In this document: positions 1 through 64,000 of the stretch, piece after piece | Position numbering within the stretch: position 1 is the stretch's first letter | Layout: every line of letters begins with the position of its first letter | Source: Verrucomicrobiia bacterium | GTDB lineage: Bacteria > Verrucomicrobiota > Verrucomicrobiia > Opitutales > Cerasicoccaceae | Assembly: GCA_030432235.1 (NCBI GenBank) | Contig: JAUIHT010000001.1 | Span: 310,001 to 374,000 of the forward strand | Length of the DNA stretch: 64,000 bases | Direction: 5' to 3' | Position numbers and translations under genes: made by a program | Notes under the pieces: model-generated | What the model saw: only the letters and a program-made list of their open reading frames with translations | What the model was told of the DNA's origin: nothing | The model's database searches: none

Positions 1-62
1 CGCAAGCAAAAGCGGCTTCAGCTTGCTTTCGCTGCACTTATTCTGTAAAGTTGGTTACTATA

Positions 63-884
63 ATGAGGAAATGGTTCCTGTCAGTTTGGGCCATCATTTT
101 TTTGGGAACGGCCTTGAATGCCGCGCCGCTGGAGCTTGGTGCGACCCGGGTTGAGGCGTATCGCGTACTGGGTGCGCCGGACGGCATGCTGGAGCTTCCC
201 AACAAAACCGTACTCATGTACGAGACGGCGGAGCTGACCTTCGTGAACGATGTTCTGACCGAGGCGGTTTGGCGTAGCGAAGAGGAGGTGGCTGCTGAAA
301 AGGCACTCCAGGCCAAACTGCGTGCGGACTGGGAGCGTGAACAGGCTCTTGATGCGGAGCGCCGTCTGCAACGCGGCAAGGAAATCCTGGCTGCCCGCCT
401 GGCCAATCCCGGCTTTCAGAACCTCCCTGCGGCCCAGCGCCTGGGTGCATGGACTGATTTTATGCGGGACTATCCTGGAGTTGACGCCACTGCCGAATAC
501 GAGGCAGCCTTGGCGGAGGTGCGTGCCGAGGCCAAGGTCCGTCAGGCTGAACAACAGCAAGTCGCTCAAGCTGCCTCGGACCGTTCCTGGAGCCAGACGA
601 GCCTGATCGACACGGTCGAGGTCGGAGGTAACTGGGGCTATGGCTACGGGTATCCGACCGGGCCCTCCGTCGCCGTCGGCAACAACGCCGTGGTCGTGGT
701 CGGTGGCAACAGCGGCTATCCCTACGGTTATTGTCCGCCTGTCCAGCGCCGGCCCATCCTGAGCGTATCCTACCGTTCGGACGACTTTGGGGTGCGTTTC
801 ACCAGCGGTGGCGGTTACTCGCCCCTGCGCCGCGACCCCTACGTCGTTCCGCGCCAGCCAGTCGTCATCGTGACCGGTCAGTAG
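63..884 (+). CDS. Secreted Gly/Tyr-rich hypothetical protein
   Basis: The protein has 273 residues from ATG 63; a TTG four codons upstream is a weaker start. A Sec signal (MRKWFLSVWAIIFLGTALNA) is followed by a short segment (LGATRVEAYRVLGAPDG) that resembles BamE/SmpA-type folds, where a lipoprotein senses or binds another envelope protein. Residues about 75-175 are charged, Ala/Glu/Arg-rich and probably helical or coiled-coil. The last third is rich in Gly, Tyr and Val (YGYGYPTGP) and has a single Cys. No lipobox is visible, so it is likely periplasmic or surface-exposed. No enzyme motif is seen. The BamE similarity is only by eye and I assign no function. Confidence 0.6.
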   Translation: MRKWFLSVWAIIFLGTALNAAPLELGATRVEAYRVLGAPDGMLELPNKTVLMYETAELTFVNDVLTEAVWRSEEEVAAEKALQAKLRADWEREQALDAERRLQRGKEILAARLANPGFQNLPAAQRLGAWTDFMRDYPGVDATAEYEAALAEVRAEAKVRQAEQQQVAQAASDRSWSQTSLIDTVEVGGNWGYGYGYPTGPSVAVGNNAVVVVGGNSGYPYGYCPPVQRRPILSVSYRSDDFGVRFTSGGGYSPLRRDPYVVPRQPVVIVTGQ

Positions 885-931
885 GTATTTGCTTGTTGGG
901 TCACTGGCCTTTGATTAACCTCACTTTTTAA

Positions 932-1150
932 ATGGTGAATCTGGAATTACGGCCTGAGTTGGAACGCCGTGTGCGCGAACACCTCGCCACTGGAGCGGAT
1001 GCCAATGAACTGATGGAAATTGCCATGGATGCTCTCCGCGAACGAAAAGAAATCGGAGAGCAGATTGAAGCTGCCTGGAAACAAGCGGAGGCGGGCGAAT
1101 TCGTTCAGTCGAGTCCCGAATCGGTGATACGTCGCGCACAGCAAAATTAG
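932..1150 (+). CDS. ParD/RHH-type antitoxin
   Basis: A 72-residue acidic, helical protein sits immediately upstream of a ParE-like toxin gene, with two bases between stop and toxin start. Its N-terminal part (LELRPELERRVREHLATGAD) matches the short beta-strand plus two helices of ribbon-helix-helix antitoxins. The C-terminal half (WKQAEAGEFVQSSPES) looks like the flexible toxin-wrapping tail of ParD. Such antitoxins neutralise the partner and repress their own operon. The gene order antitoxin then toxin supports the call. The family assignment rests on these features and on the partner; no operator was identified. Confidence 0.75.
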   Translation: MVNLELRPELERRVREHLATGADANELMEIAMDALRERKEIGEQIEAAWKQAEAGEFVQSSPESVIRRAQQN

Positions 1151-1152
1151 TA

Positions 1153-1455
1153 GTGGCCAGTTACCGCATCACCCGTTTGGCGGATGAAGATTTGGTTGAG
1201 ATCGCAAATTACACGATTGAGACGTGGGGAAGCAGCCAATGTGACCGGTATATACGCGAACTTTTTGAACTGTTCGATTCGATAGCTCTCAATCCTCAGG
1301 CGTCCGTTCGTATGGATTTCATCAAGCCGGGGTTAAGGAAGCGGCTTCATTACAAACGCAGGCATGCGGTGTACTTCCGGCTTGGGCCGGACAGGGTACC
1401 CGAAATTCTCCGCATTTTGCACACCTCAGAAAACCGAGAAAAGGCTTTTGAATGA
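1153..1455 (+). CDS. ParE/RelE-family toxin
   Basis: The protein has 100 residues from GTG 1153 and is translationally linked to the antitoxin just upstream. The pattern YRITRLADEDLVEIANYTIETWG, followed by a Lys/Arg-rich centre and a C-terminal LRILHTSEN, is characteristic of ParE-type plasmid-stabilisation toxins. Members usually have 90-105 residues and either poison gyrase (ParE) or cleave ribosome-bound mRNA (RelE). The R.HYKRRHAVYFRL segment is the conserved beta-sheet region. Which target applies cannot be read from the sequence. The stop lies a few bases before the convergent cydB stop. Confidence 0.8.
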   Translation: MASYRITRLADEDLVEIANYTIETWGSSQCDRYIRELFELFDSIALNPQASVRMDFIKPGLRKRLHYKRRHAVYFRLGPDRVPEILRILHTSENREKAFE

Positions 1456-1459
1456 CCCC

Positions 1460-2479
1460 TCAGTAGCTCTCGTCGGTGAGCTCGACCTTACCGCGGAAGA
1501 TGTAATAGACGCAGGCGGTGTAGGTGATGACGATGGGCACGCCGATGATGGCCACGATGAGCATGAAGCCCAGGGTCTTGTCCGTGGAAGAGCCGTTGTA
1601 GATATTGAGGCTGTTCTGGATGTAGGGCGTCGAAAAGACCATGTTCGGGTAAACGCTGATGGCGAAGGTGGCCATGAGGAAGAGCATGGCGCCGCAGGAG
1701 CTGAGGAAGGCACGGAACTCCCGGCCCTTGTGGACCTCGCGCGGGATGTTGAAAACACACAGCAGGGCGATGGTGAAGGTGATGCCCAGCGGGACAAAGC
1801 GGTCAAGTGCGACATCGTGAATGTGCGGGCAAACCCAGGGAGTAGAAATGCCGAAGAGCAGGAAGCAGATGATGAAGGCGGGGATGGTGAACTTGACCCA
1901 GCGGCGCAGCTTGGCTTGTAGTTCGCCTTCGGTCTTCATGATCAGGTAGATGTTTCCGTGCATGGCAAAGAGCGCCAGCGTGGTGACGCCGAGGAAAAGC
2001 GAGTAGGGGTGCAGCAGGGTGAGGAAATTGCCGGTGTACTCGTGGTTGTGGTCCAGCGGAATGCCCCAGACGATGTTGCCCATGGCTACCCCGATGAGGA
2101 TGGCCGCGAGCACGCTTCCGAGGGCGAAGCCGATGTCCCACATATTGCGCCACCAGCGCATGGGCTGCTTGCTGCGGAATTCGATGGCGACGGCGCGGAA
2201 GATGAGCGCGAAGAGTAGCAGCATGAAAGCGTCATAGAAACCGGAAAAGACCGTCGCATAGACCTCGGGGAAGGCGGCGAAGAGCGCGCCCCCACCAGTC
2301 ACCAGCCAGACCTCATTGCCGTCCCACACCGGTCCGATCGCGTTGAGGAGCGTGCGGCGTTCTTTGTCGCCCTTGGTAAACAGATGCAGGGAACCGACCC
2401 CCAGATCAAAACCGTCCAGCATGGCATAGCCGGTGAAGAGCACGCCGACGAGGATGAACCAGATGGTGTTGAGATCCAT
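1460..2479 (-). CDS. cydB: Cytochrome bd ubiquinol oxidase subunit II
   Basis: CydB is the smaller membrane subunit of the bd-type quinol oxidase, which reduces oxygen to water with electrons from quinol. The 339-residue protein opens with LNTIWFILVGVLFTGYAMLDGFDLG, the typical CydB N-terminus, followed by GPVWDGNEVWLVTGGGALFAAFP, a hallmark of the family. About eight to nine hydrophobic segments are visible. It starts 7 bp after the cydA stop on the same strand, so the two genes form a cydAB operon. No cydX-like small ORF or cydDC assembly transporter is seen nearby. Length is slightly shorter than E. coli CydB (379 residues). Confidence 0.95.
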   Translation of the reverse strand: MDLNTIWFILVGVLFTGYAMLDGFDLGVGSLHLFTKGDKERRTLLNAIGPVWDGNEVWLVTGGGALFAAFPEVYATVFSGFYDAFMLLLFALIFRAVAIEFRSKQPMRWWRNMWDIGFALGSVLAAILIGVAMGNIVWGIPLDHNHEYTGNFLTLLHPYSLFLGVTTLALFAMHGNIYLIMKTEGELQAKLRRWVKFTIPAFIICFLLFGISTPWVCPHIHDVALDRFVPLGITFTIALLCVFNIPREVHKGREFRAFLSSCGAMLFLMATFAISVYPNMVFSTPYIQNSLNIYNGSSTDKTLGFMLIVAIIGVPIVITYTACVYYIFRGKVELTDESY

Positions 2480-2486
2480 AACGCTT

Positions 2487-4142
2487 TTATTCTTTTATCG
2501 CGGAAGTGGTCTGACGGCCGCCCTTGAGTGAAAGAATTTTCCATTTTTCGGGCAGCTCCTTGCCGCTGATGTCATCGCTGGGCCCGTGCTGGATTTTGCT
2601 GTTGAGCGTATAAATAAAGACGGCGAAGAGCAGCGCGTAGATGAGCATGAACATGATGAGCGAGAAGAGCACCTGCCCGGCTTTGACTGCCTCGGAGAGG
2701 GCTTCGCTAGTCTTGAGGATATTGTAAACGACCCAGGGCTGGCGGCCGATCTCGGCGGTGTACCAGCCGGCCTGATTGGCGATTTGCGGAGCCAGCACGG
2801 CAAAGACAAGCGCCCAGAGGAAGAGCTTCACCGGCTTGATTTTGCCGCCCAGCGTCCAATCTATATCCCAGAGCTTGCCGGTTTTCCAGAGGACAACCCC
2901 CAGGATGGCCAGGCCGATCATGACGCCCCACAGGGCGATCATGATATGATACGTCTGAAAGACGATGGGAACGTTGGGCCAATATTCGGGTCGGATTTTT
3001 TTCAGCTCCTCCGGTGTGGCGTCGGGGTGACGCTTGAGAAGAAATTCGTCCGAGGGGAGCTGGTTGAGACCCTTGACCTCGGTCTGGCTGGCGGCGACAG
3101 GATCAGTGAAGTCGCCCGAGACGAGGATACTGAGCAGGCCCTTGATTTTGAAGGCATTCTCGTTGATGCCGATGATGTTGCCCTCTTCGTCCTTTTTCCA
3201 GGTAACCCAACCGGCGACGCCCAGCGGGGCTTCCGTGGTAGACTCGGCCAGGCCTTCGATGGCGGCGAGCTTGACCGGCTGGTTGTCCGCCACGCCGCGT
3301 GCGGTGGAGTCCGCACTCCAGAGCTGCAACAGCAGGGCGATGGTGGCCACGGTCAGGCCGATCTTCATGCTGGCCTTGGCGAAGGGGATGTGCCGCTTGC
3401 GCAGCAGATAGTAGGCGCTGATGCTGATGACGACGAAGGTCCCCGTGATCCAGCAGGCGATGACGGTATGTGCCAGCCGGTCCAGCGTGGATGGGTTCAG
3501 GCACATGGCCCAGAAATCCGTCACCACGGCGCGGATGCTGTCGAGGTCCCCGGCCTGCACGATGTAATCCTCGGGCAGTGCGATTTCCTTGAGGGTAAAG
3601 GTGCCCGGCTCCAGGGCGGTGCTGTACGGGTGCTGAACGCCATCGGAGGTCACCTTGACCATCTTGGCCAAATGGAAGCCGGCCGGAGTTTGCATCCAGG
3701 AGTTGGCCACCAGAATCCAGATAGCGCTGAAGTGTGCGCCGAGGCTGACCATGCAGGTGGCGAAAAAGTGCGTCTTGGGCCCGACTTTGTTCCAGCCGAA
3801 GAGCAGGATGGCGAGGAATCCGGACTCCAGGAAAAAGGCGTAGATGCCCTCAATGGCCAGCGGCGACCCGAAGACGTCCCCGACAAAGCGCGAGTAGGTG
3901 GCCCAGTTGGTGCCGAACTCGAACTCCATCACGATACCGGTGGCTACCCCGATGGCGAAGATGAGCCCGAAGACCTTCGTCCAGAAGCGCGCCATGTTGT
4001 GGTAGAGCGGGTCGCGCGTCTTCAGCCACAGGGCCGACATGATGACGAGGTTCAGGCCGAGCCCGATCGTCATGGGCGGAAACAGAAAGTGGAACGCCAC
4101 GGTAAAGGCGAACTGGATGCGCGACAGTATTTCGACGTCCAT
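2487..4142 (-). CDS. cydA: Cytochrome bd ubiquinol oxidase subunit I
   Basis: CydA carries the quinol site and the three haems of the high-affinity terminal oxidase. The 551-residue protein begins with a canonical R.QFAFTVAFHFLFPPMTIGL segment; His18 corresponds to the axial haem d/b595 ligand (His19 in E. coli). The second His is in the LAHTV segment near residue 222, and the Met ligand lies in YHIMIALW. The conserved GWYTAEIGRQPWVVYN segment follows. The region between residues 250 and 390 is the periplasmic Q-loop. Start ATG 4142 fits the family N-terminus exactly. It is first in the operon with cydB. Confidence 0.96.
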   Translation of the reverse strand: MDVEILSRIQFAFTVAFHFLFPPMTIGLGLNLVIMSALWLKTRDPLYHNMARFWTKVFGLIFAIGVATGIVMEFEFGTNWATYSRFVGDVFGSPLAIEGIYAFFLESGFLAILLFGWNKVGPKTHFFATCMVSLGAHFSAIWILVANSWMQTPAGFHLAKMVKVTSDGVQHPYSTALEPGTFTLKEIALPEDYIVQAGDLDSIRAVVTDFWAMCLNPSTLDRLAHTVIACWITGTFVVISISAYYLLRKRHIPFAKASMKIGLTVATIALLLQLWSADSTARGVADNQPVKLAAIEGLAESTTEAPLGVAGWVTWKKDEEGNIIGINENAFKIKGLLSILVSGDFTDPVAASQTEVKGLNQLPSDEFLLKRHPDATPEELKKIRPEYWPNVPIVFQTYHIMIALWGVMIGLAILGVVLWKTGKLWDIDWTLGGKIKPVKLFLWALVFAVLAPQIANQAGWYTAEIGRQPWVVYNILKTSEALSEAVKAGQVLFSLIMFMLIYALLFAVFIYTLNSKIQHGPSDDISGKELPEKWKILSLKGGRQTTSAIKE

Positions 4143-4274
4143 GGCTAGTACGAGCAGTGAGTACGACCCACGTCATGGATTCAAGAGCATCCATATCCGC
4201 GCGCAAACAAAAAGCGGCCCCCGTTACCGAGTTTTTGCTTTCTTCAACGGTACATAAGACACCATGATGCGGTC

Positions 4275-5039
4275 ATGTCACTTGATTTGCCTGCCTTGCT
4301 TGAGCTCGCTTGCGATAGTGCCCGTGCCGCCGGGGATATACTGAAGGAGGGCGCGGGCCTGCGCCACGTCAACATGCAGGACGCCAAGGACGTCAAACTG
4401 AAGGCCGACGTGGAATCCGAAAAACTCATCCGCGCGCGGCTGGCCGGAACGGGCCTGCCGGTTATCGGTGAGGAGCAAGGAGGCGATCCCACGTTACCGG
4501 AGCGCGATGAGCCTTATTGGGTCATCGACCCGCTGGACGGCACCTACAATTACCTGCGTGGAGTGCCGCTTTGTTGTGTCTCCATCGGTCTGATGCGTGG
4601 CATGGAGCCCATTCTGGGCGTGATTCACGATTTCAATCTGGACGAAACCCTGTCCGCCCTGGCGACGGGGCCGCTACTACTCAACGGAGAGGAGCTGCGC
4701 CCGGAATGGCCGGAGCAAATCGACCACGCGGTGCTCCTGACCGGATTCCCGGCGGGTCGCGATTATTCCGGTCCGGCGTTGACGGCCTTCATCAGTGAGG
4801 TGCAGCGATTCAAAAAGATTCGCATGATGGGCAGTGCGGCCCTGGCCTTGGCCTGGGTGGCACGCGGGCTGGCCGATGCCTATTGTGAGGAGTCCATCCG
4901 CATTTGGGACATTGCCGGGGGGCTGGCTTTGGCCAAGGCAGCGGGCGTGGCAGTTCGCATTCGTCCCAGCTCGACACCGGAAAAGCCGTTTTCCTGCAAC
5001 ACCTGGGTGGCTACCAAAGAGGCGTGGCTCCCCAAGTAA
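4275..5039 (+). CDS. Inositol monophosphatase family protein
   Basis: The 254-residue protein has the Mg-dependent, Li-sensitive phosphatase signature: an early Glu pair (IGEEQ), then WVIDPLDGTYNY with Asp85, Asp88 and Thr90 as metal and phosphate ligands, and the C-terminal IWDIAGGLALAKAAG motif with the third metal-binding Asp. Family members dephosphorylate inositol-1-phosphate, 3'-phosphoadenosine 5'-phosphate (CysQ) or fructose-1,6-bisphosphate, or act like SuhB. CysQ would make sense in a genome with PAPS-dependent sulfotransferases such as those at 51 and 54 kb, but the substrate cannot be told from sequence. It is divergent from cydA with 132 bp between starts. Confidence 0.88.
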   Translation: MSLDLPALLELACDSARAAGDILKEGAGLRHVNMQDAKDVKLKADVESEKLIRARLAGTGLPVIGEEQGGDPTLPERDEPYWVIDPLDGTYNYLRGVPLCCVSIGLMRGMEPILGVIHDFNLDETLSALATGPLLLNGEELRPEWPEQIDHAVLLTGFPAGRDYSGPALTAFISEVQRFKKIRMMGSAALALAWVARGLADAYCEESIRIWDIAGGLALAKAAGVAVRIRPSSTPEKPFSCNTWVATKEAWLPK

Positions 5040-5136
5040 TCTTTGGAATCTCGCCAATAACAAAGCCGGGACAGTCACGATTGAACGTAACTACCCCGGC
5101 CAGTGCAGGAGTGAAAATGAAATGTCAGCGAGTGGC

Positions 5137-5922
5137 TTAGGCGGCGCGGGCCTTCGTCAAGGTATTGCGCAGGGCGCCTACTGCCTGGGTGTGAATCTGG
5201 CAGATGCGGGCTTCGGTCACACCGAAGACTTCGGCGATGTCGGCCAGGCGCATTTGCTCAAAGTAGTACATGGAGACGACCTGGCGCTGGCGCTCGGGCA
5301 ACTCGCCCACATGCTCGCCGAGTAAGCGGATGAGCTCGCGCTGCTCCATGCGCTCCTGGCAGGGGACATGGCGGTCGTCCGCGATGGCTTCGTGCAGGGA
5401 GCTTTCCTCGCCGTTGTTTTCGCAGACCGGGCAGTCCAGGGAAATCGTTACGCTGGGGCGGACGCTCTCGCGGAGCTTGTACAGCTCCGGCAGGCTCAGC
5501 CCGATGTGCTTGGCCAGCTCTTCGTCGCGCGGGGCGCGGCCCAGCTTCTGTTCGAGTTCTTCCACCGCACGGTTGAGTTCGCGCATCTTGCTGCGGCGGG
5601 TGCGGGGGAGGCTGTCCATCTTGCGCAGCTCGTCCAGAATGGCGCCGCGGATGCGGGTGGCTGCGTAGGAGCGGAAGGTGAGGGCCTGGCTGCGGTCGAA
5701 GCGCTTGACGGCGGCCATCAAGCCGGTCACGCCGATGCTGTGCAGCTCTTCCAGGTCCGCGTTGGCCGGCAGCTTGGCGCGCATGCGGTTGACCACGGAG
5801 CGGACCAGGGGATAGTGAGCCCGGATCAGGCTTTCCTCGTCTGTGGCATCGAGAAAGACAGGGATATTCCGCTTGCGGCGGCTTTCACCGGGAGTGGCAT
5901 CATAAAGTACGTCGATTTTCAT
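5137..5922 (-). CDS. FliA/WhiG-family RNA polymerase sigma factor
   Basis: The 261-residue sigma-70 family protein has region 2 (ADLEELHSIGVTGLMAAVKRFD; TFRSYAATRIRGAILDELR), region 3 (RAVEELEQKLGRAPRDEELAKHIGLS) and region 4 with a helix-turn-helix (LADIAEVFGVTEARICQIH). Length and the RIRGAILDELRKMD motif place it in the sigma-28 FliA/WhiG group, which in other bacteria drives flagellar, chemotaxis or developmental genes. No flagellar gene is visible in this window. An unusual CPVC motif lies in the linker between regions 3 and 4, with a further Cys about 20 residues on. Its regulon cannot be inferred here. Confidence 0.9.
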   Translation of the reverse strand: MKIDVLYDATPGESRRKRNIPVFLDATDEESLIRAHYPLVRSVVNRMRAKLPANADLEELHSIGVTGLMAAVKRFDRSQALTFRSYAATRIRGAILDELRKMDSLPRTRRSKMRELNRAVEELEQKLGRAPRDEELAKHIGLSLPELYKLRESVRPSVTISLDCPVCENNGEESSLHEAIADDRHVPCQERMEQRELIRLLGEHVGELPERQRQVVSMYYFEQMRLADIAEVFGVTEARICQIHTQAVGALRNTLTKARAA

Positions 5923-6182
5923 GGCTGTGGCTCAGTTGATTGTTTCTGCCCAACCTTATAGAAGCCTTCGTGCCAACTTTTTGTGGCGTTTTATAAGTCG
6001 CCTATTATCAAAGGTATAAAAAATACCGTTTATTGATTGCACGTTGAATCGACTAATTTACTTTAGGTATGAAAATCGACGGCATTGCATTTATATTGCA
6101 AACACAATGCAAAATCAAAGCATAAGCTTATAGATATCGGCACTCATGTACTTTACTTTAGGCAAAAACCCAGGAAAACGCC
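5923..6182. other. AT-rich intergenic region upstream of the sigma factor gene
   Basis: This 260-base stretch is clearly more AT-rich than its surroundings and has no convincing ORF. It holds the promoter region for the sigma-factor gene and the 3' end of the lipid-transport operon. Visible structure includes a direct repeat TTTACTTTAGG at 6057-6067 and 6152-6162, a short palindrome GGTATAAAAAATACC near 6013, and an imperfect inverted repeat around GCATTG/CAATGC near 6083-6112. No factor can be named for these. Confidence 0.5.
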
Positions 6183-6824
6183 CTAGTTCTTGGAAGGCAG
6201 CGGCAAGGCGGTGACTTCCTGGGCGATTTCCTTGGCCAGAGCGGCCACGGCGGTACTCATGGCGTCTGCAATGGCGGCATAATCGGATGCGCCGGTGGTG
6301 AGGGGCTGTGAGAATTGCGATTCCTTGACCAGATAGGTGGTCGTTTGCTTCGGATCCGTAATGCGGTACATCACCCGCAGGAGGACTTCGTCGCGGTAGG
6401 GCGCGGCCTCAAAGGCGAGCACGACGACGTGCACCACAAAGTCTTTGGGGAAGGGCTGCAGCCAAGGAAAGGCGGCCACTTCGTTGGAGCCGAGATAGAT
6501 GGCGACGTCTTCGCGCAGGACGCGGGTCACCCCGGCCTGGAAGGACTCACCCCAGCGGTCAAACTCCGACAGGGCGATTTGGTTGGCTGCCACAAGAGTG
6601 ACAATTTGCGGGCGATCGAGGAAATTCGGAATTTTAACCTGGCCGATGCCGACGGTGGCGTTGCCGGCCTGGGCGATGGGTTGGGTGTCCTCGGGCAGGC
6701 CGGTGAGGACGTAGAAGTTGGCGGGCTTGGACTTGCCGCCGATGCTGCAACCGCCCAGCAGGAGCGCCAGGCCGAGCATTGCCGGGAGGATGGTCGTGAA
6801 TTTAAAGGGCCTGTGTTGTCTCAT
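6183..6824 (-). CDS. ABC-type transport auxiliary lipoprotein (PqiC-like)
   Basis: The 213-residue protein has an N-terminal signal with lipobox LLGGC, so it should be lipidated and outer-membrane or periplasm anchored. After the Cys, ANFYVLTG, VGIGQVKIPNFLDRPQIV and RWGESFQAGVTRVLREDVA match the ABC_trans_aux/PqiC family (formerly DUF330). These lipoproteins accompany MCE-type lipid transporters and connect them to the outer membrane. It is the last gene of a four-gene minus-strand operon after the MCE protein (29 bp gap), which agrees with the role. In E. coli PqiC forms a ring on the PqiB tunnel; the same job here is inference. Confidence 0.85.
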   Translation of the reverse strand: MRQHRPFKFTTILPAMLGLALLLGGCSIGGKSKPANFYVLTGLPEDTQPIAQAGNATVGIGQVKIPNFLDRPQIVTLVAANQIALSEFDRWGESFQAGVTRVLREDVAIYLGSNEVAAFPWLQPFPKDFVVHVVVLAFEAAPYRDEVLLRVMYRITDPKQTTTYLVKESQFSQPLTTGASDYAAIADAMSTAVAALAKEIAQEVTALPLPSKN

Positions 6825-6853
6825 AGCATTTAGCGTTTAGCACTCAGCGTTTA

Positions 6854-7870
6854 TTAGTCGCTTTTTCCGGTAAGGAGGGCGCTGGGATTGCGCTCCAGAT
6901 AATCGGCCAGGATGCGAATGGAACGGGAAGCACTGGCGAATTCGCTCAGGGCGTTCTCCAGCTCGAAGCGCAAAGTGGAGTCCGGCTCGAGCATGGTGTT
7001 GGCGGTGGTGGCCAGGGCCTCAAACTCGGCCAGGGTCTCGCGGGCTTTGGCGGCGGTCAGGTTGACCTGCTCGACCAGTGGCTTTATTTCCCCGTCCACG
7101 CTGTCGAGCAGTTTGCGGGCGTCTTCCAGGGTAAGGTTGACGTTGCCGGCGAGGGCCTTCATCTGCGGGTCGGCCAGCAGCGCGTCCAACTCTTCGAGGG
7201 TGGAGACGGCCTTGTCGTTGATTTTCTTGAATTGGATGTCGCCCAGGCCTTTGTCCAGCTTGGTTAGGATGTCGTTGACCTTGCGTCCGATGGCGGCGAA
7301 GTCGATTTTGCTGATCTGGTCGACCATGCGGGAGACCTTTTTAATGACTTCGGTGAAACCGGTGGCGACGGTGGGGATCTCCAGGTACTCCTTTTGGCCG
7401 GTTTCCGGGTCGGGCTGCTGGACATAGTACACCGAAGTGGCGTCCGGATAGTAATCCAGTTCCACGAAAAGCATGCCAGTGACAAAACTGGCTTGCTGAA
7501 GCTGCGCGCGCAGCCCGAGCAATTCTACTTGGGTGCGAAAAATCTCCGGATCGCTTAGATCGACATCTTTGACGCCAAGGCTGTTCTGCAGGCGATCGAC
7601 ATCGATTTCGATAACCACGGGCACGTGCGGCGAGGTGTCGTCCTGATTGAAGCGGATCGATATCTTGGTAACCTGTCCGATACGCACGCCCTTGAACTTG
7701 ACCGGCGCGCCGACCTCGAGGCCGTTGATGGAATCTTCGAAATAGAGGATGAAAGACTCGGTTTTGCGGAAGAGCTGCCCGGAGCCGAAAATCATGATGG
7801 CCACCACGCCCAGGACGATGGCGCCGATGACAAAGATGCCGATGAAGGCGGGATTCGCTTTTTTACTCAT
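6854..7870 (-). CDS. MCE-domain lipid transport protein (MlaD-like)
   Basis: The 338-residue protein has one N-terminal membrane anchor (FIGIFVIGAIVLGVVAIMIFGS) and a single MCE domain (residues about 38-130, including INGLEVGAPVKFKGVRIGQV). A long helical C-terminal region (residues about 180-330) is probably a coiled coil. MCE proteins form hexameric rings that bind and pass phospholipids through the periplasm. It is longer than E. coli MlaD (183 residues), and the long helix could build a needle-like extension as in LetB/PqiB-type systems. Its place between an ATPase/permease pair and a PqiC-like lipoprotein supports this. The lipid and the direction of transport are not evident. Confidence 0.87.
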   Translation of the reverse strand: MSKKANPAFIGIFVIGAIVLGVVAIMIFGSGQLFRKTESFILYFEDSINGLEVGAPVKFKGVRIGQVTKISIRFNQDDTSPHVPVVIEIDVDRLQNSLGVKDVDLSDPEIFRTQVELLGLRAQLQQASFVTGMLFVELDYYPDATSVYYVQQPDPETGQKEYLEIPTVATGFTEVIKKVSRMVDQISKIDFAAIGRKVNDILTKLDKGLGDIQFKKINDKAVSTLEELDALLADPQMKALAGNVNLTLEDARKLLDSVDGEIKPLVEQVNLTAAKARETLAEFEALATTANTMLEPDSTLRFELENALSEFASASRSIRILADYLERNPSALLTGKSD

Positions 7871-7949
7871 GGTTACCCATTCCGCTTAGCAGTTGCTCCT
7901 GTTGTTTAGTAGAATATCCGTTGCTGTAAAACGTTTTTAGCACCTATCT

Positions 7950-8738
7950 CTAGGTAGTTTTGGTATTTTCCGCGGCTTCGGCGTCGTCCAGCTCTCCGCG
8001 GAGGAGGAAATTGCGCACCTCGCGGCTCTCGCTGTGGTCGCGCAGTTCGTTGGGATTGCCGATGGCACCCTGGCGGCGCGTCTTGGCGTCCAGGAAGATG
8101 GCCTGGTCGGCAATGGCGAAGATACTGGCCAGCTCGTGGGTAACCACCACCACGGTGCTGCCGAGGCTGTCCCGCAGCTCAAGGATGAGATCGTCGAGGC
8201 GTTTGGCGCTGAGCGGGTCGAGGCCGGCGGAAGGTTCGTCAAAAAAGAGGACGTCGGGGTCGAGGGCCATGGCGCGTGCCAGGCCGGCGCGTTTGCGCAT
8301 GCCGCCGGATATCTCCGCCGGGTAGAAATCCTCGAAGCCGCGCAGACCGACGAGGGAGAGCTTGAATTTGCAGATATCCCGAATCTCCTTGGGCTTCAGG
8401 CTGGTGTACTCCTCCAGGGGCAGGGCGACGTTCTCCGCCAGGGTCATGGAGCTCCAGAGGGCGCCGCCCTGATAAAGCACGCCGAAGCCCTGCAGCATGG
8501 AACGGCGCACATCCTCGTCAGCCTTACTGAAGCTATTGCCGTCGTAGAGGATTTCGCCTTCGGCAGGTTCTTTCAAACCGATGAGGTGCTTGAGCAGGGT
8601 GCTCTTGCCGCAGCCGCTGCCACCCATGATGATAAAGACCTCGCCCTTTTGAATAGTGAAGTTGATATCCTGCATGACCACGAAGCTGCCATAGGCCATG
8701 GTCAGGTTTTTCACTTCTATCTTGGGTGCGTCAGGCAT
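7950..8738 (-). CDS. ABC transporter ATP-binding protein (MlaF-like)
   Basis: The 262-residue ABC ATPase has a Walker A GGSGCGKST (residues 39-47), Q-loop region, signature ISGGMRKRAGLARAMALDP, Walker B DVLFFDEPSAGLDP and H-loop VVVTHEL. SGGMRKR is typical of the MlaF/MkL group that energises MCE-type lipid transport rather than solute import. It lies between the permease and the MCE subunit, and it would work at the inner-membrane cytoplasmic face. Length and architecture match MlaF (269 residues). The C-terminal tail is charged and acidic. Confidence 0.92.
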   Translation of the reverse strand: MPDAPKIEVKNLTMAYGSFVVMQDINFTIQKGEVFIIMGGSGCGKSTLLKHLIGLKEPAEGEILYDGNSFSKADEDVRRSMLQGFGVLYQGGALWSSMTLAENVALPLEEYTSLKPKEIRDICKFKLSLVGLRGFEDFYPAEISGGMRKRAGLARAMALDPDVLFFDEPSAGLDPLSAKRLDDLILELRDSLGSTVVVVTHELASIFAIADQAIFLDAKTRRQGAIGNPNELRDHSESREVRNFLLRGELDDAEAAENTKTT

Positions 8739-8809
8739 GGGTCAGGTATCAGGAAGATTGTTGGGCGGCTTTTTTTCAGTCTTTCAGCATTTCGGTCTTT
8801 CAGCTTTTT

Positions 8810-9955
8810 CTACATTCCCAGGATATTAAAGAGGACGGCAAAGATGGCGTCGGCCACGATGATGCCGGTGATGCCGGTGACGACGGCGGAGGTGGCGGCC
8901 ATGCCGACGGCGCTGGAGCTGTTGCCGCACTGCATCCCGCGGAGGCAGCCCGTCGAGGCCACGATGACGCCGAAGACGCTGGCCTTGATGATACCGGTGG
9001 AGAACTGCACCAGGTCGATGGCCTTGATGGTTTGGTTGATGTACTGCTGGAAGGTCACGTCCAGCACCATCAGGCTGACCGCCAGACCGCCGATGATGCC
9101 GATGAAGTCGGCGAAGAGCACCAGCAGCGGCATCATGATGATCAGCGCGAGCATGCGTGGCAGCACCAGGAATTCGATGGGGGAGAGGCCCATGGTTTGC
9201 AATGCGTCGATTTCCTCGGAGACCTTCATGCTGCCGAGCTGCGCAGCGAAGGCGGCGCCGGTACGGCCGCACAGGATGATGCCGGCCATGATGGCGCCCA
9301 TCTCACGGACCATGGCCACGCCGACGAGGTTGGCCACGTAGATGCTGGCGCCGAACTGCTGCAACTGCACCGCGCCGACAAAGCCGAGGATAAGGCCCAC
9401 CAGAAAGCTGATCAGCGCTACAATGGGCAACGCCTCCGGGCCGACCTGCTGGATGGTCAGCATGATATCGGACATGCGCATCCGGGCCTTGCCGACAAAG
9501 AATTTCCCGAAGGCCAGCGTGCATTCGCCGATAAAGGTGAAAGTCTCCCACAGTTCCTCGGCCATGACGATACTGGTGGAGCCCACACGATAGAAGAGGG
9601 AACGCTCGATGTTGTCCTTGCCGGTTTCCTTTTCCGGGACGGCGTCGGCCAGCTTCATCAGGCCCTGTGCACCCTGGGGCAGCCCGGCGTAGTCGAGCGT
9701 GGTGTTGAGCTTGCGGGCCAAGTCGCCGGTTTTCTGGACGAAGGTCATCAGGCCGCTGTCCCAGTCGGCCAGGCCTGTGGTTTCAAAGGAAATCGTGTTG
9801 GGCGGCTGCTCGGCGCAGGCTTTTTCCACTTCGGAGAAAGACGGGATTTGATTGCGCAGCATCCAGGGGCCGGACATCGCCAACACGAGCTCGCCGCCAG
9901 ATCCCCGGCGGGTCTCCAGCTTAGCCGGACTCGCTAATTCTTCCACCGCAGCCAT
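8810..9955 (-). CDS. MlaE-family permease with N-terminal STAS-like domain
   Basis: The 381-residue protein combines a roughly 120-residue soluble N-terminal domain with an MlaE permease domain of five to six membrane helices. Conserved permease motifs include GLILGFVGAVQLQQFGA, REMGAIMAGIILCGRTGAAFAAQLG and EIDALQTMGLSPIEFLVLPR. The N-terminal domain looks like a STAS/MlaB domain fused to the permease; in E. coli MlaB is a separate subunit that stabilises the ATPase. This gene is first in the operon with the MlaF-, MlaD- and PqiC-like genes. The STAS assignment is by position and pattern only. Start ATG 9955 leaves 155 bp to the divergent gene at 10111. Confidence 0.88.
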   Translation of the reverse strand: MAAVEELASPAKLETRRGSGGELVLAMSGPWMLRNQIPSFSEVEKACAEQPPNTISFETTGLADWDSGLMTFVQKTGDLARKLNTTLDYAGLPQGAQGLMKLADAVPEKETGKDNIERSLFYRVGSTSIVMAEELWETFTFIGECTLAFGKFFVGKARMRMSDIMLTIQQVGPEALPIVALISFLVGLILGFVGAVQLQQFGASIYVANLVGVAMVREMGAIMAGIILCGRTGAAFAAQLGSMKVSEEIDALQTMGLSPIEFLVLPRMLALIIMMPLLVLFADFIGIIGGLAVSLMVLDVTFQQYINQTIKAIDLVQFSTGIIKASVFGVIVASTGCLRGMQCGNSSSAVGMAATSAVVTGITGIIVADAIFAVLFNILGM

Positions 9956-10110
9956 TTTGTAGTGTGCCCTTTGTTAACACCTTGCGCGTATTTGCCAATA
10001 GGGAAGTTGTCCCTTTTGATATTTGGGCTGCCTGGCGGTGCCGCAACTTTTATGCCTGCCTGGCGTTACCGGGTTTGCAACCTATGGCTTGTAACCTGTA
10101 GATTTAGCTT

Positions 10111-10818
10111 ATGAAAACCCTCTCGTTCTTGCTCGTGGGCCTGTGTTCGCTTTCAGCTCAAGGTGAAGTGCACACGGTGCCGCCCCCACCACCTGATAAG
10201 TTATACGCCAACAATCCGGTGCGTTTCATCGCCAATGGCGCCTCTGAAAACGGACTTTCAGGCAACATTATCATCACGGTGGAGTCCAAGGGACCGGAAG
10301 GGGAGAGGTCCTTTTCGCTGACCGGTAGCGGGCCGGAGTGGGTCTTTCGGATCGATGCGCCCACGGTCAGTTTTCAGTTTAAGCTCATCGGCGTGGACCC
10401 GGAGCGTTGCCGCCTAGGGTACGAAATTAATGTTCTGCCCGAAAGGCCTGGTGGCCGTCCGCTTGCCCTTTTAGGTCAGACGTATTTTGTTTACGATGAA
10501 GCGGTTCCACTGATTTCCGGCGGTGACAAGAGCCTCGTGGTAACCGTCAGTCCGGCCAAGGAAGACGAGGTACTTATGGCGGCATCCAACCTTGGCGATG
10601 TGCCGCGCCGACGGATTATCCGCCGCACCGAGGACACTGCTGCCCCTAAGCCCGACCCAAAGCCTGTCTCGAAGCCGAAAGTAAATCCCGAACTTTCTCC
10701 GCCTGGGTCACCGCCAAGCTTTGTGCCCGAAGAATTTGGGATCCCCGTGCCGCCGCCGTCGAAGTTTGCGCCAAAGAAAGATGCGCCTCCGCCGCCACCC
10801 CTGCCGCCGCAGCCCTGA
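10111..10818 (+). CDS. Secreted proline-rich hypothetical protein
   Basis: The 235-residue protein has a cleavable Sec signal (MKTLSFLLVGLCSLSAQGEV). A PPPPPD stretch follows directly, then a beta-rich domain of about 130 residues, and a C-terminal third made of Pro/Lys repeats (PKPDPKPVSKPK; APPPPPLPPQP). Proline-rich tails of this kind often span the periplasm or cell wall or act as binding partners for other envelope proteins. I do not recognise the folded domain and no lipobox or catalytic motif is seen. It is divergent from the lipid-transport operon and 49 bp upstream of tdk. Confidence 0.6.
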   Translation: MKTLSFLLVGLCSLSAQGEVHTVPPPPPDKLYANNPVRFIANGASENGLSGNIIITVESKGPEGERSFSLTGSGPEWVFRIDAPTVSFQFKLIGVDPERCRLGYEINVLPERPGGRPLALLGQTYFVYDEAVPLISGGDKSLVVTVSPAKEDEVLMAASNLGDVPRRRIIRRTEDTAAPKPDPKPVSKPKVNPELSPPGSPPSFVPEEFGIPVPPPSKFAPKKDAPPPPPLPPQP

Positions 10819-10867
10819 GGGGCGTTTTGCCTTGGCAGCGCGGAAGGCCGCGTAATGCTTCCTCTCC

Positions 10868-11446
10868 ATGGCCCAAGTTTACTTTTACTACTCCGCCATG
10901 AACGCGGGCAAGAGCACCTCTCTGCTGCAGTCCAGCTACAATTACCACGAACGGGGCATGCAAACCTTGTTGCTCACCCCGGAAATCGACCAGCGTGCCG
11001 GTCTTGGGAAGATTGCCTCGCGTATCGGCCTGTCCAGCGATGCCCAAAGCTTCACGCCCGATCTGGATCTATTTGAGCACATACGCTCGGCACACCAGTC
11101 GAGTGAACTTGCATGTGTTTTGATAGACGAAGCACAGTTCCTGACGCCGCTTCAGGTGCGCCAGCTATGTCAAGTCGCCGATCAGCTCAACATCCCTATC
11201 CTTTGCTACGGTTTGCGCACGGATTTCCGCGGTGAGCTTTTTCCCGGCAGCGCGGCTCTGCTCGGCTGGGCCGACAATCTGACCGAACTCAAAACCATTT
11301 GCCACTGCGGCAAAAAAGCGACCATGAACCTGCGCCAGAGCGCCGACGGCCAACCCATCCGCGAGGGCGAGCAAATCGACATCGGCGGTAACGAACGCTA
11401 CATTGCGCTCTGCCGTAAGCACTTCCTTCAAGCCCTCGAGTCTTGA
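10868..11446 (+). CDS. tdk: Thymidine kinase
   Basis: The enzyme phosphorylates thymidine with ATP in pyrimidine salvage. The 192-residue protein closely follows the E. coli-type sequence: P-loop SAMNAGKST at residues 9-17, lid and Asp-Glu region (LIDEAQFLT), [16 protein letters not shown] and the thymidine-binding IGGNERY near the C-terminus. Zn-binding positions are kept as C.C (ICHCGKK) and a later Cys before the terminal helix. Length matches type II bacterial TK (about 205). It reads into mcsA, whose likely start is 105 bp beyond the stop. Confidence 0.96.
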
Positions 11447-11550
11447 TTCAAGCTTCAATCACGCACGCGTTATGCAATTTTACGAAAGCGTCACCAAAGC
11501 GTCGAAGAAGATTGAGTCTGGCCGGAGTTATGCTAGGCTCTTCTCACGTA

Positions 11551-12066
11551 ATGGCAAAACCACCTGATTGCGGAAACTGTCAAAAGCCCGCGACCATCCA
11601 CCTGACGCAGATTATCAACAACCAGATTAAGAAGCTGGATTTCTGCGAAGACTGCCCGTACCAGAAGGGCGTTACCGACCCCGAGGGCTTTTCCCTGGCC
11701 GAATTGCTCGCCCATGGCGGGCCTGCCGTGCCCCTGGACTCCAAGCTGGCCTGCCCGGCCTGCGGGCTGACCTCGCAGGAGTTCAAGAAGACCGGACGCC
11801 TGGGTTGCGCCGAGTGCTACGACACTTTTCGGGACATCATCGAGCCGATGCTGGAGGGCATGCACAAGGGGGACACGCACCTCGGCAAAGCGCCCCGAGG
11901 CATGCTTGAACGCGTTTCCTATCGCCGCGAGGTTGAGCGTATCCGGCGCGATCTCGCCGAGGCCGTCAGCGACGAGCGTTTCGAAGATGCCGCCCGCTTC
12001 CGTGACGCCCTCAAGCAGCTCGAAACCGGGCCCGTCAGTAAGGATTTACCCGATTCATCCGATTAA
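11551..12066 (+). CDS. mcsA: McsA-like arginine kinase activator
   Basis: The protein has about 171 residues from ATG 11551, chosen because the family begins just before the first zinc motif; an in-frame ATG lies at 11530 and the open frame runs back to 11443. It has two CXXC pairs in the N-terminal half (CGNC and CEDC) and two more (CPAC and CAEC) in the centre, then a C-terminal UVR motif (RRDLAEAVSDERFEDAARFRDALKQLE). This is the layout of McsA, the zinc-binding activator of the protein-arginine kinase McsB in the stress and protein-quality system. mcsB follows after 12 bp. There is no CtsR repressor gene in the cluster, unlike Bacillus. Confidence 0.9.
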   Translation: MAKPPDCGNCQKPATIHLTQIINNQIKKLDFCEDCPYQKGVTDPEGFSLAELLAHGGPAVPLDSKLACPACGLTSQEFKKTGRLGCAECYDTFRDIIEPMLEGMHKGDTHLGKAPRGMLERVSYRREVERIRRDLAEAVSDERFEDAARFRDALKQLETGPVSKDLPDSSD

Positions 12067-12078
12067 TATAGTAGTTCC

Positions 12079-13161
12079 ATGCAGATCAAACCCCTTTTGG
12101 ATGCCGAAATCGAGCTGACCGACAGCAGCCGCTCGCCGGGCTCGGTGGTGCTCAGCAGCCGCATCCGCCTGGCCCGGAACCTCGCCGCGTCTCCCTTCCC
12201 GGGGCGTGCCAACAAGGCCCAGCGCCGTGAGGTGCTCGAACACTGCCAGGGGGCCATCGCCGTGCTGCCGCAGATGGAAAAGGGCAGTGTGCTCGAAATG
12301 GAGTCCCTCGAGGATGTCGAGCGGCAGGTCCTGGTTGAGCGTCACCTTATCAGCCGGGAGCTCTCCGGGCAGCGTGAGGGTGGCGGGGTCATCGTCAGCC
12401 GGGACCAGTCCTGCGCCATCATGATCAACGAGGAGGACCACCTGCGCATCCAGGTGCTGCGGGCGGGTTACAATTTCAAGAGCGTCTGGAAGCTCATCGA
12501 CGCCATCGACACCGGTCTGGAGGACAAGCTCGACTTTGCCTTTTCGCCGGACTGGGGTTACCTGACGGCCTGCCCGACGAATCTGGGCACCGGCATGCGC
12601 GCCAGCGTCATGCTGCACCTGCCGGGCTTGGTCATGGCCTCGCAGATGGAAAAAGTCATCCGGGCCGTCAATCAGCTCGGCATCGCCGTGCGCGGCCTTT
12701 TTGGTGAGGGCACGGACGCCTCCGGCAGCATTTTTCAGATTTCCAACCAGCAGACCCTGGGCGAAAGCGAGGCCGATATCATCACGCGCCTCAGTGGCGT
12801 CCTGGACACCGTTATCGAGCAGGAGAACAACGCGCGGCAGAAACTGTTGGAGAATGCCTCCTCGAAGGTTTTCGATAAAATTGGCCGCGCCTTCGGAACT
12901 TTGCAAAACGGGCATCTTTTAAGCTCTGCCGAAGCCATGAACCTGCTTTCCTTCATCCGCCTGGGTATCGATTACGGCGCGATTGACGAGGGGCAGCGCC
13001 GCCCGGTGGACCGTTTTTTCATGACCTGCCAGCCCGGGCACGTCCAACTGACCGAAAAGACCGAGGCAAGCGAGGCCAGAGATGTGGCCCGTGCACGACT
13101 TTTACGGGAACATTTTCGCACACTCCCGCCTCTAGATTTTGACAAGATGGCGAATCCGTGA
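12079..13161 (+). CDS. mcsB: Protein arginine kinase McsB
   Basis: The 360-residue protein belongs to the phosphagen kinase family. It has the nucleotide-binding SSRIRLARN motif (residues 26-34), the INEEDHLRIQVL segment with the catalytic Glu, and the GTGMRASVMLHLPGL segment. McsB phosphorylates arginines on damaged or regulatory proteins and marks them for the ClpC-ClpP protease. In the sequence it lies between mcsA and clpC, which is the functional order known from Firmicutes. Length agrees with McsB (about 360). Enzyme activity is inferred from family and context. Confidence 0.95.
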   Translation: MQIKPLLDAEIELTDSSRSPGSVVLSSRIRLARNLAASPFPGRANKAQRREVLEHCQGAIAVLPQMEKGSVLEMESLEDVERQVLVERHLISRELSGQREGGGVIVSRDQSCAIMINEEDHLRIQVLRAGYNFKSVWKLIDAIDTGLEDKLDFAFSPDWGYLTACPTNLGTGMRASVMLHLPGLVMASQMEKVIRAVNQLGIAVRGLFGEGTDASGSIFQISNQQTLGESEADIITRLSGVLDTVIEQENNARQKLLENASSKVFDKIGRAFGTLQNGHLLSSAEAMNLLSFIRLGIDYGAIDEGQRRPVDRFFMTCQPGHVQLTEKTEASEARDVARARLLREHFRTLPPLDFDKMANP

Positions 13162-13198
13162 TTAAACAAGTGATAATTAAAAAGAAGGAATGGAGCCG

Positions 13199-15679
13199 AT
13201 GAATAACTTCACACCGCGTGCACAGCAAGTCCTTGCCCTGGCCCGTAAGGAGGCCGACCGTTTTCACCATAATTATGTGGGAACGGAGCACCTTCTGCTT
13301 GGCCTGATCAACCTCGGCCAGGGGGTAGCAGTCAATGTCCTGCAGAAGATGGACCTCGACCTCGATACGGTGCGCGCCGCAGTGGAAAAGCAGGTGGGCA
13401 CCGGGCCGGAGAGCAAGCCTACCGGCAACATCCCCTATACGCCCCGCGTCAAGAAGGTCCTGGCCCTGGCGGGCAAGGAAGCCAAGGCGCTCAACCACTC
13501 CTACATCGGCACCGAGCACATCCTCCTCGGCCTCCTGCGCGAGGGCGAGGGCGTGGCCGCGCGCGTGCTCAAGAGCCTCGATGTAGACATCGAGCGCTGC
13601 CGCAACGAGATTTTGGCCGAGCTCGACCCGAACTTCGCAGGGGAAGGCGAAGAACATGGCGGGCAGCCGCAGGGCGCCGGAGCCGGTGGTCCCGCTCCCG
13701 ATGAGAAGAAGGAGCTCAAGACACCCGCCCTCAAGGCCTTTGGCCGCGACCTGACGGAACTTGCCCGCAACGGCGAGCTCGACCCCGTTATTGGACGTAA
13801 GAAGGAAATTCGCCGCGTCGTGCAGATTCTCTGCCGCCGGACCAAGAACAACCCCGTTCTCATCGGGGAGGCCGGCGTGGGCAAGACCGCCATCGTCGAA
13901 GGGCTCGCCTTGGAAATAGCCACCGGCGTCGTTCCGGAAATCCTTTTGGACAAGCGGGTTATCACCCTTGACCTCGCCCTCATGGTGGCGGGCACCAAGT
14001 ACCGCGGTCAGTTCGAGGAGCGCATCAAGGCCGTGATGGACGAAATCCGCCGCGCCAAGAACATCATCATCTTCATCGACGAGCTCCACACCATCGTGGG
14101 GGCCGGCGCCGCCGAGGGCGCCATGGACGCGTCGAATATCTTCAAGCCCGCCCTCAGCCGGGGTGAGTTGCAATGCGTTGGTGCCACGACCCTTGCGGAA
14201 TACCGCAAGTACATCGAGAAAGACAGCGCGCTCGACCGCCGCTTCCAGTCCGTCAAGGTGGAGGCTCCGAACATTGAGGACACCATCCTGATCCTGAAGG
14301 GCATTCGCGGCAAATACGAGGAACACCACAAGGTGGTCTACACCGACAAGGCCCTCGAGTCCGCCGCCAAGCTTTCCGACCGGTACATCACCGCGCGTTA
14401 TCTGCCGGACAAGGCCATTGATGTGCTCGACGAGGCCGGTTCCCGAGCCCGCATCGACTCGCTCAACCGCCCGCCCGAAATCGAGGCCATGGCGGCGGAG
14501 ATAGACGAAGTTTGCGGCAAGAAGGAAGAAGCCATTGCCAAGCAGCATTTCGAGGAAGCGGCCAAGTTCCGCGACCAGGAGAAGCAACTCCGCCAGAAAC
14601 GCGAGGAGATGCTCGAAGAGTGGAAGACCAACCGCGAAGAGCAGACCGTGACGGTCGACGAGGAGGAAATGACCCAGGTCGTCTCCGACTGGACCGGCAT
14701 CCCGCTCAGCCGTATGGAGCAGAGCGAGTCCAAGAAGCTCCTCGCCCTCGAAAACGAATTACAGGACGTCATCATCGGGCAGAACCCCGCCACCGAAGTC
14801 GTGGCCAAGGCCCTGCGCCGCTCCCGCGCGGACCTCAAGGACCCGCGCCGGCCCATCGGCTCGTTCATGTTCCTTGGACCCACCGGTGTCGGCAAAACGC
14901 ACCTGGCCAAGATTCTGGCCGAGAAGATGTTCGGCGACCAGGATGCCCTCATCCAGATCGACATGTCCGAGTACATGGAGAAGTTTGCCGTCAGCCGCCT
15001 CATCGGCTCGCCTCCCGGCTATGTCGGGTACGAGGAAGGCGGTCAGCTCACCGAGGCCGTCCGCCGCAAGCCCTATTGCGTTATCCTCTTCGACGAAATC
15101 GAAAAGGCCCACCCGGACGTGGCGCAAATCCTTCTGCAGGTGCTTGAGGACGGCCGCCTGACCGATTCGCTCGGTCGCACGGTGGACTTCCGCAACACCA
15201 TTCTCATCATGACCTCCAACGTCGGGGCCGACGTGTTGCAGCGCAACACCTCCATGGGCTTCGACACCGGGCTCGACGACGAGCGCGACTTCGAGCGCAT
15301 CAAGGACAAGATCCTCGACGAGACCAAGAAGGTCTTCAAACCGGAGTTCATCAACCGTATCAACGAGTTGGTCATTTTCCACAAGCTCTCCAAGGAGCAT
15401 ATGGGCAAGATCGTAGACCTCGAGCTGGCCAAGGTGCAGAAGCGCCTGCGCGAGCAGAAGATCACGATTTCGGTCAACGACGACGCCAAGGAATTCCTTA
15501 TCGAAAAGGGCTACGACGACAAGTACGGGGCACGTCCGCTGCGCCGCGCTGTCGAGCGCTACCTCGAGGACCCGTTGGCCGAGGCCATCCTCCGCGAGGA
15601 CGTCAAGCGCGGCGAGCCCATCACAGTCGTGCTCCGCGACGGTGCTATCGGGTTCGAGCAAAAGACCCCCGTAGGTTAA
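13199..15679 (+). CDS. clpC: ATP-dependent Clp protease ATP-binding subunit ClpC
   Basis: The AAA+ unfoldase has about 826 residues and feeds substrates to ClpP. It has a double Clp_N repeat (residues about 3-145), D1 with Walker A GEAGVGKT and Walker [10 protein letters not shown], a UVR motif in the middle ([22 protein letters not shown]), D2 with [12 protein letters not shown], and a C-terminal ClpB_D2-small domain. The UVR motif and the absence of a long ClpB middle domain make it ClpC. ATG 13199 has AAGGA nine bases upstream; an ATG three codons earlier (13190) is possible but would abut that site. It is the third gene after mcsA and mcsB. A ClpP-binding loop cannot be confirmed by eye. 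Confidence 0.95.
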
Positions 15680-15745
15680 CTCGGACTGGAAGAGGCGATT
15701 CTGTCAGCTTGACTTTTGCAGTGTCTGGCTCTACGTATTTGGAGT

Positions 15746-15991
15746 ATGCCAACTACGTATTCAGTGACCGAGGCTCAGCGCCAGCTCCCCAAGCTCGTTC
15801 GTAACATGAACGAAGATGATGCCGCCGTGACCATCACTGTGCGCGGCGAGCCCAGCGCTTACCTGATCCCCCGCCGCCGCATGGAGGCCATCCTCGAAAC
15901 GCTCGAAATCATGGGCAACCCCGAGGCCATGAAGGCGATTCGCGACTACGAGGAAGGGCGGACAACGTTCACGGATATCGATGACCTATGA
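15746..15991 (+). CDS. Phd/YefM-type antitoxin
   Basis: The protein has 81 residues from ATG 15746 (open frame back to 15716). MPTTYSVTEAQRQLPKLVRN is the classic Phd/YefM N-terminus (small DNA-binding fold), followed by VTITVRGEPSAYLIPRRRMEAI and an acidic C-terminal tail that would thread over the toxin. The downstream toxin start overlaps its stop in an ATGA, so the pair is translationally coupled. Antitoxins of this kind repress their own promoter. No palindrome was confirmed in the short upstream gap after clpC. Confidence 0.85.
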   Translation: MPTTYSVTEAQRQLPKLVRNMNEDDAAVTITVRGEPSAYLIPRRRMEAILETLEIMGNPEAMKAIRDYEEGRTTFTDIDDL

Positions 15992-16281
15992 AGGTAGTCA
16001 CGACCGATCAGGTGACCGCCTTCATTCGCAATCTCGCGCCGGAGCCACGCAAACGCCTCAAGGCGGGAATGACCGGTTTACGGGACGGACTCGGTGACAT
16101 CAAACAGCTCGAAGATAACCTCGCAGGTTATTCGCGGCTTCGCGTCGGGTCTTTCCGCGTTATTTTCCAGTACCGGGACTTTGGCATCGTGTGTGTTTTC
16201 GTCGAGCGACGAAAAATCGTCTACGAGGTCTTTTCCTCCCTGGTGGAGCAGGGGCTGCTCTCGCCGGACAAGGGCAACTGA
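15988..16281 (+). CDS. RelE/ParE-family toxin
   Basis: The 97-residue protein overlaps the antitoxin gene by four bases. It shows the RelE-fold pattern: IRNLAPEPRKRLKAGMTGLRDG, then LEDNLAGYSRLRVGSFRVIFQYRD and VCVFVERRKIVYEVF. The GYSRLRVGSFRVIFQ motif is the central beta-hairpin of RelE-type mRNA interferases. It is smaller than phage-type toxins and fits the YoeB/RelE size range. The paired Phd-type antitoxin fixes the identification as a toxin-antitoxin module; the exact target is unknown. Confidence 0.85.
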   Translation: MKVVTTDQVTAFIRNLAPEPRKRLKAGMTGLRDGLGDIKQLEDNLAGYSRLRVGSFRVIFQYRDFGIVCVFVERRKIVYEVFSSLVEQGLLSPDKGN

Positions 16282-16312
16282 TGCGATTCTCAATTGAATT
16301 GGAACAATAGAG

Positions 16313-16388
16313 AACCACGGATTGCGCGGATGGCACGGATAACTCGTTTTTTAGAATACATCCGTGCTGATCCGTGTAATCCGTGCTT
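16313..16388. repeat. Imperfect palindromic intergenic repeat, copy 1
   Basis: Two arms of about 28 bases (16313-16340 and 16360-16388) are near-perfect reverse complements made of the unit GGATNNNCACGGAT/ATCCGTG, separated by 19 bases. It sits between two convergent genes, right after the RelE-like toxin. A second copy with the same arms lies at 25196-25268. This looks like a dispersed REP- or MITE-like element that could fold into a long hairpin in RNA. Confidence 0.8.
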
Positions 16389-16431
16389 AAAAAAACAGTC
16401 TTCAATCTTGATTAGAAAAATATAAGACGCC

Positions 16432-18060
16432 TCACAGGCTCCAGAGGAAGAAGAAGATGCACACGCTGTAGAGCGCCAGGATGGCGTAGTAGGGCATCCA
16501 GTTCTTCTTCAGTGGTTGATCGTTCGCTTTGCTGGCGGACGTTGCCAACGTGCTCTGTAGTTGTTCCGGCGCCGGGGGCGCGCCCAGCAGGCTGACGCCG
16601 TAGCCGACTGCCCAGGCTATGCCGAACCCGAAGACGTTCCACCATAGCCAGGAGACGCCCGGGCAAAATGCCCACAGGAGCAGGTTTCCGGTAATGCCTG
16701 CCACCAGTCCGCTGATAGCGCCTGCGGCGTTGATGCGCCGGCTCAGCATGCCCATGAGGAAAACCGCCAGGATAGGGCCGTTGATGATCGAGCCAACTTT
16801 GTTCACGGCCACCAGGACGGTCTCCGCGATGTTGTCCACATAGAAGGAAAAGATGACCGCGAGCGTACCCCAGGTGAAGGTGACGAATTTCGACAGCCAC
16901 AGTTCCGTTTTCTGGGGCATCTCCGTTTTGCGGAAGCGGATGACATAGTCGTGCATCGTGACTGCGCTCATCGAGTTGATGGTCGAGTCCAGCGAAGACA
17001 TCGCCGCCGAAAACAGCCCGACCATAACCAGCCCGATGAGCCCGTGCGGAAAGGTGTCGATGACGAAGCGCGGTACTGCCAGATCCACCCGGGTCGCCCC
17101 GTTGGCGTCCACCAGTGAGCCGATGAAGCCGGGGTGTAGTTGTGCGTAGGCGCCGATGGCTACCCCGAGCAGACAGTAGGTCAGCACCAGCGGGAAGCGC
17201 AGCAGACCGCCGAGGAAAAGTGCCTGGTTGGTGTCGTCCGGGCTGCGGGTGGAGAGGCTGCGCTGGGCTTGAGTCTGGTCGCAGCCGTAGTAGGCCAGGT
17301 AGAGGAAAAAGCCGCCGATGAACATGGGCCAGAAGCCGTAATCGGTACGGGCGCCGGCTGAACCGAGGAAGTCCAGGCCCCAGTCCGAAAAGTCGATGGC
17401 CTGGAATCTCACCGGGACGATGCCGTCGAGCGTGGCGTGCCAGCCGCCGTTCAGGTGAATGGCCATGGCGGTGGCCGCCAGGATGGACCCCAGCAGCACG
17501 ATGACCTGAATGACGTCCGAGACGATGACGGCCTTCATGCCTCCCATCATGTCGTAGCAGACGGTGACGAAGCCCAGCAGAATAACAGCCAGCCAATAGG
17601 GGATGCCCATGATGAGGGAAAGCACGAGACCGACCCCGTAGATGGTCACGCCGGTGGCGAAGGCCCGGATAAGCAGAAAGGCCCCGCTGAGGACCAGCCG
17701 GGTGGTCAGCGAAAAGCGTTTTTCCAGGTAGCTGTAAATCGAGATGAGCTGCAGCCGCCGCAAGATGGGCATCAGCACGGCCATCAGGACGATCATGGAG
17801 ACCGGCAGGGCCAGCTCGTACTGCAGCCAGACCAGTCCGCCGCCCGCCACAAAGGCCACGAAGGCCGGTGCGCCCAGCAGGCTGTTGGTTGAGCATTGCG
17901 TAGCCAGGGTGCTCAAGGCGATGGCCAGAGGTCCGGTGTCGTTGCCGCCCAGAAAGTAGTCCTGCTGGCTCTTTTGCCGCAACGACAGCCAAGCACTCAG
18001 CAGCAGCATGCCCGCGCTGTACACGATGATGACCAGCCAGTCGATGCCGTTCAAACCCAT
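16432..18060 (-). CDS. Sodium/solute symporter (SSS family)
   Basis: The protein has about 542 residues from ATG 18060; an in-frame TTG at 18078 is less likely. Around thirteen hydrophobic helices are visible, starting GIDWLVIIVYSAGMLLLSAWLS. The pattern LALSTLATQCSTNSLLGAPAFVA, and later GLIGLVMVGLFSAAMSSLDSTINSMSAV, matches the sodium:solute symporter family (SLC5/PutP-like), where the latter segment lies at the sodium site. Family substrates include sugars, proline, pantothenate and sialic acid. Verrucomicrobial genomes have many such transporters for sugar uptake, but the solute is not evident here. It is isolated, between a repeat and a divergent protease gene. Confidence 0.9.
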   Translation of the reverse strand: MGLNGIDWLVIIVYSAGMLLLSAWLSLRQKSQQDYFLGGNDTGPLAIALSTLATQCSTNSLLGAPAFVAFVAGGGLVWLQYELALPVSMIVLMAVLMPILRRLQLISIYSYLEKRFSLTTRLVLSGAFLLIRAFATGVTIYGVGLVLSLIMGIPYWLAVILLGFVTVCYDMMGGMKAVIVSDVIQVIVLLGSILAATAMAIHLNGGWHATLDGIVPVRFQAIDFSDWGLDFLGSAGARTDYGFWPMFIGGFFLYLAYYGCDQTQAQRSLSTRSPDDTNQALFLGGLLRFPLVLTYCLLGVAIGAYAQLHPGFIGSLVDANGATRVDLAVPRFVIDTFPHGLIGLVMVGLFSAAMSSLDSTINSMSAVTMHDYVIRFRKTEMPQKTELWLSKFVTFTWGTLAVIFSFYVDNIAETVLVAVNKVGSIINGPILAVFLMGMLSRRINAAGAISGLVAGITGNLLLWAFCPGVSWLWWNVFGFGIAWAVGYGVSLLGAPPAPEQLQSTLATSASKANDQPLKKNWMPYYAILALYSVCIFFFLWSL

Positions 18061-18238
18061 CAGTCGCCAAGGAAACAATGGCAGGCGCTGAAATGCGACG
18101 GCCCGCTAGAGCAGCAATTCATATTTGACTGGATAATAGTTGTATAAAGAAATTACAATGGCTCTTTTATTTTAGGAGTCTTGTGAAACAGCACGTTCCC
18201 GGCCTGTTTTCCGTATCCCATTACCTTCCGCCCTTATC

Positions 18239-19492
18239 GTGAGTTTATTTCTAATTGTTGTCCTGGCTTTGTTGGCCGTGAAAACTGTTGTCGAGCTGGT
18301 GCTGGACGTCCTCAACCGTGCCGAAGTGCAAAAGCACGCCAATGCGATTCCCGAGGCCTATCGGGAGGTCATGGACGAGGAAACCTACCAGCGCTCCGTC
18401 TCCTACACCTTGACCAAGAACGGCTTCGGCATGTTCGAGACGGTCTACGACGCCATCTGGCTGGCTATCTTTCTGGCTAGCGGCATCCTGCCCTGGCTCT
18501 TCGGCGGGCTTACCGGCTGGCTGGGCATGGGTGTCTGGGGGCAGGCGCTGACACTCTTCGTTGTCGGAATGGCGCTGTCCCTGCCGGGCATCCCGTCTGA
18601 CCTGTGGGGCACCTTCAAGATAGAGAAGGACTTCGGCTTCAACAAAATGACGCCCATGCTCTGGATCATGGACAAGATCAAGGGCATGGCATTGGGTGCG
18701 ATCCTGGGCATACCGCTGCTGGCGCTGCTCCTGTGGTTTTTCCGGGCCTTTCCGCAGACGTGGTGGCTCTGGGGCTATTTCGCTTTCTTCGGCTTCCAGC
18801 TTCTCATGCTGCTGCTTTACCCGAGGCTTATCCTGCCACTTTTCAACAAGCTGGAGCCGCTGCCCGAGGGCGACCTCCGCACGCGCCTGCTGGCGCTGGG
18901 CGAGCGCACCGGCTTCACCGCGCAGACCATTCATGTGATGGACGGCAGCAAGCGTTCGACGCATTCCAACGCTTTCTTCACCGGCTTTGGACGCTTTCGT
19001 CGCATCGTGCTTTATGATACATTGGTGGAACAGCTCGGTGAGCGTGAGCTGGAGTCCGTCCTGGCCCACGAGATCGGCCACTACAAGCGCGGGCATATCC
19101 CGAAGATGCTCGTCATCTCGGCGGTTGCGAGCCTGGCGGGCTTCGCGCTTATCGGCTGGTTGGTGCGCCAGGTCTGGTTCTACGAGGCCTTCGGTTTCTC
19201 ACCTGACGCCGGCATGGCTCCGGCCTTGTTGCTCTTCTCGCTCATCAGTGGACTCTTTACGTTTTGGCTCGGGCCGCTGCTCAACGGCTTGTCCCGCAAG
19301 CACGAGTACGAAGCCGACGCTTTCGCTCGCGAGGCCATGGAGGACGATCCGCAGCCGCTGGTGACCAGCCTGCACAAGCTGCACGAGAAAAACCTCGGCA
19401 ATCTCACGCCGCATCCGGCTTACAGCGCTTTCCACTACAGCCATCCGACCTTGGCCGAACGTGAGGCCGCCCTGACGGGAACGGACGTTTAG
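18239..19492 (+). CDS. M48-family membrane metalloprotease (CAAX-type, Ste24-like)
   Basis: The 417-residue protein starts at GTG 18239. Several membrane helices are followed by a zinc-protease core: HEIGH with His277, Glu278 and His281, and the downstream zinc ligand in EYEADAFA. The N-terminal Peptidase_M48_N region (KNGFGMFETVYDAIWLAIFLASG) and the overall plan match Ste24/CAAX prenyl protease 1 proteins. Bacterial members are thought to work in membrane-protein quality control rather than prenyl processing. Length matches Ste24p-type proteins (about 420-450). Confidence 0.9.
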   Translation: MSLFLIVVLALLAVKTVVELVLDVLNRAEVQKHANAIPEAYREVMDEETYQRSVSYTLTKNGFGMFETVYDAIWLAIFLASGILPWLFGGLTGWLGMGVWGQALTLFVVGMALSLPGIPSDLWGTFKIEKDFGFNKMTPMLWIMDKIKGMALGAILGIPLLALLLWFFRAFPQTWWLWGYFAFFGFQLLMLLLYPRLILPLFNKLEPLPEGDLRTRLLALGERTGFTAQTIHVMDGSKRSTHSNAFFTGFGRFRRIVLYDTLVEQLGERELESVLAHEIGHYKRGHIPKMLVISAVASLAGFALIGWLVRQVWFYEAFGFSPDAGMAPALLLFSLISGLFTFWLGPLLNGLSRKHEYEADAFAREAMEDDPQPLVTSLHKLHEKNLGNLTPHPAYSAFHYSHPTLAEREAALTGTDV

Positions 19493-19537
19493 CTTTTTCG
19501 TCAAACAAGGGGGGCATACAAAACACAAAGATTAACG

Positions 19538-20455
19538 ATGAGTCGCCCAAAGTATTTTTGTGTTGTTTGTGCCTTTTTGTGGCTAATTCTTTGCCCCTCG
19601 CTATCGGCGGAGACGGTGCGCGTGGCGACGTTTAACGTCCGCAACTACCTGAACACGGACCGATCGGTGGAGGGCTATTGGCGCCGTGATTATCCCAAGC
19701 CCGAAAGCGAAAAGCAGGCCCTGCGCGAAATCATCCGTCGTATCGCCCCCGACGTGCTCGCTCTGCAGGAGATGGGCGGCGCGGAGTTCCTGGCGGAGCT
19801 GCAGAGCGACCTGCGCGCCGAGGGACTCGACTACACCTATGCCGAGCTGCTCAGCGGGCCCGACGAGGACCGGCACCTGGCTCTGCTGTCGCGCATTCCA
19901 CCGCGGCAGGTACTCAGCCACGACCAAATTACGTTCCGCTACTTCGACGAGGAGCTGCCGGTCAAACGCGGTCTGCAGGAGGCCGTTTTCGAAACCGATG
20001 GACAACGCTGGCGCTTGTTCAACATCCATTTGAAAAGCCGTTGGACTGACCGCAAAGACGATCCGAACTCGGCCAAGCGCCGGGTAGGGGAGGCGCAGGC
20101 CATCCGTGACTTTATTCGCAGCCGTCTGCCCCCGGGGGAGGCGACTTCCCGCTATCTGGTGGCCGGAGATTTCAACGACGCGCGTGACTCCTCCGCTGTG
20201 CGGCGCTTCCTCACGGTCAGTGATACGGACCTGACGCACTTGGTCGAGTGCACCGACTCACGCGGCGAAGCCTGGACGTTTCACTACAAAAAGCGGGACC
20301 TCTACGAGCGCGTGGACTTCATCCTCACTTCGCCGCCTATGCTGCCGTTCGTCCGGGGCGGCGGCGGTAACATTGTCGACATCCTGCCAGAGTCCAAAGT
20401 CGCCAGCGATCACCGCATGGTCTACGTCGATTTGGACTTCCCGGACGCGCAGTAG
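19538..20455 (+). CDS. Secreted endonuclease/exonuclease/phosphatase family protein
   Basis: The 305-residue protein has a clear signal peptide ending SLSAET. The EEP fold is shown by VRVATFNVRNYLN at the start of the mature protein, IAPDVLALQEM with the metal-binding Glu, NIHLKSRW with the catalytic His, VAGDFNDARDS (DN catalytic pair), RVDFIL and the C-terminal SDHRMVYVD. The active residues are therefore all present, so a hydrolase acting on DNA, nucleotides or phospholipid head groups outside the cytoplasm is likely. It ends convergently with the TIG-like lipoprotein gene. The substrate is not predictable. Confidence 0.87.
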   Translation: MSRPKYFCVVCAFLWLILCPSLSAETVRVATFNVRNYLNTDRSVEGYWRRDYPKPESEKQALREIIRRIAPDVLALQEMGGAEFLAELQSDLRAEGLDYTYAELLSGPDEDRHLALLSRIPPRQVLSHDQITFRYFDEELPVKRGLQEAVFETDGQRWRLFNIHLKSRWTDRKDDPNSAKRRVGEAQAIRDFIRSRLPPGEATSRYLVAGDFNDARDSSAVRRFLTVSDTDLTHLVECTDSRGEAWTFHYKKRDLYERVDFILTSPPMLPFVRGGGGNIVDILPESKVASDHRMVYVDLDFPDAQ

Positions 20456-20517
20456 TCTCGGGGGCAGCGAGCAATAGGGTGAACCCCATTAATGTCCTGT
20501 GCGGCCACGCACCTTGC

Positions 20518-21558
20518 CTATTCGATGACTTCGATTTCGTCGATGATGACCATGTCGCCTTCACCCACGGCGGGCTCTTCGACGATTACCTCGGTTTCCT
20601 CGATCACGACGGCGGTGTCTTCCCCGGGGAGGAAAGCGCCCTGCTGGGCAGCAGACAGGACTTCGCCCACGACCTGGACGGGAATGGTCAACTCGGTGAA
20701 GCCCGGCGCGGTCGCCACGATGACGCCCTGGCCGGCTATACCGCCTTGTACGGGCACGCTGACAGTGCGCGAGCCCGCGGGGATGACCACCTCGGGCATG
20801 ATGACGCTTTGTGGCACGTCCGTGCGGACGTTGATGGCGACGCCGTTCTCCGGCGCGTCAAACTCGATGCCGAACACCAGGACGGTGCGTTGGCCGGGGG
20901 CCAGTTGGAGACTCTCGGGATAGGCCTTCAGCTTGGAACCGTCGACCTGAAAGTAGCCCACCGGAATGGTGCCGCCGCCGGTCAGCAGATCGACCGAGTA
21001 CGCTTCCCCAGCGGGCAGAGGCGGCACGATGAAGCTGATGGATTGCGCGGAGGCGAACTTCGTCTCAGCCTCAACGCCACCGATGACGATGGTGTCCAGA
21101 TTGGTGAAGCCACGGCCCACCACCGGAATTTCCACGCCCACGGGCCCGCGCTGGGACTCCATCGTGATGATATAAAGATTGGTCAGTTGCAGCTTATACA
21201 GGCCGCTGGATATCTGGCGCGGGCTGTCGGTGCCACTGTAGTCGACATCGTAATCGAGCAGGAAGTAGTACTTGGCCTCGTTGCGGCCCTCGGGCATTGC
21301 ATACTCGTAGTCAAAGATGCGCGTGCCGATTTCACTGCGGCGCATGGGCTGCTTCTGGCCGTCGATGACGACCTTGGGCGCCAGGGTTTCATCGATGACG
21401 GAGCCGTTGTCGTTGCTCACCGCCATACTGATGGTGTAGATGCCGGAGGCATTCTGCGGAATACGCTCACTGGTCAGGTTGGTCATGCTGGGACCACACC
21501 CGGAAAGGAAAAGGGTGGCGGTGACCGCCAAAGCTGAAAGTATAAACTTCAATTTCAT
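20518..21558 (-). CDS. Putative lipoprotein with IPT/TIG-like domain
   Basis: The 346-residue protein has a lipobox LFLSGCG near residue 21. The mature region is beta-rich; a segment near the middle (VGVEIPVVGRGFTNLDTIVIGG with FIVPPLPAGE) looks like an IPT/TIG immunoglobulin-like domain. A second region (GVAINVRTDVPQSVIMPEVVIPAGSRTVSVPVQGGIAGQG) resembles bacterial adhesion or Big-type domains. The C-terminus is very acidic (VEEPAVGEGDMVIIDEIEVIE). A surface-anchored binding role is likely but inferred. It is divergent from hemW with only 37 bases between starts. Confidence 0.7.
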   Translation of the reverse strand: MKLKFILSALAVTATLFLSGCGPSMTNLTSERIPQNASGIYTISMAVSNDNGSVIDETLAPKVVIDGQKQPMRRSEIGTRIFDYEYAMPEGRNEAKYYFLLDYDVDYSGTDSPRQISSGLYKLQLTNLYIITMESQRGPVGVEIPVVGRGFTNLDTIVIGGVEAETKFASAQSISFIVPPLPAGEAYSVDLLTGGGTIPVGYFQVDGSKLKAYPESLQLAPGQRTVLVFGIEFDAPENGVAINVRTDVPQSVIMPEVVIPAGSRTVSVPVQGGIAGQGVIVATAPGFTELTIPVQVVGEVLSAAQQGAFLPGEDTAVVIEETEVIVEEPAVGEGDMVIIDEIEVIE

Positions 21559-21595
21559 GCTCTAAGCCTCCATTTACAAAGGACTTTCTATACCC

Positions 21596-22765
21596 ATGCA
21601 AGCAAAACTAGGGGATAACGACACGCTGGGCATTTACCTGCATGTGCCGTTTTGCGCGACGACCTGCGACTTTTGCGCCTTTCACCAGGAGGCGCCGAGC
21701 CGTCCGGAACTCGATGCCTACCTGCGTGCGATGGAAGCGGAGCTGTGTCTGACCGCGCCTGTCGGGCGGGTGGAAACTGTCTTTTTCGGTGGCGGTACGC
21801 CCGGCTTGCTCGGGGTGGGGGACTTCGAAAAAATCTTCGCCGCCTTGCAACGCCACACGGACTTCCACCCGGTGGAGGTCACGGTTGAGTTCGCCCCGTC
21901 CACGGTCAAGGCGGACAAGGCGCGCGCCCTGCGCGAGTTGGGAGTGACCCGCGCTTCGCTCGGCGTGCAGTCCTTCGACGAAAAACTGCTTGAGGCGCTC
22001 GGCCGACGTCAGAGTGCGCGCCAGGCACGCCAAGCCTACGACGTACTCCGCGCGGCGGGTTTTGAAAATATCAACATCGACCTCATGTTCGCCTATCCGG
22101 GGCAAACTGCGGAAGCCTGGACCCGCGACCTCGACGAGGCCGTCGCGCTCGCTCCTGAGCACCTCTCGACCTACTGCCTGACCTTCGAGGAGGACACCGC
22201 GCTGTGGGTCAAGCTGACCGAGGGTGGGCTGCGCCGGGACATTGCCGCCGAGGCCGACCTCTACCAGCTTGCCTGGGAGCACCTGCCTGCCGCTGGATAC
22301 GCCCAGTACGAGGTGTCCAATTTCGCGCGCCCCGGCTTTGCCTGTGTCCACAATCTCAACACCTGGCGCATGGGGCGCTGGCGCGGGGTGGGTCCAAGTG
22401 CGGCCAGCCAGGATGCGGGTTGGCGCTTCGCCAATCCAGCCGACACGCCGAAGTGGCGCGAGGCTGTCCTCGCCGCCGAGGCGCCGCTGGCCAGTCCGCC
22501 GCCCTGGGCCGTGGATTGCGTTCCGCTGAGCCCGGACTTGCTGGCGCGCGATGCGCTGGCCTTCGGTTTGCGCCTGAACAACGGCGTTTCCCTCGACGAG
22601 CTGCGCGCCCGCTGGCCGGAGGCAGATGAGACGTTGTCCGAGACGGAGCGATTCCTCGCCGATCTCGTTGAGGAGGGCTACGCCACGCTCTGTGATGGCC
22701 GCTACGGGCTCACCGTCGAAGGTCGTTTACGGGTGGACGCCATCGGCGCGGAGCTGGTGGGCTAA
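21596..22765 (+). CDS. hemW: HemW-like radical SAM haem chaperone
   Basis: The 389-residue protein starts IYLHVPFCATTCDFC, with the radical-SAM cluster ligands Cys20, Cys24 and Cys27. It then has FFGGGTPGLL, the SLGVQSFDEKLL and NIDLMFAYPGQT motifs, and a C-terminal HemN_C region (FGLRLNNGVSLDELRARWPE). These are the marks of HemW, the haem-trafficking protein long annotated as coproporphyrinogen III oxidase. A CXXXCXXC with F before the last Cys separates it from true HemN, which has an extended N-terminus. The cofactor role is known from the family; no haem genes are nearby. Confidence 0.92.
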   Translation: MQAKLGDNDTLGIYLHVPFCATTCDFCAFHQEAPSRPELDAYLRAMEAELCLTAPVGRVETVFFGGGTPGLLGVGDFEKIFAALQRHTDFHPVEVTVEFAPSTVKADKARALRELGVTRASLGVQSFDEKLLEALGRRQSARQARQAYDVLRAAGFENINIDLMFAYPGQTAEAWTRDLDEAVALAPEHLSTYCLTFEEDTALWVKLTEGGLRRDIAAEADLYQLAWEHLPAAGYAQYEVSNFARPGFACVHNLNTWRMGRWRGVGPSAASQDAGWRFANPADTPKWREAVLAAEAPLASPPPWAVDCVPLSPDLLARDALAFGLRLNNGVSLDELRARWPEADETLSETERFLADLVEEGYATLCDGRYGLTVEGRLRVDAIGAELVG

Positions 22766-22771
22766 GTGGGT

Positions 22772-23434
22772 TCAGTCAGGGTGCCTGTCCCTAAACATAT
22801 CCAGGGCCGTTTCGTTATCGAACTCGGACATCTCAATCCAGTTGAAGAGCAGGCAGACAAAGCCCAGTGTGACTCCGAAGAGGAAGCCGCCGATGTGCGC
22901 CCAGAAGGCAATGCCGCTTTCGGACCCGCTTAGTGCACCGTAGATATCGAGGGCGAACCAGAACCCGATGAGCCACCAGGCGCGTATGCTGAAGCTTCCG
23001 CCCGTGACAAAGATAAGGTAGAAGCAGTGAATGTTGTTCCGTGGATAAAGCACCACGAAAAACCCGAGGATGGCGTTGATGGCCCCGCTGGCTCCGACCG
23101 CGGGCGAGCCGTCGAACAGGATGTGCAGGATGCCCGCGAAGACCGCGCCGCCGAAGTACACGATCAGGTAGTTGAAATTGCCGAACTTGGAGCAGATGGC
23201 GTTGCCGAAAACCCAGAGGTAAATCAGGTTGAAGGCGATGTGCAGCAAATCGAAATGCAGCACCGCGCTGCCGAAGATGCCGGTCAGCCCCCAGCCATCC
23301 ATAATCATGTAATCGATAACGAAGGGGTTGCCGCTGACCGCCAGCAGGTACACCACCACGTTGACCCCGATCATGACGAAGTTCATCCAGGGCCAGACCG
23401 GATGAAGGACATCGACTCGATGCGGGATGAGCAT
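22772..23434 (-). CDS. Rhomboid-family intramembrane serine protease
   Basis: The 220-residue protein has six hydrophobic segments. The catalytic dyad is visible as Ser116 in GASGAINAILG and His180 in AHIGGFLFGV. The HFDLLHIAFNLIYLWVFGNAI segment is the conserved rhomboid L1/TM2 His-rich region. Members cleave transmembrane helices inside the membrane. It starts 8 bp after the end of the gene for the large lipoprotein with a pilin-like helix, which suggests one transcript and, as pure speculation, a substrate relationship. Confidence 0.9.
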   Translation of the reverse strand: MLIPHRVDVLHPVWPWMNFVMIGVNVVVYLLAVSGNPFVIDYMIMDGWGLTGIFGSAVLHFDLLHIAFNLIYLWVFGNAICSKFGNFNYLIVYFGGAVFAGILHILFDGSPAVGASGAINAILGFFVVLYPRNNIHCFYLIFVTGGSFSIRAWWLIGFWFALDIYGALSGSESGIAFWAHIGGFLFGVTLGFVCLLFNWIEMSEFDNETALDMFRDRHPD

Positions 23435-23442
23435 GGCGGCCC

Positions 23443-25047
23443 TTAATACGTGTAAGTCACCGTCTTGCCGTCGGCGGTAGTGACGCTCAGCGTGCCACCC
23501 TCCTCCTCGACTACGAGTCCGGTGTAGTCCTCGCCGGCTACGGGAACAATTTCCGAGAAATATTCTCCATTGATTACTTCAAAGGGCGCCTTGGGCACAC
23601 CGTTCTCGAGGATATACTGCTGGCCGGCGGCGGAGACTTGCCTGAGGTTGTTGATGATGGCCTTTTCGCGGGATTGCTCACGGACTTTGTTGAAGGCTGG
23701 GATGGCCATGGCTGCGAGCAGCCCGCCGACCACCACCGTCTGGGAGCCACTGCCCATATTCAAACCGGCCAGGCTGGGCGAGTAAGCCCAGTTTGCCTCG
23801 GTGATCAGGCCCTTGGGAGTGCGCAGCATGACGAGGGCCGTGGCGGAGTCATGCGGTCCCGCCTGAATGATGGGTAAGTACATGCTGTAAATGGCGATCA
23901 TGAAGCCGGCCATCGGCTCGTCAGCGGTAATGCCTTCCCGGGTTTCCGCCCATTTGGAATAGAAATTCTGCGAGAGGAAGATCATGTCTTGAGCGTCCTC
24001 GGTTTGCAGACCCTTGACGGCATCAGCGTAGGCGGGGCTGTCGCTCAGGCGCGGACCGTCACTGAGGGCGTTTTTCAAGTATAGCTCCGAGGTGGTCACG
24101 TAAATGCGGTCATTGGCGTCGTCGAAGCCGATTGCCGGTGTCAGGCCAAAGGGCAACGGCATGCCCGGGGCCGGCATACGCAGAGCCACCTCGCCTACGG
24201 TTTCCTCTTTGAAGTTGGGCGGGAGCTGTTTCTCGATCAGGCCGCGCCAGAAGGCGCTGTTGCCTTGCAGGGCCAGTACCAGGTCTATCTTGGGTAGCAT
24301 AACCATGCCCTTCTTGGAACTGGGCATGGGGTAGGCGATCAGGTCGCCGAATTTGACGAGTAGGGTCAGGCGCTTGGGAATGTTGTCCCAGATCTGGCTT
24401 ACCGTCAGTCCGTCCGGCGAAACCGGGGCGACAATGGCATCCGCATACTGCTGCTGGATGTCCTTGCCGACATACTTGCCGAGGAAGTCATTGATGAAGG
24501 GCTTGAGCATGGTCAGGTCCAGCCCCACGCTGTAAAAAACATCCGTATCTTGTGGAGCCAGGGACAATTGCCCATCCAGTGCTCCGTCATCGCCCTCGTA
24601 CATTTTCATCAGGCCCTGGTAGCCGTCCGGCAAATAGACCATGCTTTTGTTGCGGTAGTTGCCGTCGGCCATGCCGTAGGAGCTCACGCCAAAAGCCGTG
24701 TGGTCGGAATAGCCCAGATCCTTCAGAACGGAACTCCAGTCCACCGCCTTCAGCTTTGCCATGGTTTCGGGGCTCAGCTGCGAATTGGGCATTTGCGTCA
24801 CGCCGTCGATCATACGGGGGATGGACGCCTCGAGGCGGCTTACCATGGCGGTGGGGTCCATGAAAAAGTACAGGTCGCCACCGAGATCGAGGTTTTGGGC
24901 GACGGGCTCGAAGGCGGGCGATTGCAGCTCCTTGGGAACCATCGACACCGCATCCGCGGCTGAATCGTCCTTACCGGACGGCTGACAACCGGGTGTCAGC
25001 AGGATGAGTGTGATTAAGGAGGATACGAGAGCGGCGAATTTATACAT
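23443..25047 (-). CDS. Large lipoprotein with C-terminal pilin-like helix
   Basis: The 534-residue protein has a lipobox LLTPGCQPSG near residue 21, so it should be lipid-anchored at its N-terminus. The main body (about 40-430) is not recognised. From residue about 437 a hydrophobic helix (VVVGGLLAAMAIPAFNKVRE), followed by INNLRQVSAAGQQYILENG, reproduces the helix and early alpha-beta region of type IV pilins and pseudopilins, but without the usual prepilin peptidase site and at the C-terminal end. A pilin-like module at this end is unusual. The neighbouring rhomboid gene is probably cotranscribed. Confidence 0.75.
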   Translation of the reverse strand: MYKFAALVSSLITLILLTPGCQPSGKDDSAADAVSMVPKELQSPAFEPVAQNLDLGGDLYFFMDPTAMVSRLEASIPRMIDGVTQMPNSQLSPETMAKLKAVDWSSVLKDLGYSDHTAFGVSSYGMADGNYRNKSMVYLPDGYQGLMKMYEGDDGALDGQLSLAPQDTDVFYSVGLDLTMLKPFINDFLGKYVGKDIQQQYADAIVAPVSPDGLTVSQIWDNIPKRLTLLVKFGDLIAYPMPSSKKGMVMLPKIDLVLALQGNSAFWRGLIEKQLPPNFKEETVGEVALRMPAPGMPLPFGLTPAIGFDDANDRIYVTTSELYLKNALSDGPRLSDSPAYADAVKGLQTEDAQDMIFLSQNFYSKWAETREGITADEPMAGFMIAIYSMYLPIIQAGPHDSATALVMLRTPKGLITEANWAYSPSLAGLNMGSGSQTVVVGGLLAAMAIPAFNKVREQSREKAIINNLRQVSAAGQQYILENGVPKAPFEVINGEYFSEIVPVAGEDYTGLVVEEEGGTLSVTTADGKTVTYTY

Positions 25048-25195
25048 GCAGTGTATCAGGGCATCCGAAGCTTACCTGGGCAACCCTTTTCCCATGGCTA
25101 ATCTACATGTTTAGTAGTGTTATCGGTGGCTTCACTCCTGCTAATGCCCGATCGCTAGTATCATGTTATTCCACTTCTCATGAGAAATGAAGGTA

Positions 25196-25268
25196 TTGAC
25201 CGCGGATTACACGGATGACTCGGATAAGGAGAAAAACATCCGTGCCCATCAGTGTAATCCGTGGTCAA
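25196..25268. repeat. Imperfect palindromic intergenic repeat, copy 2
   Basis: Two arms of about 30 bases (25196-25225 and 25238-25268) form an inverted repeat with the same units as the copy at 16313-16388 (GCGGATTACACGGAT / ATCCGTG, AATCCGTGGTCAA). The loop is about 12 bases. It lies in the 361-base gap between two minus-strand lipoprotein genes. The rest of that gap has no gene that I can support. Confidence 0.8.
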
Positions 25269-25408
25269 AAAACACGTCTCAAACCAGTTGCGAATTGATA
25301 TTAGCCAAGTTCTCCCCGATGCCGTTTTGTGCCTTATCGTGGCTATAATATATTTCCAAAGAAACTAACCTAGCAGCACACTAGTTGTCCGCTGTTCTTC
25401 GCGCTCCC

Positions 25409-25861
25409 TCACTCCTCCACGAACTGGATGGCCAGGCCGCGGAAGGTGGTCAGGGTACTCTGGGAGGAGGCCATCCAGCGATAGCCATAGAGGCCCGGCG
25501 GGTTGTTCCCTTGTTCGCGTGAAGGGAGGATGATGACCCCGTCGGCGCCGATCTCCGCCGCGCGTTCCTTGAAGAGCCGGAAGGCGGTCTCTTCGTTGGG
25601 GATGTAGGCATTGGTGGACCAGGATAGCACCCCGAGCTCGAGGTAGGGCTTCTCCGGCTTCTGCGTGACGAAGATGCGTACATCGTCAGGGTTGATGGGA
25701 TCGCGCTTCTCGACCGCCTCGGTCACCGCTTCGCCCGTAGGCGTGACTGGGTTGTTCAAGGGCGAGTATTGCACCTGGTGGCCGCCGCATCCGGCAGTGA
25801 GTAGCAGGGCCAGTAGCGGGATTATTTTCCAAACAGCATTCATGAGAAATACGGTCTGCAT
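25409..25861 (-). CDS. Small lipoprotein of unknown function
   Basis: The protein has about 150 residues. Start ATG 25861 has GGAAAG six bases upstream; an ATG at 25843 is also possible and the open frame extends further. The lipobox is LLTAGCG. The mature part contains YLELGVLSWSTNAYIPNEETAFRLFKERAAEIGADGVIIL, which resembles small domains of bacterial stress or lipid-binding lipoproteins where several aromatic/Gly positions repeat. No enzyme motif is seen. The gene is divergent from the TetR regulator, and a palindromic operator lies 70-100 bases upstream of its start. Confidence 0.7.
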   Translation of the reverse strand: MQTVFLMNAVWKIIPLLALLLTAGCGGHQVQYSPLNNPVTPTGEAVTEAVEKRDPINPDDVRIFVTQKPEKPYLELGVLSWSTNAYIPNEETAFRLFKERAAEIGADGVIILPSREQGNNPPGLYGYRWMASSQSTLTTFRGLAIQFVEE

Positions 25862-25932
25862 TGTTGCTTTCCGCTCATTTTTCGCAAGATTTCCCTGAAG
25901 CGACAATTGACACGGGAATCATAATGTATAAA

Positions 25933-25958
25933 ACGAACGATTTAAACCATCGTTTCGT
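25933..25958. promoter_or_regulatory. Likely TetR-type operator palindrome
   Basis: ACGAACGAT at 25933-25941 and ATCGTTTCGT at 25949-25958 form an almost perfect inverted repeat around a 7-base centre. It lies between the divergent small lipoprotein gene and the TetR gene, just upstream of ATG 25963. A site like this is typical for autorepression by TetR-family proteins, here probably controlling the efflux operon downstream. Confidence 0.65.
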
Positions 25959-25962
25959 TGAT

Positions 25963-26610
25963 ATGGATGCATCCACCACCCGTACGCGCATTCTGCATGT
26001 TGCCGAACGTCATTATGCCGACCGCGGCTTCGACGGCATGTCGATGCGCGCGCTGACCAGTGAGGCGGGGGTTAACCTCGCCGCGGTCAATTACCATTTC
26101 GGCTCCAAGAAGGAGCTGCTTTACTCGATCTTTCGCGAGCGTATCGTGCCGATGAATGCCGAGCGGCTGGAGCTGCTTAGAAAGGCTGCAGCCAATTCCG
26201 ACGGGAAGCCGCTGGCGCTCGAGGTGATCTTTGACGCTTTCCTCATCCCGATGGCGCGCCGGGCTACGGGCTCCGAAGGGCCCGACATTCACTTTCTGCG
26301 CATGGTCGGCCGCTCCCTGGCGGAGGAGCCGGACTTCTGGCAGCGTCTGTATGCCGAGGAGTTCAAGGGAACGGTCGAAACATTTCGCCAGGCCATCCAT
26401 CGCACGATGCCGGAGTTGAGCGAGGAGGAACTGGCCGTGCGTTTTCACTTCAGTATCGGGGCGATGCTCGGTTTGCTGGTCAAGCACCAGCAGTTCCTCA
26501 AGGAGATGGAGGGGCGGCCGGGTAATCGCGACATTGCCGCGCTTTTCCAAAATTTGCGGGACTTCCTTTGCGCCGGCTTTCGTGCCGGCCTGACGAACTC
26601 CGGCGACTGA
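25963..26610 (+). CDS. TetR/AcrR-family transcriptional regulator
   Basis: The protein has about 215 residues from ATG 25963; ATG 25924 in frame would put the operator palindrome inside the gene. The helix-turn-helix is MSMRALTSEAGVNLAAVNYHFGSKKELLYSIF, the canonical TetR DNA-binding motif. The C-terminal ligand-binding part is helical (FHFSIGAMLGLLVKHQQF) and resembles CecR/YbiH-type regulators. It precedes the outer-membrane factor gene by 13 bp and so should be cotranscribed with the efflux operon and repress it. The inducer is unknown. Confidence 0.9.
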   Translation: MDASTTRTRILHVAERHYADRGFDGMSMRALTSEAGVNLAAVNYHFGSKKELLYSIFRERIVPMNAERLELLRKAAANSDGKPLALEVIFDAFLIPMARRATGSEGPDIHFLRMVGRSLAEEPDFWQRLYAEEFKGTVETFRQAIHRTMPELSEEELAVRFHFSIGAMLGLLVKHQQFLKEMEGRPGNRDIAALFQNLRDFLCAGFRAGLTNSGD

Positions 26611-26623
26611 GTTCCCATCCGCC

Positions 26624-28153
26624 ATGCCTGTTTCCTCGGACAGAGCGCCTTTCGTGTCCGCCGTCGTGGCCGGGCTGGCGGCGCTCGTGCTGGTCGGATG
26701 CGCTTCCCCGCCTCCGAGTAAGGTGGGCGAGATGCCGGTCAAGACTCCGGGTGAATGGACCGCCGATGCAGCGCCGGGGGAAACCCTCGAAGGCATCACC
26801 CCGGCCCAGTACGGTGGCGGTTGGCTGGCGGATTTTGGCGACCCCATGCTGCCCGATCTGGTCTATCGCGCCCAGGAGCGTAACTACGACTTGCAGGCTG
26901 CCGTGGCCCGGCTGGGCGTGGCCGAGGCTCAGGCCTACATCGAGGGCGCCGATCTCTACCCGCAGGCCGGGGTGGGCTTGGACGCCACTCGGCAGAAGCA
27001 GAACTTCGCCGGCACGAGCCTGGGCAGCTTCGTTCCGCCCAGCACCAACAACGACTTTCGGCTCAGCGCCAACGTCTCCTGGGAGCTCGATGTCTGGGGG
27101 CGCGTGCGCGACGGCCAGTCCGCCGCCATTGGGGACGCGCAGGCCGCCGCCGCCGATTTGCGCGGAGCCCGTCTGTCACTCGCGGCCAACACCGCCTCGC
27201 GCTGGTTTGTCGTCATCGAGGCACGTATGCAGGTGGACCTGGCGCAGCGGACTTACTCCAGCTATCAAAAAGCAACCGACGCCATCCAGGGGCGCTTCCA
27301 GCGGGGGGTCAGCCCGGCGCTGGACCTGCGCCTGTCCCGTGCGCAGACTGCCGCCGCCCTGGCCGCGCTCGAGGCGCGCCAGCGAGAGCTCGATGCCGCC
27401 AAGCGCGACTTGCAGGTGCTGCTGGGAGATTATCCCTCCGGTGCGGTCGAGGCCGCCACGGACTTGCCGCCCATCGTTGCGCCGGTGCCGGTCGGTTTGC
27501 CTTCCGAACTGCTTGAGCGCCGTCCCGATCTCATCGCGGCGGAGCGTCGCCTGGCCAGCGCGGACAAGCGTATCAGCCAGGCACGCAAAGCTTTTCTGCC
27601 TGCCATCAGCCTGACCGGCAGTTACGGCACCAGCTCCTCCCAGTTGGATGATCTGCTCGACAGCAATTTCTCCGTCTGGTCCATCGCGGCCAACCTCGTC
27701 CAGCCCATCTTCCAGGGCGGGCGGCTTACGGGTAACCTTGACCGCGCCAAGGCCTACGCCGTCGAGGCCCTGGCCAACTACGGGCAAGCTGCCCTCGATG
27801 CCTTCAACGAGGTCGAGAAGTCTCTCGCCGCCGAGCAGTTCCTCGACCGCCGCGTGGCCGCCCTGAGCGAAGCCTCCATGGAAAGCGCCGAAGCCGAAGA
27901 GGCCGCCTGGCAGCGCTACCAGCGAGGCTTGACCGATATCATCACCGTGCTGGAGTCCCAGCGCCGCGCCTTCGAGTCCGAGAGCGCCCACATCACCGCG
28001 CGCACGCAGCGGCTCAACAATCGCGTTAACCTCTACCTCGCTCTCGGCGGGGATTTCGCTCCGGGCTCTCCCGAAGCTGCCACTGCGGTCGTGCGTTACC
28101 CCTTCGGCGAAACCACCTACCCGGAGCCGGAGGCCGCCAAGACTGACGGTTAA
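26624..28153 (+). CDS. Outer-membrane efflux lipoprotein (TolC/OprM family)
   Basis: The 509-residue protein has a lipobox LVLVGCASPP, then the two repeated outer-membrane efflux regions. Typical signatures are GGWLADFGDPMLPDLVYRAQERNYDLQAAVARL, SANVSWELDVWGRVRDGQ and, in the second repeat, AFLPAISLTGSYGTSSSQLDDLLDSNFSVWSI and QRYQRGLTDIITVLESQRR. The channel forms a trimer of beta-barrel and alpha-tunnel that exports through the outer membrane. It is the first transport gene of the operon, upstream of the periplasmic adaptor and RND pump. The substrate is not predictable. Confidence 0.93.
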   Translation: MPVSSDRAPFVSAVVAGLAALVLVGCASPPPSKVGEMPVKTPGEWTADAAPGETLEGITPAQYGGGWLADFGDPMLPDLVYRAQERNYDLQAAVARLGVAEAQAYIEGADLYPQAGVGLDATRQKQNFAGTSLGSFVPPSTNNDFRLSANVSWELDVWGRVRDGQSAAIGDAQAAAADLRGARLSLAANTASRWFVVIEARMQVDLAQRTYSSYQKATDAIQGRFQRGVSPALDLRLSRAQTAAALAALEARQRELDAAKRDLQVLLGDYPSGAVEAATDLPPIVAPVPVGLPSELLERRPDLIAAERRLASADKRISQARKAFLPAISLTGSYGTSSSQLDDLLDSNFSVWSIAANLVQPIFQGGRLTGNLDRAKAYAVEALANYGQAALDAFNEVEKSLAAEQFLDRRVAALSEASMESAEAEEAAWQRYQRGLTDIITVLESQRRAFESESAHITARTQRLNNRVNLYLALGGDFAPGSPEAATAVVRYPFGETTYPEPEAAKTDG

Positions 28154-28192
28154 CTTTTTCGCCTGAAGCCACTTTCTCATGCAAAGCTATTC

Positions 28193-29377
28193 ATGAAAGC
28201 ATCTCAGTCCATTTTGGTCCTCGCCGTTCTGGTCGTCACGGCCATTGTCTGCTACTTCGTCGTTGCGCTTAAGCCGGAGCCCGAACGCACTGAGCCCGAG
28301 CCGCTCTCGCCACCGGTGGAGTACCTTGTGGCCGCGCCGGAGGCTGTGCAGTTGTCAGTGAAGTCGCAGGGCACGGTGCAGCCGCGCACCCGTACGACAC
28401 TCACGGCGGAAGTCGCCGGGCGCATCGTGTCGGTTTCGCCGGACTTCGAGCCGGGCGGCTTTTTCGACAAGGGCCAAACACTGCTGCAAATCGATGACGC
28501 CGACCTCAAGGCCGCACTGGCTATCGAGGAGGCCAACCTCGCCCAGGCTGAATACAACCTCGCTCAGGAGCAGGCTTTGGCCGAGCAGGCACGCATCGAC
28601 TGGGAGGACCTTGGCGAGGGCGATCCGACTTCGCTGGCCTTGCGCGAGCCGCAGATCAAGCAGGCCAAGGCCGTACTGGCCAGTGCCGAGGCGCGTGTGG
28701 AAAAGGCGCGCCGCGACCTGGAGCGCAGCACGGTCAAGGCGCCCTATGCCTGTCTGGTCGAGCAGCAGCTCGTGGACCTCGGCAGCTACGTCACGGGCAA
28801 CCCCGGTACTCAGCTAGCCACTATTTACGCTACCGATACCGCCGAGGTGCGCCTGCCCCTGAGCACCGACGAGCTTGCGCTGATAGAGTTGCCCCTGGCC
28901 TTTCTCGGTGAGGGTGTCGCGCTTGGGCCCGAGGTCACCTTGACCGCCAGCCATGGTGGGAAGACTTACACTTGGCAGGGCCGCATCATCCGCACGGAGG
29001 CGTCCATCGACCCGCGCAGCCGCCTCATCTATGTGGTGGCTGCCGTTGACGACCCATATGGCCGTGACCCGGCACATCCCAACCGTCCGCCTCTGCGCGC
29101 CGGTCTCTTCGTCGAAGCGGAGATACAGGGACGTGCCTTGCCCGAGGTCTATGTCATCCCGCGCTACGCCTTGCGTGAAGGAAGCAGTGTTTTGATTGCC
29201 GCCGGGGATGATACTTTGCGGCGCAAAGCCGTGGGCGTTGCCCAGGCCACCGAAGAGCAGGCCCTCATCACCGAGGGTCTTGCCCCCGGTGATCGTGTCA
29301 TCACCAGCCCGGTCGAGTATGCCATTGAGGGGATGTCGATCACACCGGTTACGGGTGAGAAAGAATCGGAGCAATGA
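28193..29377 (+). CDS. RND efflux periplasmic adaptor (HlyD/MFP family)
   Basis: The 394-residue protein has an N-terminal membrane helix (ILVLAVLVVTAIVCYFVV). It contains the split lipoyl/barrel-sandwich domain (LTAEVAGRIVSVSPDFEPGGFFDKGQTLLQI and KAPYACLVEQQLVDLGSYV), a helical hairpin of about 70 residues, and a beta-barrel with a C-terminal membrane-proximal domain. It bridges the RND pump and the outer-membrane channel. Its stop overlaps the start of the pump gene in ATGA, so translation is coupled. It starts 39 bp after the OprM-like gene. Confidence 0.92.
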   Translation: MKASQSILVLAVLVVTAIVCYFVVALKPEPERTEPEPLSPPVEYLVAAPEAVQLSVKSQGTVQPRTRTTLTAEVAGRIVSVSPDFEPGGFFDKGQTLLQIDDADLKAALAIEEANLAQAEYNLAQEQALAEQARIDWEDLGEGDPTSLALREPQIKQAKAVLASAEARVEKARRDLERSTVKAPYACLVEQQLVDLGSYVTGNPGTQLATIYATDTAEVRLPLSTDELALIELPLAFLGEGVALGPEVTLTASHGGKTYTWQGRIIRTEASIDPRSRLIYVVAAVDDPYGRDPAHPNRPPLRAGLFVEAEIQGRALPEVYVIPRYALREGSSVLIAAGDDTLRRKAVGVAQATEEQALITEGLAPGDRVITSPVEYAIEGMSITPVTGEKESEQ

Positions 29378-32300
29378 TTAGTTGGTTCGCCAGAAACGGC
29401 GTCGCCGCCAACCTCCTTATGCTCATCCTCGTGGTGGGCGGGATGGCCTCGCTCATGCGGGTGAAGGTCGAGCTCTTTCCGCAGTTCAGCATGGACATGA
29501 TCACGGTGCGCGTGCCCTTTCTGGGGGCGGCGCCGGAGGAAGTTGAGGAGCAGATAAACATCCGCATCGAGGAGCGCATTCAGGACCTCGAGGGTATCAA
29601 AGAGCTGCGTTCCACCGCCAACGAAGGCCTCGGCATGGTCACGGTGGAGGTCGAGCGCGGCTACGATGTACGCGAACTTCTGGACGAGATTAAAAACCGC
29701 GTCGATGCCATCGACACCTTCCCCGAGGAGGCCGAGGAACCCACCATCGAGGAGGTGCTTATCCGTCGCGAGGTCATGGCGGTCAGCCTTTATGGCGGGA
29801 CGGATGAGGCCACGCTCAAGCGCTTGGCCGAGGAGGTGCGCGACGAACTGCTGGCCTACCCGAACATCAGCCAGATCGAGATCATTGGCGTGCGCGATTA
29901 CGAGATCGCCATCGAGGTCAGTGAGGAGGCACTGCGGCGGCACGGACTAACTTTCAACGATGTGGCCAATGCCGTGCGCGCCACTTCCATCGACATGCCC
30001 GGGGGCTCGTTGAAAACCGAGGGCGGCGAAATCCTCCTGCGGACCAAGGGCCAGGCCTACCACGGGCCGGACTTCCGCGACATCGTCCTGCTGACCGATC
30101 CCGACGGCGCCTATGTGACCATCGGCGACGTCGCCACAGTGGTCGATGGCTTCACCGACGACCCCTTGAGCATGACCTACAACGGCCAGCCCGCGGTGGA
30201 CCTGGTGGTCTTCGAGGTGGGCAGCCAGAACCCGCTCGGCATCTCCGCCACGGTCAAGGAGTACGTGGCGCAGAAGCAGTACGACCTGCCGACGGGCATC
30301 ACCATCAGTTACTGGCGCGACACGTCGTTCTACCTTTGGGGCCGCCTGAACATGCTGATCGAAAACGGCATCATCGGTCTCGCCCTGGTGCTGACTGTCC
30401 TGACGCTTTTTCTGCGGCCCTCGCTGGCGGTGTGGGTCACGCTGGGTATTCCGATTTCCTTCCTCGGCACGTTTTTCGTCATGCCTTGGATCGGGGTGTC
30501 GATCAACCTCATCTCGCTATTCGGCTTCATCCTCGTTCTCGGCATTGTGGTGGACGACGCCATCGTGGTGGGCGAGAGCGTCTTCACCAAGTTTCAGAAG
30601 GACGGCCCCGGCGTGGAGGCCTCCATTGCCGGCACGCACGAGGTCTCTATTCCGGTGACCTTCGCGGTGCTGACCACGGCGGTGGCCTTCGTACCGCTGC
30701 TGATGCTGCCTGGCTTCGAGGGCAAGTTCCTCGTGGCCATTCCCATGGTGGTGATCCCGACGCTGCTGTTCTCACTGCTGGAGTCGAAACTCATCCTGCC
30801 GTACCATTTATCGTTGTGTAAGGTCGGCGACCACAAACGCGATAGTTTAAATGCGTTTCAGCGCATGCAGCGGCGCATTTCCGACGGGCTCGAGCGTCAC
30901 ATTGAAAAGCGGTACAAGCCCGTCCTCAGACTCTGCCTGGACAACCGCTACCTCACGCTGGCGAGCTTCATCTTCATTCTCGCCGTGACCATCGCGCTGA
31001 TGATCGGCGGCTGGGTCAAGCAGGTGCCGTTCCCCGCCGTGCCGTCGGATTACATCGGCGTCATGATCACCTACCCGGACGGTACCCCGGCGAGTGTGAC
31101 CCGCAAGGGGCTCGACCGCATCGAGGCCGGCCTGCGTGAAATCGTGGCCGAGAGCAAGGCCGCCGGGCGCGCGAGCCCCGTCGAGGACATCCAGACGGTC
31201 CTGGGTGTGCATGCCTTTGGTGGCGGTCCGGTCGGGGCGGCGGTCAGCGCGACGGAGAGCCACCTGGGGCAGGTGGTCGTCGAATTACGCAAAGCCGAAA
31301 ACCGCGCCCCGGAGGACTCCGCCGTGCGGCTGGCGCAGCGCTGGCGCGAGACGGTTGGGACCATTCCGGGGGTCAAGGAGCTGACCTTCAACGCTACGGC
31401 CGCGGGCGGGCAGGGCGAGCCGGTCAACATTCAGCTTTCCGGCAAGTCCTTTGCGCAACTGCGCGAGGTGGCCAATGTGCTCAAGGCCGAGCTGCGTAAC
31501 TACGAGGGCATCTTCGATATCCGCGACAACCTCGCCGACGGCCAGCAGGAGATTCAGTTGAAGATCAAACCGGGGGCCGAGGTCCTGGGCTTGAGCCAGG
31601 CCGATCTGGGGCGTCAGGTGCGTCAGGCTTTTTACGGCGAGGAGGCGCAGCGCGTGCAGCGCGGGCGCGATGACATCCGCGTCATGGTGCGCTATCCGCG
31701 CGCGGAGCGGGAGTCTGTCGGCGATCTGGAGGATATGCGTATCCGCACGCCGGACGGCCGCGAGGTGCCTTTCAGCGCGGTGGCCGAGGCCGAGGTCGGC
31801 CTGGGCTACGCCGCCATCAACCGCGTCGACCGCCAGCGCGTGGTCAACGTCCTGGCCGATGCGGACAAGGACCACATCGACCTGGAGGCGGTCAAGCGTG
31901 ACCTGGAGGAAGATGTTCTGCCCGGGCTTTTGGCCAAGTACCCCGGCGTGCGCGCGACCTTCGAGGGCGAGTCCCGCCAGGTGCAGGAGGGCAACGACGC
32001 GCTCAAGGGCAGCATGCTGCTGGTAGCCTTCGTCATGTACGCGCTGCTGGCCGTGCCCTTCCGCAGTTACCTGCAGCCGTTTATCGTTATGGCCGTGATA
32101 CCCTTCGGGCTCGTCGGCGCGGTCTGGGGCCACGTCCTGTTGGGGCACCCCATCAGCCGCCTCTCCATCTTCGGCATCATTGCGCTCTCCGGCGTGGTGG
32201 TGAACGACTCCCTCGTGCTGGTGGACTTTATCAACCGTCGCCGTCGCGAAGGCGTGCCGCTTGTCGAGGCCGTCTGGAACTCCGGCGGCGACCGCTTCCG

Positions 32301-32532
32301 GCCCATCCTGTTGACATCGCTGACCACCTTCATGGGCCTGCTGCCCATCTTGTTCGAAACCAGTTTGCAGGCGCAGTTCCTGATTCCCATGGCCATCTCG
32401 CTCAGCTTCGGCGTGCTCTTCGCCACCTTCATTACGCTCCTGCTCGTGCCCGTTATCTACCTGGTCCTCGAGGACATCAAAAGGCTGACGGGCAAGGCCG
32501 TGGATGCTACTGCAGAAGTGCTGCCGGGGTAG
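29374..32532 (+). CDS. RND-family efflux permease
   Basis: The 1052-residue inner-membrane proton-driven pump has the family plan of twelve transmembrane helices and two large periplasmic loops. Visible marks are WFARNGVAANLLMLILVVGGMASL (TM1), FPQFSMDMITVRVPFLGAAPEEVEEQI, and TM4 with the proton-relay Asp pair (LGIVVDDAIVVGESV). The second half repeats the plan and includes GIIALSGVVVNDSLVLVDFI (TM10). Length equals AcrB (1049). With the adaptor and OprM-like channel it would form a tripartite exporter of toxic compounds or lipids. Confidence 0.94.
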   Translation: MISWFARNGVAANLLMLILVVGGMASLMRVKVELFPQFSMDMITVRVPFLGAAPEEVEEQINIRIEERIQDLEGIKELRSTANEGLGMVTVEVERGYDVRELLDEIKNRVDAIDTFPEEAEEPTIEEVLIRREVMAVSLYGGTDEATLKRLAEEVRDELLAYPNISQIEIIGVRDYEIAIEVSEEALRRHGLTFNDVANAVRATSIDMPGGSLKTEGGEILLRTKGQAYHGPDFRDIVLLTDPDGAYVTIGDVATVVDGFTDDPLSMTYNGQPAVDLVVFEVGSQNPLGISATVKEYVAQKQYDLPTGITISYWRDTSFYLWGRLNMLIENGIIGLALVLTVLTLFLRPSLAVWVTLGIPISFLGTFFVMPWIGVSINLISLFGFILVLGIVVDDAIVVGESVFTKFQKDGPGVEASIAGTHEVSIPVTFAVLTTAVAFVPLLMLPGFEGKFLVAIPMVVIPTLLFSLLESKLILPYHLSLCKVGDHKRDSLNAFQRMQRRISDGLERHIEKRYKPVLRLCLDNRYLTLASFIFILAVTIALMIGGWVKQVPFPAVPSDYIGVMITYPDGTPASVTRKGLDRIEAGLREIVAESKAAGRASPVEDIQTVLGVHAFGGGPVGAAVSATESHLGQVVVELRKAENRAPEDSAVRLAQRWRETVGTIPGVKELTFNATAAGGQGEPVNIQLSGKSFAQLREVANVLKAELRNYEGIFDIRDNLADGQQEIQLKIKPGAEVLGLSQADLGRQVRQAFYGEEAQRVQRGRDDIRVMVRYPRAERESVGDLEDMRIRTPDGREVPFSAVAEAEVGLGYAAINRVDRQRVVNVLADADKDHIDLEAVKRDLEEDVLPGLLAKYPGVRATFEGESRQVQEGNDALKGSMLLVAFVMYALLAVPFRSYLQPFIVMAVIPFGLVGAVWGHVLLGHPISRLSIFGIIALSGVVVNDSLVLVDFINRRRREGVPLVEAVWNSGGDRFRPILLTSLTTFMGLLPILFETSLQAQFLIPMAISLSFGVLFATFITLLLVPVIYLVLEDIKRLTGKAVDATAEVLPG

Positions 32533-32699
32533 GGAGGCGGCTTTAGCTAAGTGCCTAGTGCGTGACTGAGTGGCTCAGTTATGGAATATTAAGCTCATAA
32601 ACGTTGGTCAGTGCGGGGCACTTTGCTAGAATTGCAATCAGCCTCTTGGTTCCACTATCGATTTAACGGGTAAATATTTTTAGAGAATGAATTTTGATT
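32533..32699. other. Intergenic region after the efflux operon
   Basis: This 167-base gap between the pump gene and the convergent minus-strand gene contains a short hairpin ACTGAG TGG CTCAGT near 32562 but no T-run. No gene is seen and termination cannot be assigned with confidence. Confidence 0.4.
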
Positions 32700-33542
32700 T
32701 CAGGACTTCACAATTAATACTGAATTTTCATTTCCCTTTTCGTCTGTTTCTACTTGGTCGTTGTTGGGATCTGTAAACCACCTCTGGCCTTGGACGAGTT
32801 TATATCGATATGTGCCTGGTGGTAGATTAGTAAAAAAACCAAAGCGTACTGTTGGGTATGCCACGATTCCCAAAAAGTCCACTTTGTCATGAACGGGGTC
32901 CCAGTTATTGAAATCGCCGACTATGTAGATGTCAGCATTTGAATCGGGGTGTTCGCTCCCGTTTATTTTAAATATTATCTTAACATTACATCGGTCCCTA
33001 TACTTTTTAATTTCAGATGACTTTATCATTGCTTCTGCGCCATCGCGATTTGGTCGTGTAGGTTTATATTTTATATCATCTTCGAGATCTTCCTGTATGG
33101 CGTCTAGAATTACACAAATCAGGTTTCGTGTTAAGTAAAGGTCTCTTGCGGCGTCTCCAAGATTTGGCCAATCCCAGTCCTTTTGTGGACGATAGGTTTC
33201 TGGGGTGGGGTTGTCGTGGAATCGTAGATAATCGTTTCGATATTTTCGAAGGAACTCTTTCAAGGCTGAATCAATCTGTAGGATGCCTTGTTTGAGATCG
33301 TCTGATTGATGAGTTAAACTTGATAAAAGGTCTGCGATCAAATCCCGCAATTCGCTAAGTGATTTAAAGGTGAAAAACCATAGCTCATCATTAATATCAT
33401 CTATCAAGGCACCTCTTTTGCGGAATTGATGAACAACCTTTAATACATCTGCTTTAGGTGCTTTTTTGTAGTCAAGTTTTACGTATTTGAGGTCAATGCA
33501 TAATTGATCTGGTGATAGTATCCTTTTCAAAATAGATCTCAT
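32700..33542 (-). CDS. Hypothetical protein with C-terminal CBM48-like E-set domain
   Basis: The 280-residue protein is encoded in DNA much more AT-rich than its neighbours, which suggests recent transfer. Start ATG 33542 has an AGGAG site nine bases upstream and a TATAAT-like hexamer about 24 bases upstream. The N-terminal 190 residues are helical and charged and not recognised. The C-terminal 85 residues (IYIVGDFNNWDP...; LPPGTYRYKLVQGQRWFTDPNNDQ) look like the glycogen-binding E-set/CBM48 domain of AMPK-beta or isoamylase-type proteins. Such a domain binds alpha-glucan or acts as a protein interaction module. A catalytic domain is not present. Confidence 0.7.
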   Translation of the reverse strand: MRSILKRILSPDQLCIDLKYVKLDYKKAPKADVLKVVHQFRKRGALIDDINDELWFFTFKSLSELRDLIADLLSSLTHQSDDLKQGILQIDSALKEFLRKYRNDYLRFHDNPTPETYRPQKDWDWPNLGDAARDLYLTRNLICVILDAIQEDLEDDIKYKPTRPNRDGAEAMIKSSEIKKYRDRCNVKIIFKINGSEHPDSNADIYIVGDFNNWDPVHDKVDFLGIVAYPTVRFGFFTNLPPGTYRYKLVQGQRWFTDPNNDQVETDEKGNENSVLIVKS

Positions 33543-33987
33543 CTTCGTTTTCTCCTGACAGGTTATTATAGGATTTTTGGGTATTTTTTAAAATGTATGC
33601 GAGTAAAATATAATATAACCTGAGGTTTTTCTAATCAGATATTATCTCAGGGGCGGGATTATGAGGCTAAGGCTCGTCCGTTGCGGGCTCAAGCTCGGCC
33701 GCCCTATGTAAGTATCCCTACCTTGCCGTCAGCCCACTTTTCCAAGTGCTTGCCGAACTTTTTTTCGAAAAAATTCATTTTGTTTCCAACGGAGCCAAGG
33801 CATCCAACGTAACTCTTTGCGCGTGTGTTAGGATGGTGGCATGATTGAAAAACGATATTCTTGGACCGTTAAGAGCATACAGATCTTTCTAAAGACTAAT
33901 GCGGCTTGGGGACAAGCCGCGCTACCTTTGTGGGGACTTTTCATTTCAACATGGCTTTTCACCGGGGGGCTGCTATTTGCTGACACC
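33543..33987. other. Intergenic region, AT-rich then hairpin-bearing
   Basis: The first part is very AT-rich and includes the minus-strand promoter for the gene ending at 32700 (TATAAT at 33565-33570 on the minus strand) and an inverted repeat CCTGAG/CTCAGG at 33619-33652. The second part has a perfect hairpin at 33901-33920. An open frame reading into the acetyltransferase gene from 33841 encodes a hydrophobic stretch, but I treat it as noncoding. No other gene is supported. Confidence 0.45.
33901..33920. repeat. Perfect 8-bp hairpin (GCGGCTTG / CAAGCCGC)
   Basis: GCGGCTTG at 33901-33908 and CAAGCCGC at 33913-33920 form a perfect stem with a 4-base loop GGGA. It lies upstream of the acetyltransferase start. 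It could be a small dispersed REP-like element or an RNA structure; no T-run follows. Confidence 0.55.
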
Positions 33988-34854
33988 ATGAGTGACGCCT
34001 TCGAAGACTGTATTTTCCGACAAGCCACCCGCGCGGAGTTCGACACCGCGGTGCAATGGGCGGCGGGCGAGGGATGGAACCCCGGCCTGCACGACACCGA
34101 GGTCTTTTGGCAGACCGACCCCGAGGGCTTTGTCTGCGCCGAGCGCGGTGGGGAAATCGTCGCGACGGGGTCGATTGTCAGTTACGGCGACGCTTTCGGC
34201 TTCATGGGCTTCTTTATCGTGCGGCCCGACCTGCGCGGGCACGGCCTGGGCACGAAGTTCTGGCATTGGCGGCGTGACAAGCTGATCCAGCGTCTCAAAC
34301 CTGGCGCGGCTATCGGCATGGACGGCGTTTTTGACATGCAGCCGTTCTACGCCAAGGGCGGCTTTGAGTTCTCGCACCGCAACCTCCGCATGGAAGGGGT
34401 GGGGGAGGCCGCCCGGCCCGCTGGCAGTATCAGCGAACTTTCCATGGTGCCCTTCGCTTTGGTCAGCACTTATGATCGGCGACACTTCGGCTTTGAGCGC
34501 GAGGCGTTCCTGCGCCGGTGGTTAGACACCGAGGAAAGCCTGGCCCTCGGCGCCTTCGACGGGGAGACGCTGACCGGCTACGGCGTCATCCGGCCCTGCG
34601 GGCGCGGTTACAAGATCGGGCCGCTCTTCGCGGACGATCCGCAGACCGCCGAGGACCTTTTCGCCGCCCTCGGTGATCGCGCCGCGGGCGAGCCCATCTT
34701 CCTCGACACGCCGGAGAACAACCCAGCCGCCCTCGCGCTGGCCGAACGCCACGGCATGAAGGAGGTCTTCGGCTGTGCCCGCATGTACCTCGGCCACGCC
34801 CCGGCGCTGCCCTGGGAAAACATCTACGGCATCACCACCTTCGAGCTGGGCTAG
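33988..34854 (+). CDS. GNAT-family N-acetyltransferase
   Basis: The protein has 288 residues from ATG 33988 (family-like start [14 protein letters not shown]); an upstream in-frame ATG 33841 would add a doubtful 49-residue hydrophobic extension. The N-terminal half is a GNAT domain with the acetyl-CoA-binding V/I-R-x2-x-R-G-x-G-x-G/A motif seen as [15 protein letters not shown]. The C-terminal half ([20 protein letters not shown]) resembles the Acetyltransf_18 second domain of dual-GNAT proteins. The substrate is unknown. No operon partner is close on the same strand. Confidence 0.83.
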
Positions 34855-34856
34855 GT

Positions 34857-36404
34857 CTAATAGCCGACGTAGCTCCAGCCTTCGGGTTCGCCGGGTGGGA
34901 TGGTATAGAGCCAGCCCCAGTTGCCCAGGCTCGCCAGGTACCAGCTGTCCGCTTCGACATGGTAGAAGAAGTAGATGACATTGTCATAAGGCTGGATGTA
35001 GAGCCAGCTGTCGAATTGAATTGAGTAAACCCACGGGTACTGTGCGTCGTACATCCAGCCGAAGTTGCCGTAAAACCAGCCGCTGTAATGATCGAGGAAG
35101 GAAAAGATGTTGTTCGAGGGCTCCGGTTCGGGCTCGGGTTCGCTCGGCCCTGTTTGGTTCAGGCCCGGAGTATAGGTGACCCAAAGCTCGTAGCCGTCGT
35201 CGTCTTTGTTCTGGTTGTCGAAAATGGCCAGGAGTTTGCCCTCGGTGCCCTCGGCGTATTCGAAATAGAGCAAGCGCCGGTTTGTCGGCGTGATACCTAT
35301 GGGCAAGAAGGAGAGGTTTTCATTGGCCAGGTTGAATTTCAACGGCTGATCGGGATCGAGGAGTATCATGTTGTCGCCGTAGACCGATGTGGGGGGCTCG
35401 TCCGCAGGCTGGATGACAAAGATATCTTCGTCGGTGCGCCAGCCGTAGACGGCGGAGGTGCTGTTCGGCTGATAAGCGAGGAAGAGGACGGTGTCGTTCA
35501 AAATGAGCGGGCGCGTTTCGCCGGCGATGATGATGTTGTCCGGGTCTTCTTCGAGGCTCAGGATTTTGCCATTGTAGGTGGTCACTCCGCTCTCAATGAC
35601 TTTGTGGATGGTGCTGCCATCGTAGTAAAAATAGGCGGTTTCTTCGTCCGGCCCGACTTCGGCGGAGAAGACGATGCGGTTGCCGTTCGCGCTCAGGAAG
35701 CATTCCGTATTTCCGCTTTGGTCGATCATCAGGCTACCTGCTCCGGCGTCGACCACGTCGTTGCTGTCGATGATGCTCCCGATGCTGTTGCCATCGTAGT
35801 ACACGACGGCGACATACTCGGATTGCTCTCCGGCCATGGGAATGATGTACTGCTCGATAATAAAAGCGGCCTTGCCGTTGGCGGCAGAGAGCCCATGCGC
35901 GAAGGTTTGCGGCGACATGTTTGCCGGGCTGAAGTCCGGCGTGGGTGTCAGGTCCGAGAGGCGCTCGTACAGCATTTCGTAGTCGGTGCCGTCAAAGCGC
36001 ATAAAGGAGCGTATGGTGTTAAAATCGGCGGCCTGGAATTGCACGATCAAGAAGAGCGTGTTGCCGTCGCTGGCGTAGGTCAGGACACGGTCATACAGGT
36101 ACTCCTTGCCCTGAAAGGTGACGGCCGGCGGTTCGATTTTTACGGTGCTTTCCCCGTCGCTCCAGTAGTACTGGCCGAGGTTTTCGGTTTTGATTTCGGC
36201 CAGGGAGACGATGACGCCGCCGCGAAAGGTCTGGATGTCGTAGCCGAGGGTGTTGTTCGAGCTGCCCGCCACGCTGGTTTCGTTGATTCGCGGGTACAAG
36301 TCCTCGAAACCAGGCAGGCTCATGTCCTGTTGAAGCACGCGAGTCCAGGTTTGGCCTTGCAGCGAAGTCAGGCACAGAAATAGTAGTAATGATATCTTAC
36401 GCAT
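34857..36404 (-). CDS. Secreted protein with aromatic C-terminal repeats
   Basis: The protein has 515 residues from ATG 36404 with a short signal (MRKISLLLFLCLTSLQG); the open frame extends upstream over the opposite-strand glyoxalase gene and ATG 36431 is a near alternative. Residues about 20-400 are beta-rich repeated blades with Asp/Gly-rich turns and could form a propeller-like fold. The last 80 residues are a Trp/Tyr-rich repeat: GWFYGNFGWMYD, PWVYSIQFDSWLYIQP, GNWGWLYTIPPG. The plus-strand gene at 36901 encodes the same kind of aromatic motif (GWGYLNSFPWMYLED). No enzyme motif is recognised; an exported, surface or matrix role is inference. Confidence 0.65.
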   Translation of the reverse strand: MRKISLLLFLCLTSLQGQTWTRVLQQDMSLPGFEDLYPRINETSVAGSSNNTLGYDIQTFRGGVIVSLAEIKTENLGQYYWSDGESTVKIEPPAVTFQGKEYLYDRVLTYASDGNTLFLIVQFQAADFNTIRSFMRFDGTDYEMLYERLSDLTPTPDFSPANMSPQTFAHGLSAANGKAAFIIEQYIIPMAGEQSEYVAVVYYDGNSIGSIIDSNDVVDAGAGSLMIDQSGNTECFLSANGNRIVFSAEVGPDEETAYFYYDGSTIHKVIESGVTTYNGKILSLEEDPDNIIIAGETRPLILNDTVLFLAYQPNSTSAVYGWRTDEDIFVIQPADEPPTSVYGDNMILLDPDQPLKFNLANENLSFLPIGITPTNRRLLYFEYAEGTEGKLLAIFDNQNKDDDGYELWVTYTPGLNQTGPSEPEPEPEPSNNIFSFLDHYSGWFYGNFGWMYDAQYPWVYSIQFDSWLYIQPYDNVIYFFYHVEADSWYLASLGNWGWLYTIPPGEPEGWSYVGY

Positions 36405-36459
36405 CCCGGGATGCTTGAAACCCGTTCTCATTAACACAAGAAAAACCTGGAACTTTATC

Positions 36460-36843
36460 ATGCCCATCACTTTCGACCACACCCGCATTCGCGTCAGCGA
36501 CCTCCAGCAATCCATCGACTGGTACTGCCAGACCTGCGGCTTCGAGGTGCTTAAGCGCACCGACAAGTCTCCCAGCGGCAACCAGCTCGCGCACCTGCAA
36601 ATCCCCGGTAGCGCCCACAAGCTGGAGCTGACCTTCTCGCCGGACTTCAAGGTCGAGTTTCCCGAGGACCTCGTCCACACCTGCATCCGCGTCGATGACA
36701 TCGTGGCGCACTGCCAGATGCTGGAAGATGCCGGGGTGGAGGTCTGGCCCGACGGCTGGAAGGAAAAGTTTACCTCCGGTGGCAACAAGATGGCTTTCAT
36801 CACCGACCCGGACGGCTACGAGGTCGAGATATTGGAGCATTGA
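36460..36843 (+). CDS. VOC-family (glyoxalase I-like) protein
   Basis: The protein has 127 residues from ATG 36460. The beta-alpha-beta-beta-beta pattern appears twice: FDHTRIRVSDLQQSIDWYCQTCGFEVLKR and LVHTCIRVDDIVAHCQMLEDAGVEV, ending AFITDPDGYEVEILEH. Metal ligands fit His7, Glu56 (KLELTF), His72 and Glu122 (YEVEIL), as in lactoylglutathione lyase GloA. Length is close to GloA (135). It may therefore detoxify methylglycoxal-type aldehydes, but VOC enzymes are diverse and the exact substrate is open. It is divergent from the aromatic-repeat protein. Confidence 0.82.
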   Translation: MPITFDHTRIRVSDLQQSIDWYCQTCGFEVLKRTDKSPSGNQLAHLQIPGSAHKLELTFSPDFKVEFPEDLVHTCIRVDDIVAHCQMLEDAGVEVWPDGWKEKFTSGGNKMAFITDPDGYEVEILEH

Positions 36844-36900
36844 CGAGCGCCGCTTTTCCGTATGTGAGTGAATGCGCAAATCGCGTATATTCATTCAACT

Positions 36901-37485
36901 ATGAAAAAACACCTCTTCGCACTGGTCGCATTTTTTGCGGTCTTTTTCGTACCCGCTCAAGCTCAGATAACGGGCTGGGGCTACCTCAATTCGTTTCCCT
37001 GGATGTACCTCGAGGACGAAGGGTCCTGGGCCTATCTCTTCGTTGACGGTAACAACTACTGGGCCTACGTTCAGGAGACCGGCGACTATATCTACGCCGG
37101 TGAAGTGACCTCCGGCGGCGATGCGCCGACCTCATTGGTAGGGGCGGTCTTCGTCTTGCAGATTCTCGACGATGGCGAGCGTGGCACGGCGACACTCACG
37201 TGCACCTCGGAGACGGCGGTTCATGTCCTGGTCGAGGTCGGCGACGAATCGTTCGAAGCGACCGGCACTTATGACTACGAGCGCCAGGGCGCGGATACCG
37301 GTTTGCTCCTCATCGAAGTGGTAGACGAAGAGGACCAGATAGACTCCTACTTCAGTCTCATTTTTGACGATGACGGCACCGGCTATTATCTCTCGATCAG
37401 CACCGATCAGGAGGACTTGCCCATTGCCGGTGAAGATGGTCAGTACGGTGTGTTCACCGTCGTCTACTCCACGATTACGGACTAG
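36901..37485 (+). CDS. Small secreted protein with N-terminal aromatic repeat
   Basis: The protein has about 194 residues from ATG 36901 with a clear signal (MKKHLFALVAFFAVFFVPAQA). The mature protein begins with aromatic repeat units (GWGYLNSFPWMYLEDEGSWA; NNYWAYVQETGDYIYAGE), and the rest is a short acidic beta-rich domain (VLQILDDGERGTATLTC...). The aromatic units parallel those at the C-terminus of the protein at 34857-36404. The function is unknown; exported, probably cell-surface or periplasmic. A rho-independent terminator follows at 37513. Confidence 0.68.
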   Translation: MKKHLFALVAFFAVFFVPAQAQITGWGYLNSFPWMYLEDEGSWAYLFVDGNNYWAYVQETGDYIYAGEVTSGGDAPTSLVGAVFVLQILDDGERGTATLTCTSETAVHVLVEVGDESFEATGTYDYERQGADTGLLLIEVVDEEDQIDSYFSLIFDDDGTGYYLSISTDQEDLPIAGEDGQYGVFTVVYSTITD

Positions 37486-37512
37486 TCAGCCGCTCATTCC
37501 GATTTCTTCGCA

Positions 37513-37545
37513 AAAGCGGTCCAGGCTAATCCGGGCCGCTTTTTT
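37513..37545 (+). terminator. Rho-independent terminator
   Basis: AAGCGGTCC and GGGCCGCTT pair over a 10-base loop and are followed by a T-run. It sits 28 bases after the stop of the small aromatic-repeat protein and before the helicase gene. Confidence 0.8.
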
Positions 37546-37592
37546 CGTACCTGCGCTTGCAAAGCCCCGGCGGCGCGTTCCATCCTTGCCCG

Positions 37593-39671
37593 ATGTCCAG
37601 TGAACGCAGCGCGCTTGACGCCTTTTCGCCCATCGACTTCGAGGCGGAGCTGAACCCCGACCAGCTCCGGGCGGTAATGGCGCCGGAGGGTCCCGCGCTG
37701 GTCCTGGCCGGGGCGGGCTCGGGTAAGACGCGCACGCTGACTTACCGCGTGGCCCGCCTACTAGAACTGGGTGTGTGGCCCAACCAGATTCTCCTGCTGA
37801 CCTTTACCAACAAGGCGGCCCGCGAGATGCTCGGGCGCGTGGAGGAGCTGACCGGCGTGCCAGGCTGGAAGTTCTGGGGCGGCACCTTCCACAGCATCGG
37901 ACAAAAGCTCCTGCGGATGCACGGCGAGGCCATCGGCATCGAGAAAAACTTTACCATCATGGACCAGGGCGACGCCGAGGCACTCCTGGCCGACGTCATC
38001 CGCGAGATCGACAGCGCCTACGCCAAGAGCAAGGACAACCCCAAGCCCAAGGTCGTGGCCGAACTCATCAGCTACGCGCGCAATACCTGTCGCGCCCCCT
38101 TTGAAGTGGCCGGGGACCGCTACCCGTGGATCGCCGGCCTGCCGGACGTCGTGCAGGGCTTCGCTACCGCCTATCACGCCCGCAAGCGCGAGCGCCAACT
38201 CTGCGACTACGACGACCTGCTTGAGCTGTGGCTCAAGCTCATGCGCGACCACGAGGAAATCCGCGCGCAGCTCCAACAGCGTTTCCGCCACATCCTCGTC
38301 GACGAGTTCCAGGACACCAACCGGGTGCAGTCCGCCATCATCAACACCCTCGGCGAGCATCACCGCAACGTCATGATCGTGGGTGACAACTGGCAGTGTA
38401 TCTACACCTGGCGCGGCGCGGAGTTCGAGAACATGGCGGAGTTCGCGGAGGTTTATCCCAATCGGGAGATTTACAAAATCGAGACGAACTACCGCTCCAC
38501 GCCGTCCATCCTCGATTTCGCCAACCGCATGATGCTTGGGCACCCGCCCATCGACGGCTACCCGCTGGAGCTTAAAGCCCACAAGCCCGACGGGCAGCTC
38601 CCGCAGGTCATCCCCTGCATGGATACCCGCCAGCAGGCCCGCGCCATCCTTGGCCGCATCGAGGCGCTCTCCATGGAGGGCATCTCGCTGAAGGACATCG
38701 CCGTGCTCTACCGCGCGCACTACCAGGCCATGGATTTGCAACTGGAGCTTTCCCGCGCCGGACTGCCCTTTACTATCACCAGTGGCGTGCGCTTCTTTGA
38801 GCAGGCTCACATCCGCGATCTGGTTGCGCACCTGCGGTTGGTTTCCAACCCACGCGACATTACCGCGTTCAATCGCCTCGCCATGCTCCTGCCCAAGGTC
38901 GGGGCCCGCACCGCCGAGCGCCTCTACAAGTTGGCCGAGAAAGTTGCTTTGCGTGACAAAGCTTCCGTCATCCAGGCCATGACCCACGACGAGGTGCTCA
39001 AGAAAGTGCCCAAGGATGCGCTGGATGATTATCGTGACCTGGGCTTCACCCTGCAGGACATCGAGGAGGGCATGGGCGGTCCCGCCGACAACTCCGGCCA
39101 CGAGGAAGACGAGCAGGTCGACCTCTTCGCCGAGGTCATCTCCGACGAAAAGCGCGCCGCCAAGGCAAAGAGCCCGCAGGAGATTGTCCAGCTCGCCATT
39201 GACGGCTGGTACGGCGACTACATGCGCACCGTCTTCGACAACTGGCAGAGTCGCCGCGACGACCTCGACTCCCTGACGGGCTTCGCCGCGCGCTACGACG
39301 ACATGGCCGAGCTGTTGGCGCAGCTTGTCCTGCTCAACTCCGAGACCAGCGACCGGTCCATCGACCCCGACCAGGAAACCGTTAAGTTAACCACGATTCA
39401 CCAGGCCAAAGGGCTGGAGTTTCCCGTGGTGTTTGTCATCGGTCTGGCCGAGGGACTGCTGCCGCTCAAGCGCGCCATCGAGGAGGGCGACGTCGAGGAA
39501 GAGCGCCGCCTCTTCTATGTGGCCGTTACCCGCGCCAAGGACGAGTTGTACCTCACTTTCCCCAAGGTGTCTGCTGGCGGTGGGCCGCCGCAGTTGCTTG
39601 AGCCCAGCCGCTTCCTGCGGGAAGTCCCCGAGCACCTTTACGACCTCGTTCGCGTGCGCACCGGTTGGTAG
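37593..39671 (+). CDS. UvrD/Rep-family ATP-dependent DNA helicase
   Basis: The protein has 692 residues from ATG 37593 (an in-frame TTG lies at 37557). Superfamily 1A motifs are clear: Walker A AGAGSGKT at residues 39-46, LTFTNKAAREMLGR (motif Ia), DYDDLL, ILVDEFQDTN (motif II), VGDNWQCIYTWRGAE (motif III), and C-terminal TTIHQAKGLEFPVVFVIGL with EERRLFYVAVTRAKDEL (motifs V-VI). Such helicases unwind duplex DNA in repair or replication restart (PcrA/UvrD/Rep). The Q-motif LNPDQLRAV is present. I cannot tell which subgroup it belongs to. Length is normal for the family. Confidence 0.93.
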   Translation: MSSERSALDAFSPIDFEAELNPDQLRAVMAPEGPALVLAGAGSGKTRTLTYRVARLLELGVWPNQILLLTFTNKAAREMLGRVEELTGVPGWKFWGGTFHSIGQKLLRMHGEAIGIEKNFTIMDQGDAEALLADVIREIDSAYAKSKDNPKPKVVAELISYARNTCRAPFEVAGDRYPWIAGLPDVVQGFATAYHARKRERQLCDYDDLLELWLKLMRDHEEIRAQLQQRFRHILVDEFQDTNRVQSAIINTLGEHHRNVMIVGDNWQCIYTWRGAEFENMAEFAEVYPNREIYKIETNYRSTPSILDFANRMMLGHPPIDGYPLELKAHKPDGQLPQVIPCMDTRQQARAILGRIEALSMEGISLKDIAVLYRAHYQAMDLQLELSRAGLPFTITSGVRFFEQAHIRDLVAHLRLVSNPRDITAFNRLAMLLPKVGARTAERLYKLAEKVALRDKASVIQAMTHDEVLKKVPKDALDDYRDLGFTLQDIEEGMGGPADNSGHEEDEQVDLFAEVISDEKRAAKAKSPQEIVQLAIDGWYGDYMRTVFDNWQSRRDDLDSLTGFAARYDDMAELLAQLVLLNSETSDRSIDPDQETVKLTTIHQAKGLEFPVVFVIGLAEGLLPLKRAIEEGDVEEERRLFYVAVTRAKDELYLTFPKVSAGGGPPQLLEPSRFLREVPEHLYDLVRVRTGW

Positions 39672-39768
39672 CAGAGCAATGGTTAATTGAGGGCTTGTCC
39701 CCGTTAACAATCTCTGCTATATAAGAAGTACGTCTTTAATTCAGAAGGCGTGCTTATTCCTTCCTGCT

Positions 39769-40443
39769 ATGAATCATGTACTCCGATGCTTGCCCGTCCT
39801 CGGGCTGCTTTTCACGGTGGCTGCTGCTCCGGCTGCCGTTGTCGTCAAGACACTCAATATTGAAACACCCCTGGGCGGCGATTCCGGTGACTCGGTTCAC
39901 TTCGCCATCTCTCCCTTTGCCGATGGCGCCTCGGATGTGACCATCAATTACCAGGGCACCTCATCGAGCGCAGCGACCACCCTGAGCATGTTCAACCAGT
40001 TCGGGGAGTTCGTTTACGCCAACGCCTTCGGCCGTATTACGGGCGGGACGGACGTCATCTTCAACGCCAGCACCGTCAACGACGGCGGCATACCAGCGCT
40101 GGTGAAAGTCAATCCCGGGGATGTCATCAGCGTAGCTGGTAACGATTTCTTTGGGCGTACCGGCAGCGGGTTGCTACCGGCTGAGCCCGTGGGCGACTGG
40201 ACTTTCGGCGAGGTCGGCTACACCAGCTTCCGGCTGGATATTGGCGCGGACAGCTATTACGGCTGGGCCGAGATCTCCACCAACAGCAGTGCGCAAATTA
40301 CCCTTTACCGCCTCGGCATCGAAACCAGCGAAGGCCAATCCATCACCGTGCCGAATGTCCCCGAGCCCGGCACCTATGCAGCGCTGCTTGCTTTGGCAGT
40401 GATGGGCCTGGCGGTTCGACAACGATTGAAGGGTAAAAAGTGA
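39769..40443 (+). CDS. PEP-CTERM sorting-domain protein
   Basis: The 224-residue protein has a signal peptide (VLGLLFTVAAAPAAV), a beta-rich body with many Ser/Thr/Gly residues and a C-terminal VPEPGTYAALLALAVMGLAVRQRLKGK, which is the PEP-CTERM signal: PEP, a hydrophobic helix and a basic tail. Such proteins are sorted by exosortase to the cell surface or exopolysaccharide. The presence of this signal fits the polysaccharide genes later in the window. No exosortase is seen here. Confidence 0.9.
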   Translation: MNHVLRCLPVLGLLFTVAAAPAAVVVKTLNIETPLGGDSGDSVHFAISPFADGASDVTINYQGTSSSAATTLSMFNQFGEFVYANAFGRITGGTDVIFNASTVNDGGIPALVKVNPGDVISVAGNDFFGRTGSGLLPAEPVGDWTFGEVGYTSFRLDIGADSYYGWAEISTNSSAQITLYRLGIETSEGQSITVPNVPEPGTYAALLALAVMGLAVRQRLKGKK

Positions 40444-40455
40444 TATTACCTATGG

Positions 40456-40614
40456 ATGCGTCTGGGCATCCTGATCCTTGTCGTTGCGTTTGCACCGTCC
40501 CTTTGGGCCGGTAGCCTTGAATTGTGCCGCTTCGGGACGCAGTATGCGTGTGAGCCCTTTCAACCGCCGCCAGGTTTTGAGACGGCGTACCGGTTGTTTC
40601 AGGCGAAGCCCTGA
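40456..40614 (+). CDS. Tiny secreted or membrane-anchored ORF (52 residues)
   Basis: ATG 40456 opens a 52-codon frame that begins with a good signal-like segment (MRLGILILVVAFAPSLWAG) and continues with a short Cys-containing mature part (LELCRFGTQYACEPFQPPPG) ending at TGA 40612. It begins 13 bases after the stop of the PEP-CTERM gene, so it may be translated from the same transcript. Two Cys residues, eight apart, could form a disulfide in the periplasm. No family is recognised; the ORF could be chance. Confidence 0.4.
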   Translation: MRLGILILVVAFAPSLWAGSLELCRFGTQYACEPFQPPPGFETAYRLFQAKP

Positions 40615-40721
40615 GCGCTTTTTTGATATTGTCTCCGTGTTGCTATTAGAGGCCGAATGATCTGGAAATCAGGTCGAAAGTGGATTGTTGTGAAGCATCC
40701 GTTTCTTTATCTTAGTGAATA

Positions 40722-41177
40722 GTGGCCGTTTGGTTATCCAGTAGGATTTATGTCAGTCAGGCTAAGCAAGCCTTTGGAGAGCTGGCGTTGATGGAACTGG
40801 CGGATTTATCTGCCCAGAAGAACTCAGAATTCGGGATAACGGGCTATCTGCTCTACCTCGACGGCCTTTTTGTTCAGTATTTCGAAGGCGACGAGTCTCC
40901 TGTTGAGCAGTTGATGCATAACATCCGGCACGATGGCCGTCATGAGGTTCTCCAGGAAGCCGGTGAGTCCAGACTGGTTGTCCGGCGGTTTCCTACGTGG
41001 TTCATGAGATGGCTGCATCAGGAAGAGCTGGCCCAGGTAAAACTCGCGCGGGATTTGGCCCTGCTGCTTCAGAGTCGCAAGCAGATGGAGAGTACGATTT
41101 GGGAAGCAAGGCTCTGGCTTACGGTTGAAAGGATCGTGGCCCTCGATCAAAAGTTAAAAAAGAGCAAAGATACGTAA
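40722..41177 (+). CDS. BLUF-domain blue-light photoreceptor
   Basis: The protein has 151 residues from GTG 40722. Residues about 7-95 form a BLUF domain: SRIYVSQA, NSEFGITGYLLYLDGLFVQYFEG and RRFPTWFMRW. The flavin-network residues are spaced as in AppA: Tyr10, Asn34 and Gln52 correspond to Tyr21, Asn45 and Gln63. The remaining 55 residues are a helical tail with no output domain (cyclase, EAL or similar), so it is a short BLUF protein that probably signals through a partner. It is followed by a 430-base gap; no partner gene is adjacent. Confidence 0.85.
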   Translation: MAVWLSSRIYVSQAKQAFGELALMELADLSAQKNSEFGITGYLLYLDGLFVQYFEGDESPVEQLMHNIRHDGRHEVLQEAGESRLVVRRFPTWFMRWLHQEELAQVKLARDLALLLQSRKQMESTIWEARLWLTVERIVALDQKLKKSKDT

Positions 41178-41430
41178 AGGCAGTGGTGGAAGCCGTGCTT
41201 GGGCTTTCGTCTTATTGTACCAAAAGCTTTCTCTGGCAGAGTCACAAGGGGCTTGCGCTTTAAGGGCTTAGCACATCGGGTCCAGAGTGTATTTAGGGCT
41301 GTGAATAACTTGCGAACAAAAATGAAAAACTTTCGTTTGCGCTGCTGTGTGGAGACATCAGTGTGTTTTGTCGTTGCCCACCCATCCCTCTGCTTTAGCG
41401 ATCGTACATTACTCTATTGGTAGCGCTAAT
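41178..41430. other. Intergenic region before the nrdB regulatory site
   Basis: No gene is supported in these 253 bases between the BLUF gene and the NrdR-box pair. The DNA is of mixed composition and ORFs through it have no start with a ribosome site or a recognisable product. Confidence 0.4.
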
Positions 41431-41478
41431 TTCCTATATCTAGGGTCTTTTTGCAAAAAAATACACTAGATGTAGTAG
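41431..41478 (+). promoter_or_regulatory. Pair of NrdR boxes upstream of nrdB
   Basis: Two 16-base palindromes fit the NrdR consensus ACACWATATATWGTGT: box A at 41431-41446 (core CTATATCTAG) and box B at 41463-41478 (core CTAGATGTAG). Their centres are exactly 32 bases apart, three helical turns, as expected for cooperative NrdR binding. A TTGACA at 41485-41490 just downstream may be the -35 of the nrdB promoter, with CATGCT 17 bases on as a weak -10. Confidence 0.75.
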
Positions 41479-41612
41479 AGAGGCTTGACAGAAATGATGG
41501 GCGAACGCATGCTCCGAGTCACCCAATGAGGCAAAAACCGGGTCATTTTGGCCCCTATTGATCGCCCAAATACTTATTCTCGAATAATTAACAAATTCAG
41601 CTAGACGACGCT

Positions 41613-42704
41613 ATGGAGGTCACCGAAATCAAGATCGGAAACAAGACGTTCACTTTGGACAAGGATAAGGCCGAGGAGGCCTATCGGGCCAAAATGATCA
41701 TCAACGGCCGCGAGACGATGTTCTTTAACATCCTGCCGCTCAAATACCAGTGGGCCTACGATCTCTACAAGACGATGAAGGCGAATCACTGGGAGCCTGA
41801 GGACGTCCCGATGCAGAAGGATGTCGAGCAGTGGCGCGACACAACCGATCAGATTACCGACATCGACCGCTGGATTATCAAGATGGCCATCGGGTACTTC
41901 TCCGCCGCCGAGGGCATCGTGGGTGACAACATCATCCATGTCGTGCGCGAGTTGGTGACCGCGCCGGAGCTGAAGCTGGCCCTGGGGCGTCACGCGCACG
42001 AGGAAAACATCCACGCGGACAGCCTCGTTTACATGATCTCCTCGCTCGGCATCAACCCGCACGAGTGCGAGGCGATGTTTACCGACGTCAAGACCATCGA
42101 CAAGAAGGCGCAGTTCGTCGTGCGTAATTCCCGCGGCCTGCGTCGCGACCTCGACTTGACCGACACCGCCAACAAGCAGGCGCTGACCAAAAACATTTTC
42201 CTCTTCGGCCAGGTGATGGAGGGGACTCAGTTCTACGGCCTCTTTGGCATGGTGCTGAGCCTTTACCGCCAGTCGAAGTTCCCGGGCATCGGCCAGATGT
42301 TCCGTTACACCCTCCGGGACGAGTCCAACCACATCGAGCTTTTCCGCAACCTGCTCATGGATCTGGTCGAGGAAAATCCCGACGTGTGGACCGCCGAGTT
42401 CAAGGAAGAGCTGCGCGCCACCATGAAGGAGGGCATCGAACTGGAAAAGGAATTTATCCGCGACTGCCTGCCGATCAACGCTCTCGGCCTCTCCCCGGAC
42501 GAGTTCGAGCAGTACATCGACTACATCGCCGACCGCCGCCTTGAGGGTTGCGGCCTGGCCACGCTCAATCAGGGCGTGCAAAATCCCTTCCCCTGGCTCT
42601 CCGAAATGATGGACATCAAGAAGGAAGCCAACTTCTTCGAACAGCGCGTCACCGAATACCAGAAGGCATCCGCCCTCGACGCCGTCGATGACGACGACCT
42701 CTAA
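41613..42704 (+). CDS. nrdB: Ribonucleotide reductase small subunit, class Ic-like
   Basis: The 363-residue R2 protein makes the radical that starts ribonucleotide reduction in R1. Metal ligands are Glu100, Glu131, His134, Glu203, Glu237 and His240 (motifs SAAEGIV, EENIHADS, MEGTQFY, DESNH). The position of the radical tyrosine (Tyr122 in E. coli) is Leu138, and the first ligand is Glu instead of Asp; both features and the spacing match the Chlamydia class Ic enzyme (Phe127, Glu89), which uses a Mn/Fe cofactor. The C-terminal acidic tail would bind R1. nrdA follows at 44453 after two opposite-strand genes, and both have NrdR-box pairs. Confidence 0.93.
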   Translation: MEVTEIKIGNKTFTLDKDKAEEAYRAKMIINGRETMFFNILPLKYQWAYDLYKTMKANHWEPEDVPMQKDVEQWRDTTDQITDIDRWIIKMAIGYFSAAEGIVGDNIIHVVRELVTAPELKLALGRHAHEENIHADSLVYMISSLGINPHECEAMFTDVKTIDKKAQFVVRNSRGLRRDLDLTDTANKQALTKNIFLFGQVMEGTQFYGLFGMVLSLYRQSKFPGIGQMFRYTLRDESNHIELFRNLLMDLVEENPDVWTAEFKEELRATMKEGIELEKEFIRDCLPINALGLSPDEFEQYIDYIADRRLEGCGLATLNQGVQNPFPWLSEMMDIKKEANFFEQRVTEYQKASALDAVDDDDL

Positions 42705-42808
42705 TCTTTTTAACCCAAACCCTTTCAAGAAGCGTCTTTAGTTTTCCTTATTTTAAGTAGCGCTCCAATGCGCTCTTGTGTAAGTGGCATGGTGATAAAA
42801 TGGTAAGC

Positions 42809-42841
42809 GAAGGGCCGCGGAAGGACATGCCGCGGCCCTTC
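42809..42841 (+). terminator. Strong hairpin terminator after nrdB
   Basis: GAAGGGCCGCGG (42809-42820) and CCGCGGCCCTTC (42830-42841) form a perfect 12-base-pair stem over a 9-base loop. It stands 105 bases past the nrdB stop and about 70 bases before the convergent gene's stop, so it may end transcripts from both directions. There is only a weak T-rich tail. Confidence 0.7.
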
Positions 42842-42908
42842 CGTTATGTGCGGTGCAGTCTGGAGCGAGCAGCCCCGCAATCGCGTTTTCCAAACAAACG
42901 TCCTTTGC

Positions 42909-43565
42909 TCACGCGTTGCGCACGAGCCGGAGTTTCCAGGCGGCCGCGACGGTGATAAGGATCACGGCGGAGACGCCCATGGGGTAGGGGTGTGGCGCAA
43001 AGCGTTGCAGCAGTCCGCCGAGGAGCGCTCCGCTGAAATAGGCCAGCCAGCTCCACGCCGGGATCGAGCGATGCGGCGGCACTTTTTTTGCAGACGGGAC
43101 ACCCACCCAGCGACGGATGACCGTGACCAGTGTGTTGGTGACCACTACCGTGCTCACGCCCGTGACGCCGATCTGCTGAACAGCGCTGGCCTGCAAGCCC
43201 ATGGCGAAGGCCGTCAAAACAGGCGCATAGATTTCCGGCAAGCCGAAGAAGAGCGAGGCGGCTCCACCTAGCAACACGCAGCCGGAAATAAAAATCACGC
43301 GTCGGACAGCAGACGACCAGCCGTCGGCCGCCTCCCGCAGGATCCGACATCCGATGGCCGCACCCAGGCAGAAGGCGACGAGTACCAGCCCGGCCAGCCA
43401 GGCGCCTTCGATCTTTACCGTGGCCACGGCCAGCGCCAGCACGACCGAATTGCCCGTCATGTTGGCCGGAAAGACGCCGGCAGTCATGAACCCCGCGGCG
43501 TCGACGCAGCCCGCTCCCAGGCTGAGGGCTATGAGCAGGTGGTCGGACTGGAACCCGCGGGACAT
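42909..43565 (-). CDS. DUF1275 (YoaK-like) membrane protein
   Basis: The protein has 218 residues from ATG 43565. The conserved family opening is seen: LIALSLGAGCVDAAGFMTAGVFPANMTGNSVVLALA, followed by six hydrophobic segments. The pattern TGNSV...A at the first helix pair, then QIGVTGVSTVVVTNTL, marks the DUF1275/YoaK family. No activity is known for these small integral membrane proteins. It is 14 bp after the minus-strand hypothetical gene that starts at 44026, so they may be cotranscribed, and both lie between nrdB and nrdA on the opposite strand. Confidence 0.85.
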   Translation of the reverse strand: MSRGFQSDHLLIALSLGAGCVDAAGFMTAGVFPANMTGNSVVLALAVATVKIEGAWLAGLVLVAFCLGAAIGCRILREAADGWSSAVRRVIFISGCVLLGGAASLFFGLPEIYAPVLTAFAMGLQASAVQQIGVTGVSTVVVTNTLVTVIRRWVGVPSAKKVPPHRSIPAWSWLAYFSGALLGGLLQRFAPHPYPMGVSAVILITVAAAWKLRLVRNA

Positions 43566-43579
43566 GGGCTTACGTGGAA

Positions 43580-44026
43580 TTAGCGGATGGTGAGATCGTC
43601 CTCTTGGGACCATCCTTCAAGGTACACCGAGTCGGCGTCCGCATAAAGAAACTCGAAAAACGCTTCATCTCCATAGGGAATCAGATCTGCCTGGGCGGGC
43701 ATATCCTTGACCACCCAGACGAGGGCGACCTTTTCACCACCGATAATTTCCCGCACGCGTGCCACAAGATTTTCAAAGGCCTCGTGTGGCTTGGGATACA
43801 GCTGATAGTAGACGGCGTATTCCGAGAATGAGAGGTAGACAGATTCTTCGATGGAGCAGAACTCGATGACGCGCTCGTTATCGCGGTTCTTTATTTCAAA
43901 TCCGATAAACGGGTCTCCCTCTTCGTCGGTTTCTTCCGAGAGGACCAGCATTTCAAAGATATCCGCATGCTCCTGTTTTATGTACTCGTAAAGTCGTGTC
44001 CCGATGACATCGTCCTCGATTTCCAT
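43580..44026 (-). CDS. Acidic hypothetical protein
   Basis: The 148-residue soluble protein is strongly acidic with Glu/Asp-rich stretches (EEDVIGT..., ETDEEGDP, GWSQEDDL). Its alternating beta and helix pattern (VALVWVVKDM; AYYQLYPKPHEAFENLVARVREII) suggests a small alpha/beta fold. No signal peptide or catalytic motif is seen. I do not recognise the family. Start ATG 44026 leaves about 130 bases to the NrdR-box pair of the divergent nrdA. Confidence 0.6.
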   Translation of the reverse strand: MEIEDDVIGTRLYEYIKQEHADIFEMLVLSEETDEEGDPFIGFEIKNRDNERVIEFCSIEESVYLSFSEYAVYYQLYPKPHEAFENLVARVREIIGGEKVALVWVVKDMPAQADLIPYGDEAFFEFLYADADSVYLEGWSQEDDLTIR

Positions 44027-44174
44027 GGTGCGAAAAAGGTGCCCAAGTCTTTTTCCGCGAGCAAGCCAATAGGTGGGAATGTGGTAAAGTGTTCTGTCAC
44101 CGTTTGGTCACACGCGTGTAACGAAAAATCGGTTGGTGAAGAACTTTTCACAAAAAAACCTTTGACAGTCCCGA

Positions 44175-44222
44175 TTACTAGATATTGTGTTGAGCGACTA
44201 TCTTGGACACAAGATATAGTAA
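44175..44222 (+). promoter_or_regulatory. Pair of NrdR boxes upstream of nrdA
   Basis: Box A at 44175-44190 (TTACTAGATATTGTGT) and box B at 44207-44222 (ACACAAGATATAGTAA) both match the NrdR-box consensus, and their centres are exactly 32 bases apart, the same spacing as at nrdB. TTGACA at 44162-44167 lies directly upstream and may be a -35 hexamer overlapped by box A. The leader to ATG 44453 is about 230 bases. Confidence 0.8.
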
Positions 44223-44452
44223 ATATAACTCTCGCTTTGCATGGCAATAAGTTCCAACAACTTACCATTGTGCGCGCGGCGCGAGGTGCTTTTATCAAGC
44301 GTTATGTTTCAACCCCGCGCCGCTGCGCCCCATTGCATCGGCTAGCTATCGAGAGTGGTTTTCCGCTCTTTTCAGACCCGCTTTCGCAGACCTGCAAACC
44401 TGACATACTATCTATTAACATCTAGACCGACCCAGAAAGGAAAACCTGTCCT

Positions 44453-47400
44453 ATGATCCGTAAGAATTTTTTCGATGAAGACCTCGCCCTGAAGCGCTTC
44501 GTGGCCACTCCGGCCGAGCAGAAGCCGCGCTTCAACTGGCGCGAGGTGGTGAGCGAAGACCAATTTTCGCAGCCGGAAATCAGCATCGAAATCCAGGGCA
44601 TCGCCAAGGCCTTCGATCTGGCCGAAGTCGCCGATATGATCGGCGCCGCGTTGACCGACCTGCTCCTTTCCCGTGACGAGAGTGACATCTACAACGACAA
44701 GAACCGTCAGTTTGTGGCCATTGTGGCCGAGCGCGTGGCCGCGCACATCGCCCGTCAGATTGAAGCCGATGCCGATTTCACCCTCAGCCAGTCCGACCTC
44801 AACCTCGTCATCGAGCGCGTGTTGGTCGAACTGGACGCCTACGATGTGGCCAAGAGCCTCATCGTGCGCCAGGCCCTCAACGGCGGCAGCAAAGGCGTCG
44901 AAGAGGAAGCCAAGGAGGTCGAGCCGCTCAATGTGCGCCTCATCCGCCGCAACCGGCAGGTGGTACCCTGGGACCAGAACAAGGTCGAGGTGGCCATCCG
45001 CAAAGCATTTCTTTCGCTACATCTGGATGCTACACCCGCGGTCGCGGTGGCTCAGGCCGTGACCGAGCGTGTGCGCCAGATGGGCGAAGCCTTTGTTCAT
45101 ATCGAAACCGTGCAGGACCTCGTTCAGGAGGAGTTGATGAAAGCCGGGCAGTTCAAGGCCGCCGAGGCTTACATCCTCTACCGCGCGCATCGTCGTTTAC
45201 GGCGCGATCAGGAAGCCGACGAAGTCATCGAGGAGGACAGCCGCCAGGACGCCATGATCATGATCAAGGCGGCCGACGGCTCCACCGAGTTCTGGAATGC
45301 CGACGAACTGCGCAAGCGCATCGACTTCGCCAGCATCGGCCTCGACCTGTGCTTGTCCAAGGAGCAGATCGAAACCGAGCTGCGCCGCTCCCTCTATGCG
45401 GAAATGACCCGCGAGGACCTGCGGAAGACCATCATCCTCAACTCCAAGAGCCTGATCGAGAAGGACGCCGACTTCGCCAAGTTCGCCGGCCGCATCCTCG
45501 TGTCCTATATCTACGAGGAAGTCCTCGGCTGGGACATCGTCTCCGACGGCATCGAAGGTCTCAAGGAAGCCCATCGCGTCTATTTCAAGAAGTACCTCAA
45601 GCGTGGCGTGGCTATTGAGCGCCTCGACAAGAAGCTGCTCGGTTACGATCTGGACCGCCTGGCCGATGCTCTCGACCCCTCCGCGGATCTGGATTTCGAC
45701 TACCTCGGCATCTCCACCCTGTACGACCGCTACCTCATCGTCGACAAGACGGTGAAGCCGGCCCGCCGTCTGGAAACGCCGCAGCTCTTCTGGATGCGTG
45801 TGTCGATGGGCCTCTTCCATCAGGAAAAGGAAGACCGCGAAGGCTGGGTTATCTCCCTGTACAATCTCTACAAGAGCCGCCGTTTCTGTTCCTCCACGCC
45901 GACGCTCTTTAACTCCGGCACCCTGCACAGCCAGCTTTCCAGCTGCTACCTGTATCAGGTGGACGACTCCATCGAGTCGATCATGAACCGCGGCATCGCC
46001 GAAAACGCCTTCCTCTCGAAGTGGGCCGGCGGCCTTGGCGGCTCCTGGACCTCCGTCCGCGGCACCGGCAGCTACATCAAGGGCACCAACGGCGAGTCCC
46101 AGGGCGTCATCCCCTTCCTCAAGCTGCATAACGACCAGCTCGTGGCCGTTAACCAGGGCGGCAAGCGTCGCGGTTCCGGCTGTGCCTATCTGGAAACCTG
46201 GCACAACGACATCATGGACTTCCTCGAGTTGCGCCGCAACACCGGGGATGACCGTCGCCGCACCCACGACATGAACACGGCCAACTGGATTCCTGACCTG
46301 TTCATGAAGCGCATGGAAAACCGCGAGGACTGGACCCTCTTCCGCTCCAATGAAGCGCCCGACCTGCACGAGTCCTACGGCCAGGCCTTTGAGGAAAAGT
46401 ACCTCGCTTACGAAGCCAAAGTCGAAGCCGGTCAGATGTGGGGCCAGAAAGTGAAGGCCATTGACCTGTGGAAGCAGATGCTCCGCATGCTCTTCGAGAC
46501 CGGTCACCCCTGGATCACTTTCAAGGACCCCTGTAACGTCCGCAGCCCGCAGGACCACGCTGGCGTCATTCACAGTTCCAACCTCTGCACCGAGATCACG
46601 CTCAATACTGGCGCCGACGAGACCGCCGTGTGCAACCTTGGCTCCGTTGTGCTCGACACCCACGTCAAGAGCGACGGCACCCTCGACCTGGAGATGCTCC
46701 GTGAAACCGTCCGCATCGCCGTGCGCGCGCTGGACAACGTCATCGACATCAACTTCTACCCGACCGGCCCGGCCAAGACCGCCAACAGCCGCCACCGCCC
46801 CATCGGGCTCGGCGTGATGGGCGTGCACAACGCCCTGTACAAGAAGGACGTTAACTTCGCCAGCGACGCCGCGGTGGAGTTCAACGACGAGTTCATGGAA
46901 GCCATCGCTTACTACGCCTACGAGGCCTCCAGCGACCTGGCCGCTGAACGCGAGCCCTACAGCAGCTTCAAAGGCTCCAAGTGGGACCGAGGCATGCTGC
47001 CGCTCGACACCCTCGACCTGCTGGAAAAAGAGCGCGGCCAAACCATCGAGGTACCCCGCACCAGTCGCATGGACTGGGATTCCCTGCGCGGCAAAATCAA
47101 GAAGCAGGGCATGCGCAACAGTAACGTCCTGGCCATCGCGCCCACGGCAACTATCTCGAACATCATGGGCACCAGCCCCTGTATCGAGCCCTACTACAAG
47201 AACCTCTACGTTAAGAGCAACCTCGGCGGCGAGTTCATCATCCTCAACGCTAACCTCGTGCGCGACCTGAAGAAACTCGGTCTGTGGGGCCAGGAAATGG
47301 TCGACCAGCTCAAGTACTTCGACGGGGAGCTCGACAGCATCGAGGAAATCCCGGATGACCTGAAGGAAAAGTACAGCACCTCCTTCGGCATCGACTACAA

Positions 47401-47719
47401 CTGGCTGGTAGAGGCCGCCGCCCGTCGCCAGAAGTGGATCGATCAGTCCCAGAGCGTCAACCTCTTCCTGGTCAAGCCGGACCTCAAGGTGCTCTCGCAC
47501 ATGTACCGCGCCGCCTGGCGCAAGGGCCTCAAGACCACTTACTACCTGCGCACACAGCAGGCCTCCAACGTTGAAAAGAGCACCACCACGCAGAAGAAAG
47601 AGCTGCGCGGGCTGGTGGCCGGCGGTGAAGCGCCCAAGAAGGAATACACCGCCGAGGAAAAGATGGCCTGCAGCATTGAGGCTATGCGCAACGGTGAAGA
47701 ATGCGAGGCTTGCCAGTAG
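44453..47719 (+). CDS. nrdA: Ribonucleotide reductase large subunit with repeated ATP-cones
   Basis: The 1088-residue R1 is much longer than E. coli NrdA (761). The extra N-terminal 370 residues hold ATP-cone units: one at about 159-250 (LNVRLIRRNRQVVPWDQNK...), one at about 268-360 (MIKAADGSTEFWNADELRKR...), and before them a less conserved cone-like stretch. Catalytic features follow: LSSCYLYQ (first active Cys), NLCTEITLNTGADETAVCNLGSV (thiyl Cys and partner), TTYYLRTQQAS (radical-path Tyr pair), and the C-terminal redox pair CEAC. Repeated cones are known from Chlamydia NrdA and add layered dATP control. It pairs with the class Ic-like nrdB. Confidence 0.95.
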   Translation: MIRKNFFDEDLALKRFVATPAEQKPRFNWREVVSEDQFSQPEISIEIQGIAKAFDLAEVADMIGAALTDLLLSRDESDIYNDKNRQFVAIVAERVAAHIARQIEADADFTLSQSDLNLVIERVLVELDAYDVAKSLIVRQALNGGSKGVEEEAKEVEPLNVRLIRRNRQVVPWDQNKVEVAIRKAFLSLHLDATPAVAVAQAVTERVRQMGEAFVHIETVQDLVQEELMKAGQFKAAEAYILYRAHRRLRRDQEADEVIEEDSRQDAMIMIKAADGSTEFWNADELRKRIDFASIGLDLCLSKEQIETELRRSLYAEMTREDLRKTIILNSKSLIEKDADFAKFAGRILVSYIYEEVLGWDIVSDGIEGLKEAHRVYFKKYLKRGVAIERLDKKLLGYDLDRLADALDPSADLDFDYLGISTLYDRYLIVDKTVKPARRLETPQLFWMRVSMGLFHQEKEDREGWVISLYNLYKSRRFCSSTPTLFNSGTLHSQLSSCYLYQVDDSIESIMNRGIAENAFLSKWAGGLGGSWTSVRGTGSYIKGTNGESQGVIPFLKLHNDQLVAVNQGGKRRGSGCAYLETWHNDIMDFLELRRNTGDDRRRTHDMNTANWIPDLFMKRMENREDWTLFRSNEAPDLHESYGQAFEEKYLAYEAKVEAGQMWGQKVKAIDLWKQMLRMLFETGHPWITFKDPCNVRSPQDHAGVIHSSNLCTEITLNTGADETAVCNLGSVVLDTHVKSDGTLDLEMLRETVRIAVRALDNVIDINFYPTGPAKTANSRHRPIGLGVMGVHNALYKKDVNFASDAAVEFNDEFMEAIAYYAYEASSDLAAEREPYSSFKGSKWDRGMLPLDTLDLLEKERGQTIEVPRTSRMDWDSLRGKIKKQGMRNSNVLAIAPTATISNIMGTSPCIEPYYKNLYVKSNLGGEFIILNANLVRDLKKLGLWGQEMVDQLKYFDGELDSIEEIPDDLKEKYSTSFGIDYNWLVEAAARRQKWIDQSQSVNLFLVKPDLKVLSHMYRAAWRKGLKTTYYLRTQQASNVEKSTTTQKKELRGLVAGGEAPKKEYTAEEKMACSIEAMRNGEECEACQ

Positions 47720-47804
47720 GGGAGGAGAAGGGCTGAAACCCGGAAGCCGACAGATCAAATTTCCAACCGTAAATAGGACACAGGCTAGACAGACTGGATA
47801 GTTC

Positions 47805-47839
47805 AGGGCGGCTCTCGCAAGGGAGCCGCCCTTGTTTTT
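47805..47839 (+). terminator. Rho-independent terminator after nrdA
   Basis: AGGGCGGCTC (47805-47814) and GAGCCGCCCT (47823-47832) form a perfect 10-base-pair GC-rich stem followed by TGTTTTT. It is 85 bases past the nrdA stop. Confidence 0.85.
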
Positions 47840-48033
47840 AGGATGGGCGGCGGTTTGAGCGTGTCGGAGCGCCATAATCGTGGCTTGACCGGCGAAGGCT
47901 CTAGCGCACTATCTACCAGTTTTATCGTACGGTATTTTTGTATAGCGAGCCTGCATGGGTCCTGCTCATGACGCCCTATTTTTGGCCCTGGTCGCCTTCT
48001 GGCGCGCGAGCTCGCTTTTAAAACTGATTTCCC

Positions 48034-50277
48034 ATGAGTTCAATTATCAAGCATACGAAGAAAGCACTCAGGCAAGTGGCTTCCCTGTTCGCTGACAAGA
48101 GTAAGGGAAATAAGCGTGTCGCGAGGCCACGCGTGTCGTTGCCTCCCATCGCCGAAGGGGTGCCGTTCGCAGGCTTGGTGGAAAGGGTGACGCCTCTGAG
48201 CGTCGATGGCTGGTGTGTCTCATTGGAGTTTCCCGAGTTGTTGCCTTCCTTGGTCCTTAAGCTGGGCGGCATCGAAATGGGTACCACGGTTCCCTATCTG
48301 CGCCGCCCCGATGTGGTCGAAAGACACGGGCTCAATCCCATTTGCGGCTTTCGTTTCCATTTCAACAAGGAGCAGGCAGAGAAGTTCCTGCGCGAAATCG
48401 ACAAGGGTAGCTCCGGAGAGATTGCTTTATCCATCGAGGTCAAAGGCTACGAAGGCTCTCTGCCAATGCAGGGCGGGTTGCAGCAGAGCGTGCGATTGTC
48501 CGACATTGAGCTGTGGGCGGAAGAGCTTTATTTTCACAAGCAGGACACCTTTCACGCTCGTTTCGAGCTGATGCAGTCGCTGCAGAAGGAAAGCACACAG
48601 GAGACGGCTGAAAACCCCGACGAGGTCAAGTTGATCGCCTATTACCTGCCCCAGTTCCACCCCTTTCCGGAAAACAACGAGTGGTGGGGCGAGGGTTTCA
48701 CGGAGTGGTCCAACGTCACGGCGGCCCGGCCCAGCTTCGACGGGCATTATCAACCGCACCTGCCCGCCGACCTGGGTTATTACGACTTGCGCGTAGCGGA
48801 GGTCAGCCAGCGTCAGGCAGACATGGCCCGTGAGTACGGCATCTACGGCTTTTGCTACCACTACTACTGGTTCGCGGGTAAAACCCTGATGGAAACCCCC
48901 ATCAAGCGCATGCTGGAAACGGGCCAGCCGGATATGCCTTTCTGCATTTGCTGGGCGAACGAATCCTGGAGTCGGCGTTGGGACGGTTCCGAGAGCGAAG
49001 TGCTCCTACACCAGCCCCACGATCTGGAAACGGACGAGCGCTTTATCGCCGATATTCTGCCTTATCTGAAGGACCCGCGCTACATTCGTGTCAACGGCGC
49101 ACCTCTACTCATTATTTACCGCATTTCATTGCTGCCGGACTCGAAAGAGCTATTCCGACGCTGGCGCAGCTACGCTGCCCAAAACGGTGTTCCCGATCTG
49201 CATATTGTCATGGCCGAAACCTTTGGCCTGAAGGAGCCCTACACTTATGGCTGCGATGCCGCAGTGGAATTTCCCCCGCACAAACTCGAGGCGGAAGAAA
49301 TCTCCACGGAGTTGATGACGGACGAAGAGAAGGAGGCCTTCCAGGGAAATGTTTTCGACTACCGCGACGTGGTCTTCAAAGAACTGGCCCGACCTTTCCC
49401 TGGGTACCTGCGCTATCCCTGCGTCTTCCCGTCCTGGGACAACACCGCGCGCAAGGGACTCAATGGGCATATGTTCCATCACGCCTCGCCCTTTTATTAT
49501 GAGATCTGGTTGCGGGGCACTTTGGAGAAGGCAAAAGCCAATTTATCCGAGGGCCATCGTTTCCTCTTCCTTAACGCCTGGAATGAATGGGCCGAAGGTG
49601 CGCACTTGGAGCCCGACCGTAAATACGGGCGTGCTTACCTGACCGCCACCCAACGAGCCCTCAGCGGGAAGAGCAGCGCCGAAAGCGCCCTCGAAGAACT
49701 GCGCTCGTCCCAGAGCATGGAGGCGGCCCAACGGGTTGCCGTCGCCGAGACGCTTGAAAAGGAGCTGGAGGGCCTCAAGCGTGCCAATCGATTTCTCTAC
49801 AAAACTTACGCCGATGGCGTTTTGAAGAATAGCCGCCGGAACGTCACCTGGATTCAGGTCGAAGAGCACGACGCTATGCAGATCGATTGGCATTCGCAGG
49901 ATTTGCGCTGCAACATGGAGCGCGTTAACCAGTATAAGCTGTCGCTCGCGCTGCCCAAGGTTGTCCTGCACCAGTCTATGAAGGTGCAGTACACCGGATG
50001 GATTTATCATCGTAAATGGTCAGGTACCCATGCCCTACAGGCTTACCTGGCTCTCCTCCGGGACGGTAAAATCAGCTATTTGGCTATGCTCAATTATATG
50101 ATGCACCGCGCGGACGTTTCCTCGGTTGTCGACGACAAGCTCGAGGTTGAGACCGGGTTTGAGGCCATCACCGATTCCAAAGCCTTGGCACGTGCGAACT
50201 ATCAAATCGCCATCCTCGTCACCAACGGTGAGCAGTGGACGGGCTCGCAGACGGACTTCTCCTTGGAAATTATTTAG
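48034..50277 (+). CDS. WbsX-like (GH99-type) polysaccharide biosynthesis protein
   Basis: The 747-residue protein has a core at about 195-550 that matches the Glyco_tran_WbsX/GH99-like family: AYYLPQFHPFPENNEWWGEGFTEW, ADMAREYGIYGFCYHYYWF, FCICWANESWSRRW and FLNAWNEWAEGAHLEPD. Such proteins occur in O-antigen and capsule loci. The N-terminal 130 residues include DGWCVSLEFPEL and RRPDVVERHGLNPICGF, a small accessory domain of the kind found in glycosyltransferases and also seen in the protein at 54526. The C-terminal 170 residues are not recognised. First gene of a plus-strand surface-polysaccharide cluster. Confidence 0.85.
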   Translation: MSSIIKHTKKALRQVASLFADKSKGNKRVARPRVSLPPIAEGVPFAGLVERVTPLSVDGWCVSLEFPELLPSLVLKLGGIEMGTTVPYLRRPDVVERHGLNPICGFRFHFNKEQAEKFLREIDKGSSGEIALSIEVKGYEGSLPMQGGLQQSVRLSDIELWAEELYFHKQDTFHARFELMQSLQKESTQETAENPDEVKLIAYYLPQFHPFPENNEWWGEGFTEWSNVTAARPSFDGHYQPHLPADLGYYDLRVAEVSQRQADMAREYGIYGFCYHYYWFAGKTLMETPIKRMLETGQPDMPFCICWANESWSRRWDGSESEVLLHQPHDLETDERFIADILPYLKDPRYIRVNGAPLLIIYRISLLPDSKELFRRWRSYAAQNGVPDLHIVMAETFGLKEPYTYGCDAAVEFPPHKLEAEEISTELMTDEEKEAFQGNVFDYRDVVFKELARPFPGYLRYPCVFPSWDNTARKGLNGHMFHHASPFYYEIWLRGTLEKAKANLSEGHRFLFLNAWNEWAEGAHLEPDRKYGRAYLTATQRALSGKSSAESALEELRSSQSMEAAQRVAVAETLEKELEGLKRANRFLYKTYADGVLKNSRRNVTWIQVEEHDAMQIDWHSQDLRCNMERVNQYKLSLALPKVVLHQSMKVQYTGWIYHRKWSGTHALQAYLALLRDGKISYLAMLNYMMHRADVSSVVDDKLEVETGFEAITDSKALARANYQIAILVTNGEQWTGSQTDFSLEII

Positions 50278-50286
50278 GCTCAAGGC

Positions 50287-51201
50287 ATGGCCCACGTTTC
50301 TGTCATCATTCCCTGTTATAACCACGAGGCCTATGTCCGGGGATGCCTGGATTCGGTTTTTCGGCAGGAGCACGAGGACATCGAGCTGGTCGTTATCGAC
50401 GATTGTTCGACGGACGGCACCTTCGCGCTGGTGGAATCGCTTTGCCACTCCCCGGAGTACCAAGGGCGCTTCACCCGCGTGCATTGCGAACGCAACGAGG
50501 AAAACCTGGGCGCGCATGCCACGCTCAACAAGGCCATCCGTGGCTCAAGTGGCCAGTACGTAGCCATCGTCAACTCGGACGACGAATTCACCCCCGCGCG
50601 GATCGGGCGGATGGTCCGTGCGCTGGAGGAATCGGGCTCGCAGTTCGGCTTCAGCAATTATGTGTTCTTTGACAGGCACGGTAAGGAGATTACCTTTCAC
50701 CCGATCTTGCTGAGCCTGCGTGGCCTCCTGCAACAGTACGAGAATGTCTACCCGGCGATGGGTTTTCTCCTGTTGCGCCAGCAGGTGGCGCTGAGCACGG
50801 GCAATTTCGTCTTCACCCGCGAACTGTATGACCGTCTGGGCGGCTTCAAGCCGCTGCGTTATTGCCACGACTGGGATTTCGCCCTGCAGGCGTTGCGCAT
50901 TACCGAGCCCACCTTTCTGGACGAGACGCTCTACCGGTACCGCATCCACGATGCCAATAGCTTCCAGAAGGAGAAACCGTTGGCTATCCCGGAGTCCGAA
51001 TATTGCCTAAAGCGTTACTTCCGCGGCAGTGAGTTGGAGGGTTGCGCAAATCCCCTGGCTCCCTCCATGCGCAATTGGCCCGGCTTGTATTCGACCTTCC
51101 TCAAGCAAACCAAACTCGAACCTTATTACACTCAGGCCACCACGGGTTATTATACTTGGCACAAGACAGTGGAAAAACAACATATCGTCAGTGCCTTGTG
51201 A
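50287..51201 (+). CDS. Family 2 glycosyltransferase
   Basis: The 304-residue protein starts ISVIIPCYNHEAYVRGCLDSV-like (VSVIIPCYNHEAYV), with the GT-A DxD-type motif NSDDEFTPARIGRM and the nucleotide-binding segment LVVIDDCSTDGTF. The C-terminal acceptor-side region (YDRLGGFKPLRYCHDWDFALQAL) is characteristic of GT2 enzymes. It transfers a sugar from an NDP-sugar to a growing glycan in the cytoplasm. It starts 10 bases after the WbsX-like gene. No membrane helix is visible. The sugar is unknown. Confidence 0.9.
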   Translation: MAHVSVIIPCYNHEAYVRGCLDSVFRQEHEDIELVVIDDCSTDGTFALVESLCHSPEYQGRFTRVHCERNEENLGAHATLNKAIRGSSGQYVAIVNSDDEFTPARIGRMVRALEESGSQFGFSNYVFFDRHGKEITFHPILLSLRGLLQQYENVYPAMGFLLLRQQVALSTGNFVFTRELYDRLGGFKPLRYCHDWDFALQALRITEPTFLDETLYRYRIHDANSFQKEKPLAIPESEYCLKRYFRGSELEGCANPLAPSMRNWPGLYSTFLKQTKLEPYYTQATTGYYTWHKTVEKQHIVSAL

Positions 51202-51243
51202 CCGGGCTCTGGCTTCGCAATACCAGTCCAACGATCCTACTTT

Positions 51244-52239
51244 ATGAAAAAGCTCATCTTCCATATTGGAATGCACAAGACCGGCACGACGGCTATTCAG
51301 AAGTTTTGCAGCGATCATCGTGAGTTCCTGATGGAAGCGGGTTATTACTACCCCGAGATCAGCCGGCCTATCATCCGTTCTATATCCTACGGGCATCATT
51401 TGATTCCCTGGTTTTTCAAGAACCATCCAGTCCCACCAAAATACTGGCGCGAATTTGCCGATGACAAACCGGGCATGCTCAGGGCGCTCCACAAGGAGTT
51501 GAGCGAGGCGAAGCAGCCTAATATCATTATCAGCTCGGAGGAGTTCGATACGCTCAAGCCCCAGCAGATCGAGGCACTCGTCCAGGAGTTTTCGGACTAC
51601 GAAATCCACGCGGTTATCTACCTGCGCCGCAAAGACGAGCTGGTGCAGGCGCTCTACCAGACTGAAGTCGTTTACTCCGACCAGTCGGCTACCATTCATG
51701 AATATCTGGAGAAGCGCCTGGAGCGATGGAACTACGCTACCATTATCCAGAACTGGCAAGCGGCTATCAGGCCTGATAACTTCCACGTGCGTATTTATCA
51801 TCCATCCCTCTTCGAGGGGGGCGATGTCTTGCGCGACTTTTTCGCCCTCTTGGAAATCGATGTCGACGAGGGGCTTTATGGGGCCGCCAAGGATGGCGTC
51901 AACGCCTCCGTGCCCTATCAATACGCGGCTGTCATTGCTATGCTGCGGCGGATGGACGCCCCCAAGGACATGACGGACTTGGTTAAACAAATCGCATACT
52001 CCGTCCGGGCCCGTGGCGTCAAAAGCATCCCGCTGCTCGGCTACGGTAAGCGTTCCAAGTTGGCCGAGTCAGGGGCTAAGGAAATACATGATACTATTCC
52101 CGGCCTGCCTTACGATTTGCATGAGCTCTGGACCGTTACGGACGATCCCGAGCTGCGCCTCCCCAAACAACAGCGTTTTTCAGCCCTTTATTCCGTCCTC
52201 AAGGACATGAAAGAAGCCGTCAAGGAACAGCCATCCTAA
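51244..52239 (+). CDS. Sulfotransferase-family protein
   Basis: The 331-residue protein opens LIFHIGMHKTGTTAIQKF, the 5'-phosphosulfate-binding loop of PAPS-dependent sulfotransferases. A second helix with ISSEEFDTL and VIYLRRKDELVQALYQ holds the 3'-phosphate contacts (Arg/Ser). The C-terminal part (LFEGGDVLRDFFALLEI) is of the same family. A cytoplasmic enzyme that transfers sulfate to a glycan is expected in this cluster; the acceptor is unknown. A related gene lies at 53436-54512. Starts 42 bases after the GT2 gene. Confidence 0.85.
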   Translation: MKKLIFHIGMHKTGTTAIQKFCSDHREFLMEAGYYYPEISRPIIRSISYGHHLIPWFFKNHPVPPKYWREFADDKPGMLRALHKELSEAKQPNIIISSEEFDTLKPQQIEALVQEFSDYEIHAVIYLRRKDELVQALYQTEVVYSDQSATIHEYLEKRLERWNYATIIQNWQAAIRPDNFHVRIYHPSLFEGGDVLRDFFALLEIDVDEGLYGAAKDGVNASVPYQYAAVIAMLRRMDAPKDMTDLVKQIAYSVRARGVKSIPLLGYGKRSKLAESGAKEIHDTIPGLPYDLHELWTVTDDPELRLPKQQRFSALYSVLKDMKEAVKEQPS

Positions 52240-52249
52240 TACATCAACC

Positions 52250-53113
52250 ATGAGCACAGACACACTCGAAAAGCTGCATGAATATGCAAAAAGCCTGAGC
52301 ACTGAGGCTTGGGGAATCGCTATGGTCAATAGCCAGAGCGAGCCTGTTCAAAACGGCGTGCAATTCCCCGGTTTTCCCGGCGTGGACATTCAGCAGAGTT
52401 TCAATGGTGCGACTGCTCAGCACACAATGCCTCGTGCTTTCGATTTCTACCGACTCGCCGAAAAGACCATTTTTGATGTGTACGGAGAAGTTGGCGAGGA
52501 TTTCTCCGTTCTGGAGCTAGGGGCTGGCTGGGGGCGCATTTGCCGCTATTTCTATCGCCTGTGCAGGCCTGAGAATGTATTGGCTTTCGACGTCAATAAA
52601 CGCCTCCCCTCTATTTGGGCAGAGACTATGATGGGCGCTGCCCTCCACCTTACGAGCCCGGAGGAAGCCCAACTGCGAGTGGAGAAGCCCGCTAATTTTG
52701 TTTTCGCCCAGAGTTTGTTTTCCCACCTTAGTGAGGAGTATGCCACGCTGACTTTTGATAAGATGCTAGCAGCTACTAAGCCTGGTGGCATCGTTGCCAT
52801 CACCTCATTTGGACGCCATCACATTAAAAATTGGCGCTATATGGCTAAGAAAAAAGATAAGCAAGTGCGCAAGCACCTGCGTCGGTTGATAACACGCTAT
52901 GACCTCGATAAGGTGGAAAAGGAGTACCTGACCAAGCATTTCGTCTTCCTCGAAACACGTGACGAAGACGAGATTACACTCAAGGGCTATGACTTCGCAC
53001 TCGTACATCCCTATTTCTTCCTGAAGAAGTGGGCTGGAAAGGTCAGTCTCTTGGCGGTATACGAACAACCGGATTACGCTCAGACTTTGGCCTTCTTCCA
53101 GAAACTAAAATAG
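52250..53113 (+). CDS. SAM-dependent methyltransferase
   Basis: The 287-residue protein has the class I Rossmann glycine motif FSVLELGAGWGRI (motif I), VLAFDVNKRLPSIW and ANFVFAQSLFSHL (later motifs). N-terminal residues to about 80 are unrecognised. It follows the sulfotransferase by 10 bases and belongs to the same plus-strand set, so sugar or terminal methylation of the glycan is plausible. DNA in its 3' half is noticeably AT-richer. The substrate is unknown. Confidence 0.85.
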   Translation: MSTDTLEKLHEYAKSLSTEAWGIAMVNSQSEPVQNGVQFPGFPGVDIQQSFNGATAQHTMPRAFDFYRLAEKTIFDVYGEVGEDFSVLELGAGWGRICRYFYRLCRPENVLAFDVNKRLPSIWAETMMGAALHLTSPEEAQLRVEKPANFVFAQSLFSHLSEEYATLTFDKMLAATKPGGIVAITSFGRHHIKNWRYMAKKKDKQVRKHLRRLITRYDLDKVEKEYLTKHFVFLETRDEDEITLKGYDFALVHPYFFLKKWAGKVSLLAVYEQPDYAQTLAFFQKLK

Positions 53114-53257
53114 GTGTGGTTACAGCACCGTAATAGATCAGTTTTTAGTAGCGCAGGCCTCAGTCATAGGCTTTTGACGTGAGCATGTAGTTTTATGGCC
53201 GGTGCGTAGTTGGGTTTGCGTACTAAACAGAGTCGCAACAAGTGAGTGGCCTGTTAG

Positions 53258-53435
53258 AACTCATTGCGGTGCGCCAACGGGTCGGGTCTGAGGTCGTGTA
53301 TCTGTGTGTTATTTTCGTTCAGCTCCCTCTGCATGCCCAGCATCAGTTTGGCCAGGCAATGGTTGAATTCACGTTCGTGCTTGGAAAGCTTTGCTTGTGG
53401 TAGGCGTGACTTCTCCGTGTTGTAATAGACTGCTT
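53258..53435 (-). pseudogene. Possible gene remnant after the minus-strand sulfotransferase
   Basis: On the minus strand an uninterrupted frame, shifted relative to the sulfotransferase that ends at 53436, continues for about 59 codons: AVYYNTEKSRLPQAKLSKHE and HCLAKLMLGMQRELNENN, ending DPLAHRNEF and a stop near 53258. The frame has no good start of its own, and upstream it overlaps the last codons of the sulfotransferase. It may be a degraded gene tail or an extension lost by a frameshift. It may also be chance. Confidence 0.25.
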
Positions 53436-54512
53436 TTATTTCGGGGGCGCGTTCTTGGGGAAAAGAGAGTCGAGCAGTCCGCGTCGTACTTTTTGCGTTT
53501 GCTTGGTCGGAGCGCTGAGCGTGGGCAGGATTTTTAAGCGCCCCAGATCACGCTGCTGCTCCTGCACTTTGTCGATCAGGCAACGGAAAAGAGTCAGATC
53601 CCCGGAGGCGAGTTGAATTTTCCTTGGCGTATCCACTGACGCGCCCAGATCGCCAATTACCTGCATGCGCGGCCCGGGAAAGTAGTTTTCGTTAATCCAG
53701 TCCACATTTTCGGAAAAGCGTTTCTCCAGCGTCTTGGCAGCGCCGGGATACATAACAGTATCCGGGGCCGCGACAGCATTGCCCACGATCAGGGCGTCGG
53801 AGAGCATCCGTGACAGTTCGCCGCGGTGCATACGGTTTAACTCGCGCAGCAGTGTGGCTTCCCGCTGGTTCAGGCTGCGGTTTATGCGTGGCAGGGCCTC
53901 TTGTCCGCCTTCAGGCAGGGGCAGGCCCGCAGCCTCGAAAAAGGCCTGCAACAGACGGTCTTTTTCCGAATCGTAATGGATCAGCTTAAAATCGGGGCAA
54001 GCTTGAGACCAGTTGCGTACGGCCTCGAATTGAATGTCACGGCATTTCGTGACGTACTCGCTGAAGTGCCTCGTTTCGCCGCCACGTTTGATGCCCTGCA
54101 TCCAGCTCGAGTAGGTGTGTCCATACAGATTGCGGATGAATGCGATCACGGTTACGTCGGCCAAGGGCTCGAGGTAGGCGAAGAAGTCGGCTAGGCAGGC
54201 CGGCGCGGCGTTGTGCAGCACCTCACTGGACAGCAGCACGATCGGGGCATCGGTGGCGTCCAGGTACTTTTTTTCAAAGGTCTTCAGGTATTTGTCCGCC
54301 TTGAAATCATCTCGCCTGTTTTGCGGCACCAGGTACTGGATCAGCTTGGAGGCGTTACCGCTGGAAATGGCGCCCTCCAGTACCTCCTTCTCGAAATGCC
54401 GGTAATCCACGCCGTTCTGGGCCAGGCTGGCGGCGTTTTGAGCAAAGAAAAACTGCAAGGCGCTACTGCCGGTCTTGGGCAGTCCGATGTGGATGATAAG
54501 GCGCTTTTTCAT
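53436..54512 (-). CDS. Sulfotransferase-family protein
   Basis: The 358-residue protein opens LIIHIGLPKTGSSALQFFF, the PAPS-binding loop, and has VIAFIRNLYGHTYSSWMQGIK as the 3'-phosphate-binding region. It is related in layout to the protein at 51244-52239. The C-terminal 40 residues are basic and not conserved. It is the last gene of the minus-strand capsule operon, 13 bases after the large glycosyltransferase. With the other enzyme it suggests that the exported polysaccharide is sulfated. The acceptor is not known. Confidence 0.85.
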   Translation of the reverse strand: MKKRLIIHIGLPKTGSSALQFFFAQNAASLAQNGVDYRHFEKEVLEGAISSGNASKLIQYLVPQNRRDDFKADKYLKTFEKKYLDATDAPIVLLSSEVLHNAAPACLADFFAYLEPLADVTVIAFIRNLYGHTYSSWMQGIKRGGETRHFSEYVTKCRDIQFEAVRNWSQACPDFKLIHYDSEKDRLLQAFFEAAGLPLPEGGQEALPRINRSLNQREATLLRELNRMHRGELSRMLSDALIVGNAVAAPDTVMYPGAAKTLEKRFSENVDWINENYFPGPRMQVIGDLGASVDTPRKIQLASGDLTLFRCLIDKVQEQQRDLGRLKILPTLSAPTKQTQKVRRGLLDSLFPKNAPPK

Positions 54513-54525
54513 GCAGGTGAAAGCT

Positions 54526-57030
54526 TCAGGTAACGGACCCCTGTACGGCCTGGCCGGATGGCGTGTGCTCTTGGACGATCTTCATGAAGAAATCATTCGT
54601 GTCCAGTGCGGATGCATCCCAGGGAAGTGTCCAGGCAAGAGCGCGGCCTTCGAGGCGCTCGGGGAAGGCGCCGAGCTCGGGGGCAACCACCGGATAGTGG
54701 CGCTCCAGCGCCAGGCTGAGGGTGTACGAATAGGTCTCGGGCCACTGCGCGGGGAACCAGAACAGGTGAGGCCGGTGGGCTTCTAAGAGTTTGTCGATGG
54801 TCTCGGCACGGTACGCACCGGTGACGGCGAGGTGCGCCACAGGCTCCTCCGCCAGATTCCGGTAGGGGTAACCGAAGAGGACAAAGCGCAACGGAAGCCC
54901 GCGGCTGGCAGCGTCGATAGCTGTAGTCTCCAGGCGCTCGGCGCCTTTCTCCCGGCTAAGCGCGCCGAGCACGCCGATGCACAGGGGCTCGTCTGGGCGA
55001 TGACGCCAGCGCAGTGGCTCGGCCAGAGCCTCAGGGTTTTCTTCGCGGTGCGGTTTGCACAGAATACGTGCTTCGGGAAAATGCGGTTCGAGGTGCCGGA
55101 CGGTTCCCTGCGAGGGGGCTTCCACGGATTCGGCGCCGGCGAGGAAGGCGCGGGTCTGCTCCCGCCATTGCTTGACGGAGTCTATGCAGCGAACGGGACG
55201 CTGGCACAGGCAGGCTTCACAACCCTCCAATCCGGGTTCGCCGCAGTAGCGACCCTGGGCGTCGGTCAGCGTGATTTGCGGGCAATAAGCATGGTAATCG
55301 TGCGCGATAAAGCGGTAGGGCAGCCCGGTCTCGTCGGGCAGATCCATGATGCGCGGCTCCTGGTCGGCCAGGTGATGATACTCCAGTGAGGTGATTTCCC
55401 ACTGGCGGCAGAAGGCGGCCAATTCGTCGAAATCCAATCCCCGGGCCGGCAGGTTTATGGGAGTCAGCTCGGGGAGGAAGAGCGCCTCGTAGCGGTGGGG
55501 TTGGTTGGGCAGGGGCCTTATGAGAAGGCGCGCGCTGTCGTGACCCGCGTGTTGGCTCAAGTCGACGATGTGTTGCAGTGAGCCCCCGGAGCGTGAATGG
55601 CAGATGCACAGGATGCGCTCCTGTGGCAGGGCGGCCAGACGCCGTTGGTCGAGTGCCAGACGCTGGTGCCGGGCCGGGTCGCTCTGGATGAACTGCCGCA
55701 CGTTTTCGTCGTAACCGGGAAAGAAGGAGTTCAGGCGGCTGACCGCGCGGTCGACTTTGGGCTGCCGGGTGTCCAGGAAGCTGACCGCGCCTTTGTGGTG
55801 AACGAAGGTGTTGCAGAGCAGGACGTTGCGCCAGCCCTCGAGGGCGGCGCGACGGCAAAAATCGTTTTCCTCACCATAGCCTTTGCCGAAGGTCTCGATG
55901 TCAAAATAGCCAATGGCGTCGAGGGCCTGTCTACGGATGAACATGCAGTAGCCCACGCCCGAAGGAATATCGTGGATGACACTGGCGTTTTCTTCGCGGC
56001 AGAATTGGTCGAGCTCGGCCGCGTTGTGGCGCTGAGGCAGGTCGTTGTCCTGGGCACACACGGGGTAGCTGCAGATGGTGGCATTGTTGGAGAAGGGGGT
56101 GAGGGTGGCGATGCGCTCGTCCTGCTCGGCGGCCTCGAGGATGCGGTCAATCCAGTCGTGGAAGACCTCCGTGTCGCTGTTGAGCAGGATGGCGTGCCGC
56201 GCCGGATGCAGGCAGAGGCCGCGATTGGCCGTGGCCACGAAGCCTGCGTTTTCCTTGTTGTCCAGGAGGGTGATGCGGCCAGCGCCGGCCTCCTCTTCGA
56301 GAAAGGCGGTCAGCTCGGGCTCGGGGCTGTGATCGTTGATAACGATAACCTCGAAAGGCCGCCGGTTGAACGGCTGGCTGGCATGGATGCTTTGCAGGCA
56401 CCGGCGGGTTTCCTCCAGGCCGCGGTACACGGGTATGATTACATCGCAGATATCTTCGATAGCCTGCGGATTTTCGCGGGGAGGGCAGTCATTCTCGTAG
56501 AGTTGTCGTAGCTCCAGGTTGCGCTGGGTGTGTACGCGGCGCATGCGGCGTAGGGCCCATCGGCTGACCGTGCGTGTTTTCCTCGCCACCCAGAGCAGGC
56601 GCTGGCCGATAAGGTAGCGGGAGCCGTCGGCCCACTCCGCCACGATGTTGATTTGCTTGAAGCCCGCGCGTGTGCGGAACTCACCGTCGAAGCCGCAGGC
56701 CAGGGGCGCCACTATTTTGTGCTGAAGCGCGTCCTGTACGTCCTGACGTTGGAGTCCTGATTCCAGTACGACGGTGCGATCGCCCAGCTTTGCCATGACG
56801 CGCAGGGGAGGCCTGCCTTCGGCGTCAAAGGCCCAGCCGCTGATGCGTACCGGGAGGCGGTGGGTTTGGATGTATTGTCGGCGGGGAAGCTCCAGATGGG
56901 CCAGGATGTCACCGGTTTTGATTTCGCCAGTGACCGGATGGGGAAGTGGATAACCCTTGCCCCGCCAAAGCTTCAACCCGCGCCGCCAAGCAGGTGAGTG
57001 GTCTTGCGCAATCTCCGTTCCCGTAGCCAT
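54526..57030 (-). CDS. Multidomain glycosyltransferase (GT2 plus C-terminal GT-B-like)
   Basis: The 834-residue protein has three parts. Residues about 45-150 form an accessory domain (VRISGWAFDAEGRPPLRVMAKLGD... RQDV... CGFDGEF) similar to one in the protein at 48034. Residues about 190-430 are a GT2 domain (DVIIPVYRGLEETRRCLQSI, INDHSPEPEL, NSDTEVFHDWIDRI). Residues about 480-820 look like a GT4/GT-B module (ILCICHSRSGGSLQHIVDL, IGVLGALSREKGAERLE). It may add two different sugars. It starts 7 bases after the Wza-like gene in the capsule operon. Confidence 0.88.
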   Translation of the reverse strand: MATGTEIAQDHSPAWRRGLKLWRGKGYPLPHPVTGEIKTGDILAHLELPRRQYIQTHRLPVRISGWAFDAEGRPPLRVMAKLGDRTVVLESGLQRQDVQDALQHKIVAPLACGFDGEFRTRAGFKQINIVAEWADGSRYLIGQRLLWVARKTRTVSRWALRRMRRVHTQRNLELRQLYENDCPPRENPQAIEDICDVIIPVYRGLEETRRCLQSIHASQPFNRRPFEVIVINDHSPEPELTAFLEEEAGAGRITLLDNKENAGFVATANRGLCLHPARHAILLNSDTEVFHDWIDRILEAAEQDERIATLTPFSNNATICSYPVCAQDNDLPQRHNAAELDQFCREENASVIHDIPSGVGYCMFIRRQALDAIGYFDIETFGKGYGEENDFCRRAALEGWRNVLLCNTFVHHKGAVSFLDTRQPKVDRAVSRLNSFFPGYDENVRQFIQSDPARHQRLALDQRRLAALPQERILCICHSRSGGSLQHIVDLSQHAGHDSARLLIRPLPNQPHRYEALFLPELTPINLPARGLDFDELAAFCRQWEITSLEYHHLADQEPRIMDLPDETGLPYRFIAHDYHAYCPQITLTDAQGRYCGEPGLEGCEACLCQRPVRCIDSVKQWREQTRAFLAGAESVEAPSQGTVRHLEPHFPEARILCKPHREENPEALAEPLRWRHRPDEPLCIGVLGALSREKGAERLETTAIDAASRGLPLRFVLFGYPYRNLAEEPVAHLAVTGAYRAETIDKLLEAHRPHLFWFPAQWPETYSYTLSLALERHYPVVAPELGAFPERLEGRALAWTLPWDASALDTNDFFMKIVQEHTPSGQAVQGSVT

Positions 57031-57037
57031 GAACTGT

Positions 57038-58705
57038 CTAGAGTCCTATCACGACACGGGCGGCAATGGCAATCTGGTAGAGGATGGTGGAGATGTCCTT
57101 GGCCATTTGCAGATTCTTGCTGTCAGGCTTGGGCAGGACAAAGATTTCGTCGCCCGGAAGTGGCTCAATCCAACGTCCTTTACCGACGTTTTCGACCAGG
57201 CCGTTGCGACGAATGAGGATGATTTCATCCTTGTTGGCGTTATCCGTAAACCCACCGGCTTTGGTGATATAATCGCGCAGGTCGTAGTCGGCATTGAAAA
57301 GCTGTGTGTTGGGGAATTTGACTTCGCCATACACGGTGACGAGCATGGAGGTGGACGGAATGTAAATCACGTCTCCATCTTCAAGGTAGACTTCCTCGGC
57401 GGCCCTGGGATTGTCCAGCAGGACCTGTCCCTTTGGCTGGATATTTCGCCCACGCTCGACGAATTTCAGGATCATTTCCGATTCGCTCAGGCGCAGCTTC
57501 GCTTCCTCCAGGGAGTCCGAACGGGCGTTGAGCGCGGTGCGCTCCAGGTTGTCGAGCATCTGGTTAAGCAACTGCTTCTGGCGCTCCGCTACGGATTCGC
57601 GGAAAAGCTGCACGGAGTTCATATCCGAGCGGGGGCTGGGCCTGATGCGTGCCAGGGAGTCGGCCAGGAGCGAGCCGTAGGTGAGGACCTGATGGTCGTC
57701 GCCCAAGTGTTCGCCTGTGATGGTGACGAGAATGGAGCTCGGTTTGACCGTGGTGGTGAAATTGACTGCGTCGTCCGGCAAGACGGGAAAATCTTGAGCT
57801 TCTTCGATGGGGAAAAAGAAGGCTTCGGACTTGCCCCGTGTTTTGCGCTGAATGCTCACGTGCGTGGAGATGGCGTCTGGTGTGGCCAGGCGTACGAGAT
57901 AGCTCAAAGGGACGGAGTCTCCGGTGAACTCGAAACGCCCGGGGTTGGATACCTGGCCCTTTACACTGACCGTGTGCCGGATGGGTCCGACAAAGATGGA
58001 GTCGCCGTCGCGGAACTGGGTAAGATCCATTTCCCCGGTGCTGAGAAAGTCATACAGGTTGATCTCCTTGATGGCTTCGCCCTGACGTTTGATCTTGATA
58101 TCGATGAAGCTGCCGCGGTCGAGGTCGATGCCTTGGGCTTTGTCGAGGAAGAACAGAATCGAGTCCGAAGCGTAGCCCTCGTACAGGCCCGGGCGTTTGG
58201 CGTAGCCGCTGACGAATACTTTGACGTTTTGTGCGCTGAGCAGGTTGGCGTACACTTCCACGTTCTGTGAGAAGACGCGCTTCACATGGTTGCGGATGAC
58301 ATCGTTCAAGTCTTCATTGCGCACGCCCTGCACGCGAACGGGTCCGACTTCAGGGATAAAGATGTTGCCTTGCGGGTCGACCCTGAGCTTGAGCTGCTGG
58401 TGGACGGCGCCCCAAATCATGAGCTGAATCTCGTCACCTACACTGATCTGGTAGGCCGGGTTGAAGCCGCTGAAGGAGATATCGCGGAATTCGCCCTGGA
58501 AAAGCTGGGCGCCGTAGACCAACTGTCCGTCGTTGGACAGGCCGAAAGTGGCACTCAAGGCTTCGAGGTTCTCCTCTTCCTCAACTTCGTTGAGCATATC
58601 AAGGGGCCTGGTGTCGACGGACACGCTGGCCTGGCCGAAGAGCGGCGAGGTGGCCAGCGACAGGCAAAGCAACCAGAGGGCGAGTAAGTATGAAGAACGT
58701 CTCAT
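57038..58705 (-). CDS. Outer-membrane polysaccharide export protein (Wza/KpsD-like)
   Basis: The 555-residue protein has a signal peptide (YLLALWLLCLSLATSPLFG) and a Poly_export (BexD/Wza) domain (YQISVGDEIQLMIWGAVHQQL, VDPQGNIFIPEVGPVRVQG) followed by several SLBB beta-grasp domains (VFVSGYAKRPGLYEG, VSVKGQVSNPGRFEFTGD, VTVYGEVKFPN). These oligomerise to an outer-membrane channel for capsule. There is no lipobox, as in KpsD. A C-terminal hydrophobic helix is visible. It is flanked by the KpsE-like gene and a glycosyltransferase. Confidence 0.92.
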   Translation of the reverse strand: MRRSSYLLALWLLCLSLATSPLFGQASVSVDTRPLDMLNEVEEEENLEALSATFGLSNDGQLVYGAQLFQGEFRDISFSGFNPAYQISVGDEIQLMIWGAVHQQLKLRVDPQGNIFIPEVGPVRVQGVRNEDLNDVIRNHVKRVFSQNVEVYANLLSAQNVKVFVSGYAKRPGLYEGYASDSILFFLDKAQGIDLDRGSFIDIKIKRQGEAIKEINLYDFLSTGEMDLTQFRDGDSIFVGPIRHTVSVKGQVSNPGRFEFTGDSVPLSYLVRLATPDAISTHVSIQRKTRGKSEAFFFPIEEAQDFPVLPDDAVNFTTTVKPSSILVTITGEHLGDDHQVLTYGSLLADSLARIRPSPRSDMNSVQLFRESVAERQKQLLNQMLDNLERTALNARSDSLEEAKLRLSESEMILKFVERGRNIQPKGQVLLDNPRAAEEVYLEDGDVIYIPSTSMLVTVYGEVKFPNTQLFNADYDLRDYITKAGGFTDNANKDEIILIRRNGLVENVGKGRWIEPLPGDEIFVLPKPDSKNLQMAKDISTILYQIAIAARVVIGL

Positions 58706-58726
58706 GGGTGGGAACGGAAATGGATA

Positions 58727-59851
58727 TTACAGGGTGTGGTCGCGTATGGTGGCGACGGTCAGGCGCAGGATGGCGAAGAGCAACAGGCAGACGGCGAACG
58801 TCGTTAGTGTGTCCAAAAACGGGCGCGGGTAGACAGATTCATCGGGCAGCTCGGGCGGGGTGATGACCAGGAGAAACTTGCCTTGGCGTGCTGCCTCGAT
58901 CTGGGTTTTCTCCTTGGCGGCGAAAGCTGCGGTGTAAGCTGTGAGGGCAAACTCATGCTGGAGCTTCAGGCGCTCGTAAAGGTGTAGAACCTGCACCATG
59001 CTCTGCTGGTCGTCGGCCGATACCATGATGGCGTCTTCTTCCTTCAACTGGCGGCTGATGGCGTCGATTTCCTGTCTCAATGCCTGCACCTGAAAGGCGT
59101 CTTCCTGCATGTACTGACTGACGTGCTTCAATTCCGCTTTTTTTTCCACCAAGCGTGCTTCCAGGCCGGAGATACGGGCAAACAGCGAGGTCGTTTCGCT
59201 TTCTGGACTGACCATGCCATTGCGTAGTTGGAATTCTTTTAGCTCAATGTTGGCTTCGATGAGCTTTTCCTTGGCTTTTTCCAGCTCCTGATTGGCAAAG
59301 CGTGTTTGTTCCTCGTCGATGCGCTGGTTGAGGTCGTTGATGGCCCGTTCGCTTTCCTGGAGGATGAATTGGTTGATCTTCATGGCCTTTTCCGGCTCGA
59401 AGGCGCGGGACTTGAAAGTAAGGATAGCCGAGCTTGGCGACATGGTAATGTCGATTGTGTCGACAAAATGATCCAGGAAATCCCGTGTGGTGGCCTGGGG
59501 CTCGAGCCGGTTCCAGAAGTCCAACCAAGGGTCGCTGAAGTGCTCTCGCAAGTGCAGTGCTTGCTCCGCCCGCATGAGGAAATCCTGGCTCTGCATGTAG
59601 TCCATGAGGATGTAGCCATCCTCGGTGGAGACGCGGTTTCCGGTGTCAAGAAATCCCAGTGACAAACCCGGGATGGCGGCGCCGCTCTGGCTGCTATTCT
59701 CCTTGATAATGGCCTGACTAATAGCTTCGTACTGGGGCTTTGCCAGGAAGAGCGAGTACAGTAGTACGATGCCCGTAGGCAGTAGCACCGCGAGGCTGAA
59801 ACTGCGTTTTTCCAAAAAGTCCAATAGCTGGTTCAATATGTGGCTAGCCAT
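58727..59851 (-). CDS. Capsule export inner-membrane protein (KpsE/CtrB-like)
   Basis: The 374-residue protein has two membrane helices, one at the N-terminus (FSLAVLLPTGIVLLYSLFLA) and one at the C-terminus (FLDTLTTFAVCLLLFAILRL), around a long periplasmic coiled coil (residues about 165-310). That is the plan of polysaccharide co-polymerase type 3 proteins such as KpsE, CtrB and BexC, which couple the ABC exporter to the outer-membrane channel. The IDEEQTRFANQELEKAKEKL region is the coil. It follows the ABC genes in the operon. Confidence 0.88.
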   Translation of the reverse strand: MASHILNQLLDFLEKRSFSLAVLLPTGIVLLYSLFLAKPQYEAISQAIIKENSSQSGAAIPGLSLGFLDTGNRVSTEDGYILMDYMQSQDFLMRAEQALHLREHFSDPWLDFWNRLEPQATTRDFLDHFVDTIDITMSPSSAILTFKSRAFEPEKAMKINQFILQESERAINDLNQRIDEEQTRFANQELEKAKEKLIEANIELKEFQLRNGMVSPESETTSLFARISGLEARLVEKKAELKHVSQYMQEDAFQVQALRQEIDAISRQLKEEDAIMVSADDQQSMVQVLHLYERLKLQHEFALTAYTAAFAAKEKTQIEAARQGKFLLVITPPELPDESVYPRPFLDTLTTFAVCLLLFAILRLTVATIRDHTL

Positions 59852-59920
59852 GTATTCGTTGCGGGATTGGCATAAAAAAATTTAAGTACAAGCAACGGGG
59901 GCTGAGCTTGTCCATCCTCA

Positions 59921-61342
<1,422 letters not shown>

Positions 61343-61345
61343 GGC

Positions 61346-62143
61346 CTAACGGATATTGCCTGAGGTTTGTACACGCAGATGCAGGCTGCGGTAAATCATA
61401 AGCCCCAAAGTCAGACTCACCAGGGTGCAGATACCTAAGAAGGAGAAGCTGCCCTGAGGCTCTTGGTATTCGGCAAACATGCTGCTGCGGATTAGTTCGG
61501 TCACGTGCAGAAGTGGGTTCCACAGCAGATAGCTGCGGTAGGGCTCGGGGATGTCGCCGGCCGCGAAGAAAATGCCGGATATAAAAAAGAAGGGGCGGAT
61601 GATGACGGGTACGATTTTCTTGGATTCCTGCCACAGGGGACCAATCACGGACAAGCCCAGTCCCAATCCGGAGGCGAAAAGCACACATAGGCTGGCGGCA
61701 GCGAGGAATTCGAGGGTATTGTTCCAAGTAAAGACCAGGCCGGCCAAGTACATGCTGGTGAAAATGAGCGCCCCGGAGGCCAACGTGATTACGGTCTCAA
61801 TGATGACGCGTGAAACCACCGTATCCGATGGTTTGACCCGCTGGTAGTTGAAGAGGCTTTGGTTGGCCTCCACTGACATCAGGCATGTCTGGACGATATG
61901 CTGGAAGAGCAGGAACGGCATGATACCCGAAGCGAAAAAGACCGGGTATGGCAGGCCCGCCAGGTCGCTACGGCCTATGGCTAGGCGGATGCAGGAGAGA
62001 ATGGTAATCAAGGCCAGCGGCTCCAGGATGGCCCACGCGTACCCGAGCCGGAAGCGGCCGAAGCGGGCGTTTAGCTCGCGCACAATCAGTGCGAAAACCA
62101 CTGCCTTCTGGATTTGCCAGGGACTTTGCTTTGCAATCGCCAT
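61346..62143 (-). CDS. Polysaccharide ABC transporter permease (KpsM/CtrC-like)
   Basis: The 265-residue ABC2-type permease has six hydrophobic segments. Family motifs are RELNARFGRFRLGYAWAILEP, IMPFLLFQHIVQTCLMSVEAN and PFFFISGIFFAAGDIPEPYR with WNPLLHVTELIR, as in KpsM, BexB and CtrC. It exports lipid-linked capsule polysaccharide across the inner membrane together with the KpsT-like ATPase, whose gene follows. It is preceded by a GT2 gene with 22 bases between. Confidence 0.94.
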   Translation of the reverse strand: MAIAKQSPWQIQKAVVFALIVRELNARFGRFRLGYAWAILEPLALITILSCIRLAIGRSDLAGLPYPVFFASGIMPFLLFQHIVQTCLMSVEANQSLFNYQRVKPSDTVVSRVIIETVITLASGALIFTSMYLAGLVFTWNNTLEFLAAASLCVLFASGLGLGLSVIGPLWQESKKIVPVIIRPFFFISGIFFAAGDIPEPYRSYLLWNPLLHVTELIRSSMFAEYQEPQGSFSFLGICTLVSLTLGLMIYRSLHLRVQTSGNIR

Positions 62144-62165
62144 CGGGGTGCTATCCGATCAGGCC

Positions 62166-63023
62166 TTAGGGTATGCGTATGAGCATGGCAAGAGCCTTTA
62201 GGGCCAGGCGCGGATTCATTCTCCAGAAGCACCGCGCATAGCGATTGAAATACTCTTTGGGCCATTGTGGGCGGGACCATTCGCTGGTCACTGCCCGCCA
62301 TTTGCCCATCAGCCGCGCCTCGTTGGCGTCCATATGGTCAAGCCGTCCTGGGGAGCTGCTGACGTGATGGTAGATGCGGCTGTCGTAGGAAACATAAACG
62401 GGATGGCCTGCCAGACGCAGGCGGATGCACAGATCTATATCTTCGGAGCCGTTGATGTAGTGCTCGTCGAAGCCGCCCATCTCCAGAAAACGGCTGCGCT
62501 CGACCAGGAAGCAGGCGGCCGAACTGGCCAATTTTTCCTCGTAGCTGCCTTTGGGAAAGCGTTTTCGGCCTTTGAAACTGTGAAAAGGAAGGCCGTCGGG
62601 GGCAAAGGCAACCCCGGCGTGGTCGATCAGGCCCTTGCGCGGGTTGATGTGGATGTTGCCGATGCCGCCGGCCTCGGGATGCTCCCGCAGGAGCTTGAAC
62701 ATGGGCTCAAGCCAGCCGGGTGTGAGCTTCAGATCGTTGTTGAGGAAGGCCAGGTAGCGCCCGCGTGCCATCTTTGCGCCAAGGTTATTGTTGGCCGCAT
62801 AGCTGCGCTTAACCTCATTGAGGTGTATTCGGTAAGGGGGCGAGGGCAGGGTACTGATGTACTCCCGGGTGCCGTCGGTGCTCAGATCGTCGATGAGGAT
62901 GATCTCATAGCGAAATCCGGAGGGCAGGGTGCTTTCCAGCGAGCGAAGGTAAGCCTGGGTCAGCTCCAGACGGTTGAAGAGGGACGAAATAATGGAGATG
63001 TCCGGGACCGGATTCTCAGGCAT
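62166..63023 (-). CDS. Family 2 glycosyltransferase
   Basis: The protein has 285 residues from ATG 63023, which has a GGGAG site nine bases upstream; ATG 63080 in frame has none. The GT-A fold is shown by ISIISSLFNRLELTQAYLRSL, LIDDLSTDGTREYI, ANNNLGAKMARGRYLAFLNNDLKLTPGWLEP and SEDIDLCIRLRLAGHPV. It is the first gene of the minus-strand capsule operon (GT2, permease, ATPase, KpsE-, Wza-like, GT, sulfotransferase). The sugar is unknown. Confidence 0.9.
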   Translation of the reverse strand: MPENPVPDISIISSLFNRLELTQAYLRSLESTLPSGFRYEIILIDDLSTDGTREYISTLPSPPYRIHLNEVKRSYAANNNLGAKMARGRYLAFLNNDLKLTPGWLEPMFKLLREHPEAGGIGNIHINPRKGLIDHAGVAFAPDGLPFHSFKGRKRFPKGSYEEKLASSAACFLVERSRFLEMGGFDEHYINGSEDIDLCIRLRLAGHPVYVSYDSRIYHHVSSSPGRLDHMDANEARLMGKWRAVTSEWSRPQWPKEYFNRYARCFWRMNPRLALKALAMLIRIP

Positions 63024-63336
63024 GGCAGCAACTCCCCCGGCGGTGGCCGTGGTTATGGGCTCGGAATGACTGACAAGCATCGATTCGATAGGAAACGTAA
63101 AAAGCTCAACCTGCCACGAATCCCGGGCCTGCCTGCCGGTGTTGTGGGACCCCTGCCGGGGATGACTTGCCGGTGTATAAGGCCTTTATGGCTCAGGCTT
63201 GGTTGACTATTAAAAAATGACATTAAGCACATCGTCTGCCACTTTGACAAACCTATTCTCGGCCTCCCGATGGCGAGGGTTGAGCGTATAAGGGCTTGAC
63301 CATAGGGGCAATCTGCGAAAAGCCTAATCGCTTTTT
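63024..63336. other. Divergent intergenic region of the polysaccharide locus
   Basis: Between the starts of the minus-strand operon and the plus-strand epimerase/reductase gene there are 313 bases without a supported gene. A TTGACA occurs at 63244-63249 but no good -10 follows at 16-18 bases. Both transcripts are likely to start here. Confidence 0.4.
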
Positions 63337-64000
63337 ATGATACTACTTTTGGGTGCATCAGGGTATGTAGGGGGCGCGTTTCAGAACGTCCTCGCGAATA
63401 TGGATCGACCTTGCTTCGCGGCCAGCCGCTCGGAGCATGGATATGCTACCCGGGAGGGCCTCGCCAAGCTCGTTGCGGAGGTCAAACCGCAGTTTATCGT
63501 CAATTGCGCCGGTTACACTGGCAAGCCCAACGTCGATGCCTGCGAGAGCGACAAGGCCGCCTGCCTGGATGGCAACGCTGTGCTGCCTGGCTATGTGGTG
63601 GAAGCGGCCCGTCAGGCCGGAATCCCCTGGGGGCATGTTTCCAGCGGATGCATCTTTTCGGGAAATGGCCCCGGCGGTGACGGTTTTCGGGAGGATGACG
63701 CGCCGAATTTCTGTTTCCGTACCAACCATTGCAGCTATTATTCCGGCACCAAATCCCTCGGCGAGGAGAGTCTCGGCTACCGCGAGGTCGATGACGGGTC
63801 GGGTCGCCTGAAGTGGCTCTCGGAGCAGGAGGACGGCTTCATCTGGCGTCTGCGCATCCCCTTTGACAACGAGTCGAGCCCGCGCAATTACCTGCAGAAG
63901 CTGATCAACTACAAGCGCCTGCTCTCGGCCACCAATTCGCTCTCTCATCTGGAGGAATTCGCCCGGGCCTGCCTGGACTGCTGGTTCGAGCGCGTGCCTT
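63337..64000 (+). CDS. NDP-sugar epimerase/reductase-like SDR protein (partial, 3' end cut)
   Basis: From ATG 63337 the frame is open for 221 codons to the window end. It has an N-terminal nucleotide-binding motif GASGYVGG (residues 6-13), NCAGYTGKPNVDACE, SSGCIFSGNGPGGDGF and the catalytic Y135xxxK139 in YYSGTKSLGEE. The SGCIF, DDAPNF and RIPFDNESSPRNYLQKLINY motifs recall bifunctional dTDP-4-keto-6-deoxyglucose 3,5-epimerase/4-reductases (plant NRS/ER-like, RmlD-related). It would supply a rhamnose-type deoxysugar to the neighbouring capsule genes. The C-terminus is not in the window. Confidence 0.85.
   Translation, partial: MILLLGASGYVGGAFQNVLANMDRPCFAASRSEHGYATREGLAKLVAEVKPQFIVNCAGYTGKPNVDACESDKAACLDGNAVLPGYVVEAARQAGIPWGHVSSGCIFSGNGPGGDGFREDDAPNFCFRTNHCSYYSGTKSLGEESLGYREVDDGSGRLKWLSEQEDGFIWRLRIPFDNESSPRNYLQKLINYKRLLSATNSLSHLEEFARACLDCWFERVP

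Follow-up and report, generated by a model that had tools for sequence, protein, structure and literature searches.

A leucine-containing class Ic-type R2 in Verrucomicrobiota, predicted to use a tyrosine-free Mn/Fe-type metal oxidant

Which oxidant would be used by the R2 subunit of an aerobic class I ribonucleotide reductase (RNR) that has leucine at the position of the radical tyrosine? We address this question for nrdB, a gene in a 64,000-nucleotide stretch of DNA from a Verrucomicrobiia bacterium (the window, that is, the whole stretch that was analysed). An earlier note on this DNA had described the gene product as a class Ic-like R2 that lacks the radical tyrosine; the sequence, the predicted fold, and the pairing of glutamate at the first metal ligand with residues other than tyrosine at the radical site all agree with this description, and we consider it highly probable that nrdB encodes a class Ic-type R2 with a tyrosine-free metal oxidant of the Mn/Fe type.

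The nrdB reading frame (41613–42704, + strand) is uninterrupted, starts with ATG, and encodes 363 residues; its assignment draws on this frame, Pfam and NCBIfam searches, alignment, an AlphaFold model, and fold matches. The Pfam search places the protein in the R2 family (PF00268, 1.5e-65), and the NCBIfam RNR model NF005550 is matched with 337 bits, above its cut-off and against 51 bits for the R2lox models. The weak R2lox matches and the missing radical tyrosine might point to a degenerate or non-RNR protein, that is, an R2lox-like oxidase or an inactive paralogue; we regard this as extremely improbable, given the difference in scores, the fixed ligand and pathway residues, the presence of the C-terminal Tyr349 and tail, the nearby R1 partner, and the search of the genome, in which no second R2 gene was found.

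The nearest solved relatives by sequence (phmmer, PDB) are the Chlamydia trachomatis R2 entries (E ~5e-75) and 6Y2N. When the window R2 is aligned with C. trachomatis R2 (1SYY), the six metal ligands Glu100, Glu131, His134, Glu203, Glu237, and His240 correspond to Glu89, Glu120, His123, Glu193, Glu227, and His230; the parallel ligand spacing given in the earlier note is thus correct at all six positions. Also as claimed there, Glu100 (codon 41910–41912), aligned with Glu89, takes the place of the Asp ligand of classical (class Ia/Ib) R2s, and Leu138 (codon CTC, 42024–42026) is the unambiguous counterpart of Phe127, at the radical-tyrosine position; a redox-inert residue (Phe, Leu, Val, or Ile) for the radical tyrosine and Glu for Asp at the first ligand are both features of class Ic. 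The remaining ligands lie in the E131-x-x-H134 motif (42003–42014), in the segment that encodes Glu203 and Thr205 (42219–42227), and in the segment that encodes Tyr232, Thr233, Asp236, Glu237, and His240 (42306–42332), all on the + strand. The radical-transfer pathway is likewise shared: Trp60, Tyr232, Asp236, and the C-terminal Tyr349 (42657–42659, + strand) align with Trp51, Tyr222, Asp226, and Tyr338.

The earlier note had proposed alignment with Chlamydia and other R2s as the check on its claim; this places Leu at the radical site and no tyrosine can be placed there, that is, shifting any tyrosine into the site breaks the invariant E-x-x-H helix in the alignment to 1SYY. The tyrosine nearest to the site is Tyr140, two residues beyond Leu138; it is retained in all of 111 close homologues, so a stable radical on this or another tyrosine has to be weighed. 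However, Tyr140 pairs with Tyr129 of the C. trachomatis enzyme, which is nevertheless the prototype of the metal-centred subclass Ic (PMC8463856), and the residue is His in tandem paralogues and in a divergent Leu-type R2 (L117). We judge a radical on another tyrosine to be very unlikely; a metal-centred oxidant is very likely.

The AlphaFold model of the window R2 was built on an alignment of 38 sequences (pLDDT 88.4, pTM 0.86); an earlier model from 14 near-identical sequences was set aside (pLDDT 60). The top PDB matches of the model (Foldseek, VIA) are all C. trachomatis NrdB structures, Mn/Fe forms included (VIA Z 43.6–45.0 over 316–329 residues, rmsd 2.2–3.1), and 6Y2N comes next (Z 43.0, rmsd 1.3 over 306 residues); the Tyr-type R2s have Z values of 38 or less and the class Id structures ~34. 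These matches of a predicted fold support the residue alignment and are silent on metals.

How widespread is the leucine? A scan of GTDB contigs together with a phylum search yielded 111 close ORFs (at least 70% identity), a few of which are the window gene over again. Their sources are Verrucomicrobiota and two bins labelled Armatimonadetes/Fimbriimonadaceae (Armatimonadota), with Leu-type R2s outside Verrucomicrobiota sampled only by chance. Leu138 and the ligand and pathway residues are identical in all 111, so the window protein is under strong constraint. In an aligned sample, the relatives from Cerasicoccus, Haloferula, Luteolibacter, Opitutae, and Fimbriimonadaceae are 76–83% identical to the window R2 and match it at every site checked, with no notable difference; the window R2 is an ordinary member of this Leu-type clade. 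The phylum also contains Phe-type R2s (~41% identity) and Tyr-type R2s. Across 47 divergent R2s and 38 rows that include viral contigs, Glu at the first ligand is invariably paired with a radical-site Leu, Phe, or Val, and Asp with Tyr (the counts are of sequences, not of independent events). No Leu-type R2 turned up when viral contigs were searched with the window protein. A large viral R2 clade of 80 IMG/VR loci (L204–L283) has Glu at the first ligand, and its radical-site residue is Val in 69 loci and Ile in 11.

Two genomes of the window's order (G116 and G208) each contain two tandem R2 genes (L115, + strand, ~5131–7530; L116, − strand, ~1500–6423). One copy is of the ordinary Leu type (67–69% identity) and the other has diverged (51–52%); the diverged copy keeps the six ligands and Leu138, with His for Tyr140 and Asn for Tyr232, and is possibly a heterodimer partner or a second R2.

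The earlier note had presented Leu, rather than the Phe of Chlamydia, as a useful variant of the subclass. The substitution is correct but it is not new, because Leu (also Ile and Val) is already recorded in R2c proteins, in a passage of PMC3824934 that cites Hogbom 2010, and 'phenylalanine or leucine' is the reference state of subclass Ic in a 2026 preprint (PMC12918982); nor is it a peculiarity of the window protein, given its fixation in the close homologues. Phe or Leu is also noted for class O (PMC9531940), and redox-inert residues are reported for many class Ic-like R2s of the NrdAz and NrdAq groups (PMC9669993). The preprint further describes Ile/Val 'subclass Ic-like' R2s in virioplankton (PMC12918982), the group to which our 80-locus viral clade corresponds; these share with the window R2 the Glu at the first ligand, an aliphatic residue at the radical site, and Thr at positions 205 and 233, but they have Val or Ile instead of Leu, are ~37% identical to it, and are phage-borne.

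In the trees, the Leu-type R2s form one clade (support 99/97), and free trees set this clade apart from the Phe types. The Phe types are scattered; the alphaproteobacterial ones (with 6Y2N) are located among gammaproteobacterial Tyr types. A single clade of all R2s with Glu and a non-Tyr residue is not recovered and is not rejected (AU p 0.19 and 0.14 in two tests); similarly, the viral Val/Ile R2s are separate from the Leu type in the tree, with a joint clade not rejected (AU p 0.17). Given these AU results, we make no claim that the Leu clade lost the tyrosine independently.

The C. trachomatis R2 (NrdB; 1SYY, 4M1I, 4D8G) is ~37% identical to the window R2 and shares with it the six ligands, including Glu at the first position, a residue other than Tyr at the radical position, the W/Y/D/Y pathway, and the fold; the two differ at several positions close to the ligands in sequence. 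In addition to Leu138 for Phe127, the window R2 has Thr205, Gln206, and Thr233 where the Chlamydia protein has Ile195, Phe196, and Ile223, and His127, His129, and Asn132 where it has Gln116, Phe118, and Ala121. Throughout the alignment, Leu-type R2s have Thr, Gln, and Thr at positions 205, 206, and 233, whereas Phe types have Ile/Met/Val, Phe/Trp, and Ile; because hydrophobic residues are replaced at these three positions, the pocket of the Leu type differs from that of Chlamydia. An Ile (yeast residue 269) and two Phe residues line the tyrosyl-radical pocket (PMC3824934); Thr233, three residues ahead of the conserved Asp, would be the counterpart of yeast Ile 269, as judged from its motif position.

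Thr205 and Thr233 also occur in the viral Val/Ile R2s (80 of 80 loci), so an aliphatic radical-site residue accompanies the Thr pair in both groups; the apparent coupling comes from one or two lineages at most, and we found no description of it in the literature. The Leu-type R2s, together with the viral Val/Ile R2s, might on this basis be a distinct cofactor variety in which the aliphatic residue and the Thr pair reshape the pocket and the tyrosine was possibly lost independently, a reading to which we give a small but real chance; if it is true, metal selection, hydration, or redox tuning in Leu-type R2s would differ from that in Chlamydia R2.

These substitutions also bear on the identity of the metals. 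If the metal-centred oxidant is not Mn/Fe, the Glu-rich site would hold a dimanganese centre like that of class Id or some other dimetal state. Class Id likewise has Glu at the first ligand (PMC8463856), the replacements at positions 205, 206, and 233 distinguish the site from that of Chlamydia, and neither sequence nor structure allows the metals to be assigned a priori (PMC4118035), which favours this option; yet class Id retains its Tyr, in a Tyr/Glu pairing, unlike the window R2 with Leu138, and in sequence and fold the window R2 is much nearer to the C. trachomatis R2 (Z 45) than to the class Id structures. We give a non-Mn/Fe oxidant a slim chance. Since sequence cannot fix the metals (PMC4118035), the Mn/Fe cofactor specifically is what we infer, fairly, by homology to the Chlamydia enzyme. 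The six residues His127, His129, Asn132, Thr205, Gln206, and Thr233 are near the ligands in sequence and unlike those of the Phe type, and they could shift the choice of metal. We found no metal, EPR, activity, or other biochemical data for a Leu-type R2 in the literature.

With an Mn/Fe cofactor, a Mn(II)/Fe(II) centre would react with O2 (or H2O2) to form Mn(IV)/Fe(III). The Mn(IV) itself, with no tyrosyl radical, would then withdraw an electron via Trp60/Asp236/Tyr349 and the Tyr dyad of R1, and this transfer would generate the thiyl radical in the R1 active site; Leu138, like Phe127 in Chlamydia, would fill the radical pocket without taking part in redox chemistry. A tyrosine-free R2 with a predicted metal oxidant that is fixed across a large clade of free-living Verrucomicrobiota means that such R2s reach beyond the Chlamydia pathogens on which current enzymology is based, and comparison with the Leu type could show how the radical pocket tunes an oxidant of this kind.

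The R1 partner is encoded downstream of nrdB on the same strand. This gene, nrdA (44453–47719, + strand), encodes a complete class I R1 of 1088 residues with one clear ATP-cone (164–248), the Tyr dyad (YYLRT, 1030–1031), and a C-terminal CEAC tail. Two minus-strand genes, a DUF1275 gene (42909–43613) and an ORF (43580–44026), are located between nrdB and nrdA. Of 80 loci from relatives, 57 also have the R1 gene downstream in the same orientation, and contig ends truncate many of the others.

Both genes are preceded by pairs of sites that resemble NrdR boxes, as scored against the box consensus. The pair 5' of nrdB (41431–41478; sites at 41431–41446 and 41463–41478) and the pair 5' of nrdA (44175–44222; sites at 44175–44190 and 44207–44222), both on the + strand with starts 32 bp apart, score 23 and 24 of 32, compared with at most 18 elsewhere on the + strand of the window; the upstream regions of the relatives also outscore their reversed strings. 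An nrdR gene is located elsewhere in the same genome. From these predicted sites, nrdB and nrdA are probably both under NrdR control and, though split by the two minus-strand genes, appear to be co-regulated.

The same genome encodes a second large subunit (C37:286944–288617), which we read from its sequence as class II, and a class III NrdD (C42:158844–160562); with this reading, three RNR classes coexist in the genome, and the class II and class III enzymes would serve other oxygen conditions. Directly upstream of nrdB (40722–41177) is a gene for a protein with a BLUF blue-light sensor domain (PF04940, 7.9e-22).

Follow-up and report, generated by a model that had tools for sequence, protein, structure and literature searches.

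How can the genes for the two subunits of class I ribonucleotide reductase (RNR), nrdB and nrdA, stay under common control once they no longer form an operon? The question is raised by the window analysed here, a 64-kb stretch (positions 310001-374000 of its contig) of the 5.72-Mb genome of a bacterium from the Cerasicoccaceae. According to the initial annotation, nrdA lies about 1.7 kb from nrdB, with 2 opposite-strand genes in between, and is preceded by an NrdR repressor box pair of its own. The layout was confirmed: the 2 genes are 1,748 bp apart, and the gap holds a DUF1275 gene and a 148-aa open reading frame (ORF), the latter not found at the same place in other genera (Table 1). The region 3' of nrdB (42795-42860) folds with −29.5 kcal/mol (z −3.1). 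Given this strong hairpin and the 2 opposite-strand ORFs, nrdA needs a promoter of its own. As a separate observation, NrdB has Leu at the usual position of the radical Tyr, as in all 80 nrdB loci compared; the residue is Phe in the Chlamydia trachomatis-like chain 1syy.

Table 1. Features of the nrdB and nrdA region, numbered from the first letter of the window.
Feature	Position	Strand	Remarks
DnaA-box-like site upstream of nrdB, TGTGAATAA	41300..41308	+	Reverse complement of TTATTCACA; in 10/10 Cerasicoccaceae
Weak copy of second conserved element, upstream of nrdB	41316..41339	+	16.3 bits
NrdR box 1 of nrdB, TTCCTATATCTAGGGT	41431..41446	+
NrdR box 2 of nrdB, ACACTAGATGTAGTAG	41463..41478	+	Starts 32 bp from nrdB box 1
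Candidate nrdB promoter, TTGACA-17-CATGCT	41485..41513	+	Directly 3' of box 2; A2 and T6 kept in 10/10
nrdB	41613..42704	+	Class I RNR small subunit, 363 aa; Pfam and NCBIfam
Strong hairpin 3' of nrdB	42809..42841	+	Likely terminator between convergent genes
DUF1275 gene	42909..43613	−	Between nrdB and nrdA
148-aa ORF	43580..44026	−	Divergent from nrdA; without family match
Candidate −35 of nrdA, TTGACA	44162..44167	+	Directly 5' of box 1; invariant in 10/10 Cerasicoccaceae
NrdR box 1 of nrdA, TTACTAGATATTGTGT	44175..44190	+	Kept in 10/10 Cerasicoccaceae genomes
NrdR box 2 of nrdA, ACACAAGATATAGTAA	44207..44222	+	Starts 32 bp from box 1
Second conserved element, ATAAGTTCCAACAACTTACCATTG	44247..44270	+	24 bp after nrdA box 2
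nrdA	44453..47719	+	Class I RNR large subunit, 1088 aa, with ATP-cone; Pfam and NCBIfam

NrdR boxes at nrdA and across the genome

NrdR boxes follow the consensus acaCwAtATaTwGtgt. The 2 boxes proposed upstream of nrdA were found at exactly the expected coordinates; each is 16 bp long, 16 bp lie in between, and both have a perfect core against the consensus. Single boxes with up to 3 mismatches occur 10 times in the 64-kb window, not significantly more than the 7.2 expected. The pair pattern CWANATNTWG-N22-CWANATNTWG has 2 exact matches in the window, at nrdB and nrdA, and none in 100 shuffles; allowing up to 3 mismatches still recovers just those 2, with 0.59 expected.

The whole genome contains 4 perfect box pairs, all at RNR genes: those of nrdB and nrdA, one located 23 bp before the ATG of nrdJ, which encodes the class II RNR, and one 56 bp before the ATG of nrdD in nrdDG, where the activase gene nrdG then follows nrdD. 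The reversed control pattern has no perfect match in this genome. A single complete nrdR gene is present (174.8 bits versus a cut-off of 124.65), with both the Zn-ribbon and the ATP-cone. Because all 4 perfect pairs lie at RNR genes and nrdR is complete, all 3 RNR classes of the genome appear to form one NrdR regulon. The nrdA pair combines several features of an NrdR operator, namely, a match to the consensus, helix-turn spacing, an RNR gene downstream, an encoded NrdR and conservation in relatives.

Imperfect pairs were also noted. One with a single mismatch is located directly upstream of gyrB in the genome of the window, and another genome, G104, has an NrdR-like pair directly upstream of gyrB. 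Similar pairs occur in G083 and G117 (G117:C33:5511). A further NrdR-like pair is common to 2 genomes (L160 at 3763; G117:C22:67105); in G104 (L160 at 3763) its neighbors on either side are a response-regulator phosphatase gene and a 124-aa ORF, as named from their translations.

Separation of nrdB and nrdA in the Cerasicoccaceae and comparison with the rest of the order

We searched 132 genomes of the order, 85 of which yielded an NrdB match; 80 were retained after removal of 4 distant matches (G038, G053, G103, and G059) and 1 broken one (G099), providing 78 scorable upstream stretches for nrdB and 78 for nrdA. Pairs were scored against a threshold of 23, which was set after the shuffles had been seen. 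The Cerasicoccaceae (family f1 in this comparison) are represented by 10 genomes.

In all 10, nrdB and nrdA are separate, at distances of 1.3-2.1 kb in 7 genomes and 19 kb in G039; in G094 they are 233 kb apart, and in G129 they lie on separate contigs. Each of these genomes, G094 and G039 included, has one pair at nrdB and another at nrdA, with nrdA pairs scoring 23.5 to 27.5, whereas the best score among 780 shuffled nrdB upstream stretches was 22.5. The gap between the boxes is 15 or 16 bp at either gene. Thus, the identical 32-bp step previously pointed out for the 2 genes is real in the window, but across the family the step is 31 or 32 bp at either of them. Since a step of 31-32 bp is the general NrdR geometry, equal spacing is expected and is no special evidence of coupling.

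The second pair is linked to the split. Outside the Cerasicoccaceae, 60 of 68 genomes have a pair before nrdB, and only one, G028, has a separate pair before nrdA. The nrdB-nrdA gap is at most 400 bp in 61 of these 68 genomes, and none of the 61 has an nrdA pair, although in 9 of them the gap is too short to hold one. Among the 7 genomes with wider gaps, the pair is present in G028 and absent from the other 6 (gaps of 430-629 bp), so an nrdA pair does not follow from gap widening in every case. Because nrdB of G028 is followed by a strong terminator hairpin at the start of the gap, this genome looks like another case in which the operon broke up and nrdA has a separate operator, probably independent of the case in the Cerasicoccaceae. 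The latter are one clade, and their 10 genomes therefore amount to one event, with G028 perhaps a second. Among 80 titled GTDB loci, the species of which are partly shared with the genome set, pairs were found in 5 members of the Cerasicoccaceae and in the G028 contig; the other 74 all score 19.0 or less, including 11 without room for a pair.

A distinct type of site was observed in family f14, where the pairs before nrdB are GC-centred at all 6 loci (L101, L102, L115, L125, L126, and L128), e.g., CCACAACGGGTTGTGG, with a step of exactly 32 bp. NrdR is present for these 6 loci, and its specificity is perhaps altered in this family.

The original suggestion that an NrdR operator could keep the split pair coordinately regulated is supported by the presence of nrdR, the retention of the nrdA pair in all 10 genomes, even across 233 kb, and the differing intervening genes. 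We consider it very likely that the nrdA pair serves as an NrdR operator for a transcription unit of nrdA alone. With a genuine NrdR pair at nrdA, the 2 halves of the enzyme are probably still switched together despite the distance between their genes. Our picture of NrdR binding, of repression and co-expression, and of how events were ordered is inferred from the sequences. At high dATP levels, NrdR tetramers with bound ATP and dATP would occupy both boxes, which would lie on one face of the helix 3 turns apart, and the bound NrdR would repress nrdA; the same protein would do likewise at nrdB, nrdJ, and nrdDG. The nrdB-nrdA operon would have been broken up in the ancestor of the Cerasicoccaceae, and the own operator of nrdA would keep both subunits under one nucleotide sensor at any gene distance.

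Promoter geometry and a second conserved element

At both genes, TTGACA adjoins the boxes, on their upstream side at nrdA and on their downstream side at nrdB. A hexamer with A2 and T6 is located exactly 17 bp beyond the TTGACA of nrdB in all 10 Cerasicoccaceae genomes, whereas no −10 hexamer with A2 and T6 occurs 16-18 bp after that of nrdA in any of them. A sigma-70 scan of 41200-44500 returned no promoter by its own rule. Promoters lying outside the boxes had been named beforehand as a refuting outcome; by this measure, the nrdB boxes adjoin the best predicted promoter without overlapping it. NrdR would thus probably block nrdA by covering its promoter and nrdB by sitting against the −35. 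With TTGACA on opposite sides of the boxes, NrdR may repress the 2 genes to a different extent and in a different way; the same arrangement rules out the nrdA promoter as a simple copy of that of nrdB. DnaA-box-like sites, found at nrdB in all 10 Cerasicoccaceae genomes, occur at nrdA in only 2, and their general lack at nrdA indicates that the control of the 2 genes is not identical. Across the order, 38 of 78 genomes have such sites 5' of nrdB, with 4.5 expected.

Downstream of the nrdA boxes lies a second conserved element. ATAANNNNCAACAACTTNNNNTTG is present once in each of the 10 Cerasicoccaceae genomes, 23-26 bp after box 2, with 166-189 nt between the inner CAACAACTT and the nrdA start codon; none of the order's 122 remaining genomes contains this exact form. 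In the Cerasicoccaceae, the copies at nrdA reach 16.0-23.7 bits (p of approximately 0.001 or below versus shuffles), those at nrdB are weaker, and the genome of the window has no second strong copy. An element specific to nrdA was ruled out, since other families have related sites before nrdB; these often lie at −108 to −119 relative to box 1, whereas those of family f14 directly follow box 2. These fixed positions are better evidence for the element than the held-out scores, which are not fully independent because the initial motif had been obtained by scanning with the element of the Cerasicoccaceae themselves. More generally, copies of the 24-bp element AtAAaTttGAATAACTTttgcTTG are found at nrd promoters in different families of the order, in many cases at a constant distance from the NrdR boxes. 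The order TTGAC-box-box-element at the split nrdA matches the operon promoter of family f14. We tentatively entertain the possibility that the split nrdA carries a complete regulatory module, composed of the NrdR pair and the second, undescribed nrd element AtAAaTttGAATAACTTttgcTTG; nrdA may have kept or re-created the ancestral module, and the element would then point to another regulator of the dNTP supply of Verrucomicrobiota.

The element could instead hold the main promoter. In 4 of the 10 Cerasicoccaceae genomes, a better predicted promoter, TTG-16-ATAAT, begins approximately 45 bp past nrdA box 2; if this is the real nrdA promoter, NrdR would sit upstream of it. The NrdR site would then be real, but nrdA would be driven mainly from the element at 44247-44270, with a small NrdR effect and no tight coordination. 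The invariant position of the element within the family, its exact form in 0 of 122 other genomes, the TTG-16-[GC]ATAAT matches at the element in 4 of 10 genomes, and the lack of a −10 with A2 and T6 at 16-18 bp after the upstream TTGACA all favor this reading. However, that TTGACA is itself invariant, the boxes are kept in 10 of 10 genomes, and −10-like hexamers are in only weak excess at the 53 element sites (at least 4 matches in 23, with ~13 expected; at least 5 in 5, with ~2 expected). On balance, we judge a dominant downstream promoter to be rather unlikely.

Attenuation of transcription in the nrdA leader (~200 nt), by means of a hairpin 60-82 nt from the start codon and a short reading frame that spans the element, seems quite improbable. 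In all 10 genomes, [AT]TG does open a frame over the element and the best leader hairpins end at −60 to −82, with TT next in 9; nevertheless, the hairpin energies are weak (combined p of 0.013 ignoring kinship, with 0.025 for the nrdB control), per-leader folding, alifold and hairpin scans gave no consensus fold and partly control-like results, and the conserved letters of the frame are better explained by the element shared with nrdB upstream regions. In the window, the hairpin is located at ~44350-44371 and is followed by T-rich DNA; the corresponding structures, ending 60-82 nt before nrdA in 10 of 10 genomes, are statistically weak. A search of 44150-44500 against Rfam gave one match (E 0.41), far below the gathering score, which was discarded.

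The pair sits between 2 divergent starts, approximately 149 bp from that of the 148-aa ORF (44026), and might serve this gene instead of, or besides, nrdA. The gene next to nrdA varies by genus (DUF1275 with the orphan ORF, a DNA methylase, a PEP-CTERM protein or an outer-membrane efflux protein) and, in G094, lacks the divergent orientation; the pair nevertheless remains 209-230 bp upstream of nrdA across the Cerasicoccaceae. Since the neighbors differ while the pair stays, the operator belongs to nrdA and travels with it. In G094, the nrdA box cores are identical to those in the window and the DNA between the boxes differs. Given also that the other 3 perfect pairs of the genome are all at RNR genes, the 148-aa gene is a very improbable target. 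Palindromes that arose by chance, or a site for a different regulator, can be practically dismissed as explanations of the boxes: single boxes are no more frequent than by chance, but the perfect pairs number 4 in 5.72 Mb, all at RNR genes, are conserved in the Cerasicoccaceae and occur in a genome with a full nrdR.

Comparison with known NrdR systems

The locus offers a clean natural experiment on operon breakup, in which the subunits of an obligate complex were parted, by 233 kb in one species, and each subunit gene apparently retained or acquired the same dNTP-sensing operator. With the 4 sites, a ready candidate NrdR regulon becomes available for this little-studied family of Verrucomicrobiota, and the second element offers a lead, open to testing, towards another possible regulator of DNA precursor supply. 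The regulator, the type of site and the spacing are already known; new are the lineage, the clear tie of operon breakup to a second operator and the lead of the second element. Our literature search found no paper joining Cerasicoccus with ribonucleotide reductase and, for NrdR and Verrucomicrobia, no report of such sites among the papers listed and in the accessible text of PMC4989314.

According to the accessible part of a study on Listeria monocytogenes and Streptococcus pneumoniae (PMC12051234), 2 boxes 15-16 bp apart are the norm, both are needed, and their place relative to the promoter varies. In these 2 species, the boxes may overlap the promoter or lie upstream of both the −35 and the −10, in agreement with our predictions for nrdA and nrdB. 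The spacer is short at the Listeria RNR promoters, as here, and longer in most Streptococcus. A split class I operon, unlike here, is not among the systems described in that part of the study.

DnaA-box-like sites near an RNR promoter, which in the window lie upstream of nrdB, have a counterpart in the DnaA boxes of Escherichia coli nrdAB, as outlined in the available sections of PMC8203912; here, they are sequence matches and mostly missing at nrdA. Another close parallel, judging from the available text of PMC12176259, is the E. coli regulon, in which 2 palindromic 16-bp boxes, 15-16 bp apart, likewise precede the RNR genes (nrdHIEF, nrdDG, and nrdAB) and several RNR units of one genome are under one NrdR. 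In E. coli, however, nrdA and nrdB form a single operon, whereas in the Cerasicoccaceae each gene has a box pair of its own.
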